From NCBI RefSeq assembly GCF_003574965.1, contig NZ_CP032317.1, positions 1,116,001-1,180,000 of the forward strand: a stretch of DNA of 64,000 bases, in the 5' to 3' direction. Within the stretch, counting starts at the first letter, position 1, and the number at the start of each line of letters is the position of its first letter. Origin of the DNA: Hymenobacter oligotrophus. GTDB lineage: Bacteria; Bacteroidota; Bacteroidia; Cytophagales; Hymenobacteraceae. Of this stretch, positions 1-64,000 are shown in pieces. The notes under the pieces were generated by a model, which was given only the letters and a program-made list of their open reading frames with translations, was not told the DNA's origin and did not search any database. A program made the translations under genes and the position numbers.

Positions 1-434
1 CGTACGGATGAATCACGCTGGTTTGGTCTTTCATCAGGCGGCCCACCACGCCGTCGCGCAGGTTTTCGGGCAGGGCAGCGGTAGCATCTTTGTCGACGGA
101 GCGCAGCACGTACTGGCGTCCATCGGGGGCCAGCAGGCGCAGGTTTTGGGTTTGAAAGCTGCCGCCTTCTTTCACCGGCACCAAACCGCCGGGCACGGCC
201 GTACGCAGGTTGAACACAGGCGCCGCCACGGGGGTAGCCCATTCCTGCCGGTAATGAAAGCCCCAAAACAGCTGGTGCAGCCACCCGCGGTTGTAGTGGG
301 CGCCTGCCGCTACCTGCACCACCGAATCGGGCCCGATGACGGGCGGTGCCGCCTGGGCCGCTGCCGGCCGGGCCGACACGGGCAGCCCGAGGGCCAGCAA
401 AAGCAACCGGAAGGTAGGTAACAACGTCAGCAAG
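1..434 (-). CDS. Exported protein with kinase-like region, N-terminal part only (paralogue of the gene at 600-2207)
   Basis: Only the first ~145 residues are visible; the gene runs off the left edge. The reading frame has no ATG. A TTG at 434-432 opens a hydrophobic signal peptide (LLLLALGLPVSARPAAAQ), so TTG is the likely start, with other alternative starts possible. The visible part aligns well with the product of 600-2207: both have a PGGL..V/GK-GG-FQT stretch, then an LRS-DKD motif. It is divergent from that gene, so the two look like a duplicated pair flanking a shared 165-bp promoter region. Export is inferred from the signal peptide; the function is unknown. Confidence 0.7.
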
Positions 435-599
435 GCTCTGGAGTAACAGGAAAACCAAGCATCCCGAGGGGTAGCGGCAGGCTCTTATACCCCCAGCGTA
501 GCGCGGCGGTTGTGCCGGAATAATGAAAATTCAGCCGTTTACTGCCCAGTTGCGTTGAAGGAAGCAGCACTACTGCCACACCTCTGCCCTTTTTGCCCC

Positions 600-2207
600 A
601 TGACGAGCCGATCCTCCGGTTCTGCGCTGCTGCTGCTTGGCCTGCTAACGGCCGGTTGCGCCCGGCAGCGCTTTTTTCAGCCCGATGCCCGCGTGCCGGG
701 TGCGCAAGTGCGCACGGCTTCGCCCGATAGCGCCCGCGTAACGGCCGGGCGCCACTACCGCCGTGGCTTTTTGCACCAAGCACTGTTTGGTCAGCACTAC
801 CGCCCCGTGTGGGCCCAGCCCGTTACGCTGCCCGTACTCGACCTAGGCCGCGTAGTACCCGGCGGGCTAACGCCTGGCAAAATCGGCGGCGGGTTTCAAA
901 CAACGAGCATGACGCTGAACAGCCCCAGCGGCCGGGCCTACGCCCTGCGCAGCCTCGACAAAGACCCCTACAAAACCTTGCCCAAGGTGCTGCGCCATAC
1001 GTTTATGCTGAACGTTGTGCGCGATGCCACTTCGGCTGGCAACCCTTACGGTGCCTTTGTGGTGCCGCCGCTGGCCCAAGCGGCAGGCGTGCTGCACACC
1101 ACCCCGCGCCCCTTTTACGTGCGCGCCGACGAAACCCAGTTGGGCGAAGCTTCGGAACGCTTTCGGGGGAAGGTGGTGCTGCTTGAGCAAAAATTTGAAG
1201 GCAAAGACGACCTAGGGCTCAAGTTCGGCCCCGGCGCCGTGGATCTGGAAGAAAGCGACGACGTGCTGTCGGAGGTGTACGCCGATGCCAAACACCGCCT
1301 CGACCAGCCGGCGTTTTTACGCGCGCGCCTGCTCGATTTGTGGCTCGGCGACTGGGACCGGCACGAAGGCCAGTGGGATTGGGTGGCCTACGAGCAGCCG
1401 CAGGGCCGCACCCTGTACCGCCCCGTACCCATCGACCGCGACCAGGTGTTCTTCCGGTTTTCCGACGGCCTGATTTCCTGGCTGATTAGCCGGCCGTGGG
1501 CCGTGGCCAAGTTCCGCACCTTCAAGCCGCGCTACGAAAGCATCGAAGGCTATGCGCGCAACGCCCACTTTATCGATGCCCGGGCGCTTAACGAGTTGCC
1601 CCTGGCGCAATACCAGGCGGCGACCCGGGCCATGCAGCAGGCCCTTACCGATGAGGTTATCAGCCAGGCGGCCCGGCGGCTACCGCCCGAGGTGTACCAG
1701 CTCGAAGGCGCCCGCCTCGAAAACGCCCTGAAAGCGCGCCGCGAAAAGCTGCCGCAGGCGGCCCTCGAGTTCTACCGCTTGCAGTCCCGCGAGGTACTAA
1801 TTCCGGGCACCGATGAAAAAGAGCGTTTCGTGGTCGATCGGCAGAGCGATACGCTTACGGTGGTATCGGTGTTCAGCCTCTCCGACGACCAGGAAAAACC
1901 TGAAACGCTACTGTATCAACGCGGTTTTCGGCCCGCCGAAACCAAGCGCTTGGTGCTGCACGGCCTAGGTGAAGAAGACGTGTTTGAGGTAAAGGGCAAG
2001 GTGCGCCGCTCGCCCTTGGTCGATATTTACGGCGGCCCGAACGAAGATCGGGTGAAAGACGAATCGCGTGTGGCGGGGCTGCGCCGCAAAACGCGCTACT
2101 TCGATACCAAACGCAACAACGAAGTGGAACCCGCACCCGAACTCAACATCAAAACCACCCGCGGCGTAGCCTCCTACGCCTTCGACCGCGACGGTTCCGG
2201 AAGGTAG
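600..2207 (+). CDS. Lipoprotein with atypical-kinase-like motifs (domain often found beside Bacteroidota phosphoesterases)
   Basis: Predicted 535-residue lipoprotein: a short hydrophobic segment ends in the lipobox LLTAGC, which sets the start at ATG 600 rather than the upstream in-frame start at 510. The central region carries GDWDRHEGQW (about residues 249-258) and, about 20 residues later, PIDRDQVF (277-283). That spacing resembles the catalytic loop and metal-binding Asp of CotH/HipA/PI-kinase-type atypical kinases, but the assignment is inference. From memory, similar regions occur in long Bacteroidota proteins between a metallophosphoesterase and a D15 surface-antigen barrel; here the region stands alone. 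The C-terminal third has short beta-rich repeats. A partial paralogue is transcribed divergently at 1-434. Confidence 0.8.
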   Translation: MTSRSSGSALLLLGLLTAGCARQRFFQPDARVPGAQVRTASPDSARVTAGRHYRRGFLHQALFGQHYRPVWAQPVTLPVLDLGRVVPGGLTPGKIGGGFQTTSMTLNSPSGRAYALRSLDKDPYKTLPKVLRHTFMLNVVRDATSAGNPYGAFVVPPLAQAAGVLHTTPRPFYVRADETQLGEASERFRGKVVLLEQKFEGKDDLGLKFGPGAVDLEESDDVLSEVYADAKHRLDQPAFLRARLLDLWLGDWDRHEGQWDWVAYEQPQGRTLYRPVPIDRDQVFFRFSDGLISWLISRPWAVAKFRTFKPRYESIEGYARNAHFIDARALNELPLAQYQAATRAMQQALTDEVISQAARRLPPEVYQLEGARLENALKARREKLPQAALEFYRLQSREVLIPGTDEKERFVVDRQSDTLTVVSVFSLSDDQEKPETLLYQRGFRPAETKRLVLHGLGEEDVFEVKGKVRRSPLVDIYGGPNEDRVKDESRVAGLRRKTRYFDTKRNNEVEPAPELNIKTTRGVASYAFDRDGSGR

Positions 2208-2393
2208 ATTCAGTTGAGGAGTTGACGAGTTAGGGAGTTTTGAGTTTTACAAGAGGCTGGTTTTAATGAATGTGAGCGTATGTGCAAACCGAGCAGCGTA
2301 GTCGCTCGGCTTGCTGACCTCTCCTTAGGTCCGACTTACGACCCTTTCAAACTCACAATTCCACCAAATCGCTAACTCATAACTCCTCAACTC
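2208..2393. repeat. Intergenic stretch with degenerate AACTCCTCAACTCC-type repeats at both ends
   Basis: Just after the stop at 2207 the plus strand reads repeated GAGTTGAGGAGTTGACGAGT-like words. Just before 2394 the complementary words appear (AACTCATAACTCCTCAACTC). The two clusters are inverted relative to each other and sit between the convergent 3' ends of the lipoprotein and the topoisomerase gene. They resemble the repeats at 6580-6730 and inside icmF. No convincing T-tract terminator was seen. Confidence 0.5.
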
Positions 2394-3509
2394 CTAAACT
2401 TCGGAGAGCATGTCGAGCACCAAGTGCTCGGTAGGCGACAGTAGGTCGTTTTCGGTGGGGTCGGCGTCGTGGCGGCGCAAGTAGTCGATGAGCTTATCCG
2501 AGGTGAACAGCTCTACTACTTGCGGATGGATATAGTACTTGGAGCACACGGTGGGCGTGTTGCCGAGGTTTTTGGCCACGTCCTTTACGGCTTTTTTCAG
2601 CACTTTGTCCTTGGGCAAATCGGGTTCCTCGTGCAGCACGCTTTCGAGGCATTCCACCATTTTAACGGTGCCGCCCCAGGTGCGGAAGTCTTTGGCCGAA
2701 AGGGCCAGTCCGGTGGCCTCGCGCAGGTATTCGTTCACGTCGCCCGATTCCAGCTCCTGCCGGTGGCCGTCGGCATCAAAATACTGAAACAAGTGCTGAC
2801 CGGGTATTTCCTTGCACTTCTGCACCAGGCGGGCCAGCTTACGGTCGTGCAGGGTTACGTCGTGAGCCACGCCTTTTTTGCCCACAAAGCTGAAGCGAAT
2901 ATCAGCGCCGTCTACTTTCACGTGCTTGTCGCGCAGCGTCGTTAGGCCGTAGCTCTTGTTTTTCTTGGCGTACTCGCGGTTGCCCACCCTGATAAACGAC
3001 TGGTCCATCAGCGTAAGCACTACGGCCACTACTTTCTGCTTGTCGAGCTTGGGCCGACCTAGGTCCTTGCGAATGCGCTGGCGCAGTTCGGGCAGCTTTT
3101 CGCCGAAAGCCCGCAAGCGGCTGAATTTGGTAAGGCTGCGTGCCTGGTCCCAGAGCGGGTGGTAGATGTATTGCTTGCGGCCCTTGGTGTCGCGGCCGGT
3201 GGCTTGCAGGTGGGCGTTGGCCGTGGGCGCAATCCATACCTCCGTCCAGGCCGGGGGTATCACCATGCCGTTGATGCGGCCCATTATTTTTTCGTCGGCC
3301 ACGGGTTGGCCCTTCGCGTCGAGGTAGGTGTAAGCGCCGTCGCGGCCGGGTTGGCGCGCAATGCCGGGCTTGGTATCGGTTACGTAGCGCAGGCCAGCCA
3401 GCTCGGCTTGCATGGCGGGGTCTTTGTAAAGCTCGTGCACGTCGGTGTCAACGGGCATCAGCTTTTTCTTTTTGACTTTGGTGCGAAGGGTGGTTTGGGC
3501 GGAAGCCAT
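2394..3509 (-). CDS. DNA topoisomerase IB (poxvirus/bacterial type)
   Basis: The 371-residue product relaxes supercoiled DNA by forming a transient 3'-phosphotyrosyl bond. Visible family features are IPPAWTEVWI in the N-terminal domain, RVGNREYAKKNKSYGLTTLR in the catalytic domain (carrying catalytic Arg/Lys residues), and a C-terminal NTPTVCSKYYIHP. The second Tyr of that motif (about residue 326) corresponds to the nucleophile of the family motif. Length is normal for bacterial TopIB. The N-terminus is basic (KVKKKK). It is monocistronic and convergent with the upstream lipoprotein gene. Confidence 0.95.
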   Translation of the reverse strand: MASAQTTLRTKVKKKKLMPVDTDVHELYKDPAMQAELAGLRYVTDTKPGIARQPGRDGAYTYLDAKGQPVADEKIMGRINGMVIPPAWTEVWIAPTANAHLQATGRDTKGRKQYIYHPLWDQARSLTKFSRLRAFGEKLPELRQRIRKDLGRPKLDKQKVVAVVLTLMDQSFIRVGNREYAKKNKSYGLTTLRDKHVKVDGADIRFSFVGKKGVAHDVTLHDRKLARLVQKCKEIPGQHLFQYFDADGHRQELESGDVNEYLREATGLALSAKDFRTWGGTVKMVECLESVLHEEPDLPKDKVLKKAVKDVAKNLGNTPTVCSKYYIHPQVVELFTSDKLIDYLRRHDADPTENDLLSPTEHLVLDMLSEV

Positions 3510-3922
3510 GGCGTAAGAGAGCAGTAAAACGCTGGATGCCCACGCAAGCGGCGCAGGCCTTCTTGCATACGTGCAAACAACTGAGCGGAGTTGTTTCCGG
3601 GCCCTAGGTGGGCGCTGGCCGGCCCGCCCTTGGGGGCTGATGAAGCTGGTGCCCCTGCCCAGAAGCCCAAACTGAGCTTAGTGATTTTGGCTTGCCGATG
3701 AACGCGTAGCGGACCGGTAGCCTTTGCTGCGCTTCGGGCCTGATGAGCCTGAATAGCCAAAGATGACGGAGGCCAAAGTCCATCAAAAAGTACCTAGGCA
3801 GCGGATTAATGCAACGTGAAAAGCTGGCGCCCGTATCGGAGCCCCGAGCACTTTGGCACCGTTTTTTCTTTCAGTTCCATCAGCCGCTCGGCTTTTACCA
3901 TTCCTGCCTTTACTCACCACCT
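3510..3922. other. Divergent intergenic region, no gene recognised
   Basis: This 413-bp spacer separates the divergent topoisomerase and M48 peptidase genes and must hold both promoters. Two CCTAGG copies lie at 3603 and 3793. The open frames crossing it have no recognisable protein content. I could not place a convincing TTG/TAnnTTTG pair. Confidence 0.4.
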
Positions 3923-4744
3923 ATGTTCCGACGTTCCTTTCTCCGCCTATACCTGCTGGGTGCCATGGCCCTTGGCCTAGGTGCTACCACCTCCTCCTGC
4001 ACCGATGAAAACGGCAACCCAGTGCTCTTCAGCGTCGAAGACGACAAAGCCTTGGGCGAACAAGTTGCCCGCCAAACCGACTCGACGTACCGCGCCAAGG
4101 GCCAGTTGCTCGAGCGCACCAACCCGCGTAACGCCCGTGCCTACCAGCTGCTCGACGGCGTGGTAAACCGCGTGCTGAACTCGGGCCAGTTGCAGTACCG
4201 CAACGAGTTTCCGTGGGACGTCAAGATCATCAAAGACGACCAAGTGCAAAACGCCTTTGCCACGCCCGGTGGCCACATTTACGTCTTTACGGGGCTGATT
4301 AAGTACCTCGACAACGAAAGCCAGCTGGCTGGCGTGCTTGGCCACGAAATTGCCCACGCCGACCGTCGCCACACCTCGCGTCAGCTCCAAAACCAGTACG
4401 GCATCAGCTTGTTGCTGAGCGTGGTGCTGGGCGAAAACCCCAACCAGCTGGCGCAAATTGCCGCCGGCCTGGGCCAGCTCAAGTTCAGCCGCGACTTTGA
4501 GCGCGAGGCCGACGAGTTTTCGGTGGTGTACCTCAACGGCACGGCCTACTATGCCTGCAACGGTACGGCCGGCTTCTTCGAAAAAGCCCAAGCCGAAGGC
4601 CAGGCCAGCGGCCCCGAGTTCCTGAGCACCCACCCCGACCCGGGCTCCCGCGTGCAGGCCATCAACGCCAAGGCCACCGAGCTAAACTGCACCAACCGCA
4701 ACGTGAGCAACTCCAGCTTTCAGGAGTTGAAAAGCCTGCTGTAA
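3923..4744 (+). CDS. M48 family metalloprotease, lipoprotein/exported
   Basis: The 273-residue zinc metalloprotease has HEIAH (HExxH, from residue 141) and the downstream third ligand in EREADEF (about residue 195), the M48 pattern shared with HtpX and BepA/LoiP. The N-terminus is hydrophobic and ends in TTSSC, so export as a lipoprotein is likely. ATG 3923 is preferred over the longer start at 3809 because it puts the signal directly at the N-terminus. There is no multi-span membrane region, unlike HtpX. The likely role is periplasmic protein quality control. A second M48 gene lies at 11040-11852. Confidence 0.9.
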   Translation: MFRRSFLRLYLLGAMALGLGATTSSCTDENGNPVLFSVEDDKALGEQVARQTDSTYRAKGQLLERTNPRNARAYQLLDGVVNRVLNSGQLQYRNEFPWDVKIIKDDQVQNAFATPGGHIYVFTGLIKYLDNESQLAGVLGHEIAHADRRHTSRQLQNQYGISLLLSVVLGENPNQLAQIAAGLGQLKFSRDFEREADEFSVVYLNGTAYYACNGTAGFFEKAQAEGQASGPEFLSTHPDPGSRVQAINAKATELNCTNRNVSNSSFQELKSLL

Positions 4745-4774
4745 GCTACGCAAACCTGTATTGCGCTTAGTTGT

Positions 4775-4804
4775 AAAGCCAGCCGCGTTGCGCGGCTGGC
4801 TTTA
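4775..4804. terminator. Shared hairpin terminator between convergent genes
   Basis: A perfect 13-bp stem (AAAGCCAGCCGCG, loop TTG) is followed by TTTATT on the plus strand. It overlaps the stop codon of the minus-strand gene ending at 4802, so it probably serves both convergent genes. Confidence 0.75.
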
Positions 4805-5329
4805 TTGTTGGCGGTACACACGCACCAGGTTACTGGCCGCGGCGGGCGGGCCGGTTGGTGCCGGCTGGTACTGCACCCAAAACCGGTAGGCACCTAGGGT
4901 GCGGTTGTTGTAGCGCAGGCACTGGCGCAGCGTATCGAGCACGGCGCGGGGCAGCACCCGGTTGAAATCGACTTGCACCGCGGTGCTCATTTGCTGGCCC
5001 GGCCGCAACACCACGTAGCTCCTAGGTGCTTGCGCGGGTGGGCAGCGCTGGCAGATGGCGGCCGTATCGGTATTGGGCGTGAGGCCGCGTACCACCAAGC
5101 CTAGCGCCGGCGTGCAAGCCGATTCGAGCGTATCGGGCAATTGCCGGAGCCGCACGGGCCGCGGGCCGCGGTTACGCAGGGTGGCGCGTAGCCACACAAT
5201 GTTGTAGGCCGATTCGGTTTGCGCCCGCAACTGCAGCTCCAGCCCATCGGCACCTAGGCCGCGCTGCACTGGCGGCCCCGCGCAAGCCGCCAGCATCAGC
5301 CCAACGGCTCCTATCATAACTCTGATCAT
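4802..5329 (-). CDS. Hypothetical lipoprotein
   Basis: The predicted 175-residue product starts MIRVMIGAVGLMLAAC, a classic signal peptide with lipobox; this favours start 5329 over the longer frame from 5407. After the lipid-anchored Cys the protein has a beta-rich look (LRNRGPRPVRLRQLP, YRFWVQYQPAP), similar to domains that bind at interfaces. A Cys pair (ICQRCPP) may form a disulfide. I recognise no named family. It is divergent from the App1-like gene at 5431 across about 100 bp that contains a CCTAGG at 5360. Confidence 0.7.
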   Translation of the reverse strand: MIRVMIGAVGLMLAACAGPPVQRGLGADGLELQLRAQTESAYNIVWLRATLRNRGPRPVRLRQLPDTLESACTPALGLVVRGLTPNTDTAAICQRCPPAQAPRSYVVLRPGQQMSTAVQVDFNRVLPRAVLDTLRQCLRYNNRTLGAYRFWVQYQPAPTGPPAAASNLVRVYRQQ

Positions 5330-5430
5330 CAGCTGATAACACAATTTTAGTAAGCCACACCTAGGCAATTGCTCAACGGCAAGAGGCCTTGCTCCGTTGT
5401 GTAGCATACCGCCATTTCCAACACACCGCC

Positions 5431-6579
5431 ATGTCGATACTTGACCACCTGAACAACCTGGCCGAAAACACCGACGATTTGCTGCGGCGCGCCCGCACGC
5501 GGCTGGGCTTGCTGCACCCGGTGCAGGTGCTGCCCTACCGCAGCTACGGCACGCCCACCCGCCTCTACGTGAAAGGCCGCGTGCTTACCAACAAAGGCAT
5601 AACCGAGCCCGACCCCTCCGACTCTACCCTGCACAACCTGCTGAACATGTACCGGCGCTTCGACTCGCAGGAAATTCCGGGGGCGCAGCTCTGCATCCGG
5701 CCCGGCGACGGCACCGAGCACTCCGTAACCACCGACGAAGAGGGCTATTTCACGCTGAACATCGAGCCGCAGCGCCTGCCCGAACCCGTTGATTACCTGT
5801 GGCACCCCATTGAGGTGGAGTTGTTGCAAGCCCCGGCGCCCCTGCCCGAGGTGCGCCTAAGCACGGCCCCGGTGCTGGTGCCCCCGCCCGATGCCGAGTA
5901 CGGCATTATTTCCGACCTCGACGATACCGTTATTCAAACCTCCGCTACCGATATCATGCGCATGGCCCGCACGGTGCTGCTGCGCAACGCCCGCTCGCGC
6001 ATGCCTTTTAAGGGCGTAGCTGAGTTTTACCGGCAGCTGCAGCTTGGGCGCAACGGCAAGCGCAACAACCCGTTTTTTTACGTCAGCTCCTCGCCTTGGA
6101 ACCTCTACGACCTGCTCGAAGACTTCCTGGCCCTGAACGAGATACCGCCCGGCCCCCTGCTGCTGCGCGACATGGCCCTGAAGCGCAAACAGCACGGCGA
6201 CGCCTCCGAGCACCACGGCCACAAGCTTCGCGAAATCGACAACCTGCTCCTCACCTACCCGCAGTTGCCTTTCGTGCTCATCGGCGACTCGGGCCAGGAA
6301 GACGCCAACATTTACCGCGAGGTGGTGCGCCGCCACCCCGGCCGCATCTTGGCCATATACATCCGCGACGTAAACCTGCCCGAGCGCTCGGCCATGGTGG
6401 AGCGCGTTTCGGAAGAGCTACGCGGCCACCAGGTAGAAATGCTGCTGGTGAAGGACACCGTTAACGCGGCCGAACACGCCGCTGCCACCGGCTTGGTATT
6501 TCAGGAAAGCGTGCAGGCCGTGCAAGCCGAAAAAGAAAAGGACGAAGCCACCCCCGAAGACCCTGGCGAAGTGAATTGA
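5431..6579 (+). CDS. App1 family phosphatidate phosphatase-like protein (DUF2183)
   Basis: The 382-residue product carries the HAD-like signature SDLDDTVIQTS (about residues 164-174), then YVSSSPWNLYDLLEDF and GDSGQEDANIY, the motif order of the App1/DUF2183 catalytic domain. Family members dephosphorylate phosphatidate or act on related lipid phosphates; the bacterial substrate is not known. Start 5431 follows ACCGCC and begins MSILDHLNNLAENTDDLL. The upstream extension to 5389 lacks support. The C-terminal tail is Glu/Lys rich. It ends in front of a repeat-flanked terminator. Confidence 0.88.
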   Translation: MSILDHLNNLAENTDDLLRRARTRLGLLHPVQVLPYRSYGTPTRLYVKGRVLTNKGITEPDPSDSTLHNLLNMYRRFDSQEIPGAQLCIRPGDGTEHSVTTDEEGYFTLNIEPQRLPEPVDYLWHPIEVELLQAPAPLPEVRLSTAPVLVPPPDAEYGIISDLDDTVIQTSATDIMRMARTVLLRNARSRMPFKGVAEFYRQLQLGRNGKRNNPFFYVSSSPWNLYDLLEDFLALNEIPPGPLLLRDMALKRKQHGDASEHHGHKLREIDNLLLTYPQLPFVLIGDSGQEDANIYREVVRRHPGRILAIYIRDVNLPERSAMVERVSEELRGHQVEMLLVKDTVNAAEHAAATGLVFQESVQAVQAEKEKDEATPEDPGEVN

Positions 6580-6730
6580 GTTGCCAGTTGCCAGTTGCCA
6601 AGGTGTAATCGCATACCCGGAACCTCGTTTAAACAAAACGCCCGTTGCCAAGCAGCAACGGGCGTTTTGCGTTTGTCTCCTTAATATTATCAACCGCCAA
6701 CTGGCAACTGATAACTAATAACTGACAACC
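6580..6730. repeat. Repeat-flanked intergenic unit (AGTTGCC / GGCAACT words)
   Basis: The left flank is a tandem of AGTTGCC (three units at 6579-6599). The right flank (6695-6728) has inverted and diverged units reading CAACTGGCAACTGATAACT and ACTAATAACTGACAAC. An intrinsic terminator lies between them. The words match the insertion inside icmF at 43828-43918, indicating a dispersed short repeat family. Confidence 0.65.
6635..6668. terminator. Intrinsic terminator
   Basis: A 14-bp perfect stem (AAAACGCCCGTTGC) closes a 6-base loop and ends in TTTT. It follows the App1-like gene and is also oriented to stop the minus-strand operon ending at 6734. Confidence 0.85.
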
Positions 6731-6733
6731 TCC

Positions 6734-7201
6734 TCAGCTCGAATGATCGGCTACGATTACCCACTGGCCGTTAAGGCGGCGGAAAAGTAACGTAAACCAG
6801 CCGCTTACGTCGCCGGCGGCGGGGCGAGCTAGCTGCCAGCGCCCCACCACGTGGGCCGCATCGGCACTGATGGGCCGCACTTGCAACTGCGAAAACGTGA
6901 GCTGGCCCATTGCGGCCGCGTCGGGGTAATTGCGGCGGTAGTTATCGAGGGTGCGTTGCCAACCGCGCGTGGGTCCGTTTTTGCCAATAAACAGCAACGA
7001 GTCGCTTTGCCAATAGCCCTGCATAAATGCCGCTAAGTCGGCACGGTTCCAGGCGGCGGTTTGGGTGCTCAGCACCGCCCGAATTTGCTGCTCGTCGGGG
7101 GCAAAGGACTGGGCCGATGGCGTAACGGGGCGTGCGGCGGTGCAGGCCTGCAGGTACAAACCGCAAAGTGCACCTAGGGCCAGTAGCAAAAGGGTGCGCA
7201 T
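6734..7201 (-). CDS. NTF2-like (DUF4440/SnoaL-type) lipoprotein
   Basis: The 155-residue product starts with a signal peptide and lipobox (LYLQAC). The remainder has the cone-shaped NTF2-like pattern: IRAVLSTQTAAWNRADLAAFMQ, then DSLLFIGKNGPTRGW, and a C-terminal beta sheet WFTLLFRRLNGQWVIVADHSS. Family members bind small ligands or act as enzymes with no universal catalytic set, so the function is open. It starts 6 bp after the mtgA stop and is probably cotranscribed with it. Confidence 0.8.
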   Translation of the reverse strand: MRTLLLLALGALCGLYLQACTAARPVTPSAQSFAPDEQQIRAVLSTQTAAWNRADLAAFMQGYWQSDSLLFIGKNGPTRGWQRTLDNYRRNYPDAAAMGQLTFSQLQVRPISADAAHVVGRWQLARPAAGDVSGWFTLLFRRLNGQWVIVADHSS

Positions 7202-7207
7202 GGCAAC

Positions 7208-7957
7208 TTAGTTATCGAGAATGGTGGCAATAAAGCGCGTGCCGCCAAGCCGGCGCATGTTGCGCAACACGCGGCGCTGCTTGGCGCGGGCCTGCGGGCC
7301 GGGGTTGCCCGCCCGAAACTTAAGCGGATTGGGCAGCACGGCAGCCAGCATGGCCGCCTGCGAGGGGCTCAGCTGTTTGGCCGGGCGCCCAAAGTGCTTT
7401 TGAGCGGCGGCCTCGGCTCCAAACACGCAGTCGCCCATTTCGGCAATGTTCAGGTACACCTCCAAAATGCGCCGCTTGCTCCACAATAGCTCAATGAGCA
7501 CCGTAAAGTACGCCTCGGCGGCCTTGCGAATGTAGCTGCGCCCTTGCCACAAAAACACGTTTTTGGCTACTTGCTGCGAAATGGTGCTGCCGCCCCGGAT
7601 GCCGCCCCCCTTCTCGCCAAAATTGTGCTTGGCAGCTTTGATAATGGCATCGGCATCGAAGCCGTGGTGCATCAAAAAGCGCTGATCTTCGGCGGCCACC
7701 AACGCCAGCGGCAGCTGCGGCGAAACTTCGTCGAGCGTCACAAAGTCGTAATTGATTTTGCGTGAGGCGCCTTCGGGCAGCAGGCCACCGTAAGCGGCTT
7801 CGGGCCGGTGGCTGCGGCGCTCGAGCATCAGCCAGGTGGCGGGCGGCGAAATCCAGCGGTACAGCAGCACCCACACCACCGACACCAGAAACATGGATGC
7901 CAGCACTTGCAACGCCACCCGCCGCGCCAGCCGTAGCTGCTCAGCAAACTCTGCCAT
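7208..7957 (-). CDS. mtgA: Monofunctional peptidoglycan glycosyltransferase (GT51)
   Basis: The 249-residue product has one N-terminal membrane segment (about residues 14-34) and a single GT51 domain. It carries the catalytic-Glu motif AAEDQRFLMHHGFD, then GGSTISQQVAKNVFLW, KRRILEVYLNIAEMG and an Asn-Pro motif near the end. It polymerises lipid II glycan strands without a transpeptidase domain. ATG 7957 is chosen because the upstream in-frame start at 8044 only adds an Arg-rich leader. It is followed closely by the DUF4440-like lipoprotein gene. Confidence 0.93.
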   Translation of the reverse strand: MAEFAEQLRLARRVALQVLASMFLVSVVWVLLYRWISPPATWLMLERRSHRPEAAYGGLLPEGASRKINYDFVTLDEVSPQLPLALVAAEDQRFLMHHGFDADAIIKAAKHNFGEKGGGIRGGSTISQQVAKNVFLWQGRSYIRKAAEAYFTVLIELLWSKRRILEVYLNIAEMGDCVFGAEAAAQKHFGRPAKQLSPSQAAMLAAVLPNPLKFRAGNPGPQARAKQRRVLRNMRRLGGTRFIATILDN

Positions 7958-8077
7958 AGGCCTGTTGGTTTGTTTGGCTCGGCGATGAGCCGGCCTGTTG
8001 GCGGCGAAATTAACACCGAACCTCTCCAACCCAAGCCCGGGCATTGTACCTTATGCCCAGCGTAAGCCGCACCTGCC

Positions 8078-8716
8078 ATGTCACTCCGTTTGCTGCCCAT
8101 TTTCCCGCTCAACCTGGTGGTGTATCCCGGCGAGAAATTGAACCTGCACATCTTCGAGCCGCGCTACCGCCAACTGATAGCCGATTGCGTAGCCCAGAAC
8201 ATCACCTTCGGTATTCCGCCTTTTCTCGACGACAGCCTGCAAATCATCGGCACCGAAATGCGCCTCGTTAAGCTGGAGCGCAGCTACCCCTCCGGCGAGT
8301 CCGATGTACGCACCCTAGGTACGGGGCGCTTTCGGGTGCAAGAGGTGCTTAAGCAGGCCCCCGGCAAACTTTACGCCGCGGCCTACGTGGAGGAACTGCG
8401 CGACGACCCCACCGCCGACCTGCTGCTGCGGCAGCGCATTACCACGCTCATCGAGCAGCTCTACAACATTTTGGGCTTGCAGAAGCTCTTCATCGACCTC
8501 GACCCGGCCTATACCACCTTCGACGTGGCGCACCACCTAGGGCTTACCACCGAGCAGGAATATGAGCTGTTGGCCTCGCTCAGCGAAACCGAGCGGCAGG
8601 CCATTGTGCTCGAGCACCTTGAGCGCGTGCTGCCGGTGCTGCAAGAATCGGAGAAACTAAAGGAGCGCGTGCGCCAAAACGGGCACTTCAAGCACCTTAC
8701 GCCGCCCAACTTTTAG
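8078..8716 (+). CDS. Stand-alone Lon N-terminal (substrate-binding) domain protein
   Basis: The 212-residue product begins MSLRLLPIFPLNLVVYPGEKLNLHIFEPRY, the characteristic opening of the Lon protease N-domain/PUA-like family, and has LGTGRFRV. There is no AAA+ or Ser-Lys protease part, so it is a stand-alone LON-domain protein, common in Bacteroidota, of unknown partner. It is divergent from mtgA. After the stop, CCTAGG occurs twice within 15 bp (8736 and 8744). Confidence 0.9.
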   Translation: MSLRLLPIFPLNLVVYPGEKLNLHIFEPRYRQLIADCVAQNITFGIPPFLDDSLQIIGTEMRLVKLERSYPSGESDVRTLGTGRFRVQEVLKQAPGKLYAAAYVEELRDDPTADLLLRQRITTLIEQLYNILGLQKLFIDLDPAYTTFDVAHHLGLTTEQEYELLASLSETERQAIVLEHLERVLPVLQESEKLKERVRQNGHFKHLTPPNF

Positions 8717-8785
8717 GGCCTGGCGCTGCTTGCGCCCTAGGCGCCTAGGTACGGCCGGGCCGTAAGGGCCTCCGCTTGGCCGCGT

Positions 8786-10069
8786 TTGCCGTATACCGGG
8801 GCGTTTACGCCTCGCACCTTGGCACACGAATTTTCGCCTTACTATTTAGCCGCGTTGGCCGCAGGCCTTATTGTGTTGTGGCTGCTTTACCGCTTTTGGC
8901 AAGAGCGGCAGCACCGGCGCCGCCCCTACGTAGCGCCAGCCGCCCGCAGTTGGGCCGCCCAACAACCGCCCGCTTCAGCCCCTGCCCACCGGCTTTGCCT
9001 GGTTGGCGACCTAGGCGCCGTAGCCACCGACGGCCACGACCCCGTGCTGAACTTGCTCCGCCGCTGGTTAGAGGATGCCGGCCCGACGGGCACCGTGGTC
9101 ATCCTCGGCGACAACGTGTACCCCACGGGCATTCCGCCGGTGGGCAACCCGCGCCGCGCCGCCGCCGAGCACCGCCTCAACGTGCAGCTCGATCTGCTAC
9201 GCGAATTCCCGAGCCAAGTGGTATTTCTTAGCGGCAACCACGATTGGAACAAAGGCCGCGCCGATGGCTACGCCTACTTGCTGGAGCAGGAAAAGTACGT
9301 GCACGAGCACCTGCCCGCGGCCCACTACCTGCCCCCCAACGGTTGCCCCGGCCCCGTGGCGCTGCCCCTGGCCGAGGGTTTGGTGCTGATTGTGCTGAAC
9401 ACGCAGTGGTGGGTGCAAAACGGCCCCCGGCCGCTGGGCAAAGGCCAGGGCTGCACCGCCTCCGATGCCCGCGAGCCTTTCGTGCAACTGCGCGAGCTGC
9501 TCGAGCAATACCGCAACTGGCGCGTGGTGGTAGCGGGCCACCACCCGCTGTACTCCAATGCTATGCACGGCGGCAAGTTTACCGTCAAGCAGCACGTATT
9601 TCCGCTGACGGCGGCGCACAAAAAAGCCTATGTGCCGCTGCCGGTGGTGGGCTCGTTGTTTCCGGCTTACCGGCGCATGCTCGGCGCCGCCGAGGACATG
9701 GCGCACCCGCGCTACCGGCGCATGCGGCGGCGTTTGCTGCAAGTGCTGCGCCAGTACCCCGGCGTGGTGTACGTAGCCGGCCACGACCACAACCTGCAGT
9801 ACTTTCAGCGGCGCGGCGTGCACTACCTCGTCAGCGGCTCGGGCAGCAAAACGGCCTATGTGGAGGCCGGTGGCAAGGCTACCTTCGTGCACGAGCACAA
9901 AGGTTTTTTCTCGCTCGATTTTTACGCCGACGGCCAGCTTTGGCTCGACACCTGGGAGCCAGCCGACGCCCAGGGCACCCCGGCACCGGCCGTGTTCCGT
10001 TGGGCCTTTGCCACCGGCTTTACTCAGCAGCGGGCGGCGGCACCAGCACCTGCAGGCTCCGCGGCTTAA
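8786..10069 (+). CDS. Membrane-anchored metallophosphoesterase
   Basis: The protein of about 427 residues has one N-terminal membrane helix (YYLAALAAGLIVLWLLYRF) followed by a calcineurin-like phosphoesterase domain. Motifs in order are GDLGA, GDNVYPTG, GNHDWN, GHHPLYS and GHDHN, giving the metal-binding Asp, Asn and His residues. No ATG exists near the start; TTG 8786 is the first plausible codon, so the exact start is uncertain. The 3' end overlaps the convergent lipid-kinase gene by 50 bp. The substrate is unknown. Confidence 0.88.
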   Translation: MPYTGAFTPRTLAHEFSPYYLAALAAGLIVLWLLYRFWQERQHRRRPYVAPAARSWAAQQPPASAPAHRLCLVGDLGAVATDGHDPVLNLLRRWLEDAGPTGTVVILGDNVYPTGIPPVGNPRRAAAEHRLNVQLDLLREFPSQVVFLSGNHDWNKGRADGYAYLLEQEKYVHEHLPAAHYLPPNGCPGPVALPLAEGLVLIVLNTQWWVQNGPRPLGKGQGCTASDAREPFVQLRELLEQYRNWRVVVAGHHPLYSNAMHGGKFTVKQHVFPLTAAHKKAYVPLPVVGSLFPAYRRMLGAAEDMAHPRYRRMRRRLLQVLRQYPGVVYVAGHDHNLQYFQRRGVHYLVSGSGSKTAYVEAGGKATFVHEHKGFFSLDFYADGQLWLDTWEPADAQGTPAPAVFRWAFATGFTQQRAAAPAPAGSAA

Positions 10070-10934
10070 TCTCGATGCGGATGGGCAACGGCAACTGCAA
10101 CGGCTCGCCATCTACCTGCACCAACGCTTCCGCCTGCCCCGGCACCTCGATGCTGGCGTGGCGGCAGCGCAGGCGGCGGGTGTATTCCGAGTCGTCGAAA
10201 TCGTTGGTGTAGAGGCGGTACAAGATGCCCGGCGCCGCCGTGGCCGGAAACGGTTCAATCACGCACAGCTCAAAGCGGCCGTCGTCCATGCGGCTATCGG
10301 GGTTGATGACCACGTTGCTGCCGAAGGTGCGCGCGTTGGCAATGGTGAGCATGAAGGCTTTGCCCTCCCAGGTTTCCTGATCGGTAACGATGCGGTAGTG
10401 GGCCGGCTCGTAGCCCATGTACTCCTGCAACGCCACGCGCACATACGCCCCCGGCCCGCGGGTGTCGCCGGCCGAAAAGCGCTCCACAATCAGGGCATTA
10501 AACCCTAGGTCGGCGAGGTGCGTGCTGAACTGGCCACCTACCTCGAGGGTATCAAGCGGCTTTATCTGGTGTTCCCACACCAGCTGCAAGGCCTGTTCGG
10601 GCTCTTGCGGAATGCCTAGGTCCTTGGAAAGCCCGTTGCCCGAGCCCAGCGGCAAAATGCCCATCGGCAGTTCGGTGGCCACCATAGCCTGGGCCACCAG
10701 GTTCACAGTGCCGTCGCCGCCGGCGGCAAACACGGCGTCGTAGTCGCCGCGGGCTATGTGCTCGCGCAGCTTCTCGAGGTCGTTTTCGCCTGTGGTGTTG
10801 AACAGCTCAGCGACGTGGCCCCGACCGGTGCATACTTCTTGAATCAGATCGGTTAGCTCGGCCTTGTCGATGTCGCCCGAAATCGGGTTCATCACAAACA
10901 AAAGCCGCCGCAGTTGGGGTGCAGATGAATTCAT
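10020..10934 (-). CDS. Diacylglycerol kinase family lipid kinase (YegS/DagK-like)
   Basis: The 304-residue product has the DAGK catalytic-domain motifs FVMNPISG (N-terminus), FAAGGDGTVNLVAQAM and GILPLGSGNGLSKDLG, followed by a C-terminal beta sandwich with NARTFGSNVVINPDSRMDDG. Such enzymes phosphorylate diacylglycerol or sphingoid/other lipids with ATP; the substrate cannot be told from sequence. ATG 10934 gives MNSSAPQLRRLLF. The last 50 bp overlap the convergent phosphoesterase gene, a compact arrangement with no room for a terminator. Confidence 0.93.
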   Translation of the reverse strand: MNSSAPQLRRLLFVMNPISGDIDKAELTDLIQEVCTGRGHVAELFNTTGENDLEKLREHIARGDYDAVFAAGGDGTVNLVAQAMVATELPMGILPLGSGNGLSKDLGIPQEPEQALQLVWEHQIKPLDTLEVGGQFSTHLADLGFNALIVERFSAGDTRGPGAYVRVALQEYMGYEPAHYRIVTDQETWEGKAFMLTIANARTFGSNVVINPDSRMDDGRFELCVIEPFPATAAPGILYRLYTNDFDDSEYTRRLRCRHASIEVPGQAEALVQVDGEPLQLPLPIRIEIKPRSLQVLVPPPAAE

Positions 10935-10977
10935 GGCGGGGGATAGAGCGGCAGTAAGCGTAAAACGTGTTTGCCCA

Positions 10978-11005
10978 AAAAAAGGCCGAAGCTTGTGCCT
11001 CGGCC
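10978..11005 (-). terminator. Intrinsic terminator after the M48 gene
   Basis: On the minus strand GGCCGAGGC pairs with GCTTCGGCC (one G-U) around a short loop and is followed by seven T. It lies between the stop at 11040 and the lipid-kinase start at 10934. Confidence 0.8.
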
Positions 11006-11039
11006 TGGTTGCTGTTTTGGGTTGGGCTGCTAGCGGCAC

Positions 11040-11852
11040 CTAGGGCTTGAGGCCCGCCGGAATGCCGCTCGGGAACTGCTCGGCAATTTCGCGCTCCAGC
11101 ACGCCCACGCGGTTGCCGGGGTTGGGGTGCGTGCTCAGGAACTCGGGCCCGCGGCCGCCTCCGCCCGCCTGCTCCAAAATTTGCATCACCTGAATCATGG
11201 AGCGGGGGTCGTAGCCGGCTTCGGCGGTGTACTTCACGGCCAAGCGGTCCGATTCCAGTTCGTCCTCGCGCCCAAAGCGCAACGACACCACCTTGGCAAT
11301 GGCCGCGGCCACGGCGGCATTAGCTATTGAGCTGCCCGGCCGCTCGGGGTCGTAGGCGGCAATGCCGGCGGCGCCGGCCAAGCCCTGCGTCAGCTGTTGT
11401 TTGGCTAGCTGCTCGGCCGAGTGGCGACCAATCACGTGGCCTACCTCGTGGGCCAGCACGCCGGCCACTTGGCCTTCCGTCTTCATGTTGCGCAGCAAAC
11501 CGGCGGTCAGGAATATCTGCCCGCCCGGCAGCGCAAACGCGTTGATGGTGTTTTCGTCGGCCAGCAAGTGAAAGTTGAATTTGTACGGCGACTGCGCCGC
11601 GCCCGAGGCCTGCACCAGCGCGGCGCCAATGCGGTCGATGGCTGCTTGCGCCTGCTGATCGGGGTGCAGGCCGCCGTATTGCTGCGCCATTTGCGGCGCT
11701 GCCTGCAGGCCCAGGGCAATTTCCTGCTCGGTGGTCATGTTCACGTGCTGCACCTCGCCCGTTACGGGGTTGGTTTGGCGCTTGCAGTAGTAGGTTATCA
11801 GCGAAAACCCGGCAACTAGCAGGGCAATTATGTATCGGAGTCCGCCTCTCAT
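11040..11852 (-). CDS. M48 family metalloprotease (second copy)
   Basis: The 270-residue product has a hydrophobic N-terminus (IIALLVAGFSLITYYC) that could be a lipobox-type or membrane anchor, then HEVGH (residues 135-139) and EDELESDRLAV for the third zinc ligand. FLSTHPNPGNRV near the C-terminus is shared with the M48 protein at 3923-4744 (FLSTHPDPGSRV), so the two are paralogues. The likely role is envelope protein quality control. ATG 11852 follows a non-coding leader; the in-frame start at 11951 is rejected. Confidence 0.92.
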   Translation of the reverse strand: MRGGLRYIIALLVAGFSLITYYCKRQTNPVTGEVQHVNMTTEQEIALGLQAAPQMAQQYGGLHPDQQAQAAIDRIGAALVQASGAAQSPYKFNFHLLADENTINAFALPGGQIFLTAGLLRNMKTEGQVAGVLAHEVGHVIGRHSAEQLAKQQLTQGLAGAAGIAAYDPERPGSSIANAAVAAAIAKVVSLRFGREDELESDRLAVKYTAEAGYDPRSMIQVMQILEQAGGGGRGPEFLSTHPNPGNRVGVLEREIAEQFPSGIPAGLKP

Positions 11853-12027
11853 GGTGTGTCGGTGCGTGGAAGTAAAACAACGGTGCGAAATATTCGCTGC
11901 TAATTCTAACGGAGGCCGCCCAACAGGGTTATGCACCGGCAACGCAGCCAAAACGACAATGCTTGCGTATCAGGCTAAAACGCGCCGGCCCAAAGCTGGT
12001 GCCCTTCAGCATTAACTCCTCCGAACC

Positions 12028-12219
12028 ATGAATCAGAAACGAACCTTTGGCTCTTTGCTGACGCTGCTCGGCATTGCGGCCATCATCTACGGCGCCTTGG
12101 GCCTGCTAGGCATGGTGGCCCTGAGCAAGATTAACTCGCTGGTGCCCCTAGGCGTTGGCCTCATCTTCTTTTTTGCGGGCATCAGCCTGGTGCGCGCCAC
12201 CGGCGACCGGCCGGCCTAA
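12028..12219 (+). CDS. Small two-helix membrane protein
   Basis: The 63-residue product has two hydrophobic helices (about residues 8-31 and 37-54) and short charged ends (MNQKR..., RATGDRPA). A CCTAGG (12147) supplies a Leu-Gly pair. A very strong terminator directly after the stop supports it as a transcribed gene. I do not recognise a function. Confidence 0.65.
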   Translation: MNQKRTFGSLLTLLGIAAIIYGALGLLGMVALSKINSLVPLGVGLIFFFAGISLVRATGDRPA

Positions 12220-12240
12220 CGGCCACAGCAAGCTTAATCT

Positions 12241-12290
12241 CACACGAAAGCGCCCTGCTTCCGGTACCGGAAGCAGGGCGCTTTCGTGTG
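12241..12290. terminator. Bidirectional terminator, perfect 50-bp palindrome
   Basis: Two 25-base halves are exact reverse complements, meeting at GGTACC. It sits between convergent genes (stops at 12219 and 12303) and is followed by short T/A tracts on both sides. Confidence 0.85.
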
Positions 12291-12302
12291 GTTTTCGCAG
12301 GC

Positions 12303-13088
12303 TTACTGCCCCGCTTGGCCTACCAGCGGCGAAATACCTTGGGTGCGGGCAAAGGCGGGCAAGGCCTCGGCCATGTTCAACCAATTGGAGGCGTACGGCA
12401 CCGTGGCGGGCCCCTGCACGTACATTACCGAGCCGTTTTTAATTGTTTTAATGATGTCGCCGCTGAGTTGAGGCGGCAAGGCCGGGCAACCCTGGCTGCG
12501 GCCCAAGCGGCCGTGCTGCCGAATAAACTCGGGGCGTACGTAATCGGCGCCGTGCACCACCACGGCCCGGCTCAGGGCGTTGGAGTTGTACTTCGGATCG
12601 AGGCCGCGCAGCTTCAGCGAGAGGCCGTGTTTGCCGTAGTAGGTTTCGCCGGTAAGGTAAAAACCAAGGCTGCTCATTTCGGAGCCAGGGCGGTTCGAGA
12701 ACGTGCGGGCCACGTCGGCCCCGGTATTTTTGCCGTGCGCTACCAAGGTGTGGTACAGCAGGCGGGTGCGTTGCAAATCAATTACCCACAGGCGGTTTTG
12801 GCGGCTCGAGCGGCTGAAATCAATAACCGTGAGCACGCCGCGCTTGGCCAAACCGCGGTTTTTCAGGTTGTAATAGCCAAGCATGGCCTTGCGCAGTACC
12901 TGTACGTTCAGGCCGGTTTGGGCCAGTTTGGCGCCGGCGTACGTCCGAACGAGGTGCTGCTCGAAGGCGGCCATGTAGGCTGCCTGCGTGGTGCCAAGAG
13001 GCCGGGTGGGCGGCGCGGCTTGGGCCTGTGGCTGCACGCTGCTCAAAATGCCCAGCAGCCCTAGGGCGGCGTAGCGAATAAACTTCAT
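12303..13088 (-). CDS. L,D-transpeptidase catalytic-domain family protein (YkuD_2 type)
   Basis: The 261-residue exported protein has a signal peptide (MKFIRYAALGLLGILSSVQPQAQA). The C-terminal half carries a His motif AVVVHGADYV and, downstream, GRSQGCPALP with the probable nucleophilic Cys, matching the YkuD_2/murein L,D-transpeptidase-like family. DFSRSSRQNRLWVIDL is the usual start of the domain. Expected location is the periplasm, acting on peptidoglycan crosslinks. The exact reaction (transpeptidase or hydrolase) is not established for this subfamily. Confidence 0.88.
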   Translation of the reverse strand: MKFIRYAALGLLGILSSVQPQAQAAPPTRPLGTTQAAYMAAFEQHLVRTYAGAKLAQTGLNVQVLRKAMLGYYNLKNRGLAKRGVLTVIDFSRSSRQNRLWVIDLQRTRLLYHTLVAHGKNTGADVARTFSNRPGSEMSSLGFYLTGETYYGKHGLSLKLRGLDPKYNSNALSRAVVVHGADYVRPEFIRQHGRLGRSQGCPALPPQLSGDIIKTIKNGSVMYVQGPATVPYASNWLNMAEALPAFARTQGISPLVGQAGQ

Positions 13089-13142
13089 AAGGCGGAGACG
13101 AACGACGAAAGAGGGTGGCTAACGCGTTGCAAGCAAAAATAC

Positions 13143-13150
13143 TAGTTTTG
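13143..13150 (+). promoter_or_regulatory. Candidate promoter -7 element
   Basis: TAGTTTTG matches the Bacteroidota TAnnTTTG consensus, 45 bp upstream of the start at 13196. A TTG lies upstream at 13127 but its spacing is shorter than usual. Confidence 0.4.
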
Positions 13151-13195
13151 TCCTAACGGATGCCTTCCAACTTTTGATAAGGCCCACTGGTTCCC

Positions 13196-13594
13196 ATGAT
13201 GTTACAACGTTTGCTACTCACTTTTTCGTGCGCGCTTTTGCTGGTCGGCTGCGGGCAATCGGCGCCAGAGTTGTCGGGCTTCGATGCCACGGCCTGGAAG
13301 CAAGACGCCCGCGGCTGCAAAGGCCAACGGCGCGCGCTGTTCAACACGTTGTATCAGCAGCGCGATGCCCTCTACGGCGTGCACATCGGGGCCGTATCGG
13401 AGCTGCTCGGCAGCCCCGACGAAGAGGAACTGCAAGAGCAAGTGCAACGCGTGTATTACTACTACCTCGAGCCAGGCGGCCAATGCACGCCGGGCAGCAC
13501 CGCCCCCAAAAGCCGCCGCCTTATGGTGCGTTTCGGCTCGTTGGGCACCGTTACCGAAATGCTGCCCACCGCGCCAGCACCCGCGCAGCCTTAG
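13196..13594 (+). CDS. Small hypothetical lipoprotein
   Basis: The 132-residue product has a signal peptide ending in the lipobox LLLVGC. The body contains GAVSELLGSPDEEEL followed by VYYYYLEPGGQC, a helix-loop-strand pattern reminiscent of BamE/SmpA-like small lipoproteins, though this is only a resemblance. Three Cys remain after the lipidated one. Start ATG 13196 or the adjacent ATG 13199 are equally possible. A perfect terminator follows 3 bp after the stop. Confidence 0.7.
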   Translation: MMLQRLLLTFSCALLLVGCGQSAPELSGFDATAWKQDARGCKGQRRALFNTLYQQRDALYGVHIGAVSELLGSPDEEELQEQVQRVYYYYLEPGGQCTPGSTAPKSRRLMVRFGSLGTVTEMLPTAPAPAQP

Positions 13595-13596
13595 CC

Positions 13597-13650
13597 GCCG
13601 CGCAAAAAAAGCGGGCCGCCTAGGTGGGCGGCCCGCTTTTTTTGCGCGGC
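13597..13650. terminator. Bidirectional terminator with CCTAGG at the loop
   Basis: A 24-bp perfect inverted repeat with A7 and T7 tracts inside each arm surrounds a 6-base loop TAGGTG. CCTAGG (13619) spans the stem-loop junction. It separates convergent genes at 13594 and 13663. Confidence 0.9.
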
Positions 13651-13662
13651 AGTGGCAATAGG

Positions 13663-14064
13663 TTAGCCCAAGCCGTTTTCGGTTGGTACCGCGTCGGCTG
13701 GCAAAGCATCGCGCTGTTGTTGCTCTTCGCGCATCAGGCTTATTTGCGAAGGTGTAAGGATGCGCTGACACTCCTGCTCGTACTGAGCTTCAAGTTCTAG
13801 CAGTTTGGCCTTGCGGGCGTTGGCATCGTTGTGGTATTGCCACTGGATTTCGTCGATGCGGGCTACTTTGATATGATTGATGGCGCGCAGCTTCACCACT
13901 TGGGCTTCGGTTAGGCGCAAGCGCTCCGACATGTGCCGCGTAAGGTTATTGGCTTCCACCAACACCGGGTCGTGGCTGGGAGCCGCGGGCTGCGGATCGC
14001 GCATCTGCGCGTGAGCCACAGTGGCGCATATGCACAGTAGTGCAATGAGGTAGAATGTTTTCAT
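13663..14064 (-). CDS. Small secreted helical protein (Spy/CpxP-like pattern)
   Basis: The 133-residue product has a signal peptide (MKTFYLIALLCICATVAHA) and is predicted largely helical. LRLTEAQVVKLRAINHIKV and a later LTPSQISLM follow the pattern of two further small proteins in this window (29231-29602 and 29691-30065), so these form a local family. The LTxxQ-like words recall Spy/CpxP periplasmic chaperones; a chaperone or stress role is inference only. Confidence 0.75.
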   Translation of the reverse strand: MKTFYLIALLCICATVAHAQMRDPQPAAPSHDPVLVEANNLTRHMSERLRLTEAQVVKLRAINHIKVARIDEIQWQYHNDANARKAKLLELEAQYEQECQRILTPSQISLMREEQQQRDALPADAVPTENGLG

Positions 14065-14251
14065 GGTGGAGGAACAATGGCGGGTATTTAGACCTGAAAC
14101 GCAGCAACCACGCTTAAGTTGCTATGTTTAATCCAAATATATATTTGTTAAGTTTTAAACCAACTCCCATAAGCAACATTTTTTATAGAGTTCATTGTTC
14201 CCGAAAAAGTAGAAAATCGCCGAGCTTTTTTTGCATTTGGCCTAAACAACA

Positions 14252-14276
14252 AAGCCCGGCCTTTGGGGCCGGGCTT
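14252..14276 (-). terminator. Intrinsic terminator after the DUF4199 gene
   Basis: AAGCCCGGCC pairs with GGCCGGGCTT around a short loop; on the minus strand it is followed by TTG TTG. It lies 28 bp after the stop of the gene at 14305. Confidence 0.7.
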
Positions 14277-14304
14277 CAGTGATAGCGCTGGGAAGGGCAA
14301 GGGC

Positions 14305-14775
14305 CTACTCCACGTGTTGCAGGGGTTTGTGGTCGGGGCTTTTGAAGTATTGCATAGCAATCAGCGAAATAATCATGCCGCCCCAGGAGCCTTGCAGCAC
14401 AATGGCCAGGAAGGCGATGGTTACCGACAAATCGAAACCGAAGAGTTGTTCCTCGCGCAACTGTTCCATCAGGTTCGGGAAAACCGAAACGTAGATGACA
14501 AAGAACAGCGCAAAAAGCACGGAGCCAACCATGCCCGTCATGATACCGGTGCCGAAGCCTTGCAGGTACGGCATCCGATCGTGGCGCACCCGCTTGAAAT
14601 GAGCAATCGACAGGCAGATACCAATTACGAGCACCAGCTGATTAAGCCAGCTATAACTCATGTTGGAGGCGAAACCGAATAACGAAGCAACAACCAGATA
14701 CAGGCTCATGCCAATGGCCGAAAAAATGCCATAGCGAATTGCGTTGCGTTCGGGAGAAAGAAGGGCGTCAGCCAT
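14305..14775 (-). CDS. DUF4199 membrane protein
   Basis: The 156-residue integral membrane protein has four predicted helices (about residues 15-35, 43-58, 74-97 and 118-140). The order (an RNAIRYGIFSAIG opening, a SIAHFKRVRHDRMPYLQGFGTG loop, then a long third helix) matches the Bacteroidota DUF4199 family. The function is unknown. It appears monocistronic, with a 308-bp divergent spacer upstream. Confidence 0.8.
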   Translation of the reverse strand: MADALLSPERNAIRYGIFSAIGMSLYLVVASLFGFASNMSYSWLNQLVLVIGICLSIAHFKRVRHDRMPYLQGFGTGIMTGMVGSVLFALFFVIYVSVFPNLMEQLREEQLFGFDLSVTIAFLAIVLQGSWGGMIISLIAMQYFKSPDHKPLQHVE

Positions 14776-15083
14776 AAGGCAGGTAGTTTTGGTTGTTAGA
14801 GAAGGGAAACCTGCCTAGCGGAGTGGTACTCACGGCCTAGGCAAGGCTTGGCGCTTTGTTTCCATAATACTGCTAATGCCACTTCGCGGTTATAGTACTG
14901 TCGACTTTTTTGCCCGTTTTTTTCGCGCAAAAGGCTGATAATGAAGTTTTCCGTTTTCGGGATTTTTTAACCGGCCCTAGGTGTTTACCTACCGCTCGAA
15001 CCATCGGGAGCGTCTAATTTTAGCTACCTTTGCGCGATTTTTAGGCGCCGGTTCGCCCTACCCCACTCCGCTAACTCATTTGC
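14776..15083. promoter_or_regulatory. Divergent promoter region with a candidate -7 element for the ABC-F gene
   Basis: This 308-bp spacer separates DUF4199 and ABC-F genes. TACCTTTG at 15025-15032 matches the TAnnTTTG element 52 bp upstream of the ABC-F start; no good TTG is seen at the -33 position. CCTAGG copies lie at 14836 and 14976. No gene was found in it. Confidence 0.4.
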
Positions 15084-16709
15084 ATGATCAGTACCACCAA
15101 CGTCAGCCTGCGCTATGGTAAGCGCGTGTTATTTGAAGACGTCACCATCAAGTTCATGCCCGGCAACGTGTATGGCCTTATTGGGGCCAACGGGGCGGGC
15201 AAATCGACATTTCTGAAAATTCTGTCGGGCGAGATTGAGCCCAACACCGGCTCTGTGGACATGCCCAACGGCGCCCGCCTTTCGGTACTGAAGCAGGACC
15301 AGTTTGCCTACGACCAACACGCGGTGCTCCAAACCGTGATTATGGGCCACACCCGCCTCTGGAAGGTGATGGAAGAGAAAGACGCCCTGTACGCCAAGGC
15401 CGACTTCTCGGACGCCGACGGCGAGCGGGCTGCCCAGCTCGAAGGCGAGTTTGCCGACCTAGAGGGCTGGAACGCCGAGTACGAGGCCGCCGAGCTGCTT
15501 TCGGGCCTTGGCATTGGCGAAGACAAGCACTACACCCAAATGGCCGACCTAGGCACCTCCGATAAGGTGCGCGTGCTGCTGGCCCAGGCGCTGTTTGGCA
15601 ACCCCGACGTGCTGCTGCTCGACGAACCGACCAACGGCCTTGATGCCGAAACCGTGCTGTGGCTCGAGAACTTCCTCGACGGCTTCCAGAACACGGTAAT
15701 TGTAGTGAGCCACGATCGTCACTTCCTCGACGCGGTGTGTAATTACATGGCCGACCTCGATTTCTCGAAGATTACCATGTACCCCGGCAACTACTCGTTC
15801 TGGTACGAGTCGTCGCAGCTGGCATTGCGCCAGCGCCAGGAGGTGAACAAGAAAACCGAGGACAAGCGCAAAGAACTGGAAGAGTTCGTGCGCCGCTTCT
15901 CGGCCAACGCCTCCAAATCCAAGCAGGCTACCTCGCGCCAAAAGCTGCTGCAAAAGCTCACGCTGGAGGAAATCAAGCCGTCGTCGCGCAAGTACCCGTA
16001 CATTGCCTTCAAATCGGAGCGCGAGGCGGGCAACCAGCTGCTCAGCGTCGAAAACCTGAGTGCTTCGGTTGACGGCCAGGTGATTTTCCGCGACGTCAGC
16101 TTCACGCTCGACAAGAAAGACAAAGTGGCCATCGTGGGCCGCGACGACCGCGCCGCTTCGCTGCTGTTCGACATTTTGTTTGAGCAGACAAAGCCTGCCA
16201 GCGGGACGTTTAAGTGGGGCACCACCATTACGCCCTCGTACTTCCCGAAGGAAAACACCGAGTTCTTCAACACCGATCTGAACCTTGTGGACTGGCTGCG
16301 CCAGTATTCCACCGAAAAAGACGAATCGTTTATCCGCGGCTTCCTGGGCCGCATGCTGTTCTCGGGCGAGGAGTCGCAGAAGAAATCGAACGTGCTGAGC
16401 GGGGGCGAGAAGGTGCGCTGCATGCTCTCGAAGATGATGATGGAAGCTGGCAATGTACTGGTGCTCGACGACCCCACGAATCACCTCGACTTGGAAAGCA
16501 TTACGGCCCTGAACAACTCGCTGCGTGAGTTTGCCGGCTCAATGCTTTTCGCCTCGCACGACTTGCAGTTCATCGATACGGTGGCCAACCGCATCATCGA
16601 ATTGACGCCCGATGGAATCATTGATAAGCGGATGTCGTACGAAGAATACCTGGCCGATGAGAACATCAAGGCCCAACGCCAACGCATGTACCAAACGGTA
16701 GGCGCCTAA
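15084..16709 (+). CDS. ABC-F family ATPase, YbiT-like, with degenerate second site
   Basis: The 541-residue soluble protein has two ABC domains and a linker (about residues 245-300), as in ribosome-acting ABC-F proteins. Domain 1 has an intact Walker A GANGAGKST and Walker B LLLDEPTNGLD, but its signature is DLGTSDKVR instead of LSGG. Domain 2 has a normal signature NVLSGGEKVR but lacks a canonical Walker A (VGRDDRAAS, no GKS/T) and has VLVLDDPTNHLD, with Asp where the catalytic Glu is expected. The composite ATP sites are therefore asymmetric. The YbiT-like assignment rests on overall order and the ITALNNSLREF and RIIELTPDGIIDK stretches. It is monocistronic with its own terminator. Confidence 0.9.
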   Translation: MISTTNVSLRYGKRVLFEDVTIKFMPGNVYGLIGANGAGKSTFLKILSGEIEPNTGSVDMPNGARLSVLKQDQFAYDQHAVLQTVIMGHTRLWKVMEEKDALYAKADFSDADGERAAQLEGEFADLEGWNAEYEAAELLSGLGIGEDKHYTQMADLGTSDKVRVLLAQALFGNPDVLLLDEPTNGLDAETVLWLENFLDGFQNTVIVVSHDRHFLDAVCNYMADLDFSKITMYPGNYSFWYESSQLALRQRQEVNKKTEDKRKELEEFVRRFSANASKSKQATSRQKLLQKLTLEEIKPSSRKYPYIAFKSEREAGNQLLSVENLSASVDGQVIFRDVSFTLDKKDKVAIVGRDDRAASLLFDILFEQTKPASGTFKWGTTITPSYFPKENTEFFNTDLNLVDWLRQYSTEKDESFIRGFLGRMLFSGEESQKKSNVLSGGEKVRCMLSKMMMEAGNVLVLDDPTNHLDLESITALNNSLREFAGSMLFASHDLQFIDTVANRIIELTPDGIIDKRMSYEEYLADENIKAQRQRMYQTVGA

Positions 16710-16717
16710 CGTTTGCG

Positions 16718-16750
16718 AAGGCCGCGGATGCAACCATCCGCGGCCTTTTT
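16718..16750 (+). terminator. Intrinsic terminator
   Basis: AAGGCCGCGGATG and its complement close a 4-base loop, followed by TTTTTG, 9 bp after the ABC-F stop. Confidence 0.85.
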
Positions 16751-16788
16751 GTTTCTTCACGCATTAAGTCCTTCCCTACTCTTCTCCT

Positions 16789-17751
16789 ATGAAGCGTTTT
16801 CTGCTGGCGGCGGCCCTAGGTGCCGCCGGGCTGCTGGCCCCCGGGCACGCTGCCTTTGCCCAACGCACCGATAGCACCTACGTAAAGCCGCAGTTGCCCA
16901 CCGGGCCGCCCATGGCCCCGCCCCGCCCGCAGCAGCCCGTCCGCCCGGCGCAACCCGCCCCCGCGGCACCGGCCAAGCGTGCCGGCACCCTCGACGACGA
17001 CAACCGCCCGGCCCAGCCCCTGCCCGGTGGCTCCGCTCAGCCTGCGCCCGCAACCCCGCGCAGCGGCGGCGTGGATGACGACGGGCGCCCGGCCCAGCCG
17101 CTGCCCGGCACGCCCGCCCAGCAGCCAGTACCGGCCCAAGCCCCCCCCCGCCCCGGCATCGACGACGACGGCCGGCCTGCTCAAGCCCTGCCTGCCGACG
17201 GCGTGGCGCCGGGCGCCACGCTCGAGCAAAAGCGCGAGCCGAGCAAGTATTTTCTGTACACCAACTTCAGCCTGGGCTTGAATTCCAACGCCCTGGGCGG
17301 CACCGTATTTAACGTTGGGGCCTCGCCGGCCATTGGCTACCGCCTTACGCCGCGCATCGCCATCGGGCCGGGCTTGGTGTACTCCTTCAATAACTACTCC
17401 ATTCCGCGGCAGTTTGCTACCCCCGGCGACCCGCGCAACATTTCGGGCCACAACATCGGCGCCAAACTGTTTGGGCAGGTAATCGTGTACAAGCAGTTCT
17501 TTGTGCACGCCGAGTACGAGGTGACGCGCGCCGAGCTGATCGGCGACTACGTGGTGGGCAACACCGTGTACGTGAACAAGGTGCAAACCACGGTGCGCAC
17601 GCCGCTGGCCGGCATCGGCTACCGCCAGCAGTTCGGCGACCGGGTTGCCGGCGACATTGCGGTGCTCTACAACTTCAACGACGGAATGAACGCCAATATC
17701 TACGGCCAGCCCGTTATCCGCTTCAGCTTTCTGTTCGACCTGGGCAAATAG
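16789..17751 (+). CDS. Outer-membrane beta-barrel protein with Pro-rich DDDGRPAQPLP repeats
   Basis: The 320-residue product has a signal peptide (LLAAALGAAGLLAPGHAAFA), a Pro/Ala-rich periplasmic stretch (about residues 28-140), then a C-terminal porin-family barrel of about 175 residues ending in F-LFDLGK, an aromatic-rich outer-membrane signature. The Pro-rich part holds three copies of an (L/V/I)DDD(N/G)RPAQ(P/A)LP unit spaced by 20-30 residues. The barrel strands read like YFLYTNFSLGLNSNALGG and KLFGQVIVYKQFFVHAEYEV. Function is unknown; the repeats could bind peptidoglycan or a partner protein. Confidence 0.82.
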   Translation: MKRFLLAAALGAAGLLAPGHAAFAQRTDSTYVKPQLPTGPPMAPPRPQQPVRPAQPAPAAPAKRAGTLDDDNRPAQPLPGGSAQPAPATPRSGGVDDDGRPAQPLPGTPAQQPVPAQAPPRPGIDDDGRPAQALPADGVAPGATLEQKREPSKYFLYTNFSLGLNSNALGGTVFNVGASPAIGYRLTPRIAIGPGLVYSFNNYSIPRQFATPGDPRNISGHNIGAKLFGQVIVYKQFFVHAEYEVTRAELIGDYVVGNTVYVNKVQTTVRTPLAGIGYRQQFGDRVAGDIAVLYNFNDGMNANIYGQPVIRFSFLFDLGK

Positions 17752-17771
17752 CCTTAGGTGCGGCGCACGAA

Positions 17772-17806
17772 AAAAGGCTGCTCCCAAACGGGAGCAGCCT
17801 TTTCGG
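17772..17806. terminator. Intrinsic terminator, probably bidirectional
   Basis: A 14-bp stem AAAAGGCTGCTCCC with a 4-base loop ends in TTTT. It lies between the barrel gene and the small minus-strand gene at 17836-18000. Confidence 0.85.
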
Positions 17807-17835
17807 TTTTTCAGACTCAGGTAGTGCGGCGGCGG

Positions 17836-18000
17836 TTATACAACCCGCCCGCCGCGTATGAGGCGCAGGATGATGGCGATGATGGCAATTACCAGCAGGA
17901 TGTGGATCAGGTTGCCCATCCCGAAACCGTCGAAACCAAGGAAGCCAAGGGCCCAGACGATGATTAGTACGACAGCGATGATATACAGAAGGTTGCCCAT
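17836..18000 (-). CDS. Small lmo0937-family-like membrane protein
   Basis: A 54-residue ORF starts MGNLLYIIAVVLIIVWALGF and ends ILRLIRGGRVV. It has two hydrophobic helices separated by a Gly-Phe-Gly rich turn, the layout and termini of the small lmo0937 family of membrane proteins widespread in bacteria. The function is unknown; relatives are often stress-linked. It is too short for many gene callers, but the family match and flanking terminator support it. Confidence 0.8.
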   Translation of the reverse strand: MGNLLYIIAVVLIIVWALGFLGFDGFGMGNLIHILLVIAIIAIILRLIRGGRVV

Positions 18001-18345
18001 GGTGGGGGAAGGTTAAGGTGAATGGTGTGGAAGGGAACGTAGCGTCGCCGCCCCGGTTACATCCTGTTTGATGCTTGGCCGGCGAGGCGTTCTGCAGGTT
18101 TGTACGCGGCGTCATGCAAAAGGATATAAACCCAAACAAAAATTATTTAAAAATATAGCCATACATCTATGTATATAATTGATAACCTGCACAAAAACTT
18201 TCTGGCCGGGGGCCTGTTCAAGCAGCTTGTGCAGCCGCTGCGGGGCATGCCCTAGCTTGGGCAGCCCAACGGTTTGGGTTAGCTTTGCCCGCGCGCCGCG
18301 GCTGCGCCGCGTTTTTTCACGCTCATCACCCCTACCTCCCACCAC
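18001..18345. other. Intergenic region with an AT-rich block
   Basis: This 345-bp divergent spacer has no gene. Positions 18117-18205 are markedly AT-rich (runs of A and TATATAATT), unlike the surrounding G+C-rich DNA. The promoter of the downstream dehydrogenase lies at its right end. Confidence 0.5.
18257..18287 (+). promoter_or_regulatory. Bacteroidota-type promoter of the hydroxyacyl-CoA dehydrogenase gene
   Basis: TTG at 18257-18259 and TAGCTTTG at 18280-18287 are separated by 20 bp, a good match to the phylum consensus TTG-N19/20-TAnnTTTG, 58 bp upstream of the ATG. Confidence 0.6.
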
Positions 18346-19236
18346 ATGCTGAACGTTGCCGTTATTGGCTCGGGCACCATGGGCAATGGCATTGCCCACG
18401 TATTTGCCCAGTATGGTTTCCCGGTTACCCTGATCGACATCAACCAAGCGGCCCTCGATAAGGCCGTCCTGACCATTACCAAAAACCTCGACCGCCAGGT
18501 GGCCAAAGGCTCCTTAACGGAAGACGACAAAACGGCTACCCTAGGTCGGCTGCGGCCCAGCACCTCGTTGGAGGAAGGCGTGCGCGAGGCGGGCCTGGTG
18601 GTAGAAGCCGCCACCGAAAACGTGAGCATCAAGCTGGACTTGTTTCGGCAGCTCGATGAGCTGACCCCGGCCGACTGCATTTTGGCCTCGAACACCAGCT
18701 CCATCAGCATTACCAAAATTGCTGCCGCTACTAAGCGCCCCGACAAGGTAATTGGCATGCACTTCATGAATCCGGTGCCCGTAATGAAGCTCGTGGAGGT
18801 TATTCGCGGTTACGCCACCTCCGATGCCGTTACGCAGCAAATCATGGAGCTTTCGCGCCAGCTGCAAAAGGTACCCACCGAGGTAAACGACTACCCCGGC
18901 TTTGTGGCCAACCGCATCCTGATGCCCATGATCAACGAGGCCGTTTACTCGCTGTTCGAGGGCGTGGCCGGCGTGGAGGAAATTGACACGGTAATGAAGC
19001 TGGGCATGGCGCACCCCATGGGCCCGCTGCAACTCGCCGACTTTATCGGGTTGGATGTGTGCCTGGCCATTTTGCGCGTGCTACACGAAGGCTTGGGCAA
19101 CCCCAAGTATGCCCCCTGCCCGCTGCTTGTAAACATGGTAATGGCCGGCCGCCTGGGCGTAAAATCGGGCGAAGGTTTTTACACCTACACGCCGGGCTCC
19201 AAAGACCTGGTGGTGGCCCCGCGGTTCGCCAAGTAA
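18346..19236 (+). CDS. hbd: 3-hydroxybutyryl-CoA dehydrogenase
   Basis: The 296-residue enzyme oxidises 3-hydroxyacyl-CoA with NAD(P) or catalyses the reverse reduction. The Rossmann motif VIGSGTMGNGIA (residues 5-16), the active-site region GMHFMNPVPVMKLVEV with the catalytic His, and NDYPGFVANRILMPMINEA are all present; the C-terminal helical domain follows. Length is typical. It stands alone with its own promoter and terminator, so its pathway (short-chain fatty acid or PHB-type metabolism) is not fixed by context. Confidence 0.95.
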   Translation: MLNVAVIGSGTMGNGIAHVFAQYGFPVTLIDINQAALDKAVLTITKNLDRQVAKGSLTEDDKTATLGRLRPSTSLEEGVREAGLVVEAATENVSIKLDLFRQLDELTPADCILASNTSSISITKIAAATKRPDKVIGMHFMNPVPVMKLVEVIRGYATSDAVTQQIMELSRQLQKVPTEVNDYPGFVANRILMPMINEAVYSLFEGVAGVEEIDTVMKLGMAHPMGPLQLADFIGLDVCLAILRVLHEGLGNPKYAPCPLLVNMVMAGRLGVKSGEGFYTYTPGSKDLVVAPRFAK

Positions 19237-19263
19237 TGGCGGCACCTAGGCGACTCATTAAGG

Positions 19264-19300
19264 AGCAGACCCAGGCCGCGGCCTGGGTCTGCTTTTTTTG
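19264..19300 (+). terminator. Intrinsic terminator
   Basis: AGCAGACCCAGGCCG and its exact complement meet without a formal loop and are followed by T7, 28 bp after the hbd stop. Confidence 0.9.
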
Positions 19301-19401
19301 GTACTTATAAAGCCGGGTTACCCGCGGCCTCGTAGGTAAGCCAACTTGGTCCGAATCCGATGCTCAGTAAACTTTCAGGCCGAAATACGGCTTATGTACG
19401 T

Positions 19402-20046
19402 ATGCAACGCTATCTGCTTGTGCTGCCCCTGCTGCTAGGCTTGGCCCTTGGCGCCGTTGGGCAAGCAAAACCTACTTCAAAATCAGCAAAACGAATGGAA
19501 CTCGCAACGTTTGGCGCCGGCTGTTTCTGGTGCGTCGAAGCCGTTTTTCAGGATCTGGATGGTGTCGAGAAAGTCGTGTCGGGTTACGCCGGCGGCCGCA
19601 TCGCCAAACCTACTTATAAGGAGGTGTGTTCGGGCCTTACCGGTCATGCCGAAGTGGTGCAGCTAACCTTCGACCCCAGCAAAATAAGCTACGACGAGCT
19701 GCTCGAAATTTTCTGGAAAACCCACGACCCCACCACCCTCAACCGCCAGGGTAACGACGTGGGCACGCAGTACCGCTCAGTTGTTTTTTACCACACCGAC
19801 GAACAGAAGCGCTTGGCCGAGGGCTACAAGAAAAAGCTCAACGACGCTAATGCGTTCGGCAAGCCGGCCGTGACAGAAATCTCGGCCGCGCCTACCTTCT
19901 ACGCTGCCGAAAACTATCATCAGGATTACTACAACCTGAACATGCAGCAGCCCTACTGCCAGTTTGTGGTAAAGCCCAAAGTAGACAAGGTGCGCCAGGT
20001 GTTCGGCGACAAATTAAAGCCCGAGGCCAAGCGCAAAGCGCTGTAA
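19402..20046 (+). CDS. msrA: Peptide-methionine (S)-S-oxide reductase, exported
   Basis: MsrA reduces the S-epimer of methionine sulfoxide. The catalytic motif GAGCFWCVEAVFQDLDGV, the SGYAGG stretch and ENYHQDYY near the C-terminus are intact. The N-terminus MQRYLLVLPLLLGLALGAVGQA is a signal peptide, indicating an envelope enzyme. ATG 19402 is chosen because it starts the signal peptide; an in-frame ATG at 19360 would add 14 polar residues. There is no fused MsrB domain. It is monocistronic between two terminators. Confidence 0.94.
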   Translation: MQRYLLVLPLLLGLALGAVGQAKPTSKSAKRMELATFGAGCFWCVEAVFQDLDGVEKVVSGYAGGRIAKPTYKEVCSGLTGHAEVVQLTFDPSKISYDELLEIFWKTHDPTTLNRQGNDVGTQYRSVVFYHTDEQKRLAEGYKKKLNDANAFGKPAVTEISAAPTFYAAENYHQDYYNLNMQQPYCQFVVKPKVDKVRQVFGDKLKPEAKRKAL

Positions 20047-20057
20047 CCTTCGCAAGT

Positions 20058-20088
20058 AAAAAGCCCGGTTAAGCGCCGGGCTTTTTTT
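20058..20088 (+). terminator. Intrinsic terminator
   Basis: AAGCCCGG and CCGGGCTT form a stem around a 7-base loop, followed by T7, 12 bp after the msrA stop. Confidence 0.85.
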
Positions 20089-20207
20089 GTGCTTTGCCCT
20101 GCCCTAGGTGCCTTGGCGCCCCAACTTCTGCCCGCAGCCATCCGTAACAAATGCGGCCGCATTGTACCCACATCAGTTCCCACCAACCCCCTTAATACTT
20201 ACCAAGC

Positions 20208-21143
20208 ATGGGCAAATGCGTGCTTATCATTCATGGCGGCGCCGTTAATACCGATCCGGCTACCATTCCGGCCGAAAAAGAAGAACAGCTAAAGCGCGGC
20301 CTACTAGCGGCCCTCAGGGCTGGCTATGAAATATTGGAGCGCGGCGGGCACGCACTCGATGCCGTGGAGTCGGCCGTGAAAAGCATGGAGGACAACCGGC
20401 TCTTCAATGCGGGCCGAGGTGGCATGTTCAACATCAACGGCGAGGTAGAAACCGAAGCCTCAATAATGGATGGCGCTACGTTGCGCGGCGGAGCAGTCAG
20501 CGGCCTGAAGCTCGTGCGCAACCCGATCAGCTTAGCGCGCACCGTGATGGATAAGTGCAAGCACACCTTCCTCACAGCCGAAGGCGCTCAGGAATTTGCG
20601 TTGTCGCAGGGCTTGGCGCTGCAAGACCCCAATTACTTTAAAACCGACCAACAAAGGCAAGAATGGATGGAAATCCTGCAAGAAGCCGAAGTTGAGCACG
20701 ACAACAAGCACGATACCGTGGGTGCAGTGGCCCTCGATATGCACGGGAACCTCGCCACTGCTACCTCAACGGGCGGCATTGAGGGCAAGCTCAGGGGCCG
20801 CGTGGGCGACAGTTGCATCTTTGGCGGCGGGGCATACGCCAACAACGAGGTATGCGCCGTTTCCTGCACCGGCGATGGGGAAATCATCATGTTGGCGAAC
20901 GTAGCGCACGAGGTGTACGCGCTTCGCAAGTACAAGAAAATGACCATTACCAAAGCGGCCCAAGCGGCCGTGGAGATGTACGCCGACAAGCTCGCCGGCG
21001 ACCGGGGCATTATTGCTGTTGACCCCGAAGGGAATATTGCCATCGAGTCGAACACCAATGTGTTTCGGTGCGCTTACCTAGTTGATGGCAAGGAGCCCTT
21101 TGTTGCTGTTTGGAAGGAGGAGCTACAAGAACACTTCAAGTAG
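20208..21143 (+). CDS. Isoaspartyl peptidase / L-asparaginase (Ntn hydrolase, type 2)
   Basis: The 311-residue precursor should self-cleave before the Thr of HDTVGAVALD (about residue 169), giving alpha and beta subunits. N-terminal IIHGGAVN, FNAGRGGMFNINGEVETEASIMDG and the beta-subunit stretch STGGIEGKLRGRVGDS match plant-type asparaginases. They hydrolyse isoAsp dipeptides and asparagine. GDSCIFGGGAYANN replaces the more usual GDSPxxGAGxYA, a mild deviation. There is no signal peptide, so it is cytoplasmic. Confidence 0.94.
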   Translation: MGKCVLIIHGGAVNTDPATIPAEKEEQLKRGLLAALRAGYEILERGGHALDAVESAVKSMEDNRLFNAGRGGMFNINGEVETEASIMDGATLRGGAVSGLKLVRNPISLARTVMDKCKHTFLTAEGAQEFALSQGLALQDPNYFKTDQQRQEWMEILQEAEVEHDNKHDTVGAVALDMHGNLATATSTGGIEGKLRGRVGDSCIFGGGAYANNEVCAVSCTGDGEIIMLANVAHEVYALRKYKKMTITKAAQAAVEMYADKLAGDRGIIAVDPEGNIAIESNTNVFRCAYLVDGKEPFVAVWKEELQEHFK

Positions 21144-21164
21144 TACTCTTGCCTGCTCGCCCAC

Positions 21165-21198
21165 AAAAAAAGCCCGGCCACCTAGGCCGGGCTTTTTT
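21165..21198. terminator. Bidirectional terminator containing CCTAGG
   Basis: A15-bp stem AAAAAAAGCCCGGCC closes loop ACCTA and ends in T7. CCTAGG at 21181 bridges loop and stem. It separates convergent asparaginase and dapD genes. Confidence 0.9.
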
Positions 21199-21216
21199 GT
21201 TGTTGGGCGACCAATG

Positions 21217-22035
21217 CTACACGGCCACGTTGTGCTCGCGCAGTGCGTCGTTGAGGGAGGTTTTGAGGTCGGTGCTGGGCTTGCGCTGGCCGATGATGAG
21301 CGCGCACGGCACTTGGAACTCGCCGGCCGGGAACTGCTTGGGCAACGAACCCGGAATTACCACCGAGCGCGGCGGTACGTAGCCCCGGTACTCTTTGCCC
21401 TCGGGCGTGCTGACGTCGATGATGCGCGTGCTGCCGGTAATGGTTACGCCAGCGCCGATTACGGCTTCTTTGCCGATGTGGCAACCTTCAACCAAGATGC
21501 AGCGCGAGCCAATGAACGCGCCGTCTTCTACGATTACGGGTGCGGCCTGCACCGGCTCGAGCACGCCCCCAAGGCCTACTCCACCCGAAAGGTGCACGTG
21601 CGAGCCTACCTGCGCGCACGAGCCCACGGTAGCCCAGGTGTCGACCATGGTGCCTTCGCCCACGTAGGCGCCAATGTTTACGTACGAGGGCATCATGATG
21701 ACACCCGGCGCCAGGAAAGCGCCGTAACGCGCTACGGCCGGCGGCACCACGCGCACTTGCTGCTGGGCGTAGTTCGTCTTGAGCTTCATTTTGTCGTGAA
21801 ACTCGAAAATGCCCAGCTCGGTGGTTTGCATTTGCTGCAGCGGGAAGTACAGGATAACGGCTTTCTTCACCCAGTCGTTTACCTGCCAGGTGCCGTCTTC
21901 CTTGGGTTCGGCCACGCGCAGCTGGCCGCGGTCGAGGTGTTCAATTACGGTCCGAATGGCCTCTTGCGTGGTTGCATCCTGCAGTAGGCTGCGGTCGTTC
22001 CAGGCGGCTTCGATGAGAGAATGCGTGTCGGTCAT
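21217..22035 (-). CDS. dapD: 2,3,4,5-tetrahydropyridine-2,6-dicarboxylate N-succinyltransferase
   Basis: The 272-residue enzyme catalyses the succinylase branch of lysine/meso-diaminopimelate synthesis. The left-handed beta-helix hexapeptide repeats are clear from GAFLAPGVIMMPSYVNIGAYVGEG through GGVGLGGVLEP and GSRCILVEGCHIGKEAVIGAGV. The N-terminal helical domain has the usual LDRGQLRVAEP stretch. Length is normal. It is divergent from the glycosyltransferase across a 70-bp spacer. Confidence 0.96.
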   Translation of the reverse strand: MTDTHSLIEAAWNDRSLLQDATTQEAIRTVIEHLDRGQLRVAEPKEDGTWQVNDWVKKAVILYFPLQQMQTTELGIFEFHDKMKLKTNYAQQQVRVVPPAVARYGAFLAPGVIMMPSYVNIGAYVGEGTMVDTWATVGSCAQVGSHVHLSGGVGLGGVLEPVQAAPVIVEDGAFIGSRCILVEGCHIGKEAVIGAGVTITGSTRIIDVSTPEGKEYRGYVPPRSVVIPGSLPKQFPAGEFQVPCALIIGQRKPSTDLKTSLNDALREHNVAV

Positions 22036-22092
22036 GGTAGCTCAGTGTAGAGGTAAAACAGCCGCGTGTTGCGTACGGCCGCGCGAAAGTAG

Positions 22093-22100
22093 TACGTTTG
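22093..22100 (+). promoter_or_regulatory. Candidate -7 element immediately before a GTG start
   Basis: TACGTTTG matches TAnnTTTG. Only 5 bases separate it from the likely GTG start at 22106, so transcription would start at or next to the codon and the mRNA may be leaderless. Confidence 0.4.
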
Positions 22101-22105
22101 GCCTT

Positions 22106-23317
22106 GTGCATCCCTCTTCGCGCCCTGCTCCTGTCGTTTTATTGGCTTCGGTGCTCAAGCCCGTCGACGATACGCGCATGTACGAGAAGTTTGGGCGCAC
22201 CTTAGCCGAGGCCGGGTATGCGGTACACATTGCCGGCCGTGCTAGCAAAGTGGGCGCCCCACCTGCGGTCATTGGGCTGCACCCCATCTTCAGCGGTTAC
22301 CGCCTTTCCCTAGGTCGCCTGGCAGCGCAGTGGCGCTACTGGCAAAGGCTGCAGCAACTGCAGCCCGACCTGGTGATAGCGCACGCCCCCGAGCTGCTGC
22401 CCGCTACCTTACTGTGGCGCTGGTTCGAGCCCAAGCGTGCGTTCGTGTACGACGTACGCGAGAACTACGCCCTCAACATCCGCACGCAGCAGGTGTACCG
22501 CGGCTGGCTGAAACGCCTGCTGGCCAACGGTGTTGCGGCAATCGAAAAAGCCGCCATGCGCCGCGCGGCCGCTGTGTTGCTGGCCGAGCGCAGCTACGCC
22601 GAGGAGCTTGGCTACTTGCCCCGGCAGCATACCCTAGTGCTTGAGAACAAGTACGTAGCACCGCCAAACGCGTCTTTGCCTGCCGCCGCGCGCTTTCCTA
22701 TTAGCCTACCACCTAGGGAACAGCCGCTGCGCTTGTTGTTTTCGGGCACGTTATCCACCCTTACGGGAGTGTTCGATGCCATCCGGTTTGCCGACCAGCT
22801 ACGCACCGTTTGGCCCCGCTTGCAGCTTACCATCATTGGGTACTGCCAGCAACCGGCCGAGTTGCAGCGGTTGCAGCAGCTTGCGTCCGCCAACCACAGC
22901 TGGCTTACGCTCATCGGCGGTGCCGAACCCGTGCCGCACGCGGCTATTGTGGCTGCCATCGGCCAGCACCACCTAGGGCTGCTGCCCTACCAGCCGCACC
23001 CCAGTACTTGGCGTTGCATTCCGACTAAGCTTTATGAGTACATGGCCAATGCGTTGCCCGTGCTGATACCGCCCAACCAGCTGTGGGCAACTGAAATCCG
23101 GCGGCTCTCAGCGGGCTGCGTCGTACTTTTTGATGCTTTGCTGAACGCCGACGAACTTGAGCAATTAGCTTGCGCGCTCATCAACGAAAAGTACTACCCG
23201 GCCGGGCCCGCGGCCGACGCGCTGTGGCAGAGCGAAGCGCCGCGCCTGCTTGCCGCCGTGGCTGCCGCCCTGCCGCCACCCCGGGCGGCAACTAGCCACC
23301 TAGGCGCTGCGTTGTAA
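22106..23317 (+). CDS. Glycosyltransferase family protein (GT4-like)
   Basis: The product is about 403 residues. Conserved-looking N-terminal sequence VVLLASVLKPVDDTRMYEKFGRTLAEAGY precedes the first ATG (22178), so the GTG at 22106 is preferred; codons further upstream run into the dapD promoter region. The second Rossmann half has PLRLLFSGTLSTLTGVFDAI, LTIIGYC and the acceptor-proximal LGLLPYQPHPSTWRCIPTKLYEYMANALPVL, the GT-B fold with an E-x7-E-like element. Donor and acceptor are unknown; it has no polysaccharide-gene neighbours. Confidence 0.85.
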   Translation: MHPSSRPAPVVLLASVLKPVDDTRMYEKFGRTLAEAGYAVHIAGRASKVGAPPAVIGLHPIFSGYRLSLGRLAAQWRYWQRLQQLQPDLVIAHAPELLPATLLWRWFEPKRAFVYDVRENYALNIRTQQVYRGWLKRLLANGVAAIEKAAMRRAAAVLLAERSYAEELGYLPRQHTLVLENKYVAPPNASLPAAARFPISLPPREQPLRLLFSGTLSTLTGVFDAIRFADQLRTVWPRLQLTIIGYCQQPAELQRLQQLASANHSWLTLIGGAEPVPHAAIVAAIGQHHLGLLPYQPHPSTWRCIPTKLYEYMANALPVLIPPNQLWATEIRRLSAGCVVLFDALLNADELEQLACALINEKYYPAGPAADALWQSEAPRLLAAVAAALPPPRAATSHLGAAL

Positions 23318-23341
23318 GCGCGGCACTAGTTATTATCTTTG
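23312..23341 (+). promoter_or_regulatory. Bacteroidota-type promoter of fabH
   Basis: TTG at 23312-23314 and TATCTTTG at 23334-23341 are 19 bp apart, matching the phylum consensus, 54 bp upstream of the ATG. The TTG overlaps the end of the preceding glycosyltransferase gene. Confidence 0.6.
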
Positions 23342-23394
23342 ACGCCTTTTTGCGCGCTTTCCCCGCCCCGACCCCAACCCACACCCCCATCATC

Positions 23395-24405
23395 ATGCCC
23401 CAACTCCGTAGCTCTGAAATTGCCGGCGTAGGCCACTACGTACCCTCGCGCGTGGTTACCAACGCCGACCTCGAACAAATGATGGAAACCACCGACGCGT
23501 GGATTCAGGAACGCACCGGAATCCAACAGCGCCGCTGGTTCAACGAAGGCCAAGACACCACCGCCAACATGGGCGCTAACGCCTCGCGCATGGCCCTGGA
23601 GCAAGCCGGCCTGACGCCCGAGGACGTGCAGTTGATTGTGTTTGCCACGCTCTCGCCCGATTACGTGTTTCCGGGTTCGGGCGTATTGCTGCAGCGCGAA
23701 CTGGGTATTAAGGAGAACATCCCGGCCATCGACGTGCGCAACCAGTGCTCGGGCTTCATCTACGCCTTGTCGGTAGCCGATCAGTTCATCAAAACCGGCA
23801 TGTACGATACCGTGCTGGTGGTAGGCTCCGAAATTCACTCCTCGGGCCTCGACAAGAGCACCCGCGGCCGGGGCGTGTCGGTAATTTTTGGCGACGGCGC
23901 CGGCGCCGTTGTACTGCGCCCCAGCACCCGCGAAGGCCACGGCATTTTGAGCACGCACCTGCACGCGCAGGGCGAGTTTGCCGAGGAGCTGATTACCGTG
24001 GAGCCCGGCTCAAACAAGGACAACCGCGTGCAAGTAGTGCTCGACAACCCCGAAACCATGTACCCCTACATGAACGGGAATACCGTGTTCAAACACGCCG
24101 TAACGCGCTTCCCCGAGGTAATCATGGAAGCCCTCAACGCCAACGGCTACCAAGCTTCCGACATCGACCAACTGATTCCGCACCAAGCCAATTTGCGCAT
24201 TACCCAGTACGTGGGCCAAAAGATGGGCCTCGGCGAAGACAAGGTGTTCAGCAACATTCAGCGGTACGGCAACACCACCGCCGCCTCGGTACCCCTGGCC
24301 CTGAGCGAGGCCCTGCAGGCCGGCCGCATCAAGCGCGGCGACCTGGTGTGCTTGGCCGCATTCGGCTCGGGCTTTACCTGGGCATCGGCGCTTATCAAGT
24401 GGTAG
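23395..24405 (+). CDS. fabH: 3-oxoacyl-ACP synthase III
   Basis: The 336-residue condensing enzyme starts fatty-acid synthesis by joining an acyl-CoA to malonyl-ACP. The catalytic triad is visible: Cys in VRNQCSGFIYALS, His in PHQANLRI and Asn in YGNTTAAS. GDGAGAVVL and the C-terminal FGSGFTWASALIKW are typical. ATG 23395 gives MPQLRSSEIAGVGHYVPSR; the upstream frame from 23350 is a proline-rich leader. It lies apart from other fab genes, so a specialised KASIII role is possible. Confidence 0.93.
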   Translation: MPQLRSSEIAGVGHYVPSRVVTNADLEQMMETTDAWIQERTGIQQRRWFNEGQDTTANMGANASRMALEQAGLTPEDVQLIVFATLSPDYVFPGSGVLLQRELGIKENIPAIDVRNQCSGFIYALSVADQFIKTGMYDTVLVVGSEIHSSGLDKSTRGRGVSVIFGDGAGAVVLRPSTREGHGILSTHLHAQGEFAEELITVEPGSNKDNRVQVVLDNPETMYPYMNGNTVFKHAVTRFPEVIMEALNANGYQASDIDQLIPHQANLRITQYVGQKMGLGEDKVFSNIQRYGNTTAASVPLALSEALQAGRIKRGDLVCLAAFGSGFTWASALIKW

Positions 24406-24554
24406 CATTAGCTCCGGTATGCTGCGGTTGAAATGCAGCGTCATTGCGCGAGGTCGACGGATTACGTCGGCCTCGCTTTTTTTTGGGACCTTTGCCCCGA
24501 GCTCTGCCAACCCTAGCCAGAATTCGTTATTGCTAATTCAGATTTCGCAAAGCC

Positions 24555-25214
24555 TTGCCCAGCCACACCGAGGAAAACTACTTAAAGGCCATCTACAAGC
24601 TGTCCGAAGCCGAGCCCGGCGCCGAAGTAAGCACCAACCGCATAGCCGAGGTGCTGCACACCCGCCCGGCCTCGGTTACCGACATGCTGCGCCGCCTAGG
24701 TGAAAAAGGCTTGCTGAGCTACCAGCGCTACCGCGGGGTATTGCTCACGCCCGAGGGCAGGCGGCTTGCTTTGCTAACCATTCGCAAGCACCGCCTGTGG
24801 GAGGTTTTTCTGGTGCAGAAGCTGGGCTTTGCCTGGGACGAGGTGCACGAAGTGGCCGAAGAGATGGAGCACATCAGCTCGCCCCTGTTGGTGCGCCGCC
24901 TCGATCAGTTCTTGGGCTTTCCGCAGGTCGACCCGCACGGGGACCCGATACCGCGCGAGGACGGCGAGATGCACCGCCCCGAGCACTTGTTGCTCTCGGA
25001 GCTGCAGCCCGGCCAAAGCGGCTTGCTCGTGGCCGTGAAGAATACCTCCCAGCCCTTCCTGCAGTACCTCAACAAAGTAGGCCTAGGCTTGGGTTGCGAG
25101 GTTAAAGTACTGGACAAGATATCCTTCGACAACTCGCTAGAGATTAGCATCAACCAAGCACCAAAAACCCAAATATCAGCCGAAGTGAGCCGCAACCTAT
25201 ACGTTACCGCTTAG
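24555..25214 (+). CDS. Metal-dependent transcriptional regulator, DtxR/MntR family
   Basis: The 219-residue product has an N-terminal winged helix (SHTEENYLKAIYKL..., recognition helix RPASVTDMLRRLGEKG), a dimerisation/metal domain with HRLWEVFLVQKLGF, HEVAEEMEHISSP and HGDPIP, and a C-terminal SH3-like FeoA domain (about residues 145-219). The start is TTG 24555; no ATG is available. Such proteins repress Fe or Mn uptake genes. No transporter gene is adjacent, so its targets lie elsewhere. Confidence 0.9.
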   Translation: MPSHTEENYLKAIYKLSEAEPGAEVSTNRIAEVLHTRPASVTDMLRRLGEKGLLSYQRYRGVLLTPEGRRLALLTIRKHRLWEVFLVQKLGFAWDEVHEVAEEMEHISSPLLVRRLDQFLGFPQVDPHGDPIPREDGEMHRPEHLLLSELQPGQSGLLVAVKNTSQPFLQYLNKVGLGLGCEVKVLDKISFDNSLEISINQAPKTQISAEVSRNLYVTA

Positions 25215-25248
25215 CTTTTCCTCAGGCTCGATTATTCCTGCTTCCGCC

Positions 25249-26631
25249 GTGCTGCCACCTGCTCTTTCCGATACCATTGTTGCGCTTTCCACGCCGTCCG
25301 GCGCGGGTGCCATTGCCGTAATCCGCCTTTCGGGCCCGGCCGCCATCAGCCTCACCGATGAGGTATTTCGGGGCAAGAAGCTGGCCGACCAGCCGGGACA
25401 CACGCTGCACTACGGTACCATTCGGGACGCCGAGCGCCTGCTCGACGAAGTGGTTGTGAGCCTGTTTCGGGGGCCGCACTCTTACACGCGCGAAGACGTA
25501 ATCGAAATCAGCACCCACGGCTCCGATTACATTGTGCGCGAACTGCTGGCCTTGCTGGTGCGCCGCGGCGCCCGCCTAGCCGAGCCGGGCGAATTTACCA
25601 AGCGGGCTTTCCTGCACGGCGCCCTCGATTTGGCCCAGGCCGAAGCCGTAGCCGACCTTATTGCCGCCGACTCGGCCCTGCAGCACCGCGTGGCGCTTAA
25701 CCAAATGCGCGGCGGTTTTTCGCGCGAGCTGAAAGACCTACGCCAACGGCTTATCGACTTTGCCGCCTTGCTGGAGCTAGAGCTAGACTTTGGCGAAGAA
25801 GACGTGGAGTTTGCCGACCGCACAGGCCTGCAGCGCCTGCTCATCGAGGTACAGACGCTGGTGCAGCGCTTGCTGCGTTCGTTTGAGCTGGGCAACGTCA
25901 TCAAGAACGGCGTTACGACGGTTATTGCCGGGCGCCCGAACGCCGGCAAAAGCACCCTGCTCAATGCCTTGCTGAACGAGGAACGCGCCATTGTATCGGC
26001 CATACCGGGCACTACGCGCGACTTTATCGAGGACGAAGTGAGCCTTGAGGGCATCAAGTTTCGGTTTGTGGATACGGCCGGTTTGCGCGAAACCACGGAT
26101 ACCGTTGAGGCAATGGGCGTAGAGCGCACCCGCCAACGCGTGCAGCAAGCCGCCGTGGTGCTTTACCTGTTCGATTTGGCCACCGCTACCCCCGCCGAAG
26201 TAGCCGCCGATGTTGCGGCACTGCCGCTGCCTGCCGGTGCCCACCTGTTGCTCGTTGGCAACAAGCTCGACGAAGCCCCCGCCTCGGCGGTAGCGGCCAT
26301 GCAGGCAGCTCACCCCGCGTTGCTGTTGCTTTCGGCGGCCAACCACGATGGGCTCGACGCCCTGCGCGAACGGTTACTGGCCACCGTGCGGCGCGAAGGA
26401 CTCGATGCCGGCGCCGCCACCATAGTAACCAACTTGCGCCATGCCCGCTCGCTGGAGGTGGCGCTGGAGGCCCTAGGTGCCGTACAGAGCGGTTTGCATC
26501 ATGGCCTCGGCACCGAGCTGGTGGCCTCCGATTTGCGCCGCGCCCTAGGTGCCCTTGGCGAAATCACCGGCGACATCAGCACCGACGATTTGCTGGGCAG
26601 CATCTTCACGCGCTTTTGCATCGGCAAATAA
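25249..26631 (+). CDS. mnmE: tRNA uridine-5-carboxymethylaminomethyl modification GTPase
   Basis: The 460-residue protein works with MnmG to modify U34 of certain tRNAs. N-terminal TIVALSTPSGAGAIAVIRLSGP binds the folate C1 donor. The G domain has P-loop GRPNAGKSTLLNALL, IPGTTRDFIEDE, DTAGLRETTD and NKLD. The C-terminus ends in the essential RFCIGK motif. The start is GTG 25249. It follows the DtxR-type gene by 34 bp and could share a transcript. Confidence 0.96.
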   Translation: MLPPALSDTIVALSTPSGAGAIAVIRLSGPAAISLTDEVFRGKKLADQPGHTLHYGTIRDAERLLDEVVVSLFRGPHSYTREDVIEISTHGSDYIVRELLALLVRRGARLAEPGEFTKRAFLHGALDLAQAEAVADLIAADSALQHRVALNQMRGGFSRELKDLRQRLIDFAALLELELDFGEEDVEFADRTGLQRLLIEVQTLVQRLLRSFELGNVIKNGVTTVIAGRPNAGKSTLLNALLNEERAIVSAIPGTTRDFIEDEVSLEGIKFRFVDTAGLRETTDTVEAMGVERTRQRVQQAAVVLYLFDLATATPAEVAADVAALPLPAGAHLLLVGNKLDEAPASAVAAMQAAHPALLLLSAANHDGLDALRERLLATVRREGLDAGAATIVTNLRHARSLEVALEALGAVQSGLHHGLGTELVASDLRRALGALGEITGDISTDDLLGSIFTRFCIGK

Positions 26632-26650
26632 GCCGCCGGCCTAGGTGGCG

Positions 26651-27547
26651 TTAGCGGTGTTGTTCATATCGCAACGCCGGCACAGTTTGGCGCAACGTGG
26701 TTAATTCTTCGTGGATTAGCGCTTTGGCATGGCCGGCGGCCAGCGCCTCGTGCAAGTGGGCTTCCGAACGAATGCCGATTACGGCCGAGGCCACCGCAGG
26801 CTTCTGCAACACCCAGCGCACCGTAGCGGAGGCGGCACTGCGTTGATGGCCTGCCACTTGCTGCAACACTTCGGCTGCTTTCGCTACTTGTTCGGCCGAG
26901 TGCCCTAGGTACGCTTGGGGTGCTTTGCCCAGCAGCAGGCCTTGGGCAAGGCTGCCGCGGGCCAGCACGCTTATTTGCTTTTGCTCAAGCAGTGGCAGGC
27001 ACGTTTCCTCGGGTCGGCGGTCGAGCAGGCTGTACTGCATCATCACGCTCGTTGCATTCGAACGCTCGGCGTACGCTCGGATAACATTGGGCCGAATGGA
27101 CGAAATGCCGTAGTACCGTATTTTTCCTTGCTGCTGCAGCATTTCAAACGCTTCTATCGTCTCGTCGATGGGGTCGTCGATAGTGCCGCCGTGCAGTTGG
27201 TACAAGTCAATGTAATCGGTGCCCAGGCGCCGGAGGCTGTGTTCCACGGCTTGTAAGATGTGTGCCTTGCTTGGGTTCCAATCCCAGCCGCTGCCGTCGG
27301 AGCGCCATTGGTTGCCTACTTTGGTGGCAATGATTACTTTGCTGCGAACGTCGCGGAGCGCGGCCCCAACGAGTATTTCGTTTTGGCCTTGGTCGTATAA
27401 GTCGGCTGTATCGAAAAAGTTGATGCCCTGCTCGAAAGCACTGCGCAACAGCTGCGAACTGTAAGCCTGATCGAGCGTGAGCGACATGCAGCCGAACCCG
27501 ATTTCGCTTACGCGCAGTGCCGATGTTCCAAGGTGATTGTAGTTCAT
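26651..27547 (-). CDS. Aldo/keto reductase
   Basis: The 298-residue TIM-barrel NAD(P)H oxidoreductase has the tetrad in place: Asp and Tyr in NFFDTADLYDQG, Lys in IIATKVGNQW and His in LYQLHGG. The C-terminal cofactor region SATVRWVLQKPAVASAVIGIRSEAHL is present. Substrate cannot be predicted. ATG 27547 (MNYNHLGTSALRVSEIGFGCM) is the natural start; the frame from 27586 adds 13 residues with no support. Confidence 0.93.
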   Translation of the reverse strand: MNYNHLGTSALRVSEIGFGCMSLTLDQAYSSQLLRSAFEQGINFFDTADLYDQGQNEILVGAALRDVRSKVIIATKVGNQWRSDGSGWDWNPSKAHILQAVEHSLRRLGTDYIDLYQLHGGTIDDPIDETIEAFEMLQQQGKIRYYGISSIRPNVIRAYAERSNATSVMMQYSLLDRRPEETCLPLLEQKQISVLARGSLAQGLLLGKAPQAYLGHSAEQVAKAAEVLQQVAGHQRSAASATVRWVLQKPAVASAVIGIRSEAHLHEALAAGHAKALIHEELTTLRQTVPALRYEQHR

Positions 27548-27867
27548 GTGCGGGCCAATGTCGGATAGTGCAACAAGCAATTGCACCGGCGCTTACGCTC
27601 CCGCCCGTGGCGCAACCCAAATGCGGGGCCGGGGGCGCCCGGGGCGGCAGCAAGGCAGCTAGCGGCAGCCGATTATAGCTTAAATATTTTTTAATTCGCT
27701 ACCCAATACTTGATAGGTTCTGGCTGGCATTCAAGCCGAAACAACCCGGCAGCTTTATTTGTACTACACCTGGCCACGTGCAATTGCATCTTTAGGTTGT
27801 ACGACAACAGCCTAATTGCGTACTTCGCCTTTGTACGCACCCACTCCTGTCCACTAATCTGTTTGTA
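27548..27867. other. Divergent intergenic region upstream of gltA
   Basis: This 320-bp spacer has no gene. A short AT-rich block (27676-27700) and the word GTACTTCGCCTTTG about 35 bp before gltA are possible promoter parts, but neither fits the TAnnTTTG consensus well. Confidence 0.35.
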
Positions 27868-29160
27868 ATGGCAGAAACTGCTGAAATTATCCTCGACGGC
27901 CAAACTTATCAGCTGCCGGTCGTGGAAGGCACCGAGAACGAAAAAGCCCTCGACATCAACAAACTCCGCGACCAGACGGGCTACGTCACGCTGGATTCGG
28001 GCTACAAAAACACCGGCGCTACCAAAAGCGCTATTACCTTCCTCGACGGCGAAGAAGGCATTCTGCGCTACCGTGGCTACCCCATCGAGCAGCTGGCCGA
28101 GCAGTCGACGTTCATGGAAGTGGCTTACCTGCTGATCTACGGCAAGTTGCCGAGCGAGCAGGAACTCACCGACTTCAACAGCCAGATCATGCGCCACACC
28201 CTCGTACACGAGGACGTGCGCAAGATTTTCGACGGCTTCCCGTCGGGCGCGCACCCCATGGGCGTGCTTTCGTCGCTGGTGTCGGCCCTCACGGCCTTCT
28301 ACCCCGAGTCGCTCGACCCGAACCAGAGCCAGGACGAGGTAAACCTGAACATCAAGCGCCTGATTGCCAAAATCTCGACGCTGGCGGCGTGGTCGTACAA
28401 GAACTCGGTGGGCCACCCCGTAAACTACCCCAAGAACAAGCTCGACTACGTGTCGAACTTCCTGCACATGATGTTCGCTTTCCCGACGGAGGACTACGAA
28501 GTCAACCCCGTGGTTACGAACGCCTTGAACAAGCTGCTAATCCTGCACGCCGACCACGAGCAAAACTGCTCGACCTCGACGGTGCGCATGGTGGGCTCGG
28601 CCAACGCCTCGCTGTACTCGTCGGTTTCGGCGGGCATCTGCGCCTTGTGGGGCCCGCTGCACGGCGGTGCCAACCAGGAGGTTATCGAAATGCTGGAAGC
28701 CATTCAGCAGGACGGCGGCAACACCCAGAAATGGGTTGACAAAGCCAAAGACCCGAACGACTCGTTCCGTCTGATGGGCTTCGGTCACCGCGTGTACAAA
28801 AACTTCGACCCGCGTGCCACCATTATCAAGAAGGCGGCCGACGAAGTGCTGGCAGCCCTAGGCCTCGAAGACAGCCCGCTGCTGAAGATTGCCAAGGAGC
28901 TGGAGCAAGCCGCCCTCACCGACGAGTACTTCATCAAGCGCAAGCTGTACCCGAACGTAGATTTCTACTCGGGCATCATCTACAAAGCCATCGGCATCCC
29001 GACGGAAATGTTCACGGTGATGTTTGCCATGGGCCGCCTCCCCGGCTGGATTGCCCAGTGGAAAGAAATGCGCGAGAACAAAGAGCCGATCGGCCGTCCG
29101 CGCCAGATTTACGTGGGCGAAAAAGAGCGTAACTACACCCCGCTAAACCAGCGCGGCTAA
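27868..29160 (+). CDS. gltA: Citrate synthase (type II, hexameric-like)
   Basis: The 430-residue enzyme condenses acetyl-CoA and oxaloacetate. Catalytic residues are visible in LHADHEQNCSTSTVR (His), MGFGHRVYKNFDPRA (His/Arg) and YPNVDFYSGIIY (Asp). The N-terminal extension ending LDSGYKNTGATKSAITFLDGEEGILRYRGY is typical of Gram-negative type II enzymes. It is monocistronic and followed by a strong terminator. Confidence 0.97.
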   Translation: MAETAEIILDGQTYQLPVVEGTENEKALDINKLRDQTGYVTLDSGYKNTGATKSAITFLDGEEGILRYRGYPIEQLAEQSTFMEVAYLLIYGKLPSEQELTDFNSQIMRHTLVHEDVRKIFDGFPSGAHPMGVLSSLVSALTAFYPESLDPNQSQDEVNLNIKRLIAKISTLAAWSYKNSVGHPVNYPKNKLDYVSNFLHMMFAFPTEDYEVNPVVTNALNKLLILHADHEQNCSTSTVRMVGSANASLYSSVSAGICALWGPLHGGANQEVIEMLEAIQQDGGNTQKWVDKAKDPNDSFRLMGFGHRVYKNFDPRATIIKKAADEVLAALGLEDSPLLKIAKELEQAALTDEYFIKRKLYPNVDFYSGIIYKAIGIPTEMFTVMFAMGRLPGWIAQWKEMRENKEPIGRPRQIYVGEKERNYTPLNQRG

Positions 29161-29181
29161 GTACTGCTAGCCCCAAAACAG

Positions 29182-29211
29182 AAACGCCAGCCCTGCCAGG
29201 CTGGCGTTTTT
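29182..29211. terminator. Intrinsic terminator
   Basis: AAACGCCAGCC pairs with GGCTGGCGTTT over a 6-base loop and is followed by TT. It lies between the convergent gltA and the small secreted protein gene ending at 29231. Confidence 0.85.
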
Positions 29212-29230
29212 GCGTTTCGGCCGGTAGCGG

Positions 29231-29602
29231 TTAGCGGCTCGACGACGAGTTATCCATTGCCGTCATGTTCGCCTTGGTTTGGCGGTAGGCAACCATTTGG
29301 CGCGGCCACAGCACAGAGGCCATGTCCCACTCGTAGCGGTCCTGGAGTTCGGCCAGGGCCACGTCAAGCTGGGCTGGGTCGTTGGCGTATTTCTCTTTGA
29401 GGGTTTGCGTGGCCGAAAGCATATCGAGGTTCAGGCGACGCACCTTTACAAATTGGGCTTCGTTAAGCGGCACTTTGTCGGCCAATTGGCGCGTGAGCTT
29501 GGTGGCGCGGCCATGTAGCGTGTTGTTGTCGTCGGAGGCGCTGGCCACTTGGGCGAAGCACAGCGGCAATGCAAACGCGAGCAGGTAAACAAGCTTTTTC
29601 AT
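29231..29602 (-). CDS. Small secreted helical protein (Spy/CpxP-like pattern)
   Basis: The 123-residue product has a signal peptide (MKKLVYLLAFALPLCFAQVASA) and a helical body with VPLNEAQFVKVRRLNLDML and LWPRQMVAY. It is clearly related to the next gene upstream (29691-30065) and more distantly to 13663-14064: all three share a Thr-Arg rich segment, a LxExQxxKxxxLN core and a later LxPxQ word. Function unknown; a periplasmic scaffold or chaperone is a guess. Confidence 0.75.
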   Translation of the reverse strand: MKKLVYLLAFALPLCFAQVASASDDNNTLHGRATKLTRQLADKVPLNEAQFVKVRRLNLDMLSATQTLKEKYANDPAQLDVALAELQDRYEWDMASVLWPRQMVAYRQTKANMTAMDNSSSSR

Positions 29603-29650
29603 AACGGTGGAGATGATCGGGTTGGGAAATGCTGGGTGAGGTCGGCGGGG

Positions 29651-29677
29651 TGGCTCCGCCCGTGAGCGAGGCGGAGC
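29651..29677 (-). terminator. Hairpin between two paralogous small genes
   Basis: GGCTCCGCC and GGCGGAGCC form a perfect stem around a 9-base loop. There is no T tract, so it may act as a processing or attenuation structure between the two genes rather than a full terminator. Confidence 0.45.
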
Positions 29678-29690
29678 CCTCCTGCCTGGG

Positions 29691-30065
29691 TTACTGTTGG
29701 CTGATGGAACCTAGGGCGGTCATGGTTTCCTGGCTTTTCTGCATCGCCGTAAGCTGAGCCGGGCGAAGCATCAGGGCCAGCTCCATGTTGTAGCTTACTT
29801 GGGCTTCGGCCATGCGCACGTCCCGGATTTCGGGGTCGGCGGCAAAGCGTTCCTTCAAGTCGTCCATGGTGGCGAGCATGCGCAGGTTCAGCTGCTTCAG
29901 CTTGACGTACTGGCCCTCGTCGAGACGAATTTTACCGGCCATGGCCCGCGTAAGGGCCGTTGCGCGCGAATTCAGCCCATTAGGGGTTTCGTGCTCCGGA
30001 TCAGAGGCCCGTACGGCCAGTTGAATTCCGAATGCCAGACCCGCGAGTAAAAGGAGCTTTTTCAT
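29691..30065 (-). CDS. Small secreted helical protein (Spy/CpxP-like pattern)
   Basis: The 124-residue product has a signal peptide (MKKLLLLAGLAFGIQLAVRA); ATG 30065 starts it, while the frame from 30173 adds 36 unlikely residues. The body has IRLDEGQYVKLKQLNLRML and LRPAQLTAM, matching the gene at 29231-29602. The pair is a tandem duplication, probably cotranscribed. Confidence 0.75.
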   Translation of the reverse strand: MKKLLLLAGLAFGIQLAVRASDPEHETPNGLNSRATALTRAMAGKIRLDEGQYVKLKQLNLRMLATMDDLKERFAADPEIRDVRMAEAQVSYNMELALMLRPAQLTAMQKSQETMTALGSISQQ

Positions 30066-30407
30066 GTGGAGTTGGTGAAGTGGGTTTGGTGACTGTTTAA
30101 AGAGAAGTGAGTGTAGCGTGTGTGCATGTACAAGGAGTTGATTTGAAAATTCGAGGATGAAAACAGCCGTCACGGATGAGTTTCGACCTGGCCCAAATGT
30201 AGATATAAATTTAAAATAAAAAAGAAAAATTATAACTATTCTCGCGTAAGCCTTGCACGTAAGAAGTACATTGGTCTCGTTATTAGATTATTATGCAGCC
30301 TTGGTACAATGCCCACTGCAAAGCACAATTGAGCGCGTAACAAACAAAAAAGCCAGCCCCGTTTGGAGCTAGCTTTGGTACTTAACCTAGAAAGTTGAGG
30401 ATATTGA
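30066..30407. other. Intergenic region with AT-rich block
   Basis: This 342-bp spacer lies upstream of the small secreted gene. Positions 30195-30240 are AT-rich (TAAATTTAAAATAAAAAAG), probably promoter or UP-like DNA for the minus strand. The right end holds the terminator of the OmpA-type gene. No ORF was recognised. Confidence 0.5.
30346..30377 (-). terminator. Intrinsic terminator of the OmpA/PD40 gene
   Basis: On the minus strand AAAGCTAGCTCC pairs with GGGGCTGGCTTT (two G-U pairs) over a 4-base loop and is followed by T tracts, 31 bp after the stop. Confidence 0.7.
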
Positions 30408-32348
30408 CTACAGAATACTGAGCTCGATGCGGCGGTTTTGTTGCCGGTTTTCTTCGGATGTATTAGGCGCTAGCGGCTTGGTTTCGCCGAAACCCTTGAA
30501 ACGAAGCCTGTCGGCCTTTACCCCGTGCTCTACCAGGTAGTTATACACCGATTTAGCGCGGTTTTTCGACAGCACGAGGTTGTCCGAGTCGGTACCCACG
30601 TCGTCGGTGTGACCCGATATTTCTACCTGAATGCTTGGGTATTGGCCCATGAATTTGATGAGGCGGTTGAGCTCCGTCTTCGAGTTGGGCTTTAAGGCGT
30701 ACTGCTTGGTATCGAAAAACAGGTTGTTGAGCACAATGCTGCGCCCTGCCTTCACGGGCTCGAGGTAAATATCCAGCGTCAACGGGTCGAAGCTACGCTT
30801 GTCGGAGTAGTCGAAGTTCAGGCTTTTCATGAGGTACTTGTCGGCCACGGCGTACATGCCGTACTGGTGGCCCTCGTTCAGCACCACGGTGTAATCGCCC
30901 TCAACCGGGTCGCTGGTAACGGACTGCGTTAGCTCGTCGGTGCGCAGGTCGTATAGCTGCACATCGGCTTGCAACGGCTTTTTCGTGACGGCGTCGAACA
31001 CCCGGCCCTGCGCGTACGTGCTCTGCTCCTGCGAGCGAACTTGCTTGGGTACCTCAAACCCGAACAGTTCCACGGGCCGGTCGCGCTCGGCTACCGCAGC
31101 CTCGGCCGGCCGCGTGCGCGAGCAAAACCCGCGGCGGTTATCCGAAGAGATAAAAAGCGAGGCCTCGTTTTCGTAGGTGTTCAGTGGGTACCCTAGGTTT
31201 TGGGGCTCCTGCCACTTGCCACCTACCAGGCTGCTCTTGTAAATATCAAGCCCGCCCATGCCCACGAGGCCGTTGGTGACATAGTACAACGTGGTACCGC
31301 TGGCATGAATGAAGGGCGCCATGTCCATGCCAGGCGTGTTGACGGGGGCTCCTAGGTTGCGGGCCAGGCTCCAGGTGCCGTCTTCTTGCAGGGTGGTGAC
31401 GTAGATGTCCTCCTTGCCCTGCCCGCCACGCCGGTCCGATGTGAAGTACAGCGTACGCCCGTCGGCCGACAATGTGGGCTGCGAGTCCCAGTTGGCTGAG
31501 TTTACGTTGCGTCCTAGGTTGCGGGGCTTACTCCAGGCGTTGCCCGTGCGCCGCGAAATGTACAAGTCGCAATTGCCGATAGACCCCGGCCGGTCGCAGG
31601 AAGCAAAAACCAGCGTTTTGCCGTCGCCGGAAATCGTACCGGCACCTTCGTTGAATTGCGAATTGATAGAAGCCGAAATCAGCGCCGGCTCGCCAAAGGA
31701 GCCATCTTTTTCCAGCTTGCTCACCACTATGTCTTCGTCGGAGTCGGCCGTTTTGCGGGCCGTATACACGAAAAAGCGGTTGTCGGCCGTGACGGCGGGG
31801 AAATATTGAAACCGAAACGTATTGAGCGGAGCTCCGAGGCGCTCGGGCACCTGCCCCACGGGATTGGCCATGGAGCCAATGGCAAACTCGCAATTCTTGA
31901 GTTGAAGTTGAGCCCGGCCAATGTAGCGCTGCCCTTTAGGCGCCGCTTTCAGGTAATTCTCGTATGCCGATTTTGCTACCTGGTACTCGCCCAGCCCAAT
32001 GGCCAGTTCGCCCAGGTTGAAGTAATCGTTCATACGGGCGGGCGTAAAAGCTAATTTCTCAACGCCTTCGCGGTAAGCTTCGTAGGCTGGGCGCGTTTCG
32101 CCCATGGCCTTATACAGCTGCCCCTTCAGCAAATACCCTTCCGCCAAGGAAGGAAACTTCTGGTTCAGGGTGGTGAGCGTTTCCAGTGCCTTGGCAAAGT
32201 CCCGGTCCTTGACTTGCTGCTGCGCTTTGTCCCACAAGCTGCGGGCTTTGGTATTGGCTATGGGTACCTGAGCTTGCGCGGCAGCTTGTTGCAGGGGCAG
32301 CAGGCTACCGGCAGCTACAACCGCAAGGGGTAGCAGCAAACGGCGCAT
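30408..32348 (-). CDS. OmpA family protein with TPR and PD40 beta-propeller repeats
   Basis: The 646-residue envelope protein has a signal peptide, TPR-like helices (about residues 30-140), five WD40-like PD40 repeats (for example GDGKTLVFASCDRPG, ADGRTLYFTSDRRGG), a CarboxypepD_reg-like insert (GRVFDAVTKKPLQADVQLYD) and a C-terminal OmpA peptidoglycan-binding domain with EISGHTDDVGTDSDNLVLSKNRA. This architecture is common near gliding/type IX secretion genes, such as PorE-like proteins, in Bacteroidota. ATG 32348 lies 11 bp after the queE stop, so cotranscription is likely. Confidence 0.9.
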   Translation of the reverse strand: MRRLLLPLAVVAAGSLLPLQQAAAQAQVPIANTKARSLWDKAQQQVKDRDFAKALETLTTLNQKFPSLAEGYLLKGQLYKAMGETRPAYEAYREGVEKLAFTPARMNDYFNLGELAIGLGEYQVAKSAYENYLKAAPKGQRYIGRAQLQLKNCEFAIGSMANPVGQVPERLGAPLNTFRFQYFPAVTADNRFFVYTARKTADSDEDIVVSKLEKDGSFGEPALISASINSQFNEGAGTISGDGKTLVFASCDRPGSIGNCDLYISRRTGNAWSKPRNLGRNVNSANWDSQPTLSADGRTLYFTSDRRGGQGKEDIYVTTLQEDGTWSLARNLGAPVNTPGMDMAPFIHASGTTLYYVTNGLVGMGGLDIYKSSLVGGKWQEPQNLGYPLNTYENEASLFISSDNRRGFCSRTRPAEAAVAERDRPVELFGFEVPKQVRSQEQSTYAQGRVFDAVTKKPLQADVQLYDLRTDELTQSVTSDPVEGDYTVVLNEGHQYGMYAVADKYLMKSLNFDYSDKRSFDPLTLDIYLEPVKAGRSIVLNNLFFDTKQYALKPNSKTELNRLIKFMGQYPSIQVEISGHTDDVGTDSDNLVLSKNRAKSVYNYLVEHGVKADRLRFKGFGETKPLAPNTSEENRQQNRRIELSIL

Positions 32349-32359
32349 GGGCAAGGTGG

Positions 32360-33010
32360 CTATGGAATATCGAGGTACTTGTGCGTTTGCAACGACACCT
32401 GCCATTGCGGGTGCTGCTTCACGTAATCGATGATAAGCGGGGTGACGATTGCAGCCTTGCTCCACTCGGGTTGCAAGTACAGGCGGCAGTTGGGGCCCAC
32501 CATGGCAGCGTGTTGCTCGGCCCAGGCAAAGTCGCTTTTGTTGAACACCACCACCTTTAGCTCATGGGCGTGTTGCAACACCTCGGGCAGCGGCGCTTTG
32601 AATTTTTTGGGCGAAACGCAGATCCAGTCCCAGTTGCCGGAAAGCGGATGAGCACCGGAAGTTTCAATCCAGGTTTGGCAGCCGGCCGCGTGCAAAGCCT
32701 GCGTCAGGGGGCCTAGGTCGTGCATGAGCGGCTCGCCGCCGGTAATCACCACGTTGCGGCCAGGGTGCTGCTGTACCTCGGCTATCAAGCTTTCAATGCT
32801 AAAACGCGGGTGCGCCTCAGCGTCCCACGACTCCTTCACATCGCACCAGTGGCAGCCTACATCGCACCCACCCAGGCGAATAAAATAGGCCGCCCGACCG
32901 GCGTTGGCGCCTTCGCCCTGGATGGTATAAAACTGCTCCATCACGGGCAAGGCCAGCGCGGCCGGTGCCAGCGGGGCAGGCGACAAAACGGTAAGCTGCG
33001 GGTAAGTCAA
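32360..33010 (-). CDS. queE: 7-carboxy-7-deazaguanine synthase
   Basis: The 216-residue radical SAM enzyme of queuosine (preQ0) synthesis carries the cluster motif CDVGCHWCDVKESWD, the family's short CxxxCxxC spacing, plus FYTIQGEGANAGRAAYFIRLGG and VVITGGEPLMHDL. The C-terminal SLQTHKYLDIP matches the usual QxHK ending. About 20 residues precede the core, so a shorter start is possible. It overlaps no gene and runs into the OmpA-type gene 11 bp downstream, an unusual pairing. Confidence 0.93.
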   Translation of the reverse strand: MTYPQLTVLSPAPLAPAALALPVMEQFYTIQGEGANAGRAAYFIRLGGCDVGCHWCDVKESWDAEAHPRFSIESLIAEVQQHPGRNVVITGGEPLMHDLGPLTQALHAAGCQTWIETSGAHPLSGNWDWICVSPKKFKAPLPEVLQHAHELKVVVFNKSDFAWAEQHAAMVGPNCRLYLQPEWSKAAIVTPLIIDYVKQHPQWQVSLQTHKYLDIP

Positions 33011-33158
33011 AACGGTACGGTAAGCGCAAAAGAAATAAGTCGGGCCGCTGAGTAAACGGAAATCATCCTCTGCGGGATTATCTCGCCACCAAGCGGCCCA
33101 ACATTAAAATTAAAACAAGCCAACGGCTTTGGCAATTCCCGGGCAGCCCGGGCCGAAG

Positions 33159-34070
33159 CTATTTTTGGTAAATTTCGCCTTTTGCGGCGCGCAGAGTGTT
33201 CAGCAGCAACATGGCAATCGTCATGGGGCCCACGCCCCCGGGTACGGGCGTAATGTAGCTGGCGTGCGGAGCCACCGAGGCAAATTCAACGTCGCCGCGC
33301 AGGGCCCAGCCGCTCTTCTTGCTGGTATCCTCAACCCGAGTAGTACCTACGTCAATCACCACTGCGCCCGGCTTCACCATGTCGGCCGTTACAAAGCCCG
33401 GCCGACCTAGGGCTGCCACCAAAATATCGGCCGTGCGGGTGATGCTCGGCAAATCCTGCGTGCGCGAGTGGCATAAAGTAACGGTGCAGTTACCAGGCTC
33501 CAAGTTCTTAGCCAGCAGTATGCTTACCGGAGTTCCTACAATGTTGGAGCGGCCAATTACCACGCAGTGCTTGCCATCGGTGGTTAGCTCGTACCGACGC
33601 AAAAGTTCTACTATGCCCGAGGGCGTAGCCGGCAGCAGGGCCGGCAGGCCCGCCACCATGCGGCCAATGTTCATCGGGTGAAACCCATCGACATCCTTCT
33701 CCGGCTTAATGGCCTCTATGACCTTATTGGGGTCGATGTGCTTCGGCAAAGGCAACTGCACGATAAACCCGTCGATTTGCGGGTCGTTGTTCAGGTCGTC
33801 TACGAGGCGCAGCAGTTCGGCCTCGGTAATGTCATCCTCGAACCGCAGCAGCGTAGAAGTAAACCCAACTGCCTCACAAGCCAGCACCTTGTTGCGTACG
33901 TAGGTTTCGGAGCCGCCGTCGTGGCCCACTAGCACAGCGGCCAAATGCGGCACCTTTTGGCCGGCAGCCTTAAGCTGTTCAACTTCGGTGGCAATTTCGC
34001 GCTTGATGTTTTCGGCGGTTTGCTTGCCGTCAATCAGCTTGTAGGTAATGGCGTCGGGGGCAGTGGTCAT
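33159..34070 (-). CDS. folD: Methylenetetrahydrofolate dehydrogenase / cyclohydrolase
   Basis: The 303-residue bifunctional enzyme interconverts 5,10-methylene- and 10-formyl-tetrahydrofolate. Signatures are [14 protein letters not shown] with the catalytic Lys, [28 protein letters not shown], the Rossmann [17 protein letters not shown] and [15 protein letters not shown]. Length is normal. A 58-codon ORF ends 13 bp upstream and may be the first gene of the same transcript. Confidence 0.96.
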
Positions 34071-34083
34071 AGCTATATCTGTA

Positions 34084-34260
34084 CTACCGGGTTTGGGTTA
34101 GGGGTTGGTTGTTGAGGGCAATGGCTTCGCGACCGGCTTTAAGGAGGGCTTGCTCCATTACCGGCCAATCGTCGCGCCAACGAAATTTCAGCTCTTGGCC
34201 ACGGCGGATGCGCTCCAGTTGGGCTTCACTCGTACAGTTCTTGATCAGTGTGTTGTTCAT
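34084..34260 (-). CDS. Small conserved-looking ORF upstream of folD
   Basis: A 58-residue ORF starts [20 protein letters not shown] and ends NNQPLTQTR. It is amphipathic, Arg-rich and uses codons like its neighbours. It ends 13 bp before folD and begins about 60 bp after the lepA terminator, so it would head the folD transcript. Central [20 protein letters not shown] looks like a structured helix-rich peptide. I do not recognise a family. Confidence 0.45.
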
Positions 34261-34317
34261 GATGATGGGTTGGTCACACAGCGCTTTTGCAAGAAGTGTA
34301 TGAAGTGAAAAAGGAAG

Positions 34318-34347
34318 AAAAAACGCGCCGCAAGTGCGGCGCGTTTT
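34318..34347 (-). terminator. Intrinsic terminator of lepA
   Basis: AAACGCGCCGC pairs with GCGGCGCGTTT over a 4-base loop, with A/T tracts on both sides, directly after the lepA stop. Confidence 0.85.
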
Positions 34348-34352
34348 CGGTA

Positions 34353-36140
34353 TTAATCAATCTTGAGGACTGCCAGGAAGGCTTCTTGCGGAATTTCCAC
34401 GGAGCCCACTTGGCGCATCCGCTTCTTACCTTCCTTCTGCTTTTCGAGCAGCTTGCGCTTACGCGAAATGTCGCCGCCGTAACATTTGGCAATTACGTTT
34501 TTGCGCAAGGCTTTCACGGTTTCGCGGGCCACAATCTTCTGCCCGATGGCCGCCTGAATAGCAATTTCGAACATTTGGCGCGGCAGCAATTCCTTAAGCT
34601 TTTCGCAGAGGCGCTTGCCCCAGTCGTAGCTCTTGGAGCGGTGCACAATGGCCGACAGCGCGTCGACCTTCTCGCCGTTGAGCATCACGTCGAGCTTCAC
34701 CATGTCGGACTGGCGGAAGCCGATCAGCTCGTAGTCGAGCGAGGCGTAACCGCGCGAAATGGTTTTAAGCTTGTCGAAGAAGTCGAACACGATTTCCGAC
34801 AGCGGCAGCTCAAACGACAGCTCTACCCGCTCCGAAGTAAGGTACGACTGGCCTTTGATAATGCCGCGCTTTTCCATGCACAGCGTAATGATGGGCCCCA
34901 CGAACTCGGCCGCCGTGATAATCTGCGCCTTGATGTAGGGCTCCTCGATGTGCTTGATGAGGTTGGGCTCGGGCATTTCGCTCGGGGCCGATACCATTTT
35001 CAGCTCGTCGCGGTTGCTGATGACCTTGAACTGCACCGAGGGCACGGTGGTAATCACCGTCATGTTGAACTCGCGCTCCAGGCGCTCCTGCACAATTTCC
35101 ATGTGCAGCATACCTAGGAAACCGCAGCGGAAACCGAAGCCCAGCGCCGCGGAGGTTTCGGGCTCCCACACCAACGAGGCGTCGTTAAGCTGCAGCTTTT
35201 CCATGCAGGAGCGCAACTCTTCGTACTCGGTGGTATCAACGGGGTAAATGCCGGCGAATACCATGGGCTTTACGTCCTCGAAGCCCACAATCGCCTCTTG
35301 GGTTGGACGGGCTACGTGGGTGATGGTGTCGCCTACTTTTACTTCGCGAGCTTCCTTAATGCCCGAAATCAGGTAGCCTACATTGCCGGCCGACATTTCG
35401 CCGCGGGGCTCCTGGTTAAGCTTCAGCACCCCGATTTCGTCGGCGCCGTACTCCTTGCCCGTGGCCAGGAAGCGCAGCTTATCGCCCTTGCGCATGGTGC
35501 CGTTCTTGATGCGGAACAGCACTTCAATGCCGCGGTAGGAGTTGAAAACCGAGTCGAAAATAAGGGCCTGCAGGGGCGCTTCCGGGTCGCCCGAAGGGGC
35601 CGGAATGCGCTCTACAATGGCGTTCAGGATTTCCTCGATGCCGATGCCGGCCTTGCCCGAAGCGTGGATGATGTCCTCGTGCTTGCAGCCGATCAGGTCC
35701 ACGATTTCATCGGAAACCTCCTCCGGCATGGCGTGGGGCAGGTCGATCTTGTTCAGCACCGGAATGATTTCCAGATCGGCCCCGATGGCGAGGTACAGGT
35801 TGGAAATGGTTTGGGCTTCGATGCCTTGCGAGGCGTCGACGATCAGCAGGGCGCCTTCGCAGGCGGCAATGGAGCGCGACACTTCGTAGCTGAAGTCGAC
35901 GTGGCCGGGAGTATCAATTAGGTTGAGCGTATACATTTCCCCTTTGTAGGGGAATTGCATCTGGATGGCGTGGCTCTTGATGGTGATGCCCCGCTCCCGC
36001 TCCAGGTCCATGTTGTCGAGCAGCTGCGCCTGCATCTCGCGCTGACTCACCGTGCTGGTAAATTCCAGCAGGCGGTCGGCCAGCGTGCTTTTGCCGTGGT
36101 CGATGTGGGCGATGATGCAGAAATTGCGAATGTTCTTCAC
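34353..36140 (-). CDS. lepA: Elongation factor 4 (back-translocating GTPase)
   Basis: The 595-residue translational GTPase has P-loop [16 protein letters not shown], the G2/G3 region [15 protein letters not shown], the G4 motif NKIDLP, and the LepA-specific C-terminal domain ending [13 protein letters not shown]. The start is GTG 36140 ([15 protein letters not shown]). Length and order match the family. It is monocistronic with its own terminator. Confidence 0.97.
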
Positions 36141-36385
36141 TCGGCTTTAAATAAGGCTTTATGCAACCGCGAAGGTAGCGCTTTGAGGCCGCAATTGCTA
36201 CGGAATGCCCCAACTAGGCCCTGGGCTGCCTGAGGGCAACCGCGTGGTACGGGCCAGAGTTCCGCATAATTGCCGTGATGCAATATTCGGGTGCCAGGGT
36301 GCGCCGAAATGCAAAAATCCATTTCGCCTTACCGCACGCAACCTTTTGGCGTGCGCCGTCACTCTTGGCAAAAACATTCCGCTGT

Positions 36386-37252
36386 ATGCTTGGCCGTTCG
36401 ATTTTGTTTGCAACCCTCCTAGGTGCCGCCATGCCCGCGCAGGCCCAGCAACTCGGGGGCCGGGTAGTGGCCGCGGCGTCGGGCCATGGCGTGGCATTTG
36501 CCACTGTTGGCGTAAAAGGCAAAGCCGTGGGCACCACCACCGACGCGGCGGGTCATTTTGCCCTGAAAACCCCAGCCGACATTGCCGACGCCGATTCGGT
36601 TATAATCTCCTGCATTGGCTACCACTCGTGCCGTACCACTGTGCAGGCCTTGCGCAACCGCTCCCAAGCGTGGGAGTTGGCGCCGCTAACCCAGCCGTTG
36701 CCGGAGGTTCGGGTAAAGCACGGCCGCGTACGCCCCGCCACGTTGGGCGGCAAAATGGAAAGCGGCATGGCCCACTGGAGCACCGCCACCCGCGACATTG
36801 GCGCGCTGGCCGACGACGAGCGCGGCTGGGAAGTGGCCACCGTGCTACCGGTGCGGCGCAACAGCTACATCGACGGCTTTCATTTTTACCTCGAGCAAAA
36901 CGAGTTTAAGCTCGTGCGCCTGCGCTTTATGCTTTACGAGGTAGTCGGCGGCAAACCCACCAAACCGCTCCTGACGCAGGACGTGCAGTTTACCGTGCCC
37001 AGCGCCCAAACCGGTTGGGCCAGTGTTGATTTGCGGCCCTACAACGTGCAGCTGCGCAAAGGCCAAACCGTAGCGGCCGGCATACAGTGGCTGCAGGGCG
37101 AAAAACTGACGCCCGCAAGCACCAAGTTTGGCGGGCCGGGCGCGTTTCCGTCGGCCCTACACCGGGCCGTGGTGCGCGACAAAAGCGAGGCCACGTGGCA
37201 CTCCTTTCCCATCAATGCCAGCATGTATTTGGCCGTGCAGGAATACGAGTAG
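36386..37252 (+). CDS. Exported carboxypeptidase-regulatory-like domain protein A
   Basis: The 288-residue product has a signal peptide (MLGRSILFATLLGAAMPAQA), then a CarboxypepD_reg-like beta domain (GRVVAAASGHGVAFATVGVKG ... GTTTDAAGHFAL) to about residue 95. A C-terminal domain of about 180 residues (DERGWEVATVLP, YIDGFHFYLEQNEFKLVRLRF, WASVDLRPYNVQLRKG) is shared with the next gene. It lacks a TonB-dependent barrel. ATG 36386 is chosen over 36275 for the signal peptide. Function unknown; envelope location inferred. Confidence 0.8.
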   Translation: MLGRSILFATLLGAAMPAQAQQLGGRVVAAASGHGVAFATVGVKGKAVGTTTDAAGHFALKTPADIADADSVIISCIGYHSCRTTVQALRNRSQAWELAPLTQPLPEVRVKHGRVRPATLGGKMESGMAHWSTATRDIGALADDERGWEVATVLPVRRNSYIDGFHFYLEQNEFKLVRLRFMLYEVVGGKPTKPLLTQDVQFTVPSAQTGWASVDLRPYNVQLRKGQTVAAGIQWLQGEKLTPASTKFGGPGAFPSALHRAVVRDKSEATWHSFPINASMYLAVQEYE

Positions 37253-37303
37253 GCCCGCCCCACTATTTTTCGGCGCCGCCGCTTAGGGCCGCGCCCCGGC
37301 GGG

Positions 37304-37311
37304 TAACTTTG
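37304..37311 (+). promoter_or_regulatory. Candidate -7 element of gene B
   Basis: TAACTTTG matches TAnnTTTG and lies 70 bp before ATG 37381. The inverted repeat at 37311-37363 begins at its last base, so the transcript would start within a hairpin. Confidence 0.45.
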
Positions 37312-37363
37312 CCCTAGGTGGCGCCTGGCCTGCTTACGTGGCGGGCCAGGCGCCACCTAGGGC
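37311..37363. repeat. Perfect 20-bp inverted repeat with CCTAGG at each outer end
   Basis: Arms 37311-37330 and 37344-37363 are exact reverse complements (GCCCTAGGTGGCGCCTGGCC) separated by 13 bp. There is no T tract after the right arm, so it is not a typical terminator. It lies between the two tandem carboxypeptidase-regulatory-like genes, in the presumed 5' leader of the second. Confidence 0.8.
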
Positions 37364-37380
37364 TTACACCAACCAAGCCA

Positions 37381-38238
37381 ATGAATCTGAGGCTGCTTGC
37401 CACCTTATTCCTAGGTGTTTTACCGCTGATGGCCCAAGGGCAGCAAGAGCCTCTCGAAGGCCAGGTGTTAAACGCGCACACCGGCCTGCCCGTGCCGTTT
37501 GCCACCCTGGGCGTGCCGCGCCGCGGCCTTGGCACGGTGGCCGACGAGCAAGGCCGCTACCTGCTGCGCCTGCCCGCCGATTTTCGCGACACGGTGGTGG
37601 TTACTAGCGTAGGGTTTACCCGCGCGTTGTTACTGCCCGCCCAGCTTGCATCTGGCCAACGCGTGGTGCGGCTCGCGCCGCAAGAGCAAACCCTCGCGAA
37701 CGTAGTAGTGGCGCACCGCCGGGTAAAGCCCGCTACCCTAGGTCGGAAAAGCGCCAAGGGCGACGTGCGGTGGGTGGCAGGCTCGAGCGGCAAGAACACC
37801 GTCGACGATGAATGGGGCTGGGAGCTTGGGGCGGTGCTGCACCCCGCCAAGCCCGCCGTGCTGGAGCAGTTTCACGTGTACCTGCACGACAACAATTACG
37901 AGCTGCTGCGCTTCCGCCTGAACCTGTACGCCTACGAACAAGGCAAACCCGGCAAAGCCCTGCTGCAGCAGGATGTACAGCTGAAAGTATGGCCCAAGCA
38001 AAAAGGGTGGCTTACGGTTGATCTGCGCTCCTACCACATCAACCTTGCGGCACAACCCGTAGCGGCTACCATTCAGTGGCTGCAAAGCGAAACCGCCGAA
38101 CCGCAGAAGAAATACTTTTCGGTACCGGTAAAGCGCGAAGCCAAGCAGGTGATGCTGGAGCGCGAAAACAGCGAAGCCGCCTGGACGATTCATGCCTTGC
38201 AGCCCAGCCTGTACTTTGAGCTGCTGATGGAAGAGTAG
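37381..38238 (+). CDS. Exported carboxypeptidase-regulatory-like domain protein B
   Basis: The 285-residue product is a tandem paralogue of 36386-37252: signal peptide (MNLRLLATLFLGVLPLMAQG), CarboxypepD_reg-like domain (GQVLNAHTGLPVPFATLGVP), then the shared C-terminal domain with EWGWELGAVLHP, VLEQFHVYLHDNNYELLRFRL and WLTVDLRSYHINLAAQPV. Both contain a RVxPATLG(G/R)K linker. The pair likely acts in the envelope; no surface barrel is present. It converges with the PPTase gene with a 2-bp gap. Confidence 0.8.
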   Translation: MNLRLLATLFLGVLPLMAQGQQEPLEGQVLNAHTGLPVPFATLGVPRRGLGTVADEQGRYLLRLPADFRDTVVVTSVGFTRALLLPAQLASGQRVVRLAPQEQTLANVVVAHRRVKPATLGRKSAKGDVRWVAGSSGKNTVDDEWGWELGAVLHPAKPAVLEQFHVYLHDNNYELLRFRLNLYAYEQGKPGKALLQQDVQLKVWPKQKGWLTVDLRSYHINLAAQPVAATIQWLQSETAEPQKKYFSVPVKREAKQVMLERENSEAAWTIHALQPSLYFELLMEE

Positions 38239-38240
38239 CC

Positions 38241-39026
38241 CTACCCCGCTGCTATATCCAGCAAGCTCGCGTCGACATCTACAAATAGCGGCGGATGGTT
38301 TGCCCACGCGGCCGTCTCGTGCGCTACCGCTGCCGCGTAGCCGGGTGCCGCCGCAAACGAATGTACGGCCCAATTGCGCCCCGCAAAGCCGGGCGAAGGC
38401 GGCAAAACCTGCGCACCATCGAGGCTTGGCAGGTGGGGCCAATGTGCGTCGATGCCGGTACCAACGGCCTTCGCCAAGGCTTCTTTGCGCGTCCAGAGTT
38501 TGCCGAATGCCTCGGCAGGCACGTCGGCTTGTTGCAACCAGGCGTATTCGGCCGGCGCAAAGCTGCGTTGGGCCACGGCCCGGCAGTGCGGGTCGTAGTC
38601 CGCGATTTGCTCCACGTCGATGCCAACAGGCCCGGGCGCCAAGGCCACCAGCACGTACTCGCCCGAGTGCGCCACGTTGAAGTGTTGCCCCTCTTGGCTT
38701 TGCTGCAGCATTGGTTTGCCGGCCCTAGGTGCCAGGGCCACGCCCCGCGCTGGCAGGCCCAGGCAATGGGCCAACAGCAGCCGGAGCAGGCCGCGCCCCA
38801 CTACAAACCGGGCTGCATCGGGAGCTTGCCGGTAGCGCTGCGCCCGGGCCCGCTCGTCGGGCGACAGCACTGCCTCCCAGGCGGGCAAGTGCGGGTGCAC
38901 AGCAGCCATCGACGCCCGAAAGACCACCAACCCAACTGGCCAGCCTGGCCCGGGGCGGTACGTTGTGGGCTGCCACACCGGTGGCGGCCAGGTGCCGCAG
39001 CAAACCTGGGGCGCGTGGCTTAGCAC
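38241..39026 (-). CDS. 4'-phosphopantetheinyl transferase (Sfp type)
   Basis: The 261-residue enzyme transfers phosphopantetheine from CoA to carrier-protein Ser. Motifs are GKPMLQQSQEGQHFNVAHSG (P1/P2 region), GIDVEQI with Mg-binding acids, and FGKLWTRKEALAKAVGTGI. Sfp-type length suits activation of peptide-synthetase carrier domains. The likely start is GTG 39026, overlapping the last 7 bp of the adjacent synthetase gene, so translation is coupled and the carrier domain of that protein is the obvious target. Confidence 0.92.
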   Translation of the reverse strand: MLSHAPQVCCGTWPPPVWQPTTYRPGPGWPVGLVVFRASMAAVHPHLPAWEAVLSPDERARAQRYRQAPDAARFVVGRGLLRLLLAHCLGLPARGVALAPRAGKPMLQQSQEGQHFNVAHSGEYVLVALAPGPVGIDVEQIADYDPHCRAVAQRSFAPAEYAWLQQADVPAEAFGKLWTRKEALAKAVGTGIDAHWPHLPSLDGAQVLPPSPGFAGRNWAVHSFAAAPGYAAAVAHETAAWANHPPLFVDVDASLLDIAAG

Positions 39027-41620
39027 AGCACGGCCTCGGCGGGTGCAGGCACGGCAGCCAGTTGCCGCTTGCCCAGGGCCAGGTCCATCACTTTGGCAAA
39101 CTCCAAGTGATTAGGCGGTAACAACATACCCTCGTGGTCGCCGCTTACCTCGTGCATGCGCACGCCGCGGCGGGAATACGGTTGCCAGCCGTAGTATCTG
39201 GGCTCGAACACCACATGAATGCGGTTTCGGGCCTTAATCACGTCGATTACGCCATCGTAAGGCTTGGGCTGGTACCGATCCCAGGCCTGGTCGTTCTGGG
39301 CCCAAATAGCATGAAAACGCTCAACCTCCGTTTCGGGGTGGTTGCTGGGCAATTGCCCTGCCACTCGCTGCATCAGCCACTTGGCGTAGGCGCCGTAATG
39401 CTGGCACGCAGCCAACGGGTAGCGCCAAAAGGAGCGTGCTACCCAGCGCAACCGGTGCCACTGGCGCTCCAAGCGGGCCCAGAAAGGCGGCGGCGCTAGC
39501 GTTTTGGGCGCATCGGCCTCGCAGTCGATAACGGCCAGCAGCACCACTTCTTTGCCCAAAGCGCGCAATTGGTGAGCCATTTCGAACGCTACCATGCCGC
39601 CAAACGAGTACCCTGCCAAGGCGTATGGGCCAGTGGGGTTGTGCTCGAGCAACTCGGCCACGTAGGCCGTAGCCATTTCCTCAATGGTGTCGGGTGGGCT
39701 AGTTACGCCGTCGAGCCCAATCGCCTGCAGGCCATACACCGGCTGATCGGGGGGCATAGCTAGCGCGAAGTGCCGGAAAATCACCACGTTCAGGCCCATG
39801 CCGTGCACCACGTACAGCGGGGGCTTATCCCCATGGGGCTGCAGCGGCACCAAGGAGCGCCAAGGGCCCGCGTGGGCCTGGGCATCGAGGACGCGGGCCA
39901 ACTGGCGGGGCGTGGGAGCCTCGAACAAGGCCGATAGCGGCAGCCGGTACCCGGTTGCAGTTTCCACTTGCACCATGGCTTTCAGGGCCAGCAGGGAGTT
40001 GCCACCTAAATCGAAAAAGTTGTCATCGAGGGCCACAGCGGGCAACCGCAGCACGTGCGCCCACGCCTGGCAGATGGCTATTTCGCTGGCGCTGCCCACC
40101 ACCTGCTGGGGCACCTGCGCGGGTTGGGAAGCCTCGGGTTTGGGCAGGGCCTTTCGGTTTACTTTGCCGCTCGAGGTGGTGGGCAACTGCGGCAACCAAA
40201 CGTACGCGGCGGGATGCATAAAATCGGGCAGGTGTTGCTTGAGCGCAGCGCGCACGGCGGCCAACGCGGGTGGCGCCTTGGCTTCGGCGGGCACCAGGTA
40301 GGCCACCAGCTGCTTTTGGCCTGGCTCCTCTTCCAAGGCTACCACTACGGCCTGGCTAATGCCCGGCACTTGGCTTAGCCGCGCTTCTATTTCCCCTACC
40401 TCCACGCGGTTGCCCCTGATTTTTACTTGCCCGTCGGTACGCCCTAGGTATTCCAGGTTGCCGTCGGGCAGGCAGCGCACTAGGTCGCCGCTGCGGTAGC
40501 GGCGCTGGCCAGGGGCGCCCCCAAATTTGGCGGCCGTCAGTTCGGGGTCGTTCAGGTAGCCATCGGCTACGCCGGCCCCGCCAATGTACAGCTCGCCCAC
40601 CGTGCCGGGCGGCACCGGCTGGCCCTCCTCGTCGAGAATGTCGAAGGTTACGTTATCGATGGCGCGGCCAATGGGCGGCAACCGCGGCCACTGAGCGGGC
40701 GGCCCTTGCAGTTGGTAGCACGAGGCCGAAATGCTGGTTTCGGTGGGGCCGTATTGGTTGTAGAAGTCGCAGCCGGGCAAGGCGTTAAAAAACCGCTCGA
40801 TTTGAGGAGTGATTTTTAATTGCTCACCCCCGGTTAATACTTCGTGCAGGCAAGTCGGGTAAAACTGCTCGGCCTCGGCCGCTTCGGCCAGGTACTGCAA
40901 GACCACGCAAGGCATATCGGCGCGCCGGATGCAGGCCTGCTCCAAAAAACGAAGCAGCCGCGGGGGGTCGAGGCGCAACTCATCGTCGACGAGCACGAGC
41001 GTGCCAGCGGTATGGAAGGCGAGAAAAATCTCTTGTACCGAGGCATCGAACGTGAGGGGCGCAAAACACAGCACCGCACTGCCTCGCTGCACCTTGGTGT
41101 TGCGCGCCTGCCACAAAATCAGGTTTACTACGCCGGCGTGGCCCACGCATACGCCTTTGGGCTTGCCCGTAGAGCCCGAAGTATATATCACATAGGCCCA
41201 ATGGGTGGCGGGCACAATGGGCGCCGCATTCGGCACAGCTTCTGAATCTGCATCTACGCATGCAAGCCCGAGCGACGCAAAAAAGGGGGCGTCTTGCCCG
41301 AGGGCAACGCAGGCCTGCACTTGCGTGTCGGCAATCATTTGCTGCAACCGCTGGGTGGGGTAGCCCGGGTCGAGGGGCAAATACGCCTTGCCCGCTTTCA
41401 GGATGGCCAGCATGCCCACAATGCTTTTCAGGCTGCGCCGGGTACTCAGGCCGATGAAAACGTCATCGGGGTACAAGCGAACAATGCTGCGGGCCAACGC
41501 GTCGGCCTGCTCGTTGAGTTCGTGGTAGGTTAACGCTTGGTTTCCGAACCGCACGGCGCACTCGTCCGGAAACGCCTGCGCTTGTTGTTCGAATAAGTTA
41601 TGGATCAACATAAATGGCAA
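39020..41620 (-). CDS. Single-module nonribosomal peptide synthetase, A-T-TE
   Basis: The 866-residue enzyme has an adenylation domain (about 1-495), a carrier domain (about 510-580, Ser542 in DNFFDLGGNSLLAL) and a thioesterase (about 600-860, GYSFGG with Ser672, late His in SGDHEG). There is no condensation, epimerisation or oxidase domain. Core motifs include YTSGSTGKPKG, YGPTETS, YRSGDL and SSGKVNRKAL (Lys486). Aligning to GrsA by eye, the specificity code reads D192 A193 Q196 D235 L262 G264 Q289 I297 S298 K486, near published Gln/Glu codes; the intact D192 argues for an alpha-amino acid. It pairs with the PPTase gene. The product is unknown. Start 41620 or the ATG three codons later. Confidence 0.93.
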   Translation of the reverse strand: MPFMLIHNLFEQQAQAFPDECAVRFGNQALTYHELNEQADALARSIVRLYPDDVFIGLSTRRSLKSIVGMLAILKAGKAYLPLDPGYPTQRLQQMIADTQVQACVALGQDAPFFASLGLACVDADSEAVPNAAPIVPATHWAYVIYTSGSTGKPKGVCVGHAGVVNLILWQARNTKVQRGSAVLCFAPLTFDASVQEIFLAFHTAGTLVLVDDELRLDPPRLLRFLEQACIRRADMPCVVLQYLAEAAEAEQFYPTCLHEVLTGGEQLKITPQIERFFNALPGCDFYNQYGPTETSISASCYQLQGPPAQWPRLPPIGRAIDNVTFDILDEEGQPVPPGTVGELYIGGAGVADGYLNDPELTAAKFGGAPGQRRYRSGDLVRCLPDGNLEYLGRTDGQVKIRGNRVEVGEIEARLSQVPGISQAVVVALEEEPGQKQLVAYLVPAEAKAPPALAAVRAALKQHLPDFMHPAAYVWLPQLPTTSSGKVNRKALPKPEASQPAQVPQQVVGSASEIAICQAWAHVLRLPAVALDDNFFDLGGNSLLALKAMVQVETATGYRLPLSALFEAPTPRQLARVLDAQAHAGPWRSLVPLQPHGDKPPLYVVHGMGLNVVIFRHFALAMPPDQPVYGLQAIGLDGVTSPPDTIEEMATAYVAELLEHNPTGPYALAGYSFGGMVAFEMAHQLRALGKEVVLLAVIDCEADAPKTLAPPPFWARLERQWHRLRWVARSFWRYPLAACQHYGAYAKWLMQRVAGQLPSNHPETEVERFHAIWAQNDQAWDRYQPKPYDGVIDVIKARNRIHVVFEPRYYGWQPYSRRGVRMHEVSGDHEGMLLPPNHLEFAKVMDLALGKRQLAAVPAPAEAVLC

Positions 41621-41992
41621 AAACCACCCAATGAAAGTCCCCCTCAGGGATTAAGTGAGTTTGGGTTTTAAGATATATACCTCTTGCTTTTAAACAATGT
41701 TCTTCTTGGTTAAATCTACCATAAAATTATACTCTAGGTGCCGGGGCTGCTGGCAACTGCCAGGAGGTTGCGCGGCTGTGTTAGCCCGCAGAGGGCGCGG
41801 AGGTTGGCGCAGAAGGCGCTGAGCACTTGCGCCCGCTGCGTTTCTTTGGCAGTTGGTAACGTTGTTCGGCGCCATCGGTGGGCCTAGGTGCACCGCCGCT
41901 GCGGGTGCAGCTGCCACCTAGGGATGCCGCCGCCGTGGCCCGGCCGATTGCCAATGCTGGCCAACCCTGCCTTTTCCGCGTATCTTTAGCCT
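41621..41992. other. Divergent intergenic region with inverted CCTAGG pair
   Basis: This 372-bp spacer has no gene. It has an AT-rich synthetase promoter side (41660-41740), a degenerate CGCAGAGGGCGC-type repeat (41786-41825) and two CCTAGG copies (41883, 41917) embedded in CCTAGGTGCA ... GCCACCTAGG, i.e. facing each other across 28 bp. A TATCTTTA word at 41981-41988 sits directly before the Uma2 ATG. Confidence 0.5.
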
Positions 41993-42595
41993 ATGCGTAT
42001 TTCCTTGGAACATGGTGGCATTCTGCTGGGCGGCTCCTACCTGGGCCGCATGACCGACGACGAGTTCTTCGACTTCTGTCAGCAGCACCCCGACCTGCGC
42101 ATCGAGCGCACCGCCCACCACGAAATTTTGCTTATGTCGCCCACCGGCAGCCGCTCCGGCAAACGCAACGCCCGCCTGAATGGGCAGCTTTATTCCTGGT
42201 TTATCCAACATGCCGAGCTCGGTGAAATATTCGACTCGAACACGGGCTTCACCCTGCCCGATACGTCCATCCTCTCGCCCGATGCTTCCTGGGTATCGGC
42301 CGCCAAGTGGAACGCCCTCACGCCGGGGCAACAGGACAAGTTTGCGCCCGTGTGCCCGGAGTTTGTAGTGGAGCTGAAGTCGAAAACGGACGTGCTGAAA
42401 GATCTGCAAGCCAAAATGCACGACTGGCTGCGCAACGGCGCCCAACTGGCCTGGCTGCTCGACCCCGACACGGAAACGGCCTATATCTACCGCCCCGGCC
42501 AGCCCGCGCCCGAAACCGTGCAGGGCTTCGATAACGAGTTGTCCGGCGAGGCGGTGCTGCCCGGCTTCCGGCTGCGGCTGGCGGAGCTGCGGTAG
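41993..42595 (+). CDS. Uma2 family (DUF820) restriction-endonuclease-like protein
   Basis: The 200-residue protein belongs to the PD-(D/E)XK-fold Uma2 family. DTSILSPDASWVSAAKW and VCPEFVVELKSKTDVLKDLQAKMHDWLRNGAQLAWLLDP give the Asp, Glu-x-Lys and the helix expected of the family; RSGKRNARLNGQLYSWF is also typical. Uma2 proteins are abundant in Bacteroidota and cyanobacteria; their biological role is not settled. A possible promoter word ends 4 bp before the ATG, so the mRNA may be leaderless. Confidence 0.9.
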   Translation: MRISLEHGGILLGGSYLGRMTDDEFFDFCQQHPDLRIERTAHHEILLMSPTGSRSGKRNARLNGQLYSWFIQHAELGEIFDSNTGFTLPDTSILSPDASWVSAAKWNALTPGQQDKFAPVCPEFVVELKSKTDVLKDLQAKMHDWLRNGAQLAWLLDPDTETAYIYRPGQPAPETVQGFDNELSGEAVLPGFRLRLAELR

Positions 42596-42610
42596 ATTAG
42601 GGATATATTC

Positions 42611-43165
42611 GTGTGTTCTTTATCAACCTTTCAAGCACCCGTTTATCCGTTGTCAATCCGCATTATAAAAGGTCCTGTAACTGGCTTAAGCTTCGCTGCG
42701 CCTCTTGCCACCTTATTTGTCTCAAGCTTATTAAGCAACAGGCCATTGTTATCCGTTGGCATTGCCTTGGCCTGCTTTGGCGCGACTCGGCTTGTGCAAT
42801 CGGGCTTCGAAATAGACCAAGCCCGCAGGCTTCAGCGCACCTGCATTATTGTATTGGGCCATTCTTTGGGGCGCTGGAAATCGCTCGTATCAATCGTAGG
42901 TATTACGCTGAAGCATTTCACTTCTGCTCAGCATAACAACACCCCTTCATCAAGTAGCTGGGGTATTTGGAATGATGCATACCGGGTCAAACAGGAAGTT
43001 GTCGTAATGCTATCCATTGCTCATTCCAACACGGGCATTATTGTCAAGACCCTCCCTTTGGGCGAGCTACAGGCAACCCAAACATTTGCAGCGGGTTTGG
43101 CAGAGCAGTTAGGCATCCCACTGAATGTGTATTTACCAACTTCTTTAACAACCAAGGATCGGTAA
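42611..43165 (+). CDS. Hypothetical protein with a membrane segment
   Basis: The frame encodes up to 184 residues from GTG 42611; a later TTG (42649) is an equally plausible start. A hydrophobic stretch (LLSVGIALACFGATRL) precedes SGFEIDQARRLQRTC and a beta-rich half with VVVMLSIAHSNTGIIVKTLP. The arrangement (membrane helix, FEID segment, cytoplasmic PH-like sheet) resembles small Bacteroidota proteins I have seen but cannot name. Codon use is more AT-rich than its neighbours. A terminator follows the stop. Confidence 0.6.
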   Translation: MCSLSTFQAPVYPLSIRIIKGPVTGLSFAAPLATLFVSSLLSNRPLLSVGIALACFGATRLVQSGFEIDQARRLQRTCIIVLGHSLGRWKSLVSIVGITLKHFTSAQHNNTPSSSSWGIWNDAYRVKQEVVVMLSIAHSNTGIIVKTLPLGELQATQTFAAGLAEQLGIPLNVYLPTSLTTKDR

Positions 43166-43192
43166 TTTTTGGCTACCTGCCTAACACCCGTT

Positions 43193-43224
43193 AGCCCCGG
43201 ACGCTACCCCCGCCGGGGCTTTTT
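43193..43224 (+). terminator. Intrinsic terminator
   Basis: AGCCCCGG and CCGGGGCT form a stem around a 12-base loop, followed by TTTT, between the hypothetical gene and icmF. Confidence 0.75.
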
Positions 43225-43265
43225 CGTACTTTAGCCCTCCATTTCCCACTCGTCCGGATTCTACC

Positions 43266-46200
43266 ATGCACCCTGCTCCCGTAGCTCCCTACAAACCCCA
43301 GAACCACGTTCGCATCGTAACGGCGGCGGCGCTGTTCGACGGCCACGACGCGGCCATCAACATCATGCGCCGCATTATCCAAGCCTCAGGCGCTGAAGTA
43401 ATTCACCTAGGGCACAACCGCTCGGTGCAGGAAATCGTGGACTGCGCCATTCAGGAAGATGCCCAGGCCATAGCCATTACCTCGTACCAGGGCGGCCACA
43501 ACGAGTTCTTCAAGTACATGCACGACCTGCTCAAGGAGCGGGGCGCCGGCCATATCAAAATTTTCGGCGGCGGCGGCGGCGTAATTCTGCCCTCTGAAAT
43601 TGAGGAGTTGCAGGGCTACGGCATCACGCGCATCTACTCGCCCGACGACGGCCGCGCCATGGGCCTCCAGGGCATGATCAACGACCTGCTTGAAAAGGCC
43701 GACTTCCCGACGGGCAAAAACCTGAACGGCGAAGCCAAGCACGTAAAGGAGAAAGACGCCCTCAGCCTAGGTCGCCTCATCTCGGCTGCCGAAAACTTCC
43801 CCGAGGAATACGAGAAGGTGAAGCAGTTGTTAGTTGACAGTTATCAGTTGTCAGAACAAGGCCAGAACAACGGCCAACAGAACAACCTGACAACTGACAA
43901 CTCGCAACCGGCAACTAAAAAAGCACCCATTCTAGGCATCACCGGCACGGGTGGCGCGGGCAAGTCGTCGTTGGTAGATGAGCTGGTGCGCCGCTTCCTG
44001 CTCGACTTCCCCGACAAGACCATTGCCATTATTTCGGTTGACCCGAGCAAGCGCAAAACCGGCGGTGCCCTCCTTGGCGACCGTATCCGGATGAACGCCA
44101 TCAACAACCCGCGCGTGTACATGCGCAGCCTTGCTACCCGCCAGAGCAACCTGGCCCTGAGCAAGTATGTGCAGGATGCCGTGGACGTGGTGCGCGCCGC
44201 CGACTTCGACCTGATCATTCTGGAAACCTCCGGCATTGGCCAGAGCGACACCGAAATCATCGAGCACTCCGATGCCAGCCTGTACGTGATGACGCCCGAG
44301 TACGGCGCCGCCACGCAGCTGGAGAAAATCGACATGCTCGACTTCGCCGACGTCATCGCACTGAACAAGTTCGATAAGCGCGGCGCCCAGGACGCCCTGC
44401 GCGACGTGCGCAAGCAGTACCAGCGCAACCACCAGCTCTGGGACAAGCCCCTCGACGAGCTGCCCGTGTACGGCACCATTGCCTCGCAGTTCAACGACCC
44501 GGGCATGAACCGCCTGTACCGCGCCGTGCTGGCTACCATCGAGCAGAAAACCGGGGCCACGTTCAGCTCGCAGCTCGAAACTTCGGAGGCTGCCAGCGAG
44601 AAGGTGTATATCATTCCGCCCCACCGCACGCGTTACCTCTCCGAAATCACCGAAACGATTCGTCAGTATGACCAGTGGGTCGATAAACAAGCCGAAACCG
44701 CTCAGCAACTCTACGGAATCCAGCGAAGCATCGAAGCCGTTCGAAGCCTCGGCACAGGAGGAGCAGCCGCTAACGGAGCCGGGGGGAGCAGCAGCCACGG
44801 ACCCCAACCAACCGAACTCGCAACCGGCCTGGAGAAAGCCTTCGAGGAAATCAAGCTCCGGCTGGACGGGCAAAACTGGCGACTCCTGGAGACCTGGCCG
44901 CAAAAAGTAGCCGCCTACAAAGCTCCGGAGTTCATCTTCAAGGTGCGCGACAAGGAAATCCGCATCAAAACGCACTCCGAAACCCTCTCCCATTTGCAGG
45001 TGCCCAAAGTGGCCACCCCGCGCTACGAAGCCTGGGGCGACTTGCTTAAGTGGATGCTGCAGGAAAACGTACCCGGCGAGTTTCCCTACACCGCCGGCGT
45101 GTTCCCCTTTAAGCGTGAAGGCGAAGACCCCACCCGCATGTTTGCCGGCGAAGGCGGCCCCGAGCGCACCAACCGCCGCTTCCACTACGTGTCGGCTGGC
45201 TTGCCCGCCAAGCGCCTGAGCACGGCGTTCGACTCGGTGACGCTCTACGGCGAAGACCCTGACCTGCGCCCCGATATCTACGGCAAGATCGGCAACTCGG
45301 GCGTGAGCATCTGCTGCCTCGACGACGCCAAGAAGCTGTACTCCGGCTTCAACCTCGCCGACCCGGTTACCTCGGTGTCGATGACCATCAACGGCCCGGC
45401 CGCTACGCTGGCTGCTTGCTTCATGAACGCAGCCATCGACCAGCAGTGCGAGCTGTACATTAAGGAGAATGGCCTCGAAGCCGAGGTTGACGCCAAAATC
45501 AACCAGATCTACGAGGCCCTAGGTCAGGAGCGCCCCCGCTACCAAGGGCAGCTGCCCGAGGGCAACGACGGCCTAGGTCTGATGCTGCTCGGCGTAACCG
45601 GCGACCAGGTGCTGCCCGCCGAGGTGTACGAGCCCATCAAGGCCCGCACGCTCTCGCAGGTGCGCGGCACCGTGCAGGCCGACATCCTGAAAGAAGATCA
45701 GGCCCAGAACACCTGCATCTTCAGCACGGAGTTCTCGCTGCGCCTCATGGGCGACGTACAGCAGTACTTTATCACGAACAAGGTGCGGAACTTCTACTCC
45801 GTATCGATTTCGGGCTACCACATTGCCGAGGCCGGCGCCAACCCCATTACGCAGCTGGCCCTCACGCTGTCGAACGGCTTCACCTTCGTGGAGTACTACG
45901 TGAGCCGCGGCATGGACGTGAACGACTTCGCGCCCAACCTGTCGTTCTTCTTCTCGAACGGCATGGACCCCGAGTACTCGGTGATGGGCCGCGTGGCACG
46001 CCGCATTTGGGCCAAGGCCATGAAGCTGAAGTACAGCGCCAACAGCCGCTCGCAGATGTTGAAATACCACATCCAGACTTCGGGCCGCTCCTTGCACGCG
46101 CAGGAAATCGACTTCAACGATATCCGCACCACGCTGCAGGCGCTGTACGCCATTTACGACAACTGTAACTCGCTGCACACCAACGCCTACGACGAGGCCA

Positions 46201-46763
46201 TTACCACGCCTACCGAGGAATCGGTGCGCCGGGCCATGGCCATTCAGCTCATCATCAACCGCGAGCTGGGCTTGGCCAAGAACGAGAACCCGCTGCAGGG
46301 CTCGTTCATCATCGAGGAACTGACCGACCTGGTGGAAGAAGCCGTAATGGCCGAGTTCGACCGCATTACGGAGCGCGGCGGCGTGCTGGGTGCCATGGAA
46401 ACCATGTACCAGCGCGGAAAAATTCAGGAGGAAAGCCTCTACTACGAGATGCAGAAGCACACCGGCGAGTTGCCCATCATCGGCGTGAACACCTTCCTCT
46501 CGTCGAAAGGCTCGCCCACGGTGCAGCCGGCCGAAGTTATCCGCGCCACCGAGGACGAAAAGCAGTACCAGATTTCAATGCTGCAAAACCTGCACGTCCG
46601 CAACCGCGATAAGGCCGAAGACGCCCTGAAGCGCCTGCAGCAAAAGGCCGTGCAGAACGAAAACCTTTTCGAGGAGCTGATGGAAACGGTGAAGTCCTGC
46701 TCGCTCGGGCAGATTACCAACGCCCTGTTCGAAGTAGGCGGTCAGTACCGGCGGAATATGTAA
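43266..46763 (+). CDS. icmF: Fused isobutyryl-CoA mutase
   Basis: The 1165-residue protein joins a B12-binding domain (residues about 15-150; [13 protein letters not shown] supplies the cobalt-ligand His), a MeaB-like G-protein chaperone (P-loop GTGGAGKSS near 226-234) and the mutase TIM barrel (about 560-1150), the IcmF order. [27 protein letters not shown] is the IcmF substrate-pocket version, not the methylmalonyl-CoA mutase version. It rearranges isobutyryl- and n-butyryl-CoA. Residues about 188-218 are a Gln/Asn-rich linker encoded by a dispersed DNA repeat. A second Gly/Ser-rich linker lies near residues 495-520. Confidence 0.95.
43828..43918. repeat. Dispersed repeat inserted in frame within icmF
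   Basis: The left half reads TTAGTTGACAGTTATCAGTT and the right half ends CTGACAACTGACAACTCGCA and GGCAACT, i.e. inverted ACTG(A/G)(T/C)AACT-type words. The same words occur in intergenic DNA at 6579-6728. Here about 90 bp are read through without a stop and encode the linker between the B12 and G domains. Confidence 0.7.
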
Positions 46764-46788
46764 GCTGAGGCTGCTTGGGCTGAATGCG

Positions 46789-46826
46789 AACGGGTGCTAC
46801 CTTGCGAGAGGCAGCACCCGTTTTTT
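46789..46826 (+). terminator. Intrinsic terminator directly before a start codon
   Basis: AACGGGTGCT pairs with AGCACCCGTT over a 14-base loop and is followed by T6. It follows icmF by 26 bp and ends only 6 bp before ATG 46832. Confidence 0.8.
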
Positions 46827-46831
46827 GTTCT

Positions 46832-47347
46832 ATGGAAACAATTGAAGTTCGTTTCGCCGACTTACGCCGGGCCGCCGAGCAAGTGACAGCCTTCGTTGAG
46901 AAGCAATTAGGCTGCGAAGCTGAATATGGCTTACGCACCGGTGTAGAGGAAGATATGGGCAGCGCTGGGCTCGATACTGAACAGTTGCTTTGCGAGTTCT
47001 CTGAGCAGTTCAGGGTTGATGTTTCCAAGTTTGATTTCACTGGCTTTATCAGCCCGGAAGGTTTTCAGGATGGAGGCACCCCGCTTTGGATCATTCTAGG
47101 GCTGTTCTTCCTGGCCGTTTACGTCATTGCTTGGACAACCAAGTTTCTGATTGGAGCTATCTACTGGCCCTTCAACCCTAAAGCGGCTACCAGTTTCATT
47201 AATGAGCCCATCGGTAACCCTTTCCACTCAACACCGGCGCCACCCCGCAAGTCCCAGCATGACATCCTGACCATCGGCGACTTCGTAGCTTCCGCAGCTG
47301 CCGGGTACTTCGTGAAGCGGGAGCGGGTACGCTTCGTGTTTATATAG
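46832..47347 (+). CDS. DUF1493 family protein with a membrane segment
   Basis: The 171-residue product has an N-terminal DUF1493-like region (FVEKQLGCEAEYG, VEEDMGSAGLDTEQLLCEF, VDVSKFDFTGFISPEGF), an acyl-carrier-like fold without the phosphopantetheine Ser-motif context. One membrane helix follows (LWIILGLFFLAVYVIAWTT) and then a short tail with ILTIGDFVASAAAGYFVKRER. Such proteins often sit in toxin/immunity or contact-dependent regions, but nothing here proves that. It begins the segment without CCTAGG. Confidence 0.8.
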   Translation: METIEVRFADLRRAAEQVTAFVEKQLGCEAEYGLRTGVEEDMGSAGLDTEQLLCEFSEQFRVDVSKFDFTGFISPEGFQDGGTPLWIILGLFFLAVYVIAWTTKFLIGAIYWPFNPKAATSFINEPIGNPFHSTPAPPRKSQHDILTIGDFVASAAAGYFVKRERVRFVFI

Positions 47348-47775
47348 CTATACGTAGCGCATACCCAGTCCTCAAGGAGCTCCAGCCTCCGCAACAGTCC
47401 CAGTGGCGTTTATTCAGCTTCCGCTAACCGCTAAGCTTCATGTTATACAAATCCGCCCTTCGATTTATAGTAAACTATATCCGTTACAAATCTCACACAG
47501 AGAGAACAATTGCTGTTATTCCCTCAGTATCTCTTTTAGCAGCTAGAACACTGCTAATCAGAATACCTACTCTAATTATTCCTGGCTAGTAATTGGTAAT
47601 ACTTTACCTTCTTATATTAATAGACATAGCTTGTTCATTAGAAAAAGTACTGCACGCATTACCCCCATCAAAAACTGATTTCTTTACTTATTGAAAAATG
47701 CATCTAAACGCACTGAAAATGCCTTCCGAATTGGCAAAAGCACCTACTACCGCAAGGAGCCATAACTGAGAATAA
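47348..47775. other. AT-rich intergenic region, no gene recognised
   Basis: These 428 bp are clearly AT-richer than the rest of the window and contain no credible ORF or hairpin. They may be decayed foreign DNA. Confidence 0.5.
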
Positions 47776-48144
47776 ATGAAAGTTTTTCTGCTCTTACTAT
47801 GCCTGTTTCTCAGTCTTGGTTGTTCAAGAAATTATACTGGTGTGTATTATGACTCTTGCTTATTATACCACAGACCGGCGGTACGTCTCACTCTTAATCC
47901 AGATAAAACGTTTCATTATAAAATGATTTATTACGATACACTCATTACGGGATATTGGCAAAACTCACATGATACTTTAACCCTGAGGTCAAAGATATTT
48001 ACCATTCCAAGAAAGCCGCTTTCTCCTAAGATTAAATACATAGATTCCGATAGTGTTGATAGATTTGTAGCCAGCGGAAAAAAGCTCATTCCTATTACTA
48101 GTTCTACAGACCCAGTTAAACAGTGTTATTTAAAAAAGCATTAG
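47776..48144 (+). CDS. Low-G+C small lipoprotein
   Basis: The 122-residue product has a signal peptide with lipobox (LFLSLGC). The body alternates Tyr/Lys-rich strands (YTGVYYDSCLLYHRPAVRLTL, TLITGYWQNSHDTLTL), suggesting a small beta sandwich. Its codons are far more AT-rich than the flanking genes, which points to horizontal origin. No family recognised. It lies just upstream of the nested inverted repeat of the RAYT element. Confidence 0.65.
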   Translation: MKVFLLLLCLFLSLGCSRNYTGVYYDSCLLYHRPAVRLTLNPDKTFHYKMIYYDTLITGYWQNSHDTLTLRSKIFTIPRKPLSPKIKYIDSDSVDRFVASGKKLIPITSSTDPVKQCYLKKH

Positions 48145-48185
48145 TAGTAAACATAAATCTTGTACGAGACGGGCCTGCCCCACGC

Positions 48186-48382
48186 TGGCGCGAGTTTAGC
48201 GCAGCGTAACTCGTGACCAGCCATGAGGTGGAGGCTGTGCCTCCACTGCCGCCAACAGCGGCAAACCGGCCACGCGTCGCTCGGATAACTTGCTAATCCG
48301 GGCGGCGTTGGTCGTTCTGACGGGGGAGGCACAGCCTCCCGGCAAGGCTGGTCACGAGTTACGCTGCGCTAAACTCGCGCCA
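48186..48382. repeat. Large nested inverted repeat (REP/BIME-like) upstream of the RAYT gene
   Basis: Outer arms 48186-48222 and 48346-48382 are perfect 37-bp reverse complements. Inner arms 48230-48244 and 48325-48339 (GGAGGCTGTGCCTCC and its complement) are also perfect, and each inner arm is itself a small hairpin. The structure ends 41 bp before the transposase-like gene at 48424 and is the presumed substrate of that protein. Confidence 0.85.
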
Positions 48383-48423
48383 GGCAGAGCCAGGCAAAGC
48401 CGGCAAACGGCTACCTTATCGGT

Positions 48424-48972
48424 ATGAGTGAGAAGTATAAGATTCAGGATTCGCGGCAGCTCTATTTTGTTTCCTTCGCCACCGTCAACTGGATTGACGT
48501 ATTTACGCGGCGGCTTTACAACGACCTCTTCGTGGACGGCCTGCGCTATTGCCAGCAGCACAAAGGATTGGAAGTGTACGCCTGGTGCCTGATGACCAAC
48601 CACGCCCACCTCATCATTAGCAGCGAACAGGACAACCTCTCGGCCATCCTGCGCGACCTGAAACGCCACACCGCCAAAACCCTGCTGCAAGCTATTCAAG
48701 AAAACCAGCAGGAAAGCCGCCGCGAGTGGATGCTGTGGATGTTCCGACGCGCCGGGCAGCGCAATACCCACAACGAGCACTACCAGTTCTGGCAGCAGAA
48801 CAACCACCCCATCGAGCTTTATTCCAACGAGCTGCGCCGCCAGCGGCTGGAGTACCTGCACCGCAACCCCGTATCGGCTGGTTTTGTAGATGCGCCCGAA
48901 GACTTTCAATATAGCAGCGCCCGCAATTACGCCGGTCGGCCGGGGTTGCTGGATGTGTTACTAATTGGCTAA
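48424..48972 (+). CDS. REP-associated tyrosine transposase (RAYT, Y1 HUH family)
   Basis: The 182-residue protein of the IS200/IS605-related Y1 superfamily has the HUH motif in CLMTNHAHLIIS (metal-binding His pair) and the C-terminal HRNPVSAGFVDAPEDFQYSSARNYAG, where one of the Tyr residues should be the nucleophile. Length fits single-domain RAYTs, which process REP palindromes and are usually not mobile by themselves. A 197-bp nested palindrome lies immediately upstream, and a deleted copy of the element lies at 51895-52016. Confidence 0.92.
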   Translation: MSEKYKIQDSRQLYFVSFATVNWIDVFTRRLYNDLFVDGLRYCQQHKGLEVYAWCLMTNHAHLIISSEQDNLSAILRDLKRHTAKTLLQAIQENQQESRREWMLWMFRRAGQRNTHNEHYQFWQQNNHPIELYSNELRRQRLEYLHRNPVSAGFVDAPEDFQYSSARNYAGRPGLLDVLLIG

Positions 48973-49140
48973 TCACAACTGCAAGAGGCCCCAGCAGCCA
49001 GCCGGTTCCGCGCCGCTTGGTCGCCGACCGGACGGCGCGAGGCGTATACTGCGGCTGCCGCTCGCCCCTCCCCTCGCCGCCTCAGTGCGTAAGGGTGTTT
49101 GCGAGTTGAGTCCACGTACTTTTTTTTAAAGTTTCCTCGA

Positions 49141-49944
49141 ATGCCACATCCAAACCCGGGATTCAGCCGAAACCAGCACTGGCCCTACTACCTTACCGAA
49201 GCCGCGGGCCTGGCCCTGTTCGTAATCGGAACCGGCCTGCTTTCCATCGCCTTGGAGCACCCGGACTCGGGGCTGCACCAGGCCCTGGCGGCGCGCGGCA
49301 TAGGCCAGGAGCTGCGCCGAGTGCCGCTGGGCGTGGGGATGGGGCTGCTGGTGGCGGCCATTACCTATACCCCCTGGGGCCAGCGTTCCGGGGCCCACCT
49401 CAACCCGGCCATCACGCTGGCTTTCTGGCAGCTGGGCAAAATCAGCGGCACCGATGCGCTCTGGTACGCCCTGGCCCAGGCGGTAGGCGGCTTCGCGTCG
49501 GTGTGGCTGCTCAAACTCACCCTCTTCGCCTATTACAGCCACCCCCGTATTGATTTCGGCACCACCCAGCCCGGACCCGACGGCCCCTTGGTGGCCTTCG
49601 TTGCGGAATTCGTCATTGCCTTGGTGTTTATGCTGGCGCTGCTGGCGGCGCTGCACTCGGCGCAGCTGCACAAGGCCGCGGGCTGGATCGGGGCGGGGCT
49701 GCTGGCCGCGTACGTGATCTGGGAAACGCCCCTCTCCGGCATGAGCCTAAATCCGCTGCGCAGCCTGGCCTCCGCCGTGGCAGCCCGCGACTACACCGGG
49801 CTGTGGCTGTACCTGGTAGCGTCCCCGGCCGCCATGTGGCTGGCGGCCATGCTGTTTCAGCGGCTCCGGCAAGCCAGCCCGCGTCGTCGATCAGGCGCCG
49901 CAGCGACGGAGCCGCCGCATTACCCGGATGTGGCGGCCGGCTGA
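49141..49944 (+). CDS. Aquaporin / MIP family channel
   Basis: The 267-residue membrane protein has six hydrophobic segments. The first NPA box is intact (SGAHLNPAITLAFWQLG); the second half-helix reads LSGMSLNPLRSLASAV, with NPL instead of NPA. Such substitutions occur in some aquaporins and can change selectivity, so water or small-solute transport is likely but the solute is unknown. ATG 49141 starts MPHPNPGFSRNQHW. The gene is very G+C-rich and lies inside the CCTAGG-free segment. Confidence 0.9.
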   Translation: MPHPNPGFSRNQHWPYYLTEAAGLALFVIGTGLLSIALEHPDSGLHQALAARGIGQELRRVPLGVGMGLLVAAITYTPWGQRSGAHLNPAITLAFWQLGKISGTDALWYALAQAVGGFASVWLLKLTLFAYYSHPRIDFGTTQPGPDGPLVAFVAEFVIALVFMLALLAALHSAQLHKAAGWIGAGLLAAYVIWETPLSGMSLNPLRSLASAVAARDYTGLWLYLVASPAAMWLAAMLFQRLRQASPRRRSGAAATEPPHYPDVAAG

Positions 49945-50062
49945 GGCTGCTGCGCTGCCACCGCGGCAGCCAAGGCGGCCAAAGCCTAGTGCCCGAAGGG
50001 CAGGAACACCTAGTCAAGACCGGCGTTTGGCCGGTGCCCTAACCGCTGGCGCCTGGGTGGCC

Positions 50063-51703
50063 CTACTGGCCCGCCAGCCCGGCCCGAAACGCCGGCGCCC
50101 GCCGGTGGCCGGTGGCCTGCTCGTAGGCGTAGCCCAGCCCCAGCAGGCGGGCCTCGCTCCAGGCCGGGCCCACGAACGAGAGGCCCACCGGCAGCCCGTG
50201 GACTTGCCCCATGGGCACGGTCAGGTGGGGGTAGCCGGCCGTAGCGGCAGGCGTGGTGAAGCTCGGGCCCGCGTCGGAGTCGCCGTGCACCAGGTCCAGG
50301 CTCCAGGCCGGGCCGGCGGTAATGCCCACCAGGGCCGCGAGCCGAAGGCCGGTAAACAGTTGGTCCAGGCCGCGGCGGCTTGCGTCGTTGGAGCGGGCCA
50401 GCGCGGCCCGGTACCGGGCGCTGCCCAGCCCGGTGGTTTGCTCGGCCCGTTCTAGCAGCTCCTGCTCGAAATACGGCATCACGCGGGCCTCGTGCTTCCG
50501 GTTGAAAGCAATGACCTCGGCCAGAGACTTTACCGGCGCTCCGGCCGCGGCCAGGTAGCGGTTCACGCTGTCCTTAAACTCGTGGAGCAGCACTTCCATC
50601 TCGGCTTCGCCAATGGGCTTGAGCGGCCGCGGCAGCTCTACTTCCACGAGGGTGGCCCCCAGCTTTTTCAGCTCCGCGACGGCCTGCCGCAGCAAGTCCC
50701 CGGCGGCGGAAGGGTCGCGCAGGTGGGACTTTTCCACGCCCAGGCGCTGGCCCTGCAGGGCGCTGGCTTGCAGGTAAGCGGTGTAGTCGGTCGGGTCCTG
50801 CCCGGCGCGGGCGGCGGTAGCCGGGTCGGCGGGGTCGGGCGCCGCCGAGGGGCCGGCCAGCGCGCCCAGCAGCAGGGCCGCGTCGCGCACGGTGCGCGCG
50901 AGCGGGCCGGCCGTGTCCTGGGTGCTGGAAATCGGGATGATGCCCGCCCGGCTCAGCAGCCCCACGGTGGGCTTGAGGCCCACTAAGCCGCAGGCCGAAG
51001 CCGGCGACACCACCGATCCGTCGGTTTCGGTGCCCACGGCGGCGGCGCACAGGTTGGCCGCCGCCGCCACGGCCGAGCCGGAGCTGGAACCGTTGGGCGA
51101 GCGGTCGAGCACGTAGGGGTTGCGCGTTTGCCCGCCCAGCGTGCTCCAGCCGTTGGAGCTGCTGGTCGAGCGGAAGTTCGACCACTCGCTTAAGTTGGCT
51201 TTGCCCAGCAGCACGGCCCCGGCGGCACGCAGCTGCCGGACGATGAACGCGTCCTGCCGGGCCCGGTGGCGGGCCAGCACCAGGGCCCCGGCGGTTGTGA
51301 ACTGACTGTCGCCGGTGTCGATGTTGTCTTTGAGCAGAATCGGGATGCCGTGCAGCGGCCCGCGCACCCGGCCGGCCCGCCGCTCCTGGTCCAGCGCGTC
51401 GGCGATGCGCAGCGCCTCGGGGTTGGTCGAGAGCACGGCGCGCAGGGTGGGGCCCTTGTGGTTTAGCGCTTCGATGCGCTGCAGATACAGCTCCGTCAGC
51501 TGCCGGGCCGAGTAGCGGCCCTGCTGCTGGTAGGCTTGCAAGTCCGCCAGCGTAGCCTCATGCAGGGGGCCGCCGGACGCTTCGCCGGCGGGCGGGGCGG
51601 CTTCGGACGGGGCGCTTTCCGGGGGCGAACAGACGCTAAGCGGCAGCGCGGCCAGGGCCGTGGTGGCCAGGGCGGCGTGGCGCAGAAAGAGGCGGCGGTG
51701 CAT
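50063..51703 (-). CDS. Exported amidase (amidase-signature family)
   Basis: The 546-residue product has an N-terminal signal (RRLFLRHAALATTALAALPLSVC) with a Cys that could be lipidated. The Ser-cisSer-Lys triad is visible: Lys in IPILLKDNIDTGD, cis-Ser in PNGSSSGSAVAAAA and the nucleophile in GTETDGSVVSPAS. It hydrolyses amides, but the substrate is unknown. ATG 51703 is chosen; the longer frame to 51922 runs into the remnant of the RAYT element. The gene is very G+C-rich. Confidence 0.92.
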   Translation of the reverse strand: MHRRLFLRHAALATTALAALPLSVCSPPESAPSEAAPPAGEASGGPLHEATLADLQAYQQQGRYSARQLTELYLQRIEALNHKGPTLRAVLSTNPEALRIADALDQERRAGRVRGPLHGIPILLKDNIDTGDSQFTTAGALVLARHRARQDAFIVRQLRAAGAVLLGKANLSEWSNFRSTSSSNGWSTLGGQTRNPYVLDRSPNGSSSGSAVAAAANLCAAAVGTETDGSVVSPASACGLVGLKPTVGLLSRAGIIPISSTQDTAGPLARTVRDAALLLGALAGPSAAPDPADPATAARAGQDPTDYTAYLQASALQGQRLGVEKSHLRDPSAAGDLLRQAVAELKKLGATLVEVELPRPLKPIGEAEMEVLLHEFKDSVNRYLAAAGAPVKSLAEVIAFNRKHEARVMPYFEQELLERAEQTTGLGSARYRAALARSNDASRRGLDQLFTGLRLAALVGITAGPAWSLDLVHGDSDAGPSFTTPAATAGYPHLTVPMGQVHGLPVGLSFVGPAWSEARLLGLGYAYEQATGHRRAPAFRAGLAGQ

Positions 51704-51894
51704 AAGGCGGACGCGGCGGGGGCGCGTAGTAAAGCGGCGTTTGACGGATTCAACCGGCTGAGGACGGCCGAGCAAACCGCGCCAGCACCCGGCTCGCCGT
51801 AAGTTTACGAAACGCCTAACACTTCGCCGGCGCACGCTTCCGGCACGCGTCAGCGGCGTCGCGGCAAGGTCAGCATGGGTTGCGGGCTGAACGC

Positions 51895-52016
51895 GCGGCG
51901 GCGCTAAACTCGCGCCAGGCAACGCCCGGCCGGTCTTGCTGGATGTTTCACCGATTAGCTGGTCATAACCGCAAGCAGCTCCAGCCTCACTGGCGGCTAA
52001 CCGGTACCGCGCCGCT
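51895..52016. mobile_element. Deletion remnant of the RAYT element
   Basis: The left part (51901-51920 GCGCTAAACTCGCGCCAGGC) is identical to the right outer arm and flank at 48367-48387. It is followed at once by a diverged copy of the last codons and 3' flank of the RAYT gene (TTGCTGGATGT at 51938 against 48948; CCGCGCCGCT at 52006 against 49008). About 550 bp of the coding region is missing, leaving a short non-autonomous derivative. Confidence 0.75.
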
Positions 52017-52162
52017 GGGAATCGTCTGGGCGGGGCGGCTTTTTAGTGGTTATCCTTGCAGTGGTCCGCTACCCGCAGGTTTTATTCGGGTCGGATTCTG
52101 ATTTCCCCAAACCTTGCCCCCCGGGGCGAGTTGCTCACTCGTCTCGTCTCTCAAACTACCTC

Positions 52163-52645
52163 ATGATCCTGTACTCCGGCATCGCACCGCTGGCCCAGCT
52201 CGACAAGCGCAAGGGCGGCTATTACTACCTGCACTTGCCCGCCGAGCTGGTGGCGCAGTTTCCGCAGCAGGGCCGCACCCGCTTGGTGTGCACCCTCGAC
52301 GGACGCGTGTCGTACAGCTGCGGCCTGAACCACTTCGGCGACGGCAGCTTTTTCGTCATTGTGGCGGGCAAGCACCTGAAAACATTGGGTAAGCAACTGG
52401 GCGACGAGATAAACGCGGCGCTGAGCCTGGATGAGGACCCGCTGGGCGTGGAGGTACCCGAGGTACTGGCCGCGCTGCTGGCCCAGGACGAAGCCTTGCA
52501 CGCCCGCTTTGTGGCCCTCACCGTGGGCAAGCAGCGCAGCATCGTGCACGCTGTGGCCCGGCTCAAGGACCTGGACAAGCAATTAGCGCTTGCTACGCAG
52601 CTGGTGCACGAAGCGGCCCGCCCGCGCCCGCGGCGGGCTGGGTAG
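52163..52645 (+). CDS. DUF1905 / YdeI-OmpD-associated family protein
   Basis: The 160-residue product has an N-terminal DUF1905 beta barrel (YYYLHLPAELVAQFP, TLDGRVSYSCGLNHFGDGSFFVIVAGKHLKTLGKQLGDEI) and a C-terminal YdeI/OmdA-like helical part (EVPEVLAALLAQDEALHARFVALTVGKQRSIVHAV). The biochemical role is unknown; some relatives are linked to antimicrobial-peptide or bacteriocin protection. It is cytoplasmic. It uses G+C-rich codons and has no CCTAGG. Confidence 0.85.
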   Translation: MILYSGIAPLAQLDKRKGGYYYLHLPAELVAQFPQQGRTRLVCTLDGRVSYSCGLNHFGDGSFFVIVAGKHLKTLGKQLGDEINAALSLDEDPLGVEVPEVLAALLAQDEALHARFVALTVGKQRSIVHAVARLKDLDKQLALATQLVHEAARPRPRRAG

Positions 52646-52858
52646 GCGTCACGGGGCCGCACCCACCACCGGGCATTTGCTTTAGGGCCTGAGCCACGAT
52701 CCCGGTTCCACGGCCTAACTTCCTGGCGCATAAATCTTGCGTGCCCAAACCGGGCCGCGCCACGCGCCCGCGGCTGGCCGGTGCATAAGCCAGAGCGGCG
52801 CTAGGAGGCATTTGCCGCCCCGGCAACCCGGCAGCGGCAAAACCAGTTAGCTTGGCGC

Positions 52859-54295
52859 ATGAACAGCCCCGAAAAACCCGCCGCGTCCGCACCCGCAACC
52901 CTAATTCGTGCCTTTGGCGCCGCGAGCGGCACTATGCTGGTGGCGGGCATCGTGATAGGCTCTGGCGTATTCAAGAAAATCGTACCGCTGGCCCAGAGCG
53001 GCTTGAGCGAGGAGTGGATACTGGCAGCCTGGGTAGCGGCAGGCGTGGTTACAATTTGCGGAGCCCTTAATCTGTCGGGCATGGCGTCGCTTACCGAGGA
53101 GTCGGGCGGGGTGTACGAGTACCTGCGGTTGTCGTTCGGCAACTTCGCCTCGTTTTTGTTCGGCTGGACGGATTACGCCATCATTGGCTCAGCCTCGGTG
53201 GCGGCGCTGGCCTTCATTTTTGCCCAATCGGTAAACTCCCTGCTGCCCTTGCCCAACCCGGCCGAGGCCTGGGCGCAGCTATCCGTTGGGGGATGGATTT
53301 ACCCCTTTGCCGATTCGGGCATTAAGCTGCTGGCCATTGGCACCACGGCGGCGCTTACCTGGGTAAACTACCGGGGCGTAAGCGGCAGCGGGCGGCTCAG
53401 CATTGTATTTACGGCGGCCAAAATCATGGGCATACTCCTGCTGATTCTGGCGGGCATATTCTTGTCGGCGCCAACGCCGGATGGCGCGGCAGCGGCCGCC
53501 CCGGCGCCCGTGCGCGAGGTGTCGTTGGCCAGTGCTTTTTTGGGCGCGCTGCTCAGCGTGTTCTGGGCCTACGACGGTTGGGTGGATTTGTCCTTCGTGA
53601 CGGGCGAAATTAAAGACCCGCGCCGCAACGTACCCAGGGCCATCATCGGGGGCGTAACGGTGGCCATCATCCTGTACGTGCTGGTAAACTACGCCTACCT
53701 GCGGGCCCTGCCGTTGGCCGCGCTGGCAGCGGTAGGCCCCAACGAAATAGGCGCCGCCGCGGCGGCCGAGGCGCTGCTGGGCGCGTGGGGCAAAACCGGC
53801 GTGGCGGTGCTGATTTTGGTAAGCGTATTTGGAACGCTTAATGCGGTACTGCTCTCGCACGCCCGGGTGCAGTTTCGGATGGCGCAGGAAGGCTACTTTT
53901 TTCGGGCCGCCGCCGCAGTGCACCCGCGCTACCGCACCCCCCACCGGGCCTTGCTGTTCACGATGGCCTGGAGTACCGTGCTCATTGTGTCGGGCACCTT
54001 CGAGCGGCTAACCGATCTGGTCATTTTCGCCACTTTCTTGTTTTATGGCTTGCTGGCCGTGGCCGTGGTCAACATGAAGCGCCTAGGTCGGATACCGGGC
54101 CCGGTGCCGGGGTACCCGTACGTGCAAATTCTGCTCTTGCTGTTTGCCGCTACGTTCACGCTGCACACCCTTGTAACGCAACCGGTGCAGTCGGCCATGG
54201 GGCTGGGGCTGATCATGACGGGGTTGCCGCTGTTCGTGTATTTCCGCTGGAAGGTCCGCACGCAACCAACCGAGGCCGTGCAGCAGGGCGCATAG
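52859..54295 (+). CDS. Amino acid permease (APC superfamily)
   Basis: The 478-residue integral membrane protein has about 12 hydrophobic segments. TM1 carries GTMLVAGIVIGSGVF, the substrate-carboxylate-binding Gly-rich unwound helix of the family; SVFWAYDGWVDLSFVTGEIKDPRRNVPRAI is the typical TM6-loop. It probably moves amino acids with H+ or as an exchanger; specificity is not predictable. The only CCTAGG of this gene lies near its 3' end (54082), marking the right boundary of the motif-free segment. Confidence 0.92.
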   Translation: MNSPEKPAASAPATLIRAFGAASGTMLVAGIVIGSGVFKKIVPLAQSGLSEEWILAAWVAAGVVTICGALNLSGMASLTEESGGVYEYLRLSFGNFASFLFGWTDYAIIGSASVAALAFIFAQSVNSLLPLPNPAEAWAQLSVGGWIYPFADSGIKLLAIGTTAALTWVNYRGVSGSGRLSIVFTAAKIMGILLLILAGIFLSAPTPDGAAAAAPAPVREVSLASAFLGALLSVFWAYDGWVDLSFVTGEIKDPRRNVPRAIIGGVTVAIILYVLVNYAYLRALPLAALAAVGPNEIGAAAAAEALLGAWGKTGVAVLILVSVFGTLNAVLLSHARVQFRMAQEGYFFRAAAAVHPRYRTPHRALLFTMAWSTVLIVSGTFERLTDLVIFATFLFYGLLAVAVVNMKRLGRIPGPVPGYPYVQILLLLFAATFTLHTLVTQPVQSAMGLGLIMTGLPLFVYFRWKVRTQPTEAVQQGA

Positions 54296-54433
54296 GTCGG
54301 GTAGCTCAACGTAGCACCAGGAGCTAGTGCAGCGAAGCGTTGTGGCTGATTCCCAACTCGGCTCGGCATCGGCCGTTCGGGCTGCCTGTGTGAGGCGGTA
54401 GCGCACAGCGGGTAATTGTTTAGCTTTACCCTC

Positions 54434-56266
54434 ATGCGCGCAGCCTTCAACTGGTCGAAAAAACGCTTGCTAGCGGTGCTGGTGGGTTTGGCCGCCTGCT
54501 CTTCGCCCGATCAGCCCACCGACCAGCCTACCCTCAACCAAAGCCCAAGCGTACGCTACACCGCCAAGCGCGTGGTGCTGCCCGATGTGCCGCAGCGCGG
54601 CCGCATTCTCGACCGCCACGACTCCGTGCTGGTTGATACCCGCACGCAGTACTTGCTGAAGCTGCCCCGCCGTGGGCAACTCGATACCCTGGCCCTAGGT
54701 GAGCTGCTCGGCTGGGATTCGACCACGGTGCGCCGACGCATTGTCGATGCCCTGTCCTACGGCCAGGCGTCGCGCGGCTACGCCGTTCAGCTTAGCTTAA
54801 CCAAAGCCGAAGCCGAACGCATACGCCGCGACAGCAGCGCCACGGTGCCGCAGCTCACCTTGTGGGAGCGACCCAGGCGCACTTACACCTCCCCTGCCGC
54901 CGCTCCCGTGCTGGGCTACCTAGGGGCCGAAGCGCAAGCCTTCTATAACCAGGCCAAGCGCTACCGGCGCGGCCGGTTTTACCGGCTGCGCAACGGCGGC
55001 GTGGAGGCCTACTACAACGGCCTGCTGGCGGGGCACCGCGGCTACCTGCACCCACTGGTTGATGCGCAGGGCAAACAGCACGGCAGTTGGGCCAAGGATA
55101 CCGCTTTTCAGCAAGGCCAGGATTTGCACCTGACCATTGATGTGAAGCTGCAAACCTACGCCGAGAAGCTAATGGGCGGCCGCAAAGGCTACTTGGTAGC
55201 CCTCGACCCGCGCACCGGCGAAATTCTGGCTTACGTGTCGGGGCCGGTGTACCAGGCCAGCACTATCACCGCGCCCGACCAGGCCGGCGTGCGCACGAAG
55301 CTGCTGGAGCACGAAGACCTGCCCCTGCTGAACCGCCCGGCCATGCTGGCCAACCCGCCCGGCTCGGTGTTTAAGCTGGTGAATGCGGCCGTGGCCCTGC
55401 AAATGCACGCCATCACGCCGGCCTCGGCCTTTCGCTGCGACCAGTCGCTGGTAAACTGCGTGCACCGCCACCCGCCGGGCAAAAACCTCACGGCGGCTCT
55501 CAAGTACAGCTGTAACCCGTACTTCTACCGGGTAATGGAAACGCTGATCGACTGCGTGCCCGATACCTTGGCGGGCGACACCATAGCCGCCCGCCACGCC
55601 AATTTGGCCCAGTGGCGCCGCTACGCCCGCTCGTTCGGCCTCGACTCGGCCCTAGGTGTCGATTTGCCCCGCGAAGCCAAGGGCCACTTGCCCACCCCCG
55701 CGTACTACGACAAAGCCCGCCGCACCCGCGGCTGGACGTACCGCTCCATTTACTCGCTCAGCATCGGGCAGGGCGAAATCAACCTCACGGGGCTGCAAAT
55801 GGCCAACATGGCGGTCATCATCGCCAACCGCGGCTGGTACTACGCGCCCCATTTGGTGCGCAGCGTGGGCGAGAGCGGTCCGCTGCCGCGCTTCACCCAA
55901 AAGCACCGCACCCTGATTGATAGCGTGCATTTTGCCGCCCTAGTGCCGGGCATGGTGGCCGTAATGCAGCGCGGCGGCACCGCCGATGCCTCCAGCCTGG
56001 CCGATGTGGGCATTAAAGTGGCGGGCAAAACCGGCACCGTGGAAAACGACGAGGGCGACGACCACGCGGCGTTCGTGGGTTTTGCGCCGGCCGACAACCC
56101 CAAAATTGCCGTGGCCGTGTACCTCGAAAACGCCGGTTTTGGCGCTACCGCCGCCGCCCCGTGCGCCGTGTTGGTGATGGAGAAATACCTCCGGGGCAGC
56201 ATTGCGCCCAAGCGCAAGCGTTGGGAGAAACGCATTCAGAACCGGGCCCGCCGCGAGGACTTTTAG
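54434..56266 (+). CDS. Penicillin-binding protein 2-like transpeptidase with lipobox
   Basis: The 610-residue class B PBP has the pedestal region RGRILDRHDSVLV and then the transpeptidase. SxxK is in PPGSVFKL (Ser311), SxN is SCN (Ser359) and KTG is in VAGKTGTVEN (from Lys532). The N-terminus is short (RLLAVLVGLAACSS) and ends in a lipobox-like LAAC instead of the usual long transmembrane helix, so it may be lipid-anchored. It crosslinks peptidoglycan during growth. No mreCD or rodA gene is adjacent. Confidence 0.93.
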   Translation: MRAAFNWSKKRLLAVLVGLAACSSPDQPTDQPTLNQSPSVRYTAKRVVLPDVPQRGRILDRHDSVLVDTRTQYLLKLPRRGQLDTLALGELLGWDSTTVRRRIVDALSYGQASRGYAVQLSLTKAEAERIRRDSSATVPQLTLWERPRRTYTSPAAAPVLGYLGAEAQAFYNQAKRYRRGRFYRLRNGGVEAYYNGLLAGHRGYLHPLVDAQGKQHGSWAKDTAFQQGQDLHLTIDVKLQTYAEKLMGGRKGYLVALDPRTGEILAYVSGPVYQASTITAPDQAGVRTKLLEHEDLPLLNRPAMLANPPGSVFKLVNAAVALQMHAITPASAFRCDQSLVNCVHRHPPGKNLTAALKYSCNPYFYRVMETLIDCVPDTLAGDTIAARHANLAQWRRYARSFGLDSALGVDLPREAKGHLPTPAYYDKARRTRGWTYRSIYSLSIGQGEINLTGLQMANMAVIIANRGWYYAPHLVRSVGESGPLPRFTQKHRTLIDSVHFAALVPGMVAVMQRGGTADASSLADVGIKVAGKTGTVENDEGDDHAAFVGFAPADNPKIAVAVYLENAGFGATAAAPCAVLVMEKYLRGSIAPKRKRWEKRIQNRARREDF

Positions 56267-56373
56267 GACCGATGGGAGTCGCTTGTTAAGGTGGCATCTC
56301 CGTACTTTACCGCCAAGGGGCTTTCTTTGCGCCTTCAGCATACCCAGCGCCGCGAGGCCTCGTTTTTGACTTC

Positions 56374-56781
56374 ATGTATGAAACCCTGCGCCGCGGCGAC
56401 GGCAGTATTTTTCTGACGCTTCATTACAACCACGCCGACGAATGGATTCATGCGCATTGGCGCGGCCGGCAAACGCTGAGCACCGTAATGACCGGCGGGC
56501 TGACGCACCTGGAAATGATTCGGCAACTGCCGTGCCCTAGGTTGCTAAACGACCACCGCGAGCTAGTGGGCACGTTTGTAGAAGCCAACGACTGGATTCA
56601 GCAAATCTGGACGCCGCTGATAATCTCGGCTGGCTTGCGCTCCATCGGGCAGGTTGTTTCGCCCGATGTGTTTGGGCAATACTCCATCGAGGACCTGAAG
56701 CACCGCATCAGCGACCAGCTCGACCTGTTTTTGTTCAACGACCTCGAAGAAGCCCAGGCTTGGTTACGGGCGCAGCCGTAG
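56374..56781 (+). CDS. Hypothetical STAS/SpoIIAA-like protein
   Basis: The 135-residue product alternates strands and amphipathic helices (SIFLTLHYNHADEWIHAHW, QYSIEDLKHRISDQLDLFLFNDLEEAQAWL), the pattern of the SpoIIAA-like domain proteins common in Bacteroidota. There is no catalytic motif. It lies 107 bp after the PBP2-like gene. The function is unknown. Confidence 0.7.
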   Translation: MYETLRRGDGSIFLTLHYNHADEWIHAHWRGRQTLSTVMTGGLTHLEMIRQLPCPRLLNDHRELVGTFVEANDWIQQIWTPLIISAGLRSIGQVVSPDVFGQYSIEDLKHRISDQLDLFLFNDLEEAQAWLRAQP

Positions 56782-57367
56782 CAGGCAACAGGCATACGCA
56801 GCACCGCTTCGGGCCGAGCCTGTGCTGCATCTGATGTAAGAAGCCTTGTGCGAGCAGGCTTGGGTGCACTGCCGGAGCGTTGCGCGTTACTGGTTTAGGC
56901 GGGCTGGATAAATGCAAGGGAACAAAAAGATAATATTACCGGTGTGTTACGGATCACAGCAACGCCGTAGTTTTGCATCGTGCTTCAACCAAAAAACCTG
57001 TTGCTGAAGCGCGGGCCCCTGCTCGGCAAGGAACCGCGAGTAGACCGGAAGGTCTTCGCCACCGCCGGTTTTCCTGATTTCGCCGCTGCCATTTCCGTTG
57101 TTTTTTCTGGGTATTGCCCCGCTACCGTTTCGGATTCCGAAACGGTTTTTTTATGCCCGTTGCGTTCGGCTGCTCCTGCCGCCCAGCCCGTGCCTGGCCC
57201 CAATGCCGGCCAGACACCCCTGCTGCACACCGGCCCCCTCACCCTCTCTGGTGGCTCCCGGCACCCAGGCCCGCCCCGACAGCCCATTGCTTCGCTGAAG
57301 GTACTGGCAGATAAGATTTTACACCGTGCGTTTTAGCTAGACGACTTCCCTTTTCCTCAACCCCGGT
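56782..57367. other. Long region upstream of pyrB, candidate leader or small RNA
   Basis: These 586 bp have no convincing gene. TAGTTTTG at 56968-56975 fits the -7 consensus. A perfect terminator follows at 57125-57152, so a transcript of about 170 nt could end there or be attenuated before pyrB. The leader contains a GCTTCA/TGAAGC pairing and a GACCGGAAGGTC-like hairpin. The DNA between the terminator and pyrB has no recognisable signal. Confidence 0.45.
57125..57152 (+). terminator. Intrinsic terminator upstream of pyrB
   Basis: CCGTTTCGG and CCGAAACGG close a 3-base loop and are followed by T7. It lies 216 bp before pyrB with no gene in front of it. Confidence 0.85.
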
Positions 57368-58348
57368 ATGGCACGTAAAGACCTGCTCGACATTGCATCC
57401 CTTCACCGTGAGGAAATCGAGTTTCTGCTCGACCAATCCACCTCCTTTAAACAAGTATTCACCTGCTCGGTGAAGAAAGTGCCGGCGCTTGAGGGCAAGT
57501 CCGTGCTGATGCTGTTCTACGAGCCCAGCACCCGCACGCACACCTCCTTCGAAGTCGCGGCCAAACGCCTTTCCGCCGAGGTCACTAACTTTAACGTCGC
57601 GCATTCCTCCGTAACCAAGGGCGAGTCGATCCGCGAAACAGTAGAAACGCTTCAGGCCATGCGCACCGATTACATCGTGGTGCGCCACAGCCGATCGGGC
57701 CTGCCCGGCATGATTGCCCGCCAAACCAAGGCTTCGGTTATCAACGCCGGCGACGGGGCGCACGCGCACCCCACCCAGGCCTTGCTCGACGCCTTTACCA
57801 TCAAGGAGAAATTCCCCGACCCGCGGGGCAAAAAAGTGCTCATCATCGGGGATATTCTTCACTCCCGCGTGGCGCGCTCTACCAGCAACTTGCTGCAAAA
57901 GCTGGGCGTGGAGGTAGCCTACCTAGGGCCGGGCTCCTTGGTGCCCAAGTACGGCCCCGAAACCATCCGCCGCTTCACCGACTACGACGCAGCCATGGCG
58001 TGGGCCCCCGATGTGGTGTACCTGCTCCGCGTGCAGATGGAGCGCCAGGACGTGCAGTTTTTCCCCAGCCTGCGCGAATACCACCGGCTCTACGGCATCA
58101 CCACCGAGCGGTTGGAGGAAATCCGCCAGCGCGGCCTCTACATCATGCACCCCGGCCCCGTGAACCGCGGCGTTGAACTGTGCGATGCCGTGATGGACTA
58201 CGAGCGCAGCCTGATCAACAACCAAGTCGAAAACGGCATTGCCGTTCGAATGGCCGTGCTCGACTGGCTCACGCCGGGCGGCGAATCCCCTAGGTCGGAA
58301 CCAACTTTTGGGCGCTCGGCTGCTCCGCTGCCGCACTTTACTGCCTAG
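57368..58348 (+). CDS. pyrB: Aspartate carbamoyltransferase catalytic subunit
   Basis: The 326-residue enzyme makes carbamoyl-aspartate in pyrimidine synthesis. The carbamoyl-phosphate site FYEPSTRTHTSFEVA and the HPTQALLD and GDILHSRVARS stretches are present, as is MHPGPVNRGVEL near the C-terminus. There is no adjacent pyrI regulatory gene. It is followed at 153 bp by pyrC, forming a small pyrimidine locus. Confidence 0.96.
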   Translation: MARKDLLDIASLHREEIEFLLDQSTSFKQVFTCSVKKVPALEGKSVLMLFYEPSTRTHTSFEVAAKRLSAEVTNFNVAHSSVTKGESIRETVETLQAMRTDYIVVRHSRSGLPGMIARQTKASVINAGDGAHAHPTQALLDAFTIKEKFPDPRGKKVLIIGDILHSRVARSTSNLLQKLGVEVAYLGPGSLVPKYGPETIRRFTDYDAAMAWAPDVVYLLRVQMERQDVQFFPSLREYHRLYGITTERLEEIRQRGLYIMHPGPVNRGVELCDAVMDYERSLINNQVENGIAVRMAVLDWLTPGGESPRSEPTFGRSAAPLPHFTA

Positions 58349-58501
58349 CAACTAATCCAAGCCCTAGGTAGCGCGGCACCGCGCCAGCGGGCCGGTAGTG
58401 GCTTGAGCGCTCAAAACGACGGCTGATTACGTCATTTATTTGCACCTCCAATAGCCAGGTCTTCCCAACACTCCTTGCCGGTTTACAGAACTCAATCATC
58501 C

Positions 58502-59779
58502 ATGCTTCTCCTTCAAAACGCCCGCATCGCCTCCGAAAACTCACCCACCCTGCTCGAAGGCGATGTCCTGATTGTCGAAGGAAAAATTCAGGACGTCGGG
58601 AACAACCTAGCCATTCCGGAGGGCGCCCGCGTCATCGACGCGCGGGGCCGGATTCTGATGCCGGCCATGTTCGATGCCCACGTGCATTTCCGCGCCCCGG
58701 GCTTTGAAAACAAAGAAACCATTACCACGGGCAGCGAAGCAGCCATCAACGGCGGCGTTACGGGTGTGGTGATGATGCCGAACACCCGCCCGGCCATCGA
58801 CTCGGCGGCGGTGGTAGCTACCGTGCTGGAAAGCGCCGAGCGCAAGTCTCGCATTCCGGTGTACACCTCCGGCTGCGTTACCAAAGACCGCCAAGGCAAG
58901 GAGCTGGCCGAAATTGACGGCATGCGCGCGCTCGGGGTGAAAATGCTCACCGACGACGGGGATACCACCAGCGACCCGGCCGTGCTGCTGCGGGCCATGC
59001 AGTACGCCACCGAGTTTGGGATGTTTTTCGCCAGCCATTGCGAGGTGCCGGAGCTGGCCGGGCCGCGCTCCCTCAACGAAGGCGTGATGAGCTACCGGCT
59101 TGGCATCAAAGGCTCGCCGGCTTGCGCCGAGGAAATCATCATCGACCGCGACATTCGCCTGGCCCGGGCGGCGGGCGCGCACATTCACATCCAACACGTT
59201 TCCAGCAAGCTCGGCATGGAAACCATCCGCTGGTGGAAATCGCGCGGCGATGTGAAGGTAACGGCCGAAGTAGCCCCGCATCACCTGTTGTTCACCGACG
59301 AACATATCGGCGACTACGACACCAATTACAAGATGAACCCGCCGCTGCGCACGCAGGCCGATTGCGACGCCCTGCTCGAGGGGCTGAAGGAAGGCGTATT
59401 CGACCTGATTGCCACCGACCACGCTCCGCACACGCCGTTCGAAAAAGCCCAGGATTTTATCAGCGCGCCTAACGGCATCACCGGTTTGGAAACGGCCTTG
59501 GTGTCGCTCTACCACTTCTTCGTACGGCCCGGGAAATTTGGGTGGGACTTGGTGGTGAAGCGCTACTCGGCCGAGCCCCGCCGCCTGATGGGCCTGCCGG
59601 TACCCACCATCGAGGTCGGTCAGCCAGCCGACTGCGTCCTGTTCGACACTGAGGCGGAAACTACCTTCACGAAGGAGTTTATGAAATCCAAATCCCAGAA
59701 CACGCCCTTCATCAACCAAACGCTGAATGGCCGAGTGGACATGGTGATTTTGGGCACGGAAATCCTGCTGGAGCGCTGA
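58502..59779 (+). CDS. pyrC: Dihydroorotase (class I)
   Basis: The 425-residue amidohydrolase cyclises carbamoyl-aspartate. Metal ligands appear in DAHVHFRAPG (HxH), the bridging Asp of MLTDDGDTT, the His of ASHCEVPE and HIQHVSS, and the Asp of IATDHAPH. The loop has RAPG where REPG is usual; this Glu is not a metal ligand in the family, so activity is still expected. ATG 58502 gives MLLLQNARIASEN. The preceding pyrB supports the assignment. Confidence 0.95.
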   Translation: MLLLQNARIASENSPTLLEGDVLIVEGKIQDVGNNLAIPEGARVIDARGRILMPAMFDAHVHFRAPGFENKETITTGSEAAINGGVTGVVMMPNTRPAIDSAAVVATVLESAERKSRIPVYTSGCVTKDRQGKELAEIDGMRALGVKMLTDDGDTTSDPAVLLRAMQYATEFGMFFASHCEVPELAGPRSLNEGVMSYRLGIKGSPACAEEIIIDRDIRLARAAGAHIHIQHVSSKLGMETIRWWKSRGDVKVTAEVAPHHLLFTDEHIGDYDTNYKMNPPLRTQADCDALLEGLKEGVFDLIATDHAPHTPFEKAQDFISAPNGITGLETALVSLYHFFVRPGKFGWDLVVKRYSAEPRRLMGLPVPTIEVGQPADCVLFDTEAETTFTKEFMKSKSQNTPFINQTLNGRVDMVILGTEILLER

Positions 59780-59817
59780 TAACAATGCGCAAAACAAGAA
59801 CAATGACACTATAGAAC

Positions 59818-59896
59818 GTCATGCCGAGCGAAGCCGAAGCATCTCTACCGCTTCGTCGAACGAGCCTAGAGATGCTTCGGCTTCGCTCGGCATGAC
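59818..59896. repeat. REP-type palindrome between pyrC and purE
   Basis: Arms 59818-59846 and 59868-59896 are perfect 29-bp reverse complements (GTCATGCCGAGCGAAGCCGA...) around a 21-bp spacer. There is no T tract. Elements starting GTCATGC-GAGCG are common dispersed palindromes in Bacteroidota as far as I recall; here it separates pyrimidine and purine genes. Confidence 0.85.
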
Positions 59897-59911
59897 GACT
59901 AAATGAATTCA

Positions 59912-60424
59912 ATGAGTACACCTTCCTTCCCCAATACTCTCAAGCCCCTGGTCGGCGTAGTCATGGGCTCCAGCAGCGACTGGAACACCATGCAGCACGC
60001 CGTGCAAATCCTTACGCAGTTTGGCGTGGCGCACGAAGCGCGCGTGGTGTCGGCGCACCGCATGCCCGATGACTTGTTTGCTTACGCCGAACAAGCCGGC
60101 CCGCGCGGCCTGCAAGCCATCATAGCCGGGGCGGGTGGTGCTGCCCACCTGCCGGGCATGATGGCCGCCAAAACAACTGTACCGGTGTTGGGGGTACCGG
60201 TGGCAAGTCGCCATTTGCAAGGGGTCGACTCGCTGCACAGCATCGTGCAGATGCCCAAAGGAGTGCCGGTGGCTACATTCGCTATCGGCGATGCCGGAGC
60301 GGCCAATGCTGCGCTGTTCGCGGTAAGCATGCTGGCGTTGCACAACCCAGACCTAGCGACAAAGCTACAGGCGTTTCGCGCCGAACAAACCGAGGCCGCT
60401 CGCGCCATGGAACTGCCCCTATGA
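59912..60424 (+). CDS. purE: N5-carboxyaminoimidazole ribonucleotide mutase
   Basis: The 170-residue class I PurE has the active-site stretch [12 protein letters not shown], then [15 protein letters not shown] and [19 protein letters not shown]. It converts N5-CAIR to CAIR in purine synthesis with PurK. ATG 59912 is preferred to 59903 by its proximity to the conserved start. The stop overlaps the purK start by 4 bp, so the two are translationally coupled. Confidence 0.95.
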
Positions 60425-61671
60425 ACGCCGATAAGCACGTTGCAGCCATGACTTCAGTTTTGCCGGGCAGTGCGGACGCAGCTGGCCGTAGGGCCACACT
60501 AGGCGTGATGGGCGGCGGCCAGTTGGGCCGGATGTTTGTGCATGCCGCCCAGCGCCTAGGTTACTTCACCGCCGTGCTGGACCCCGACGCGCAAAGCCCG
60601 GCCGGCTTGGTAAGCCACCACCATATCCAGACTGCTTACGACGATCCGGCCGGTCTGGCGCAACTAGCCGACCTGTGCCAGGCCATTACCACTGAGTTTG
60701 AAAACGTACCCGCCGAGGCCCTGCAAACGCTGGCCCATACGCGCCCCGTGGCGCCGGGCGCGGCCGTGGTGGGCATTGCCCAAGACCGCATGGCGGAAAA
60801 AGCCCACTTTGCGGCTTGCGCCGACGTGTCGGGGGTGACGTGCGCGCCCTACGCAGTACTTGAAACGCCGGCCCAGCTGCAGGCCATTCAGGAGAACCGG
60901 GCCGATTTGCTGCCTGGCATCCTAAAAACTGCGCGCATGGGCTACGATGGTAAAGGCCAGGTGCGCGTCCGGACCGCTGCTGAACTGGCCGCCCGCTGGG
61001 CAGAGTTGGGCGGCACCGCTTGCGTGCTGGAAAAGTTGTTGCCGCTCACCGCCGAGTGCTCGGTGCTGGTGGCCCGCGGCTGCGACAGGCAAGTAGCCAG
61101 CTTCGCTCCGCAGCGCAACGTGCACGTCGGTGGCATTTTGGCCGTAACCCACGCGCACGAAGGCAATATGCCGCCTGCCCTGGCAACCAGAGCCCGCGAA
61201 GCCGCCGTTGCCATCGCCGAGCACCTAGGCTACGTTGGGGTGCTGTGCGTTGAGTTTTTTGTGGTGGATGATGGCAGCGAGTACGGCAGGTTGGTGGTCA
61301 ACGAAATGGCCCCGCGCCCACACAACAGCGGCCATTACACCCTCGACGCCTGCGACGTATCGCAGTTTGATTTGCAGGTGCGTGCCATGGCCGGCTTGCC
61401 CTTGCCGCAGCCGCGTCAGCATTCGCCGGCCATCATGCTCAACTTATTGGGTGAAGTGTGGTTTGACGCCAACGGCCAAATGCAAGAGCCGGATTGGCAC
61501 ACCGTGCTTAGCCTGCCTGGGACGCACTTGCACCTGTACGGCAAAATGCATGCGCGAGCAGGCCGCAAGATGGGTCACCTCACCATCACGGGCCCTGATG
61601 TTGTCAGTGTCAAACGTGTAGCGCGGCGCGCCGCAGAGCTGCTCGGCTTGCCGGGATTGGACGCCATCTAG
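60421..61671 (+). CDS. purK: 5-(carboxyamino)imidazole ribonucleotide synthase
   Basis: The 416-residue ATP-grasp enzyme makes N5-CAIR from AIR, bicarbonate and ATP. N-terminal [24 protein letters not shown]-grasp residues in [15 protein letters not shown] and [19 protein letters not shown], and [18 protein letters not shown] are all present. It overlaps purE by 4 bp (ATGA), giving coupled expression of the two-step CAIR route. Confidence 0.95.
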
Positions 61672-61740
61672 TTGTCATCTGCTCGACTTGAATAAGCGGC
61701 AATCCACTGCTCCTCAACTTTCTGATAGCCAGTAAGCAGG

Positions 61741-62313
61741 CTACAGTTTGCTTTGCGGCGTTAAGGGCAGCGTTCCGGTTTCGTTATGGGCGCGCTGCAG
61801 CTTTAGGAGCAAGCTAATTTGGCCGCGGTGGTAAATCTCGTCCTCAGCAAGGTGAAACAAGACCCAGGCCAGGTTGCAACCGTGTACCGGGTCGTAATCC
61901 TCGATGCGGCGGGTGAGTTGCTCTTCGCTGACGCCCTCTAGGGCCGCCAACAGTTGGTGCCGCGACTCGGCCAAGCCGGCTTGGTAACTGGCCAGGTCTT
62001 GCCCAGTAATCAATTGCGGCACGTGCACGCCTAGGTCCAGCGCAGGGAGCCAGTGCTGGTTTTCGGCATCGGTTAGGGCCCGGCCTTCCACGTATACGAT
62101 GCGAAAGTAGTGTTCCAGCGCCGTGAGGTGCGCGAGCAATGCCCCCACCGTGTTCCAACCGGGTTGGTACTGCCAGTGCAACTGCTCGGAGCTAATCCGG
62201 GCAATGTGCTGCAGCGTGGTTACGCGGGTATCCTCCAACATGGAACGCAGCAGGTTCAAAGCCTGATCTGGTGCGGAGCCCAGGGTTAGGTGAAAGGTAC
62301 GCTGAAGAATCAT
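61741..62313 (-). CDS. DinB-like four-helix protein
   Basis: The 190-residue product follows the DinB/YfiT four-helix pattern with putative metal His residues in LAHLTALEHYF and LFHLAEDEIYHRGQISLLLK. Many members are thiol-dependent transferases (bacillithiol, for example), but the substrate here is unknown. ATG 62313 starts MILQRTFHLTL. The gene converges with purK. Confidence 0.88.
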   Translation of the reverse strand: MILQRTFHLTLGSAPDQALNLLRSMLEDTRVTTLQHIARISSEQLHWQYQPGWNTVGALLAHLTALEHYFRIVYVEGRALTDAENQHWLPALDLGVHVPQLITGQDLASYQAGLAESRHQLLAALEGVSEEQLTRRIEDYDPVHGCNLAWVLFHLAEDEIYHRGQISLLLKLQRAHNETGTLPLTPQSKL

Positions 62314-62442
62314 GTCTCGTGAAGTGCAAAGTCCTGTTGCGCCTGGAGGGTAGCGTCGCATCACTGCCCGCACAGTTCACAATACTACACTTCTGACCCG
62401 GCATGGCTTGAACCAAACCCCAAACACGGCATACATTGGGGT

Positions 62443-63513
62443 ATGAAACACGGCATGTGGATAGGCTTGCTGGGTTGGTTGCTAGCAAGCAGTGCAAACG
62501 CCCAAACGTTGGCAGGCATTTGGCAAGGCGTCGAAACCGACCCCGGCGAGCCGGGTGCTACCTGGCCTGCCCTGCTGCGCGTGCAGCAAGGCAAGGGCAA
62601 CGCCCTATTTGGCGTATTGTACCAAGAGGCCACCGGCCGCCCCAACGTAACCGTCACGTTTCAGGTACGGGCCACGCGCACGGCCACGGGCATGGCCCTG
62701 GAACACGTGCGCAAGCTCAATGAAACCGGTGCCACGCCGTTCAGCTACTGGTGCGATGGCACCATTGCCTTTACTTATGATGCCAAGGAAGAAAAGCTGA
62801 CCGGCCGCGCCGCCTACGAGCCCGTAGGCGACTGCGACAACGGCAGCTTTACGCTTTACCGCGTGAAGTTGAAATCGGCAGCCAAGGTAACGGCCGGTAC
62901 GCTTACCACCATTCGGGTATCGGGGCGCGACGTGCGCTGGTACGCCGATGCCGACCTGAAGCAGCTCGTGAACACCGGCAACAGCTACCGTACCAAGCTC
63001 AGCAAAACCACTACTTTTTACCTCACGCAAGGCTTTTACCGCACGCGCGAAAGCGCCGTGGTACCCATTACGGTGCAGGCAAGCGGGGCGGCACCCAAGC
63101 CTAAACCCACGCCCGCCCCGGCGCCCAAGCCCACCCCGCCCGATACCACCCGCGCCGCCCCAGCGCCGCTTGTCATCAGCCCGAAACCGGTGGTGCTGCC
63201 GACGGTGCTGTTTAAACTGGGCACCCCCGAGCTGTTGCCCGAAGCCTTGCCGGCCCTAAACCAGCTCGCCGCCGAATTGCAAGCCCGCCCTACCCTGCGC
63301 CTGCTGGTGGCCGGCCACACCGACCGCATCGGTGAGCCCGACAAAAACCAGGCGCTTTCGGAGCAACGGGCCGAGGCGGTAAAGGCATATTTGCTGAAGG
63401 CTGGCGGCGTGGCACCGGAGCGCATCAGCACCGTGGGCTACGGCGACACACGCCCGCTTTACCCCTCGCCCGATGCCCGCAACCGCCGCGTGGAAGTATC
63501 GGAGGCGCCGTAA
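62443..63513 (+). CDS. OmpA family protein with Ig-like domain
   Basis: The 356-residue exported protein has a signal peptide (MWIGLLGWLLASSANA), a lipocalin-like N-terminal beta region (LAGIWQGVETDPGEPGATWP), an Ig-like module (RWYADADLKQLVNTGNSY) around residues 165-205, a Pro/Lys linker (APKPKPTPAPAPKPTPP) and a C-terminal OmpA domain with RLLVAGHTDRIGEPDKN. It should bind peptidoglycan via the OmpA part. Function of the front part is unknown. Confidence 0.88.
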   Translation: MKHGMWIGLLGWLLASSANAQTLAGIWQGVETDPGEPGATWPALLRVQQGKGNALFGVLYQEATGRPNVTVTFQVRATRTATGMALEHVRKLNETGATPFSYWCDGTIAFTYDAKEEKLTGRAAYEPVGDCDNGSFTLYRVKLKSAAKVTAGTLTTIRVSGRDVRWYADADLKQLVNTGNSYRTKLSKTTTFYLTQGFYRTRESAVVPITVQASGAAPKPKPTPAPAPKPTPPDTTRAAPAPLVISPKPVVLPTVLFKLGTPELLPEALPALNQLAAELQARPTLRLLVAGHTDRIGEPDKNQALSEQRAEAVKAYLLKAGGVAPERISTVGYGDTRPLYPSPDARNRRVEVSEAP

Positions 63514-63884
63514 GCGCGGGTACTGCGTCTCGGGCAGCCCACCGCATTGGTATTTGGAGCCCAGGGTATTACCCGAGCGTGAGTCGGCTTTCTACTACTT
63601 GTTCTGGGCATTCAGCTTAGCGCAACAACAATGTAACGCACTCCCCAAAAAATTACAGAGCCCAGGCGGTAATCAGATCAACACTATCTGCATTTTACCA
63701 ACTTGTTATTGCATATTATTTATATAATATGTAACATTACTTTCCGCCGCGTGATTTTGCGGCTGGTGGCCGCATTACCTGATGCCTTCCGCACAGTTGG
63801 CCGCCCGCTAACCTTTCGCGGTTAGGCGGGTATACGTGCCTACTCGCCATTGCCCAGCCTACTCCTTCACCCCGACCTCCACCG
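63514..63884. other. Intergenic region with AT-rich block
   Basis: These 371 bp contain no gene. Positions 63700-63735 are strongly AT-rich (TTATTTATATAATATG), a likely promoter-proximal block for the gene at 63885. No terminator for the OmpA-type gene was found. Confidence 0.4.
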
Positions 63885-64000
63885 ATGAAGCAGTTTGTAC
63901 AAACAATTCGGTTGCTTGCGCTGCCTGTGGCATTGCTGCCCGCGCTGCCGCACGCGGCCCATGCCCAAACGCCCGACCGACGGGCCAGCCTAGGGCTCAA
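63885..64000 (+). CDS. Exported protein, N-terminal fragment cut by window end
   Basis: ATG 63885 opens MKQFVQTIRLLALPVALLPA and the frame stays open to the edge with HAQTPDRRASLGLK after the signal peptide. The start of the mature part (QTPDRR-x-LGL) resembles Bacteroidota OmpA/PD40 proteins, but only 38 residues are visible. A CCTAGG lies at 63989. Confidence 0.55.
   Translation, partial: MKQFVQTIRLLALPVALLPALPHAAHAQTPDRRASLGL

Follow-up and report, generated by a model that had tools for sequence, protein, structure and literature searches.

Organisation of the locus

Within the window (the whole stretch of 64,000 nucleotides of Hymenobacter oligotrophus contig NZ_CP032317.1 that was analysed), two overlapping genes on the reverse strand encode a single-module nonribosomal peptide synthetase (NRPS) with adenylation (A), thiolation (T) and thioesterase (TE) domains and a phosphopantetheinyl transferase (PPTase). 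The features are listed by window position, with residue numbers counted along the synthetase.

38232..41965, no strand: extent of the two-gene cassette (blastn of window 34-50 kb against L076-L078)
38241..39026, reverse strand: Sfp-type phosphopantetheinyl transferase, 261 aa, GTG start (ORF, Pfam)
39020..41611, reverse strand: A-T-TE single-module NRPS gene, 863 aa from its likely start (ORF and translation, Pfam, AlphaFold2/Foldseek)
39074..39844, reverse strand: type I thioesterase domain, residues 590-846, triad Ser669/Asp696/His826 (Pfam, alignment)
39872..40099, reverse strand: thiolation domain, residues 505-580, with Ser539 at 39995-39997 (Pfam, alignment)
40142..41605, reverse strand: adenylation domain, residues 3-490 (Pfam, tree, VIA-align)
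40163-40165, reverse strand: code residue K483 (GrsA-anchored MAFFT)
40727..41047, reverse strand: nine of the ten code residues, D189, A190, Q193, D232, L259, G261, Q286, I294 and S295 (GrsA-anchored MAFFT)

The mechanical ORF of the synthetase spans 39020-41620 on the reverse strand from a TTG start, and the ATG at 41611, which gives 863 aa, is the likely start. Pfam placed AMP-binding at residues 7-353 (E-value 2.8e-69 for the A domain), AMP-binding_C at 407-483, PP-binding at 513-574 and Thioesterase at 598-699, with a generic alpha/beta hydrolase match overlying the TE. No condensation (C) or oxidase (Ox) domain was detected in the synthetase by Pfam, and the single chain of A, T and TE without C is thus an NRPS-like stand-alone A-T-TE module, as the earlier note had proposed. 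The catalytic residues of all three domains are kept in alignments, namely K483 (position 517), Ser539 and S669/D696/H826, the TE triad having been assigned by alignment with 24 relatives. An AlphaFold2 model of the whole synthetase had a mean pLDDT of 82 and a pTM of 0.53; its top Foldseek matches were the EntF, AB3403 and SrfA-C terminal modules, and VIA-align returned Z values of ~50 against the LgrA, TycA and GrsB1-Pro A domains. The comparison of the TE covered TEs of Bacteroidota C-A-T-TE modules and PDB entries.

The PPTase ORF overlaps the synthetase stop by 7 bp, and its product matches ACPS and AASDHPPT_N in Pfam, the domains of an Sfp-type enzyme of about 230-260 aa; the ORF coordinates and Pfam thereby confirm the coupling described before. 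One further ACPS-family protein is encoded in the host genome (G000), at C1:4066805, and is presumably the housekeeping PPTase.

The same pair in a second genus, and empty sites in relatives

A full-length homologue of the synthetase (54-55% identity over residues 2-847), also a stand-alone frame, was found in a genome of another genus, G071, the sole carrier among 204 family genomes, and there too a PPTase gene lies directly downstream. No close match was found in seven other genomes of the host's genus, no further stand-alone homologue in the remaining genomes of the genus or in family f11 at the strict E-value thresholds used, and no second match at E <= 1e-60 within the host genome itself, whose content was assessed through searches. 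A contig scan of the genome collection matched only three distant NRPSs. Across over a thousand Bacteroidota genomes, searched at strict thresholds and with several of the sets being samples, two genomes carrying the two-gene unit were found.

At the host locus, the congeners G007, G004 and G003 lack the cassette and have another CarbopepD_reg paralogue there. The flanks of G007 and G004 align up to 38231 and from 43178, with about 1.2 kb between, and G003 also retains the Uma2 gene (41966-42593), which together delimit the gained piece to about 38232-41965, the two genes. In G071 the pair is flanked on one side by a TPR operon and on the other by an alpha-2-macroglobulin gene that is common in the genus, and genomes G029 and G128 have both flanks but lack the pair. 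The two loci have no neighbour gene in common, and the gene content, order and strand of the unit are thus the same in two genera although its sites are unrelated. Because relatives of both carriers keep the flanking genes but lack the pair, the unit is a two-gene cassette rather than what is left of a bigger cluster at the site, and its recurrence as the same two genes at two unrelated sites in two genomes suggests that it is self-sufficient, seemingly needing no further dedicated gene. No downstream oxidase, exporter or resistance gene marking a product was found at the locus. A functional link to alpha-2-macroglobulin was considered and rejected, as that gene is present in 16 of 16 genomes searched of G071's genus and the cassette merely lies beside it.

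Several further elements were observed in the host window. A Uma2-family putative endonuclease gene (41993-42592) lies just upstream of the cassette, in the same place in G003 and with no alignment in G007 or G004. Tandem CarbopepD_reg-domain paralogues occupy 36275-38235, and the congener loci (L076-L078) have a third copy at the cassette's place. Additionally, within 48173-48972, a REP-type transposase ORF (Y1-like by motif recognition; 48424-48972) is preceded by a 53-nt inverted repeat (48173-48225 / 48343-48395) that is 89% complementary.

Specificity code of the A domain

The ten-residue code was computed from a GrsA-anchored MAFFT alignment in which the GrsA letters were verified against PDB 1AMU (positions 235 to 517 reading DAWTIAAICK). 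The result, DAQDLGQISK, is identical to the code that had been read by eye, and the G071 homologue has DAQDLGQITK, nine of ten residues the same. Given the E-value of the A domain, the intact catalytic residues and the same pair with a 9/10 code in another genus, the synthetase is far from a chance finding.

In A domains that take amino acids, Asp235 binds the alpha-amino group of the substrate, and keto-acid A domains lack it. D189 aligns with Asp235 in the GrsA frame, which argues against a pocket of the aryl/keto-acid type and points to an alpha-amino acid substrate; this agrees with the earlier view that the aryl-pyruvate quinone/furanone synthetases do not fit. D278 is also found in cationic codes such as that for Arg, and together with G301 it suits cationic side chains too.

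Seven of the ten positions equal DAQDLGVVDK, the common part being DAQDLG plus K517 and the differences falling at 322, 330 and 331 (QIS versus VVD). DAQDLGVVDK is given as the code for both Glu and Gln (PMC12283262). In the surfactin Glu domain, a change at position 239 shifts specificity towards Gln (PMC11355689), and since the cassette A domain has no Lys at 239, Gln is a better fit than Glu. Judging from the code, L-Gln is the most likely candidate for the amino acid loaded by the A domain. DAQDLGQISK as a full code was not found in the literature, the string DAQDLG appeared in a single paper only within the NRPS literature, and no study of such an NRPS from Hymenobacter turned up.

Lineage of the A domain and origin of the pocket

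An NRPS-PKS hybrid made up of an ~2230-aa A-T-KS-AT-T-aminotransferase (AMT) protein and an ~1340-aa C-A-T-TE protein, also with a PPTase in the examined example, occurs in about 25 genomes of G071's genus and in others of families f11 and f61; it is apparently widespread and uncharacterised in Bacteroidota. Its second A domain has codes such as DILQLGMIWK, which we take to be Gly-like. In a maximum likelihood tree, the A domains of G000 and G071 pair (100/95) inside the clade of the hybrid's first A domains (A1; 100/100), and the cassette A domain thus belongs to the A1 lineage. The hybrid A1 domains mostly carry the code DVQFMAQVVK, called Pro-like here since V236 and Q239 are frequent in Pro domains (PMC12283262).

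As the cassette pair nests within the hybrid-A1 clade, its pocket was probably retuned from a Pro-like ancestor. Q239 and Q322 were probably inherited from it and, if so, do not count as separate support for Gln. Compared with the consensus of the hybrid A1 domains there are four changes within 236-301 (A236, D278, L299 and G301), all derived, common to both cassettes and each matching the Gln/Glu code. The Gln reading of the earlier note is plausible, but weaker than it first seemed owing to the two inherited glutamines. Over the 34-residue pocket, G000 and G071 are identical at 28 of 34 positions versus 22 of 34 against a hybrid A1; over the whole A domain, for comparison, they are 59% identical to each other and 49-55% identical to the hybrid A1 domains.

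The earlier note had also suggested looking for a conserved larger cluster in relatives. An NRPS-PKS cluster with a homologous A domain does exist there, but it has a Pro-like code and different genes and is absent around either carrier; the cassette locus holds A-T-TE and PPTase only, with neither the KS-AT-AMT part nor the C-A modules of the hybrid. The cassette PPTase is nearest to the hybrid-associated PPTases (28-43% identity to those of hybrid clusters over 180-250 residues) and to that of G071, and resembles the C1:4066805 protein far less.

In the T domain of G000, the left half is closer to hybrid T1 (+24.7 bits) and the right half to the terminal T (-48.8); the optimal breakpoint follows residue 545, and none of 5000 shuffles did as well. 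The left half of the G071 T domain is ambiguous (+1.3 bits, 32 of 5000 shuffles). The cassette may have arisen by recombination of the hybrid ends, and mere loss of a C domain would explain it just as well, as a genus of family f61 (g195) has C-A-T-TE-sized proteins in which the A domain, likewise of the Pro-like lineage (DVQYMAQVVK), is followed by T-TE. We did not adopt a fresh recombination within T as the settled origin, since it is supported in G000, weak in G071 and matched by C-domain loss. A tree of the TE against the hybrid TEs was given no weight because of poor rooting and a long outgroup branch.

Comparison with known systems

The indigoidine synthetases (IndC, BpsA and IdgS; A-Ox-T-TE) are alike in being single modules with a TE and a PPTase as sole partner, and theirs is a Gln-activating system with TE-released cyclic Gln. 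They differ in having an FMN Ox domain embedded in A, whereas the cassette A domain is contiguous over 7-483 without a nitroreductase-type domain by Pfam, and the cassette would be expected to give a blue pigment only with the help of an oxidase in trans. Arthrobacter QL17 MWM45_RS16760 is by description similar in architecture (A-PCP-TE) and predicted Gln specificity, but is a blue-pigment enzyme with an additional inserted region relative to BpsA (PMC13405713); because of this insertion it may carry an Ox domain and so not be Ox-free. The keto-acid A-T-TE synthetases (atromentin/AtrA, ralfuranone/RalA and aspulvinone type) have the same domain order, and D235 sets the cassette enzyme apart from them. 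Similar to the cassette in A lineage, TE type and associated PPTase, the Bacteroidota hybrid differs in its Pro-like code and in its KS, AT, AMT and C domains. Single-module A-T-TE enzymes are already known (PMC10720950), including the uncharacterised Pseudomonas NRPS 3 and NRPS 5, stand-alone and without known product, which by description differ in their Thr-predicted or unpredicted specificity and in phylum (PMC8719888). The single modules known to use Gln carry an Ox domain; a Gln-type A-T-TE that lacks Ox and is paired with its own PPTase would be a new form within an established type.

Proposed reaction and alternatives

Our preferred reading, to which we give a probability of roughly 0.38, is that the self-contained two-gene cassette loads L-Gln, which then leaves the TE in cyclised form, as (S)-3-aminopiperidine-2,6-dione. 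The PPTase would convert the apo-T domain to holo-T, and the A domain would use ATP to activate a single alpha-amino acid (L-Gln being the most likely) and load it onto Ser539. Without a condensation domain, the aminoacyl group would move to Ser669 of the TE, where attack of the side-chain amide nitrogen on the acyl-enzyme would release the product. We infer the Gln substrate, the cyclising release and the product in part by analogy: Ox-dead IdgS turns L-Gln into (S)-3-aminopiperidine-2,6-dione, and PadE-TE performs a similar Gln cyclisation (PMC10989907). More doubtful is the fuller proposal that the cassette is a natural oxidase-free two-gene 3-aminoglutarimide synthase, with a Pro-type A domain retuned to Gln and the cyclic imide as the end product, with no indigoidine.

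The same machine might use another amino acid, cationic or polar (Arg, Orn, Lys, citrulline or His), with the TE releasing a lactam, such as cyclo-ornithine (3-aminopiperidin-2-one), or a similar product. D278 and G301 make a deep acidic pocket, D or E at 278 also occurs in Arg and Orn codes (DVADVGAIDK and DVGEIGSIDK), Q239 is inherited from the Pro-like ancestor, and the model aligns well with the A domain of poly-ornithine synthetase, though it does so with all A domains. Nevertheless, A236, L299 and G301 with D278 match the Gln/Glu code better than the cationic codes known to us, and we regard this alternative as unlikely, if a serious one. Somewhat less probable is that the TE uses an outside nucleophile (alcohol, amine, lipid or sugar) as acceptor of the amino acid. 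The single-module A-T-C enzyme AneB transfers an amino acid to an alcohol, giving an L-Pro ester (PMC10720950), and the Gly-code A-T-TEs of other Bacteroidia lie among glycosyltransferase genes, suggesting transfer there; the cassette, however, has no acceptor-making or glycosyltransferase gene, its two loci share no neighbour, and the glycosyltransferase-linked enzymes have A domains of another lineage in the tree.

Homodimerisation, also raised in the earlier note, would have the TE couple two aminoacyl units into a diketopiperazine or a linear or cyclic dimer, much as the A-T-TE quinone/furanone synthetases dimerise two tethered substrates (PMC10720950). Those enzymes take alpha-keto acids, against the alpha-amino acid indicated here by D235, and a Gln thioester has an intramolecular alternative, which makes dimerisation improbable. 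That the gene is a largely or wholly inactive relic of the larger hybrid NRPS-PKS or of a C-A-T-TE module would accord with the position of its A domain in the hybrid-A1 clade, the chimera-like T domain in G000 and the existence of longer proteins with an A-T-TE of the same lineage, but every catalytic residue is intact, and two genera whose A domains are 59% identical have retained the A-T-TE and PPTase pair with an almost unchanged new code; we consider a relic very improbable.

Ox-dead IdgS had to be engineered and was not very stable (PMC10989907). If the Gln reading is true, the cassette would be a natural way of making (S)-3-aminopiperidine-2,6-dione, which is valued as a building block, in enantiopure form and without an oxidase, and would raise the question of the bacterium's use for this compound. 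The cassette appears to be a natural NRPS lineage cut to two genes with a new pocket, useful for tests of A-domain specificity change.

Other hybrid and A-T-TE genes in Bacteroidota

Hybrid loci were collected as L042-L048 (family genus g4), L049-L065 and L080-L087, often with a PPTase alongside; if their codes hold, the product would be a beta-amino-acid-containing Pro/Gly compound. Stand-alone A-T-TE genes with Gly-like codes (DIVQFGMIYK, DILQLGMVWK) adjoin glycosyltransferase and polysaccharide-export-like genes, and possibly serve glycine decoration of polysaccharide:

L090:7979-10609: Gly-code stand-alone A-T-TE
L091:7788-10412: Gly-code stand-alone A-T-TE
L092:7438-10065: Gly-code stand-alone A-T-TE
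L093:8331-10967: Gly-code stand-alone A-T-TE
L094:1580-4237: Gly-code stand-alone A-T-TE

In four genomes, all of genus g208, these Gly-code genes additionally have a bacterial alpha-2-macroglobulin gene as neighbour. Genome G804 has a stand-alone A-T-TE (L089:8297-10897, code DAQFIGVVWK) between AraC-type regulator and RmuC genes, with its A domain in the hybrid-A1 clade and no adjoining PPTase seen. The g195 frames mentioned above (L117-L120) are 1357-1382 aa, C-A-T-TE sized by length, and their A-T-TE part is 44-46% identical to the window synthetase, in genomes with dozens of NRPS candidates.

Follow-up and report, generated by a model that had tools for sequence, protein, structure and literature searches.

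Single-strand cleavage at REP hairpins is an established idea for the REP-associated tyrosine transposases (RAYTs). Nunvar et al. (2010; PMC2817692) report inverted REPs on both sides of rayt genes and orthologs that remain at one genomic position; in some genomes REPs can build up around rayt, and four cases are described in which a rayt 3′ end with its spacer has been built into a BIME. The section of Bertels and Rainey (2011; PMC3116915) on which we rely presents RAYTs as single-copy genes that apparently cannot move themselves. The locus described here lies in a window of 64,000 nucleotides (the whole stretch of DNA that was analysed) of Hymenobacter oligotrophus, and resembles the REPIN-RAYT systems of that section in having a single-copy, apparently non-mobile RAYT beside palindromic repeats; unlike theirs, however, the repeat is longer and, in its own genome, not dispersed. 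The main features are given below, where CORE denotes a hairpin module of about 76 nt, for which a model, R1, was built from 18 copies.

43266-46763, + strand: icmF (fused isobutyryl-CoA mutase/GTPase), the locus anchor; NCBIfam NF045497, 1784.8 bits; syntenic in relatives
48167-48400, + strand: REPIN-like palindrome of about 220 bp immediately upstream of the RAYT, built of paired outer arms around an inner hairpin (from inverted repeat and fold)
48424-48972, + strand: RAYT, 182 aa, intact; NCBIfam NF047646, Pfam PF01797
48966-49042, + strand: CORE hairpin module at the RAYT 3′ end; R1 54.7 bits (this copy is in the R1 training set)
49140-51827: acquired block, with an aquaporin-like MIP gene (+ strand, PF00230) and an amidase gene (- strand, PF01425)

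The score of the transposase with NF047646 (91.6 bits against a curated cut-off of 80) identifies it as a RAYT; a comparison with PDB gave no significant match, the top entry being TnpArep (4er8, E 0.047). The palindrome upstream is formed by an inverted repeat at 48173-48225 and 48343-48395, 89% complementary, with a predicted single-stranded DNA fold of -104.9 kcal/mol (z -15), and related palindromes are found 5′ of other Hymenobacter RAYTs. In the window the RAYT thus has a palindrome on its 5′ side and, on its 3′ side, a CORE in direct rather than inverted orientation. Inverted palindromes of about 200 bp occur on both sides of the RAYT in loci L230, L236, L237, L238 and others. The 3′ flank of the RAYT in genome G007 was considered as a truncated hairpin and rejected, being the conserved leader of an APC gene. 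A DUF1493 gene (46784-47347) lies directly 3′ of icmF, and occupies the same place in L181, L182 and L230.

The distribution of the RAYT in relatives shows how stable its position is. Among 204 genomes of the family, 15 have a close RAYT (at least 74% identity), including those of Hymenobacter crusticola, H. roseosalivarius, H. terricola, H. montanus and Hymenobacter sp. BT188. In 14 of the 15, G116 being the exception, the RAYT is found 0.8-3.6 kb from icmF and always on its 3′ side. Eight of these 14 share the strand of icmF and six are on the opposite strand, a pattern for which the tree needs one orientation change; recombination between inverted flanking palindromes could have produced it. 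None of the 15 genomes has two close copies, the two matches in G110 being one sequence that stands at either end of a single contig, and a protein search of the other collected loci found no RAYT fragments. The RAYT itself has therefore stayed in place, and is a single-copy gene with a stable genomic position. The original prediction that the element had moved or duplicated within this segment holds only for its second part, in that RAYT-derived DNA must have been duplicated locally at least once.

The product of that duplication lies about 3 kb away. It had been described, at 51895-52016, as an outer arm joined directly to a diverged RAYT 3′ end from which the gene body is missing. Alignment bears out this anatomy, and the homology is real but somewhat longer than proposed, at about 51885-52040; this stretch is collinear with 48345-49042 of the RAYT element, with about 542 bp of gene body absent. 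It has three parts:

51885-51921, + strand: copy of the right outer arm of the RAYT palindrome, with a 21-nt exact run and a soft left edge
51922-51961, + strand: junction and decayed end of the RAYT coding sequence, RPVLLDVSPISWS* against RPGLLDVLLIG* in the gene
51962-52040, + strand: 3′ spacer and CORE hairpin, followed by CTTTTT (from R1 and BLAST)

The exact run equates 51901-51921 with 48366-48386 in the right arm of the palindrome, and arm identity is 23/24 over 51898-51921; the left boundary is not sharp, since the homology is gradually lost between 51898 and 51885. Beyond the junction, 51927-51985 aligns ungapped with 48937-48995 at 76% (27/35 in the coding end, 18/24 in the spacer), and the homology to the RAYT 3′ end runs on through the hairpin to about 52040. 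There R1 scores 67.3 bits at 51965-52040, a copy that is itself in the training set; against an independent CORE in G007, the hairpin gives a BLAST E value of 2.9e-8. Similarity outside the identical arm is not due to chance: over the whole element the alignment score is 84, where 500 dinucleotide shuffles reach no more than 43, and taken separately the 5′ part scores 46 against at most 37 and the 3′ part 79 against at most 46 (1000 shuffles each). Searched against its own genome, the derivative finds only the 5′ and 3′ pieces of the RAYT element (E 6e-6 and 7e-5). The last 12 or so RAYT codons are retained in the RAYT frame, but the stop has been lost and leucines replaced, so that this end is decayed and not functional. 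The 3′ spacer is that of the RAYT in the same genome, whereas the G007 RAYT, with 91% amino acid identity, has a different one. To judge from these alignments, the parent of the derivative is the neighbouring RAYT. No further copy was found in the genome, and searching 203 other genomes of the family did not reveal the junction, so the search for similar short derivatives came back empty. The arm pattern occurs at four sites genome-wide, three of them in the window. Three apparent junction copies were rejected: in L141 the match lies in what appears to be another gene, L145 has only the arm in common, and L136 shares the arm and not the RAYT end.

We consider it probable that 51885-52040 is an inert, single-copy scar of the neighbouring RAYT, left by one local REP-bounded event or else by duplication followed by deletion. 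The scar would have arisen once, through REP-bounded copying or recombination that took the rayt 3′ end together with its hairpin; cleavage of single strands by the RAYT at REP hairpins is the likely agent, by analogy with the rest of the family. Such copying would explain the scar so that a full second RAYT is not required. The rayt 3′ ends found in BIMEs provide a precedent, at least in the cases of PMC2817692 considered here: these likewise consist of a REP, a rayt 3′ end with spacer and a REP, while the rayt stays put. Compared with that arrangement, the right hairpin and the rayt end are present and the left REP is reduced to one arm. The scar further differs from those cases in being a single decayed copy, in a member of the Bacteroidota, with a palindrome of about 220 bp instead of a short REP, and in bordering an acquired block. 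Several observations count against the explanation that we prefer. A proper REP-spacer-REP unit would have a full REP on the left, and here that half is incomplete; the mechanism of copying leaves no trace visible in the sequence; BLAST gives each half, taken alone, modest support (per-genome E of 1e-4 to 1e-6); and the arm is less diverged (23/24) than the rest (45/59; Fisher p 0.056), so that a separate or later origin of the arm may apply.

The second route to such a scar, an internal deletion, had been proposed from the start. Here the complete unit of REPIN, RAYT and hairpin would have been duplicated about 3 kb off, and some 542 bp of gene body then lost, perhaps via short GCC/GCCGG homology. 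The parent minus 48387-48928 (542 nt, the best single-deletion fit in a scan, with near-equal alternatives within a few nt) indeed matches the derivative almost end to end, and short G-C-rich repeats are found close to both breakpoints. Nevertheless, no two close RAYT copies occur in any of the 15 genomes, and the left half of the palindrome is also gone, so that a second loss is needed. We regard this history as possible but doubtful. Less probable again is a coincidence of two unrelated events, in which a lone remnant of a palindrome arm landed beside a rayt 3′ end and hairpin that had been copied independently: the two parts do differ in divergence, and arm and CORE remnants are found separately in other icmF loci, but order, orientation and near-register are all as in the parent and the homology is continuous at the junction. 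Finally, the original prediction had called the derivative MITE-like. That the RAYT mobilises it in trans as a MITE, or once did so, is very improbable and largely refuted by copy number, since despite the RAYT-type end sequences and the intact RAYT nearby there is a single decayed copy, its junction is confined to one of the family genomes searched, and the missing left arm means that there are no terminal inverted repeats. The scar is old, of an already reported kind, and not a MITE.

Between the RAYT and its scar lies the acquired block. It has a homolog in contig 6 of G053 (6301-8995 of L263), a genome of another genus-level group, with 83.7% DNA identity across 2713 aligned columns. The amidase shares 89% identity with that of G053, and no other amidase listed exceeds 67%; the seven congeners have none of its kind at an E of 1e-150 or below. 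Homology to G053 stops at 49140 on one side and at 51827 on the other, within the space that separates the hairpin units, and thus the block sits between 48966-49042 and 51885-52040. In G007 and G036 an APC permease gene lies directly 3′ of the RAYT; the stretch of aquaporin, amidase, scar and DUF1905 is therefore extra in the H. oligotrophus genome. One border of the insert is now formed by the scar and the other by the hairpin of the RAYT itself, so that the insert lies between directly repeated hairpin units. Near the G053 copy we found no strong CORE (best 12.8 bits) and no match to the arm.

The CORE hairpin recurs downstream of icmF across the genus. At 60 bits or more, R1 has 29 matches in 18 of the 204 family genomes, one G110 match being counted twice (both ends of one contig), and every one of the 29 falls in a stretch with icmF; of the 18 genomes, eight contributed no training sequence, although the training copies come mostly from icmF loci and so favour that subfamily. 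Matches of 30-60 bits include dispersed palindromes away from icmF, several of them at 50-60 bits (L192, L194, L195, L196, L241). With a limit of 45 bits there are 36 copies in 25 icmF loci, none upstream of the icmF end and 35 of the 36 on the icmF strand, a count taken over related genomes. These copies separate unrelated genes 3′ of icmF, and whole segments between them recur between species (segment 2 of L046 is segment 1 of L048; segment 1 of L180 is segment 1 of L186), with the order of two segments opposite in L180 and L193. The species pair of L181 and L182 differs by a 199-aa gene between two hairpins, present in one and absent in the other, and the single hairpin of L182 corresponds to the first hairpin on its left and to the second on its right, with the switch in the loop. 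On this sequence pattern, recombination inside the hairpin led to the gain or loss of the gene. The hybrid hairpin is accounted for equally well by plain recombination between repeats of about 76 nt and by a dedicated enzyme.

Within a limit of 25 nt, 14 of 111 block boundaries fall at a CORE in both genomes, against 1.5 expected, and 34 of 111 in at least one, a weak excess over the 24.4 expected by chance; the genome pairs behind these counts are not independent. Shared segments mostly have the same identity as icmF or a lower one, so that vertical descent is possible for most. The exception is segment D, at 90-92% between G001 and G048/G055 compared with 85% for icmF. The cargo of icmF loci includes an Mrr-type endonuclease, a GNAT acetyltransferase, a SoFic-like Fic protein and a HamB helicase. 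Defence-like cargo, to which the endonuclease, the Fic protein and the helicase belong, lies beside icmF in L046, L180, L186, L193 and L197, where a PLD/DrmC-like protein and a CapP/RmrA-like peptidase are also found. A second small transposase-like protein, with a GAYFVTICT motif, is encoded near icmF in L193 (4722-5279), L190 and L180; that of L193 has no Pfam match.

In chromosomal integron cassette arrays, hairpin repeats in one orientation stand between unrelated genes 3′ of a fixed anchor, and genes are gained or lost at the hairpin. The icmF locus resembles these arrays in each of these respects. In contrast, the CORE consensus, examined by eye, lacks the attC core motifs, no integrase was found among the cargo proteins scanned, and a RAYT is present in a minority of icmF loci. 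We tentatively raise the reading, on balance unlikely, that in Hymenobacter the DNA 3′ of icmF forms an array of gene cassettes, with COREs of REP type, linked to the resident RAYT, as the sites of exchange; genes, several of them phage-defence-like, would come and go by recombination within the hairpin. The scar would then mark one such event, which imported the aquaporin-amidase block along with a RAYT tail. Against this reading stand the bias of R1, the relatedness of the genomes, the possible vertical descent of most shared segments and the folding results given below. No title on Hymenobacter REPs or integrons, Bacteroidetes RAYTs or REP defence hotspots matched a locus of this kind, which does not prove its absence in print.

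By itself the scar is minor, a further case of a reported kind, suggesting that rayt gene ends, besides REPs, get copied or recombined in Bacteroidota. The interest is mainly in the surrounding icmF locus: its anchor is fixed, some species have a resident RAYT, and hairpins locked in one orientation lie between genes that are swapped. The locus offers a concrete place to ask why a domesticated, immobile RAYT is kept, a question of the REPIN-RAYT field.

The folding of the CORE was assessed in several ways. RNAalifold on the CORE set gave changes on both sides in none of eight predicted pairs, and thus base pairing is not supported by covariation. As DNA, the derivative hairpin (z -0.78) and the RAYT 3′ hairpin (z -0.55) are no more stable than shuffles; the CORE at L047:4068 clearly is (z -2.87, 2 of 200 shuffles as stable), and that at L048:7560 weakly so (z -1.32, 21 of 200). 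A terminator role of the derivative hairpin was set aside: there is a match at 52022-52038, but the region has 5 against 3.3 expected. An Rfam scan of 46700-54500 found no relevant family; its one match, to mir-662, fell below threshold and lay at an unrelated position. About 66 nt are conserved after icmF; an attachment-like site was considered there and dropped, the stretch reading as the icmF terminator. In four loci, a direct-orientation duplicate of the icmF 3′ end, 85-97% identical, lies past an insert of about 0.6 kb, at these positions downstream of icmF:

L239, +671 to +822: duplicated icmF 3′ end
L238, +665 to +747: duplicated icmF 3′ end
L182, +572 to +702: duplicated icmF 3′ end
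L181, +571 to +687: duplicated icmF 3′ end

These duplicates give the impression of elements that insert at the 3′ end of icmF and push the earlier end aside.
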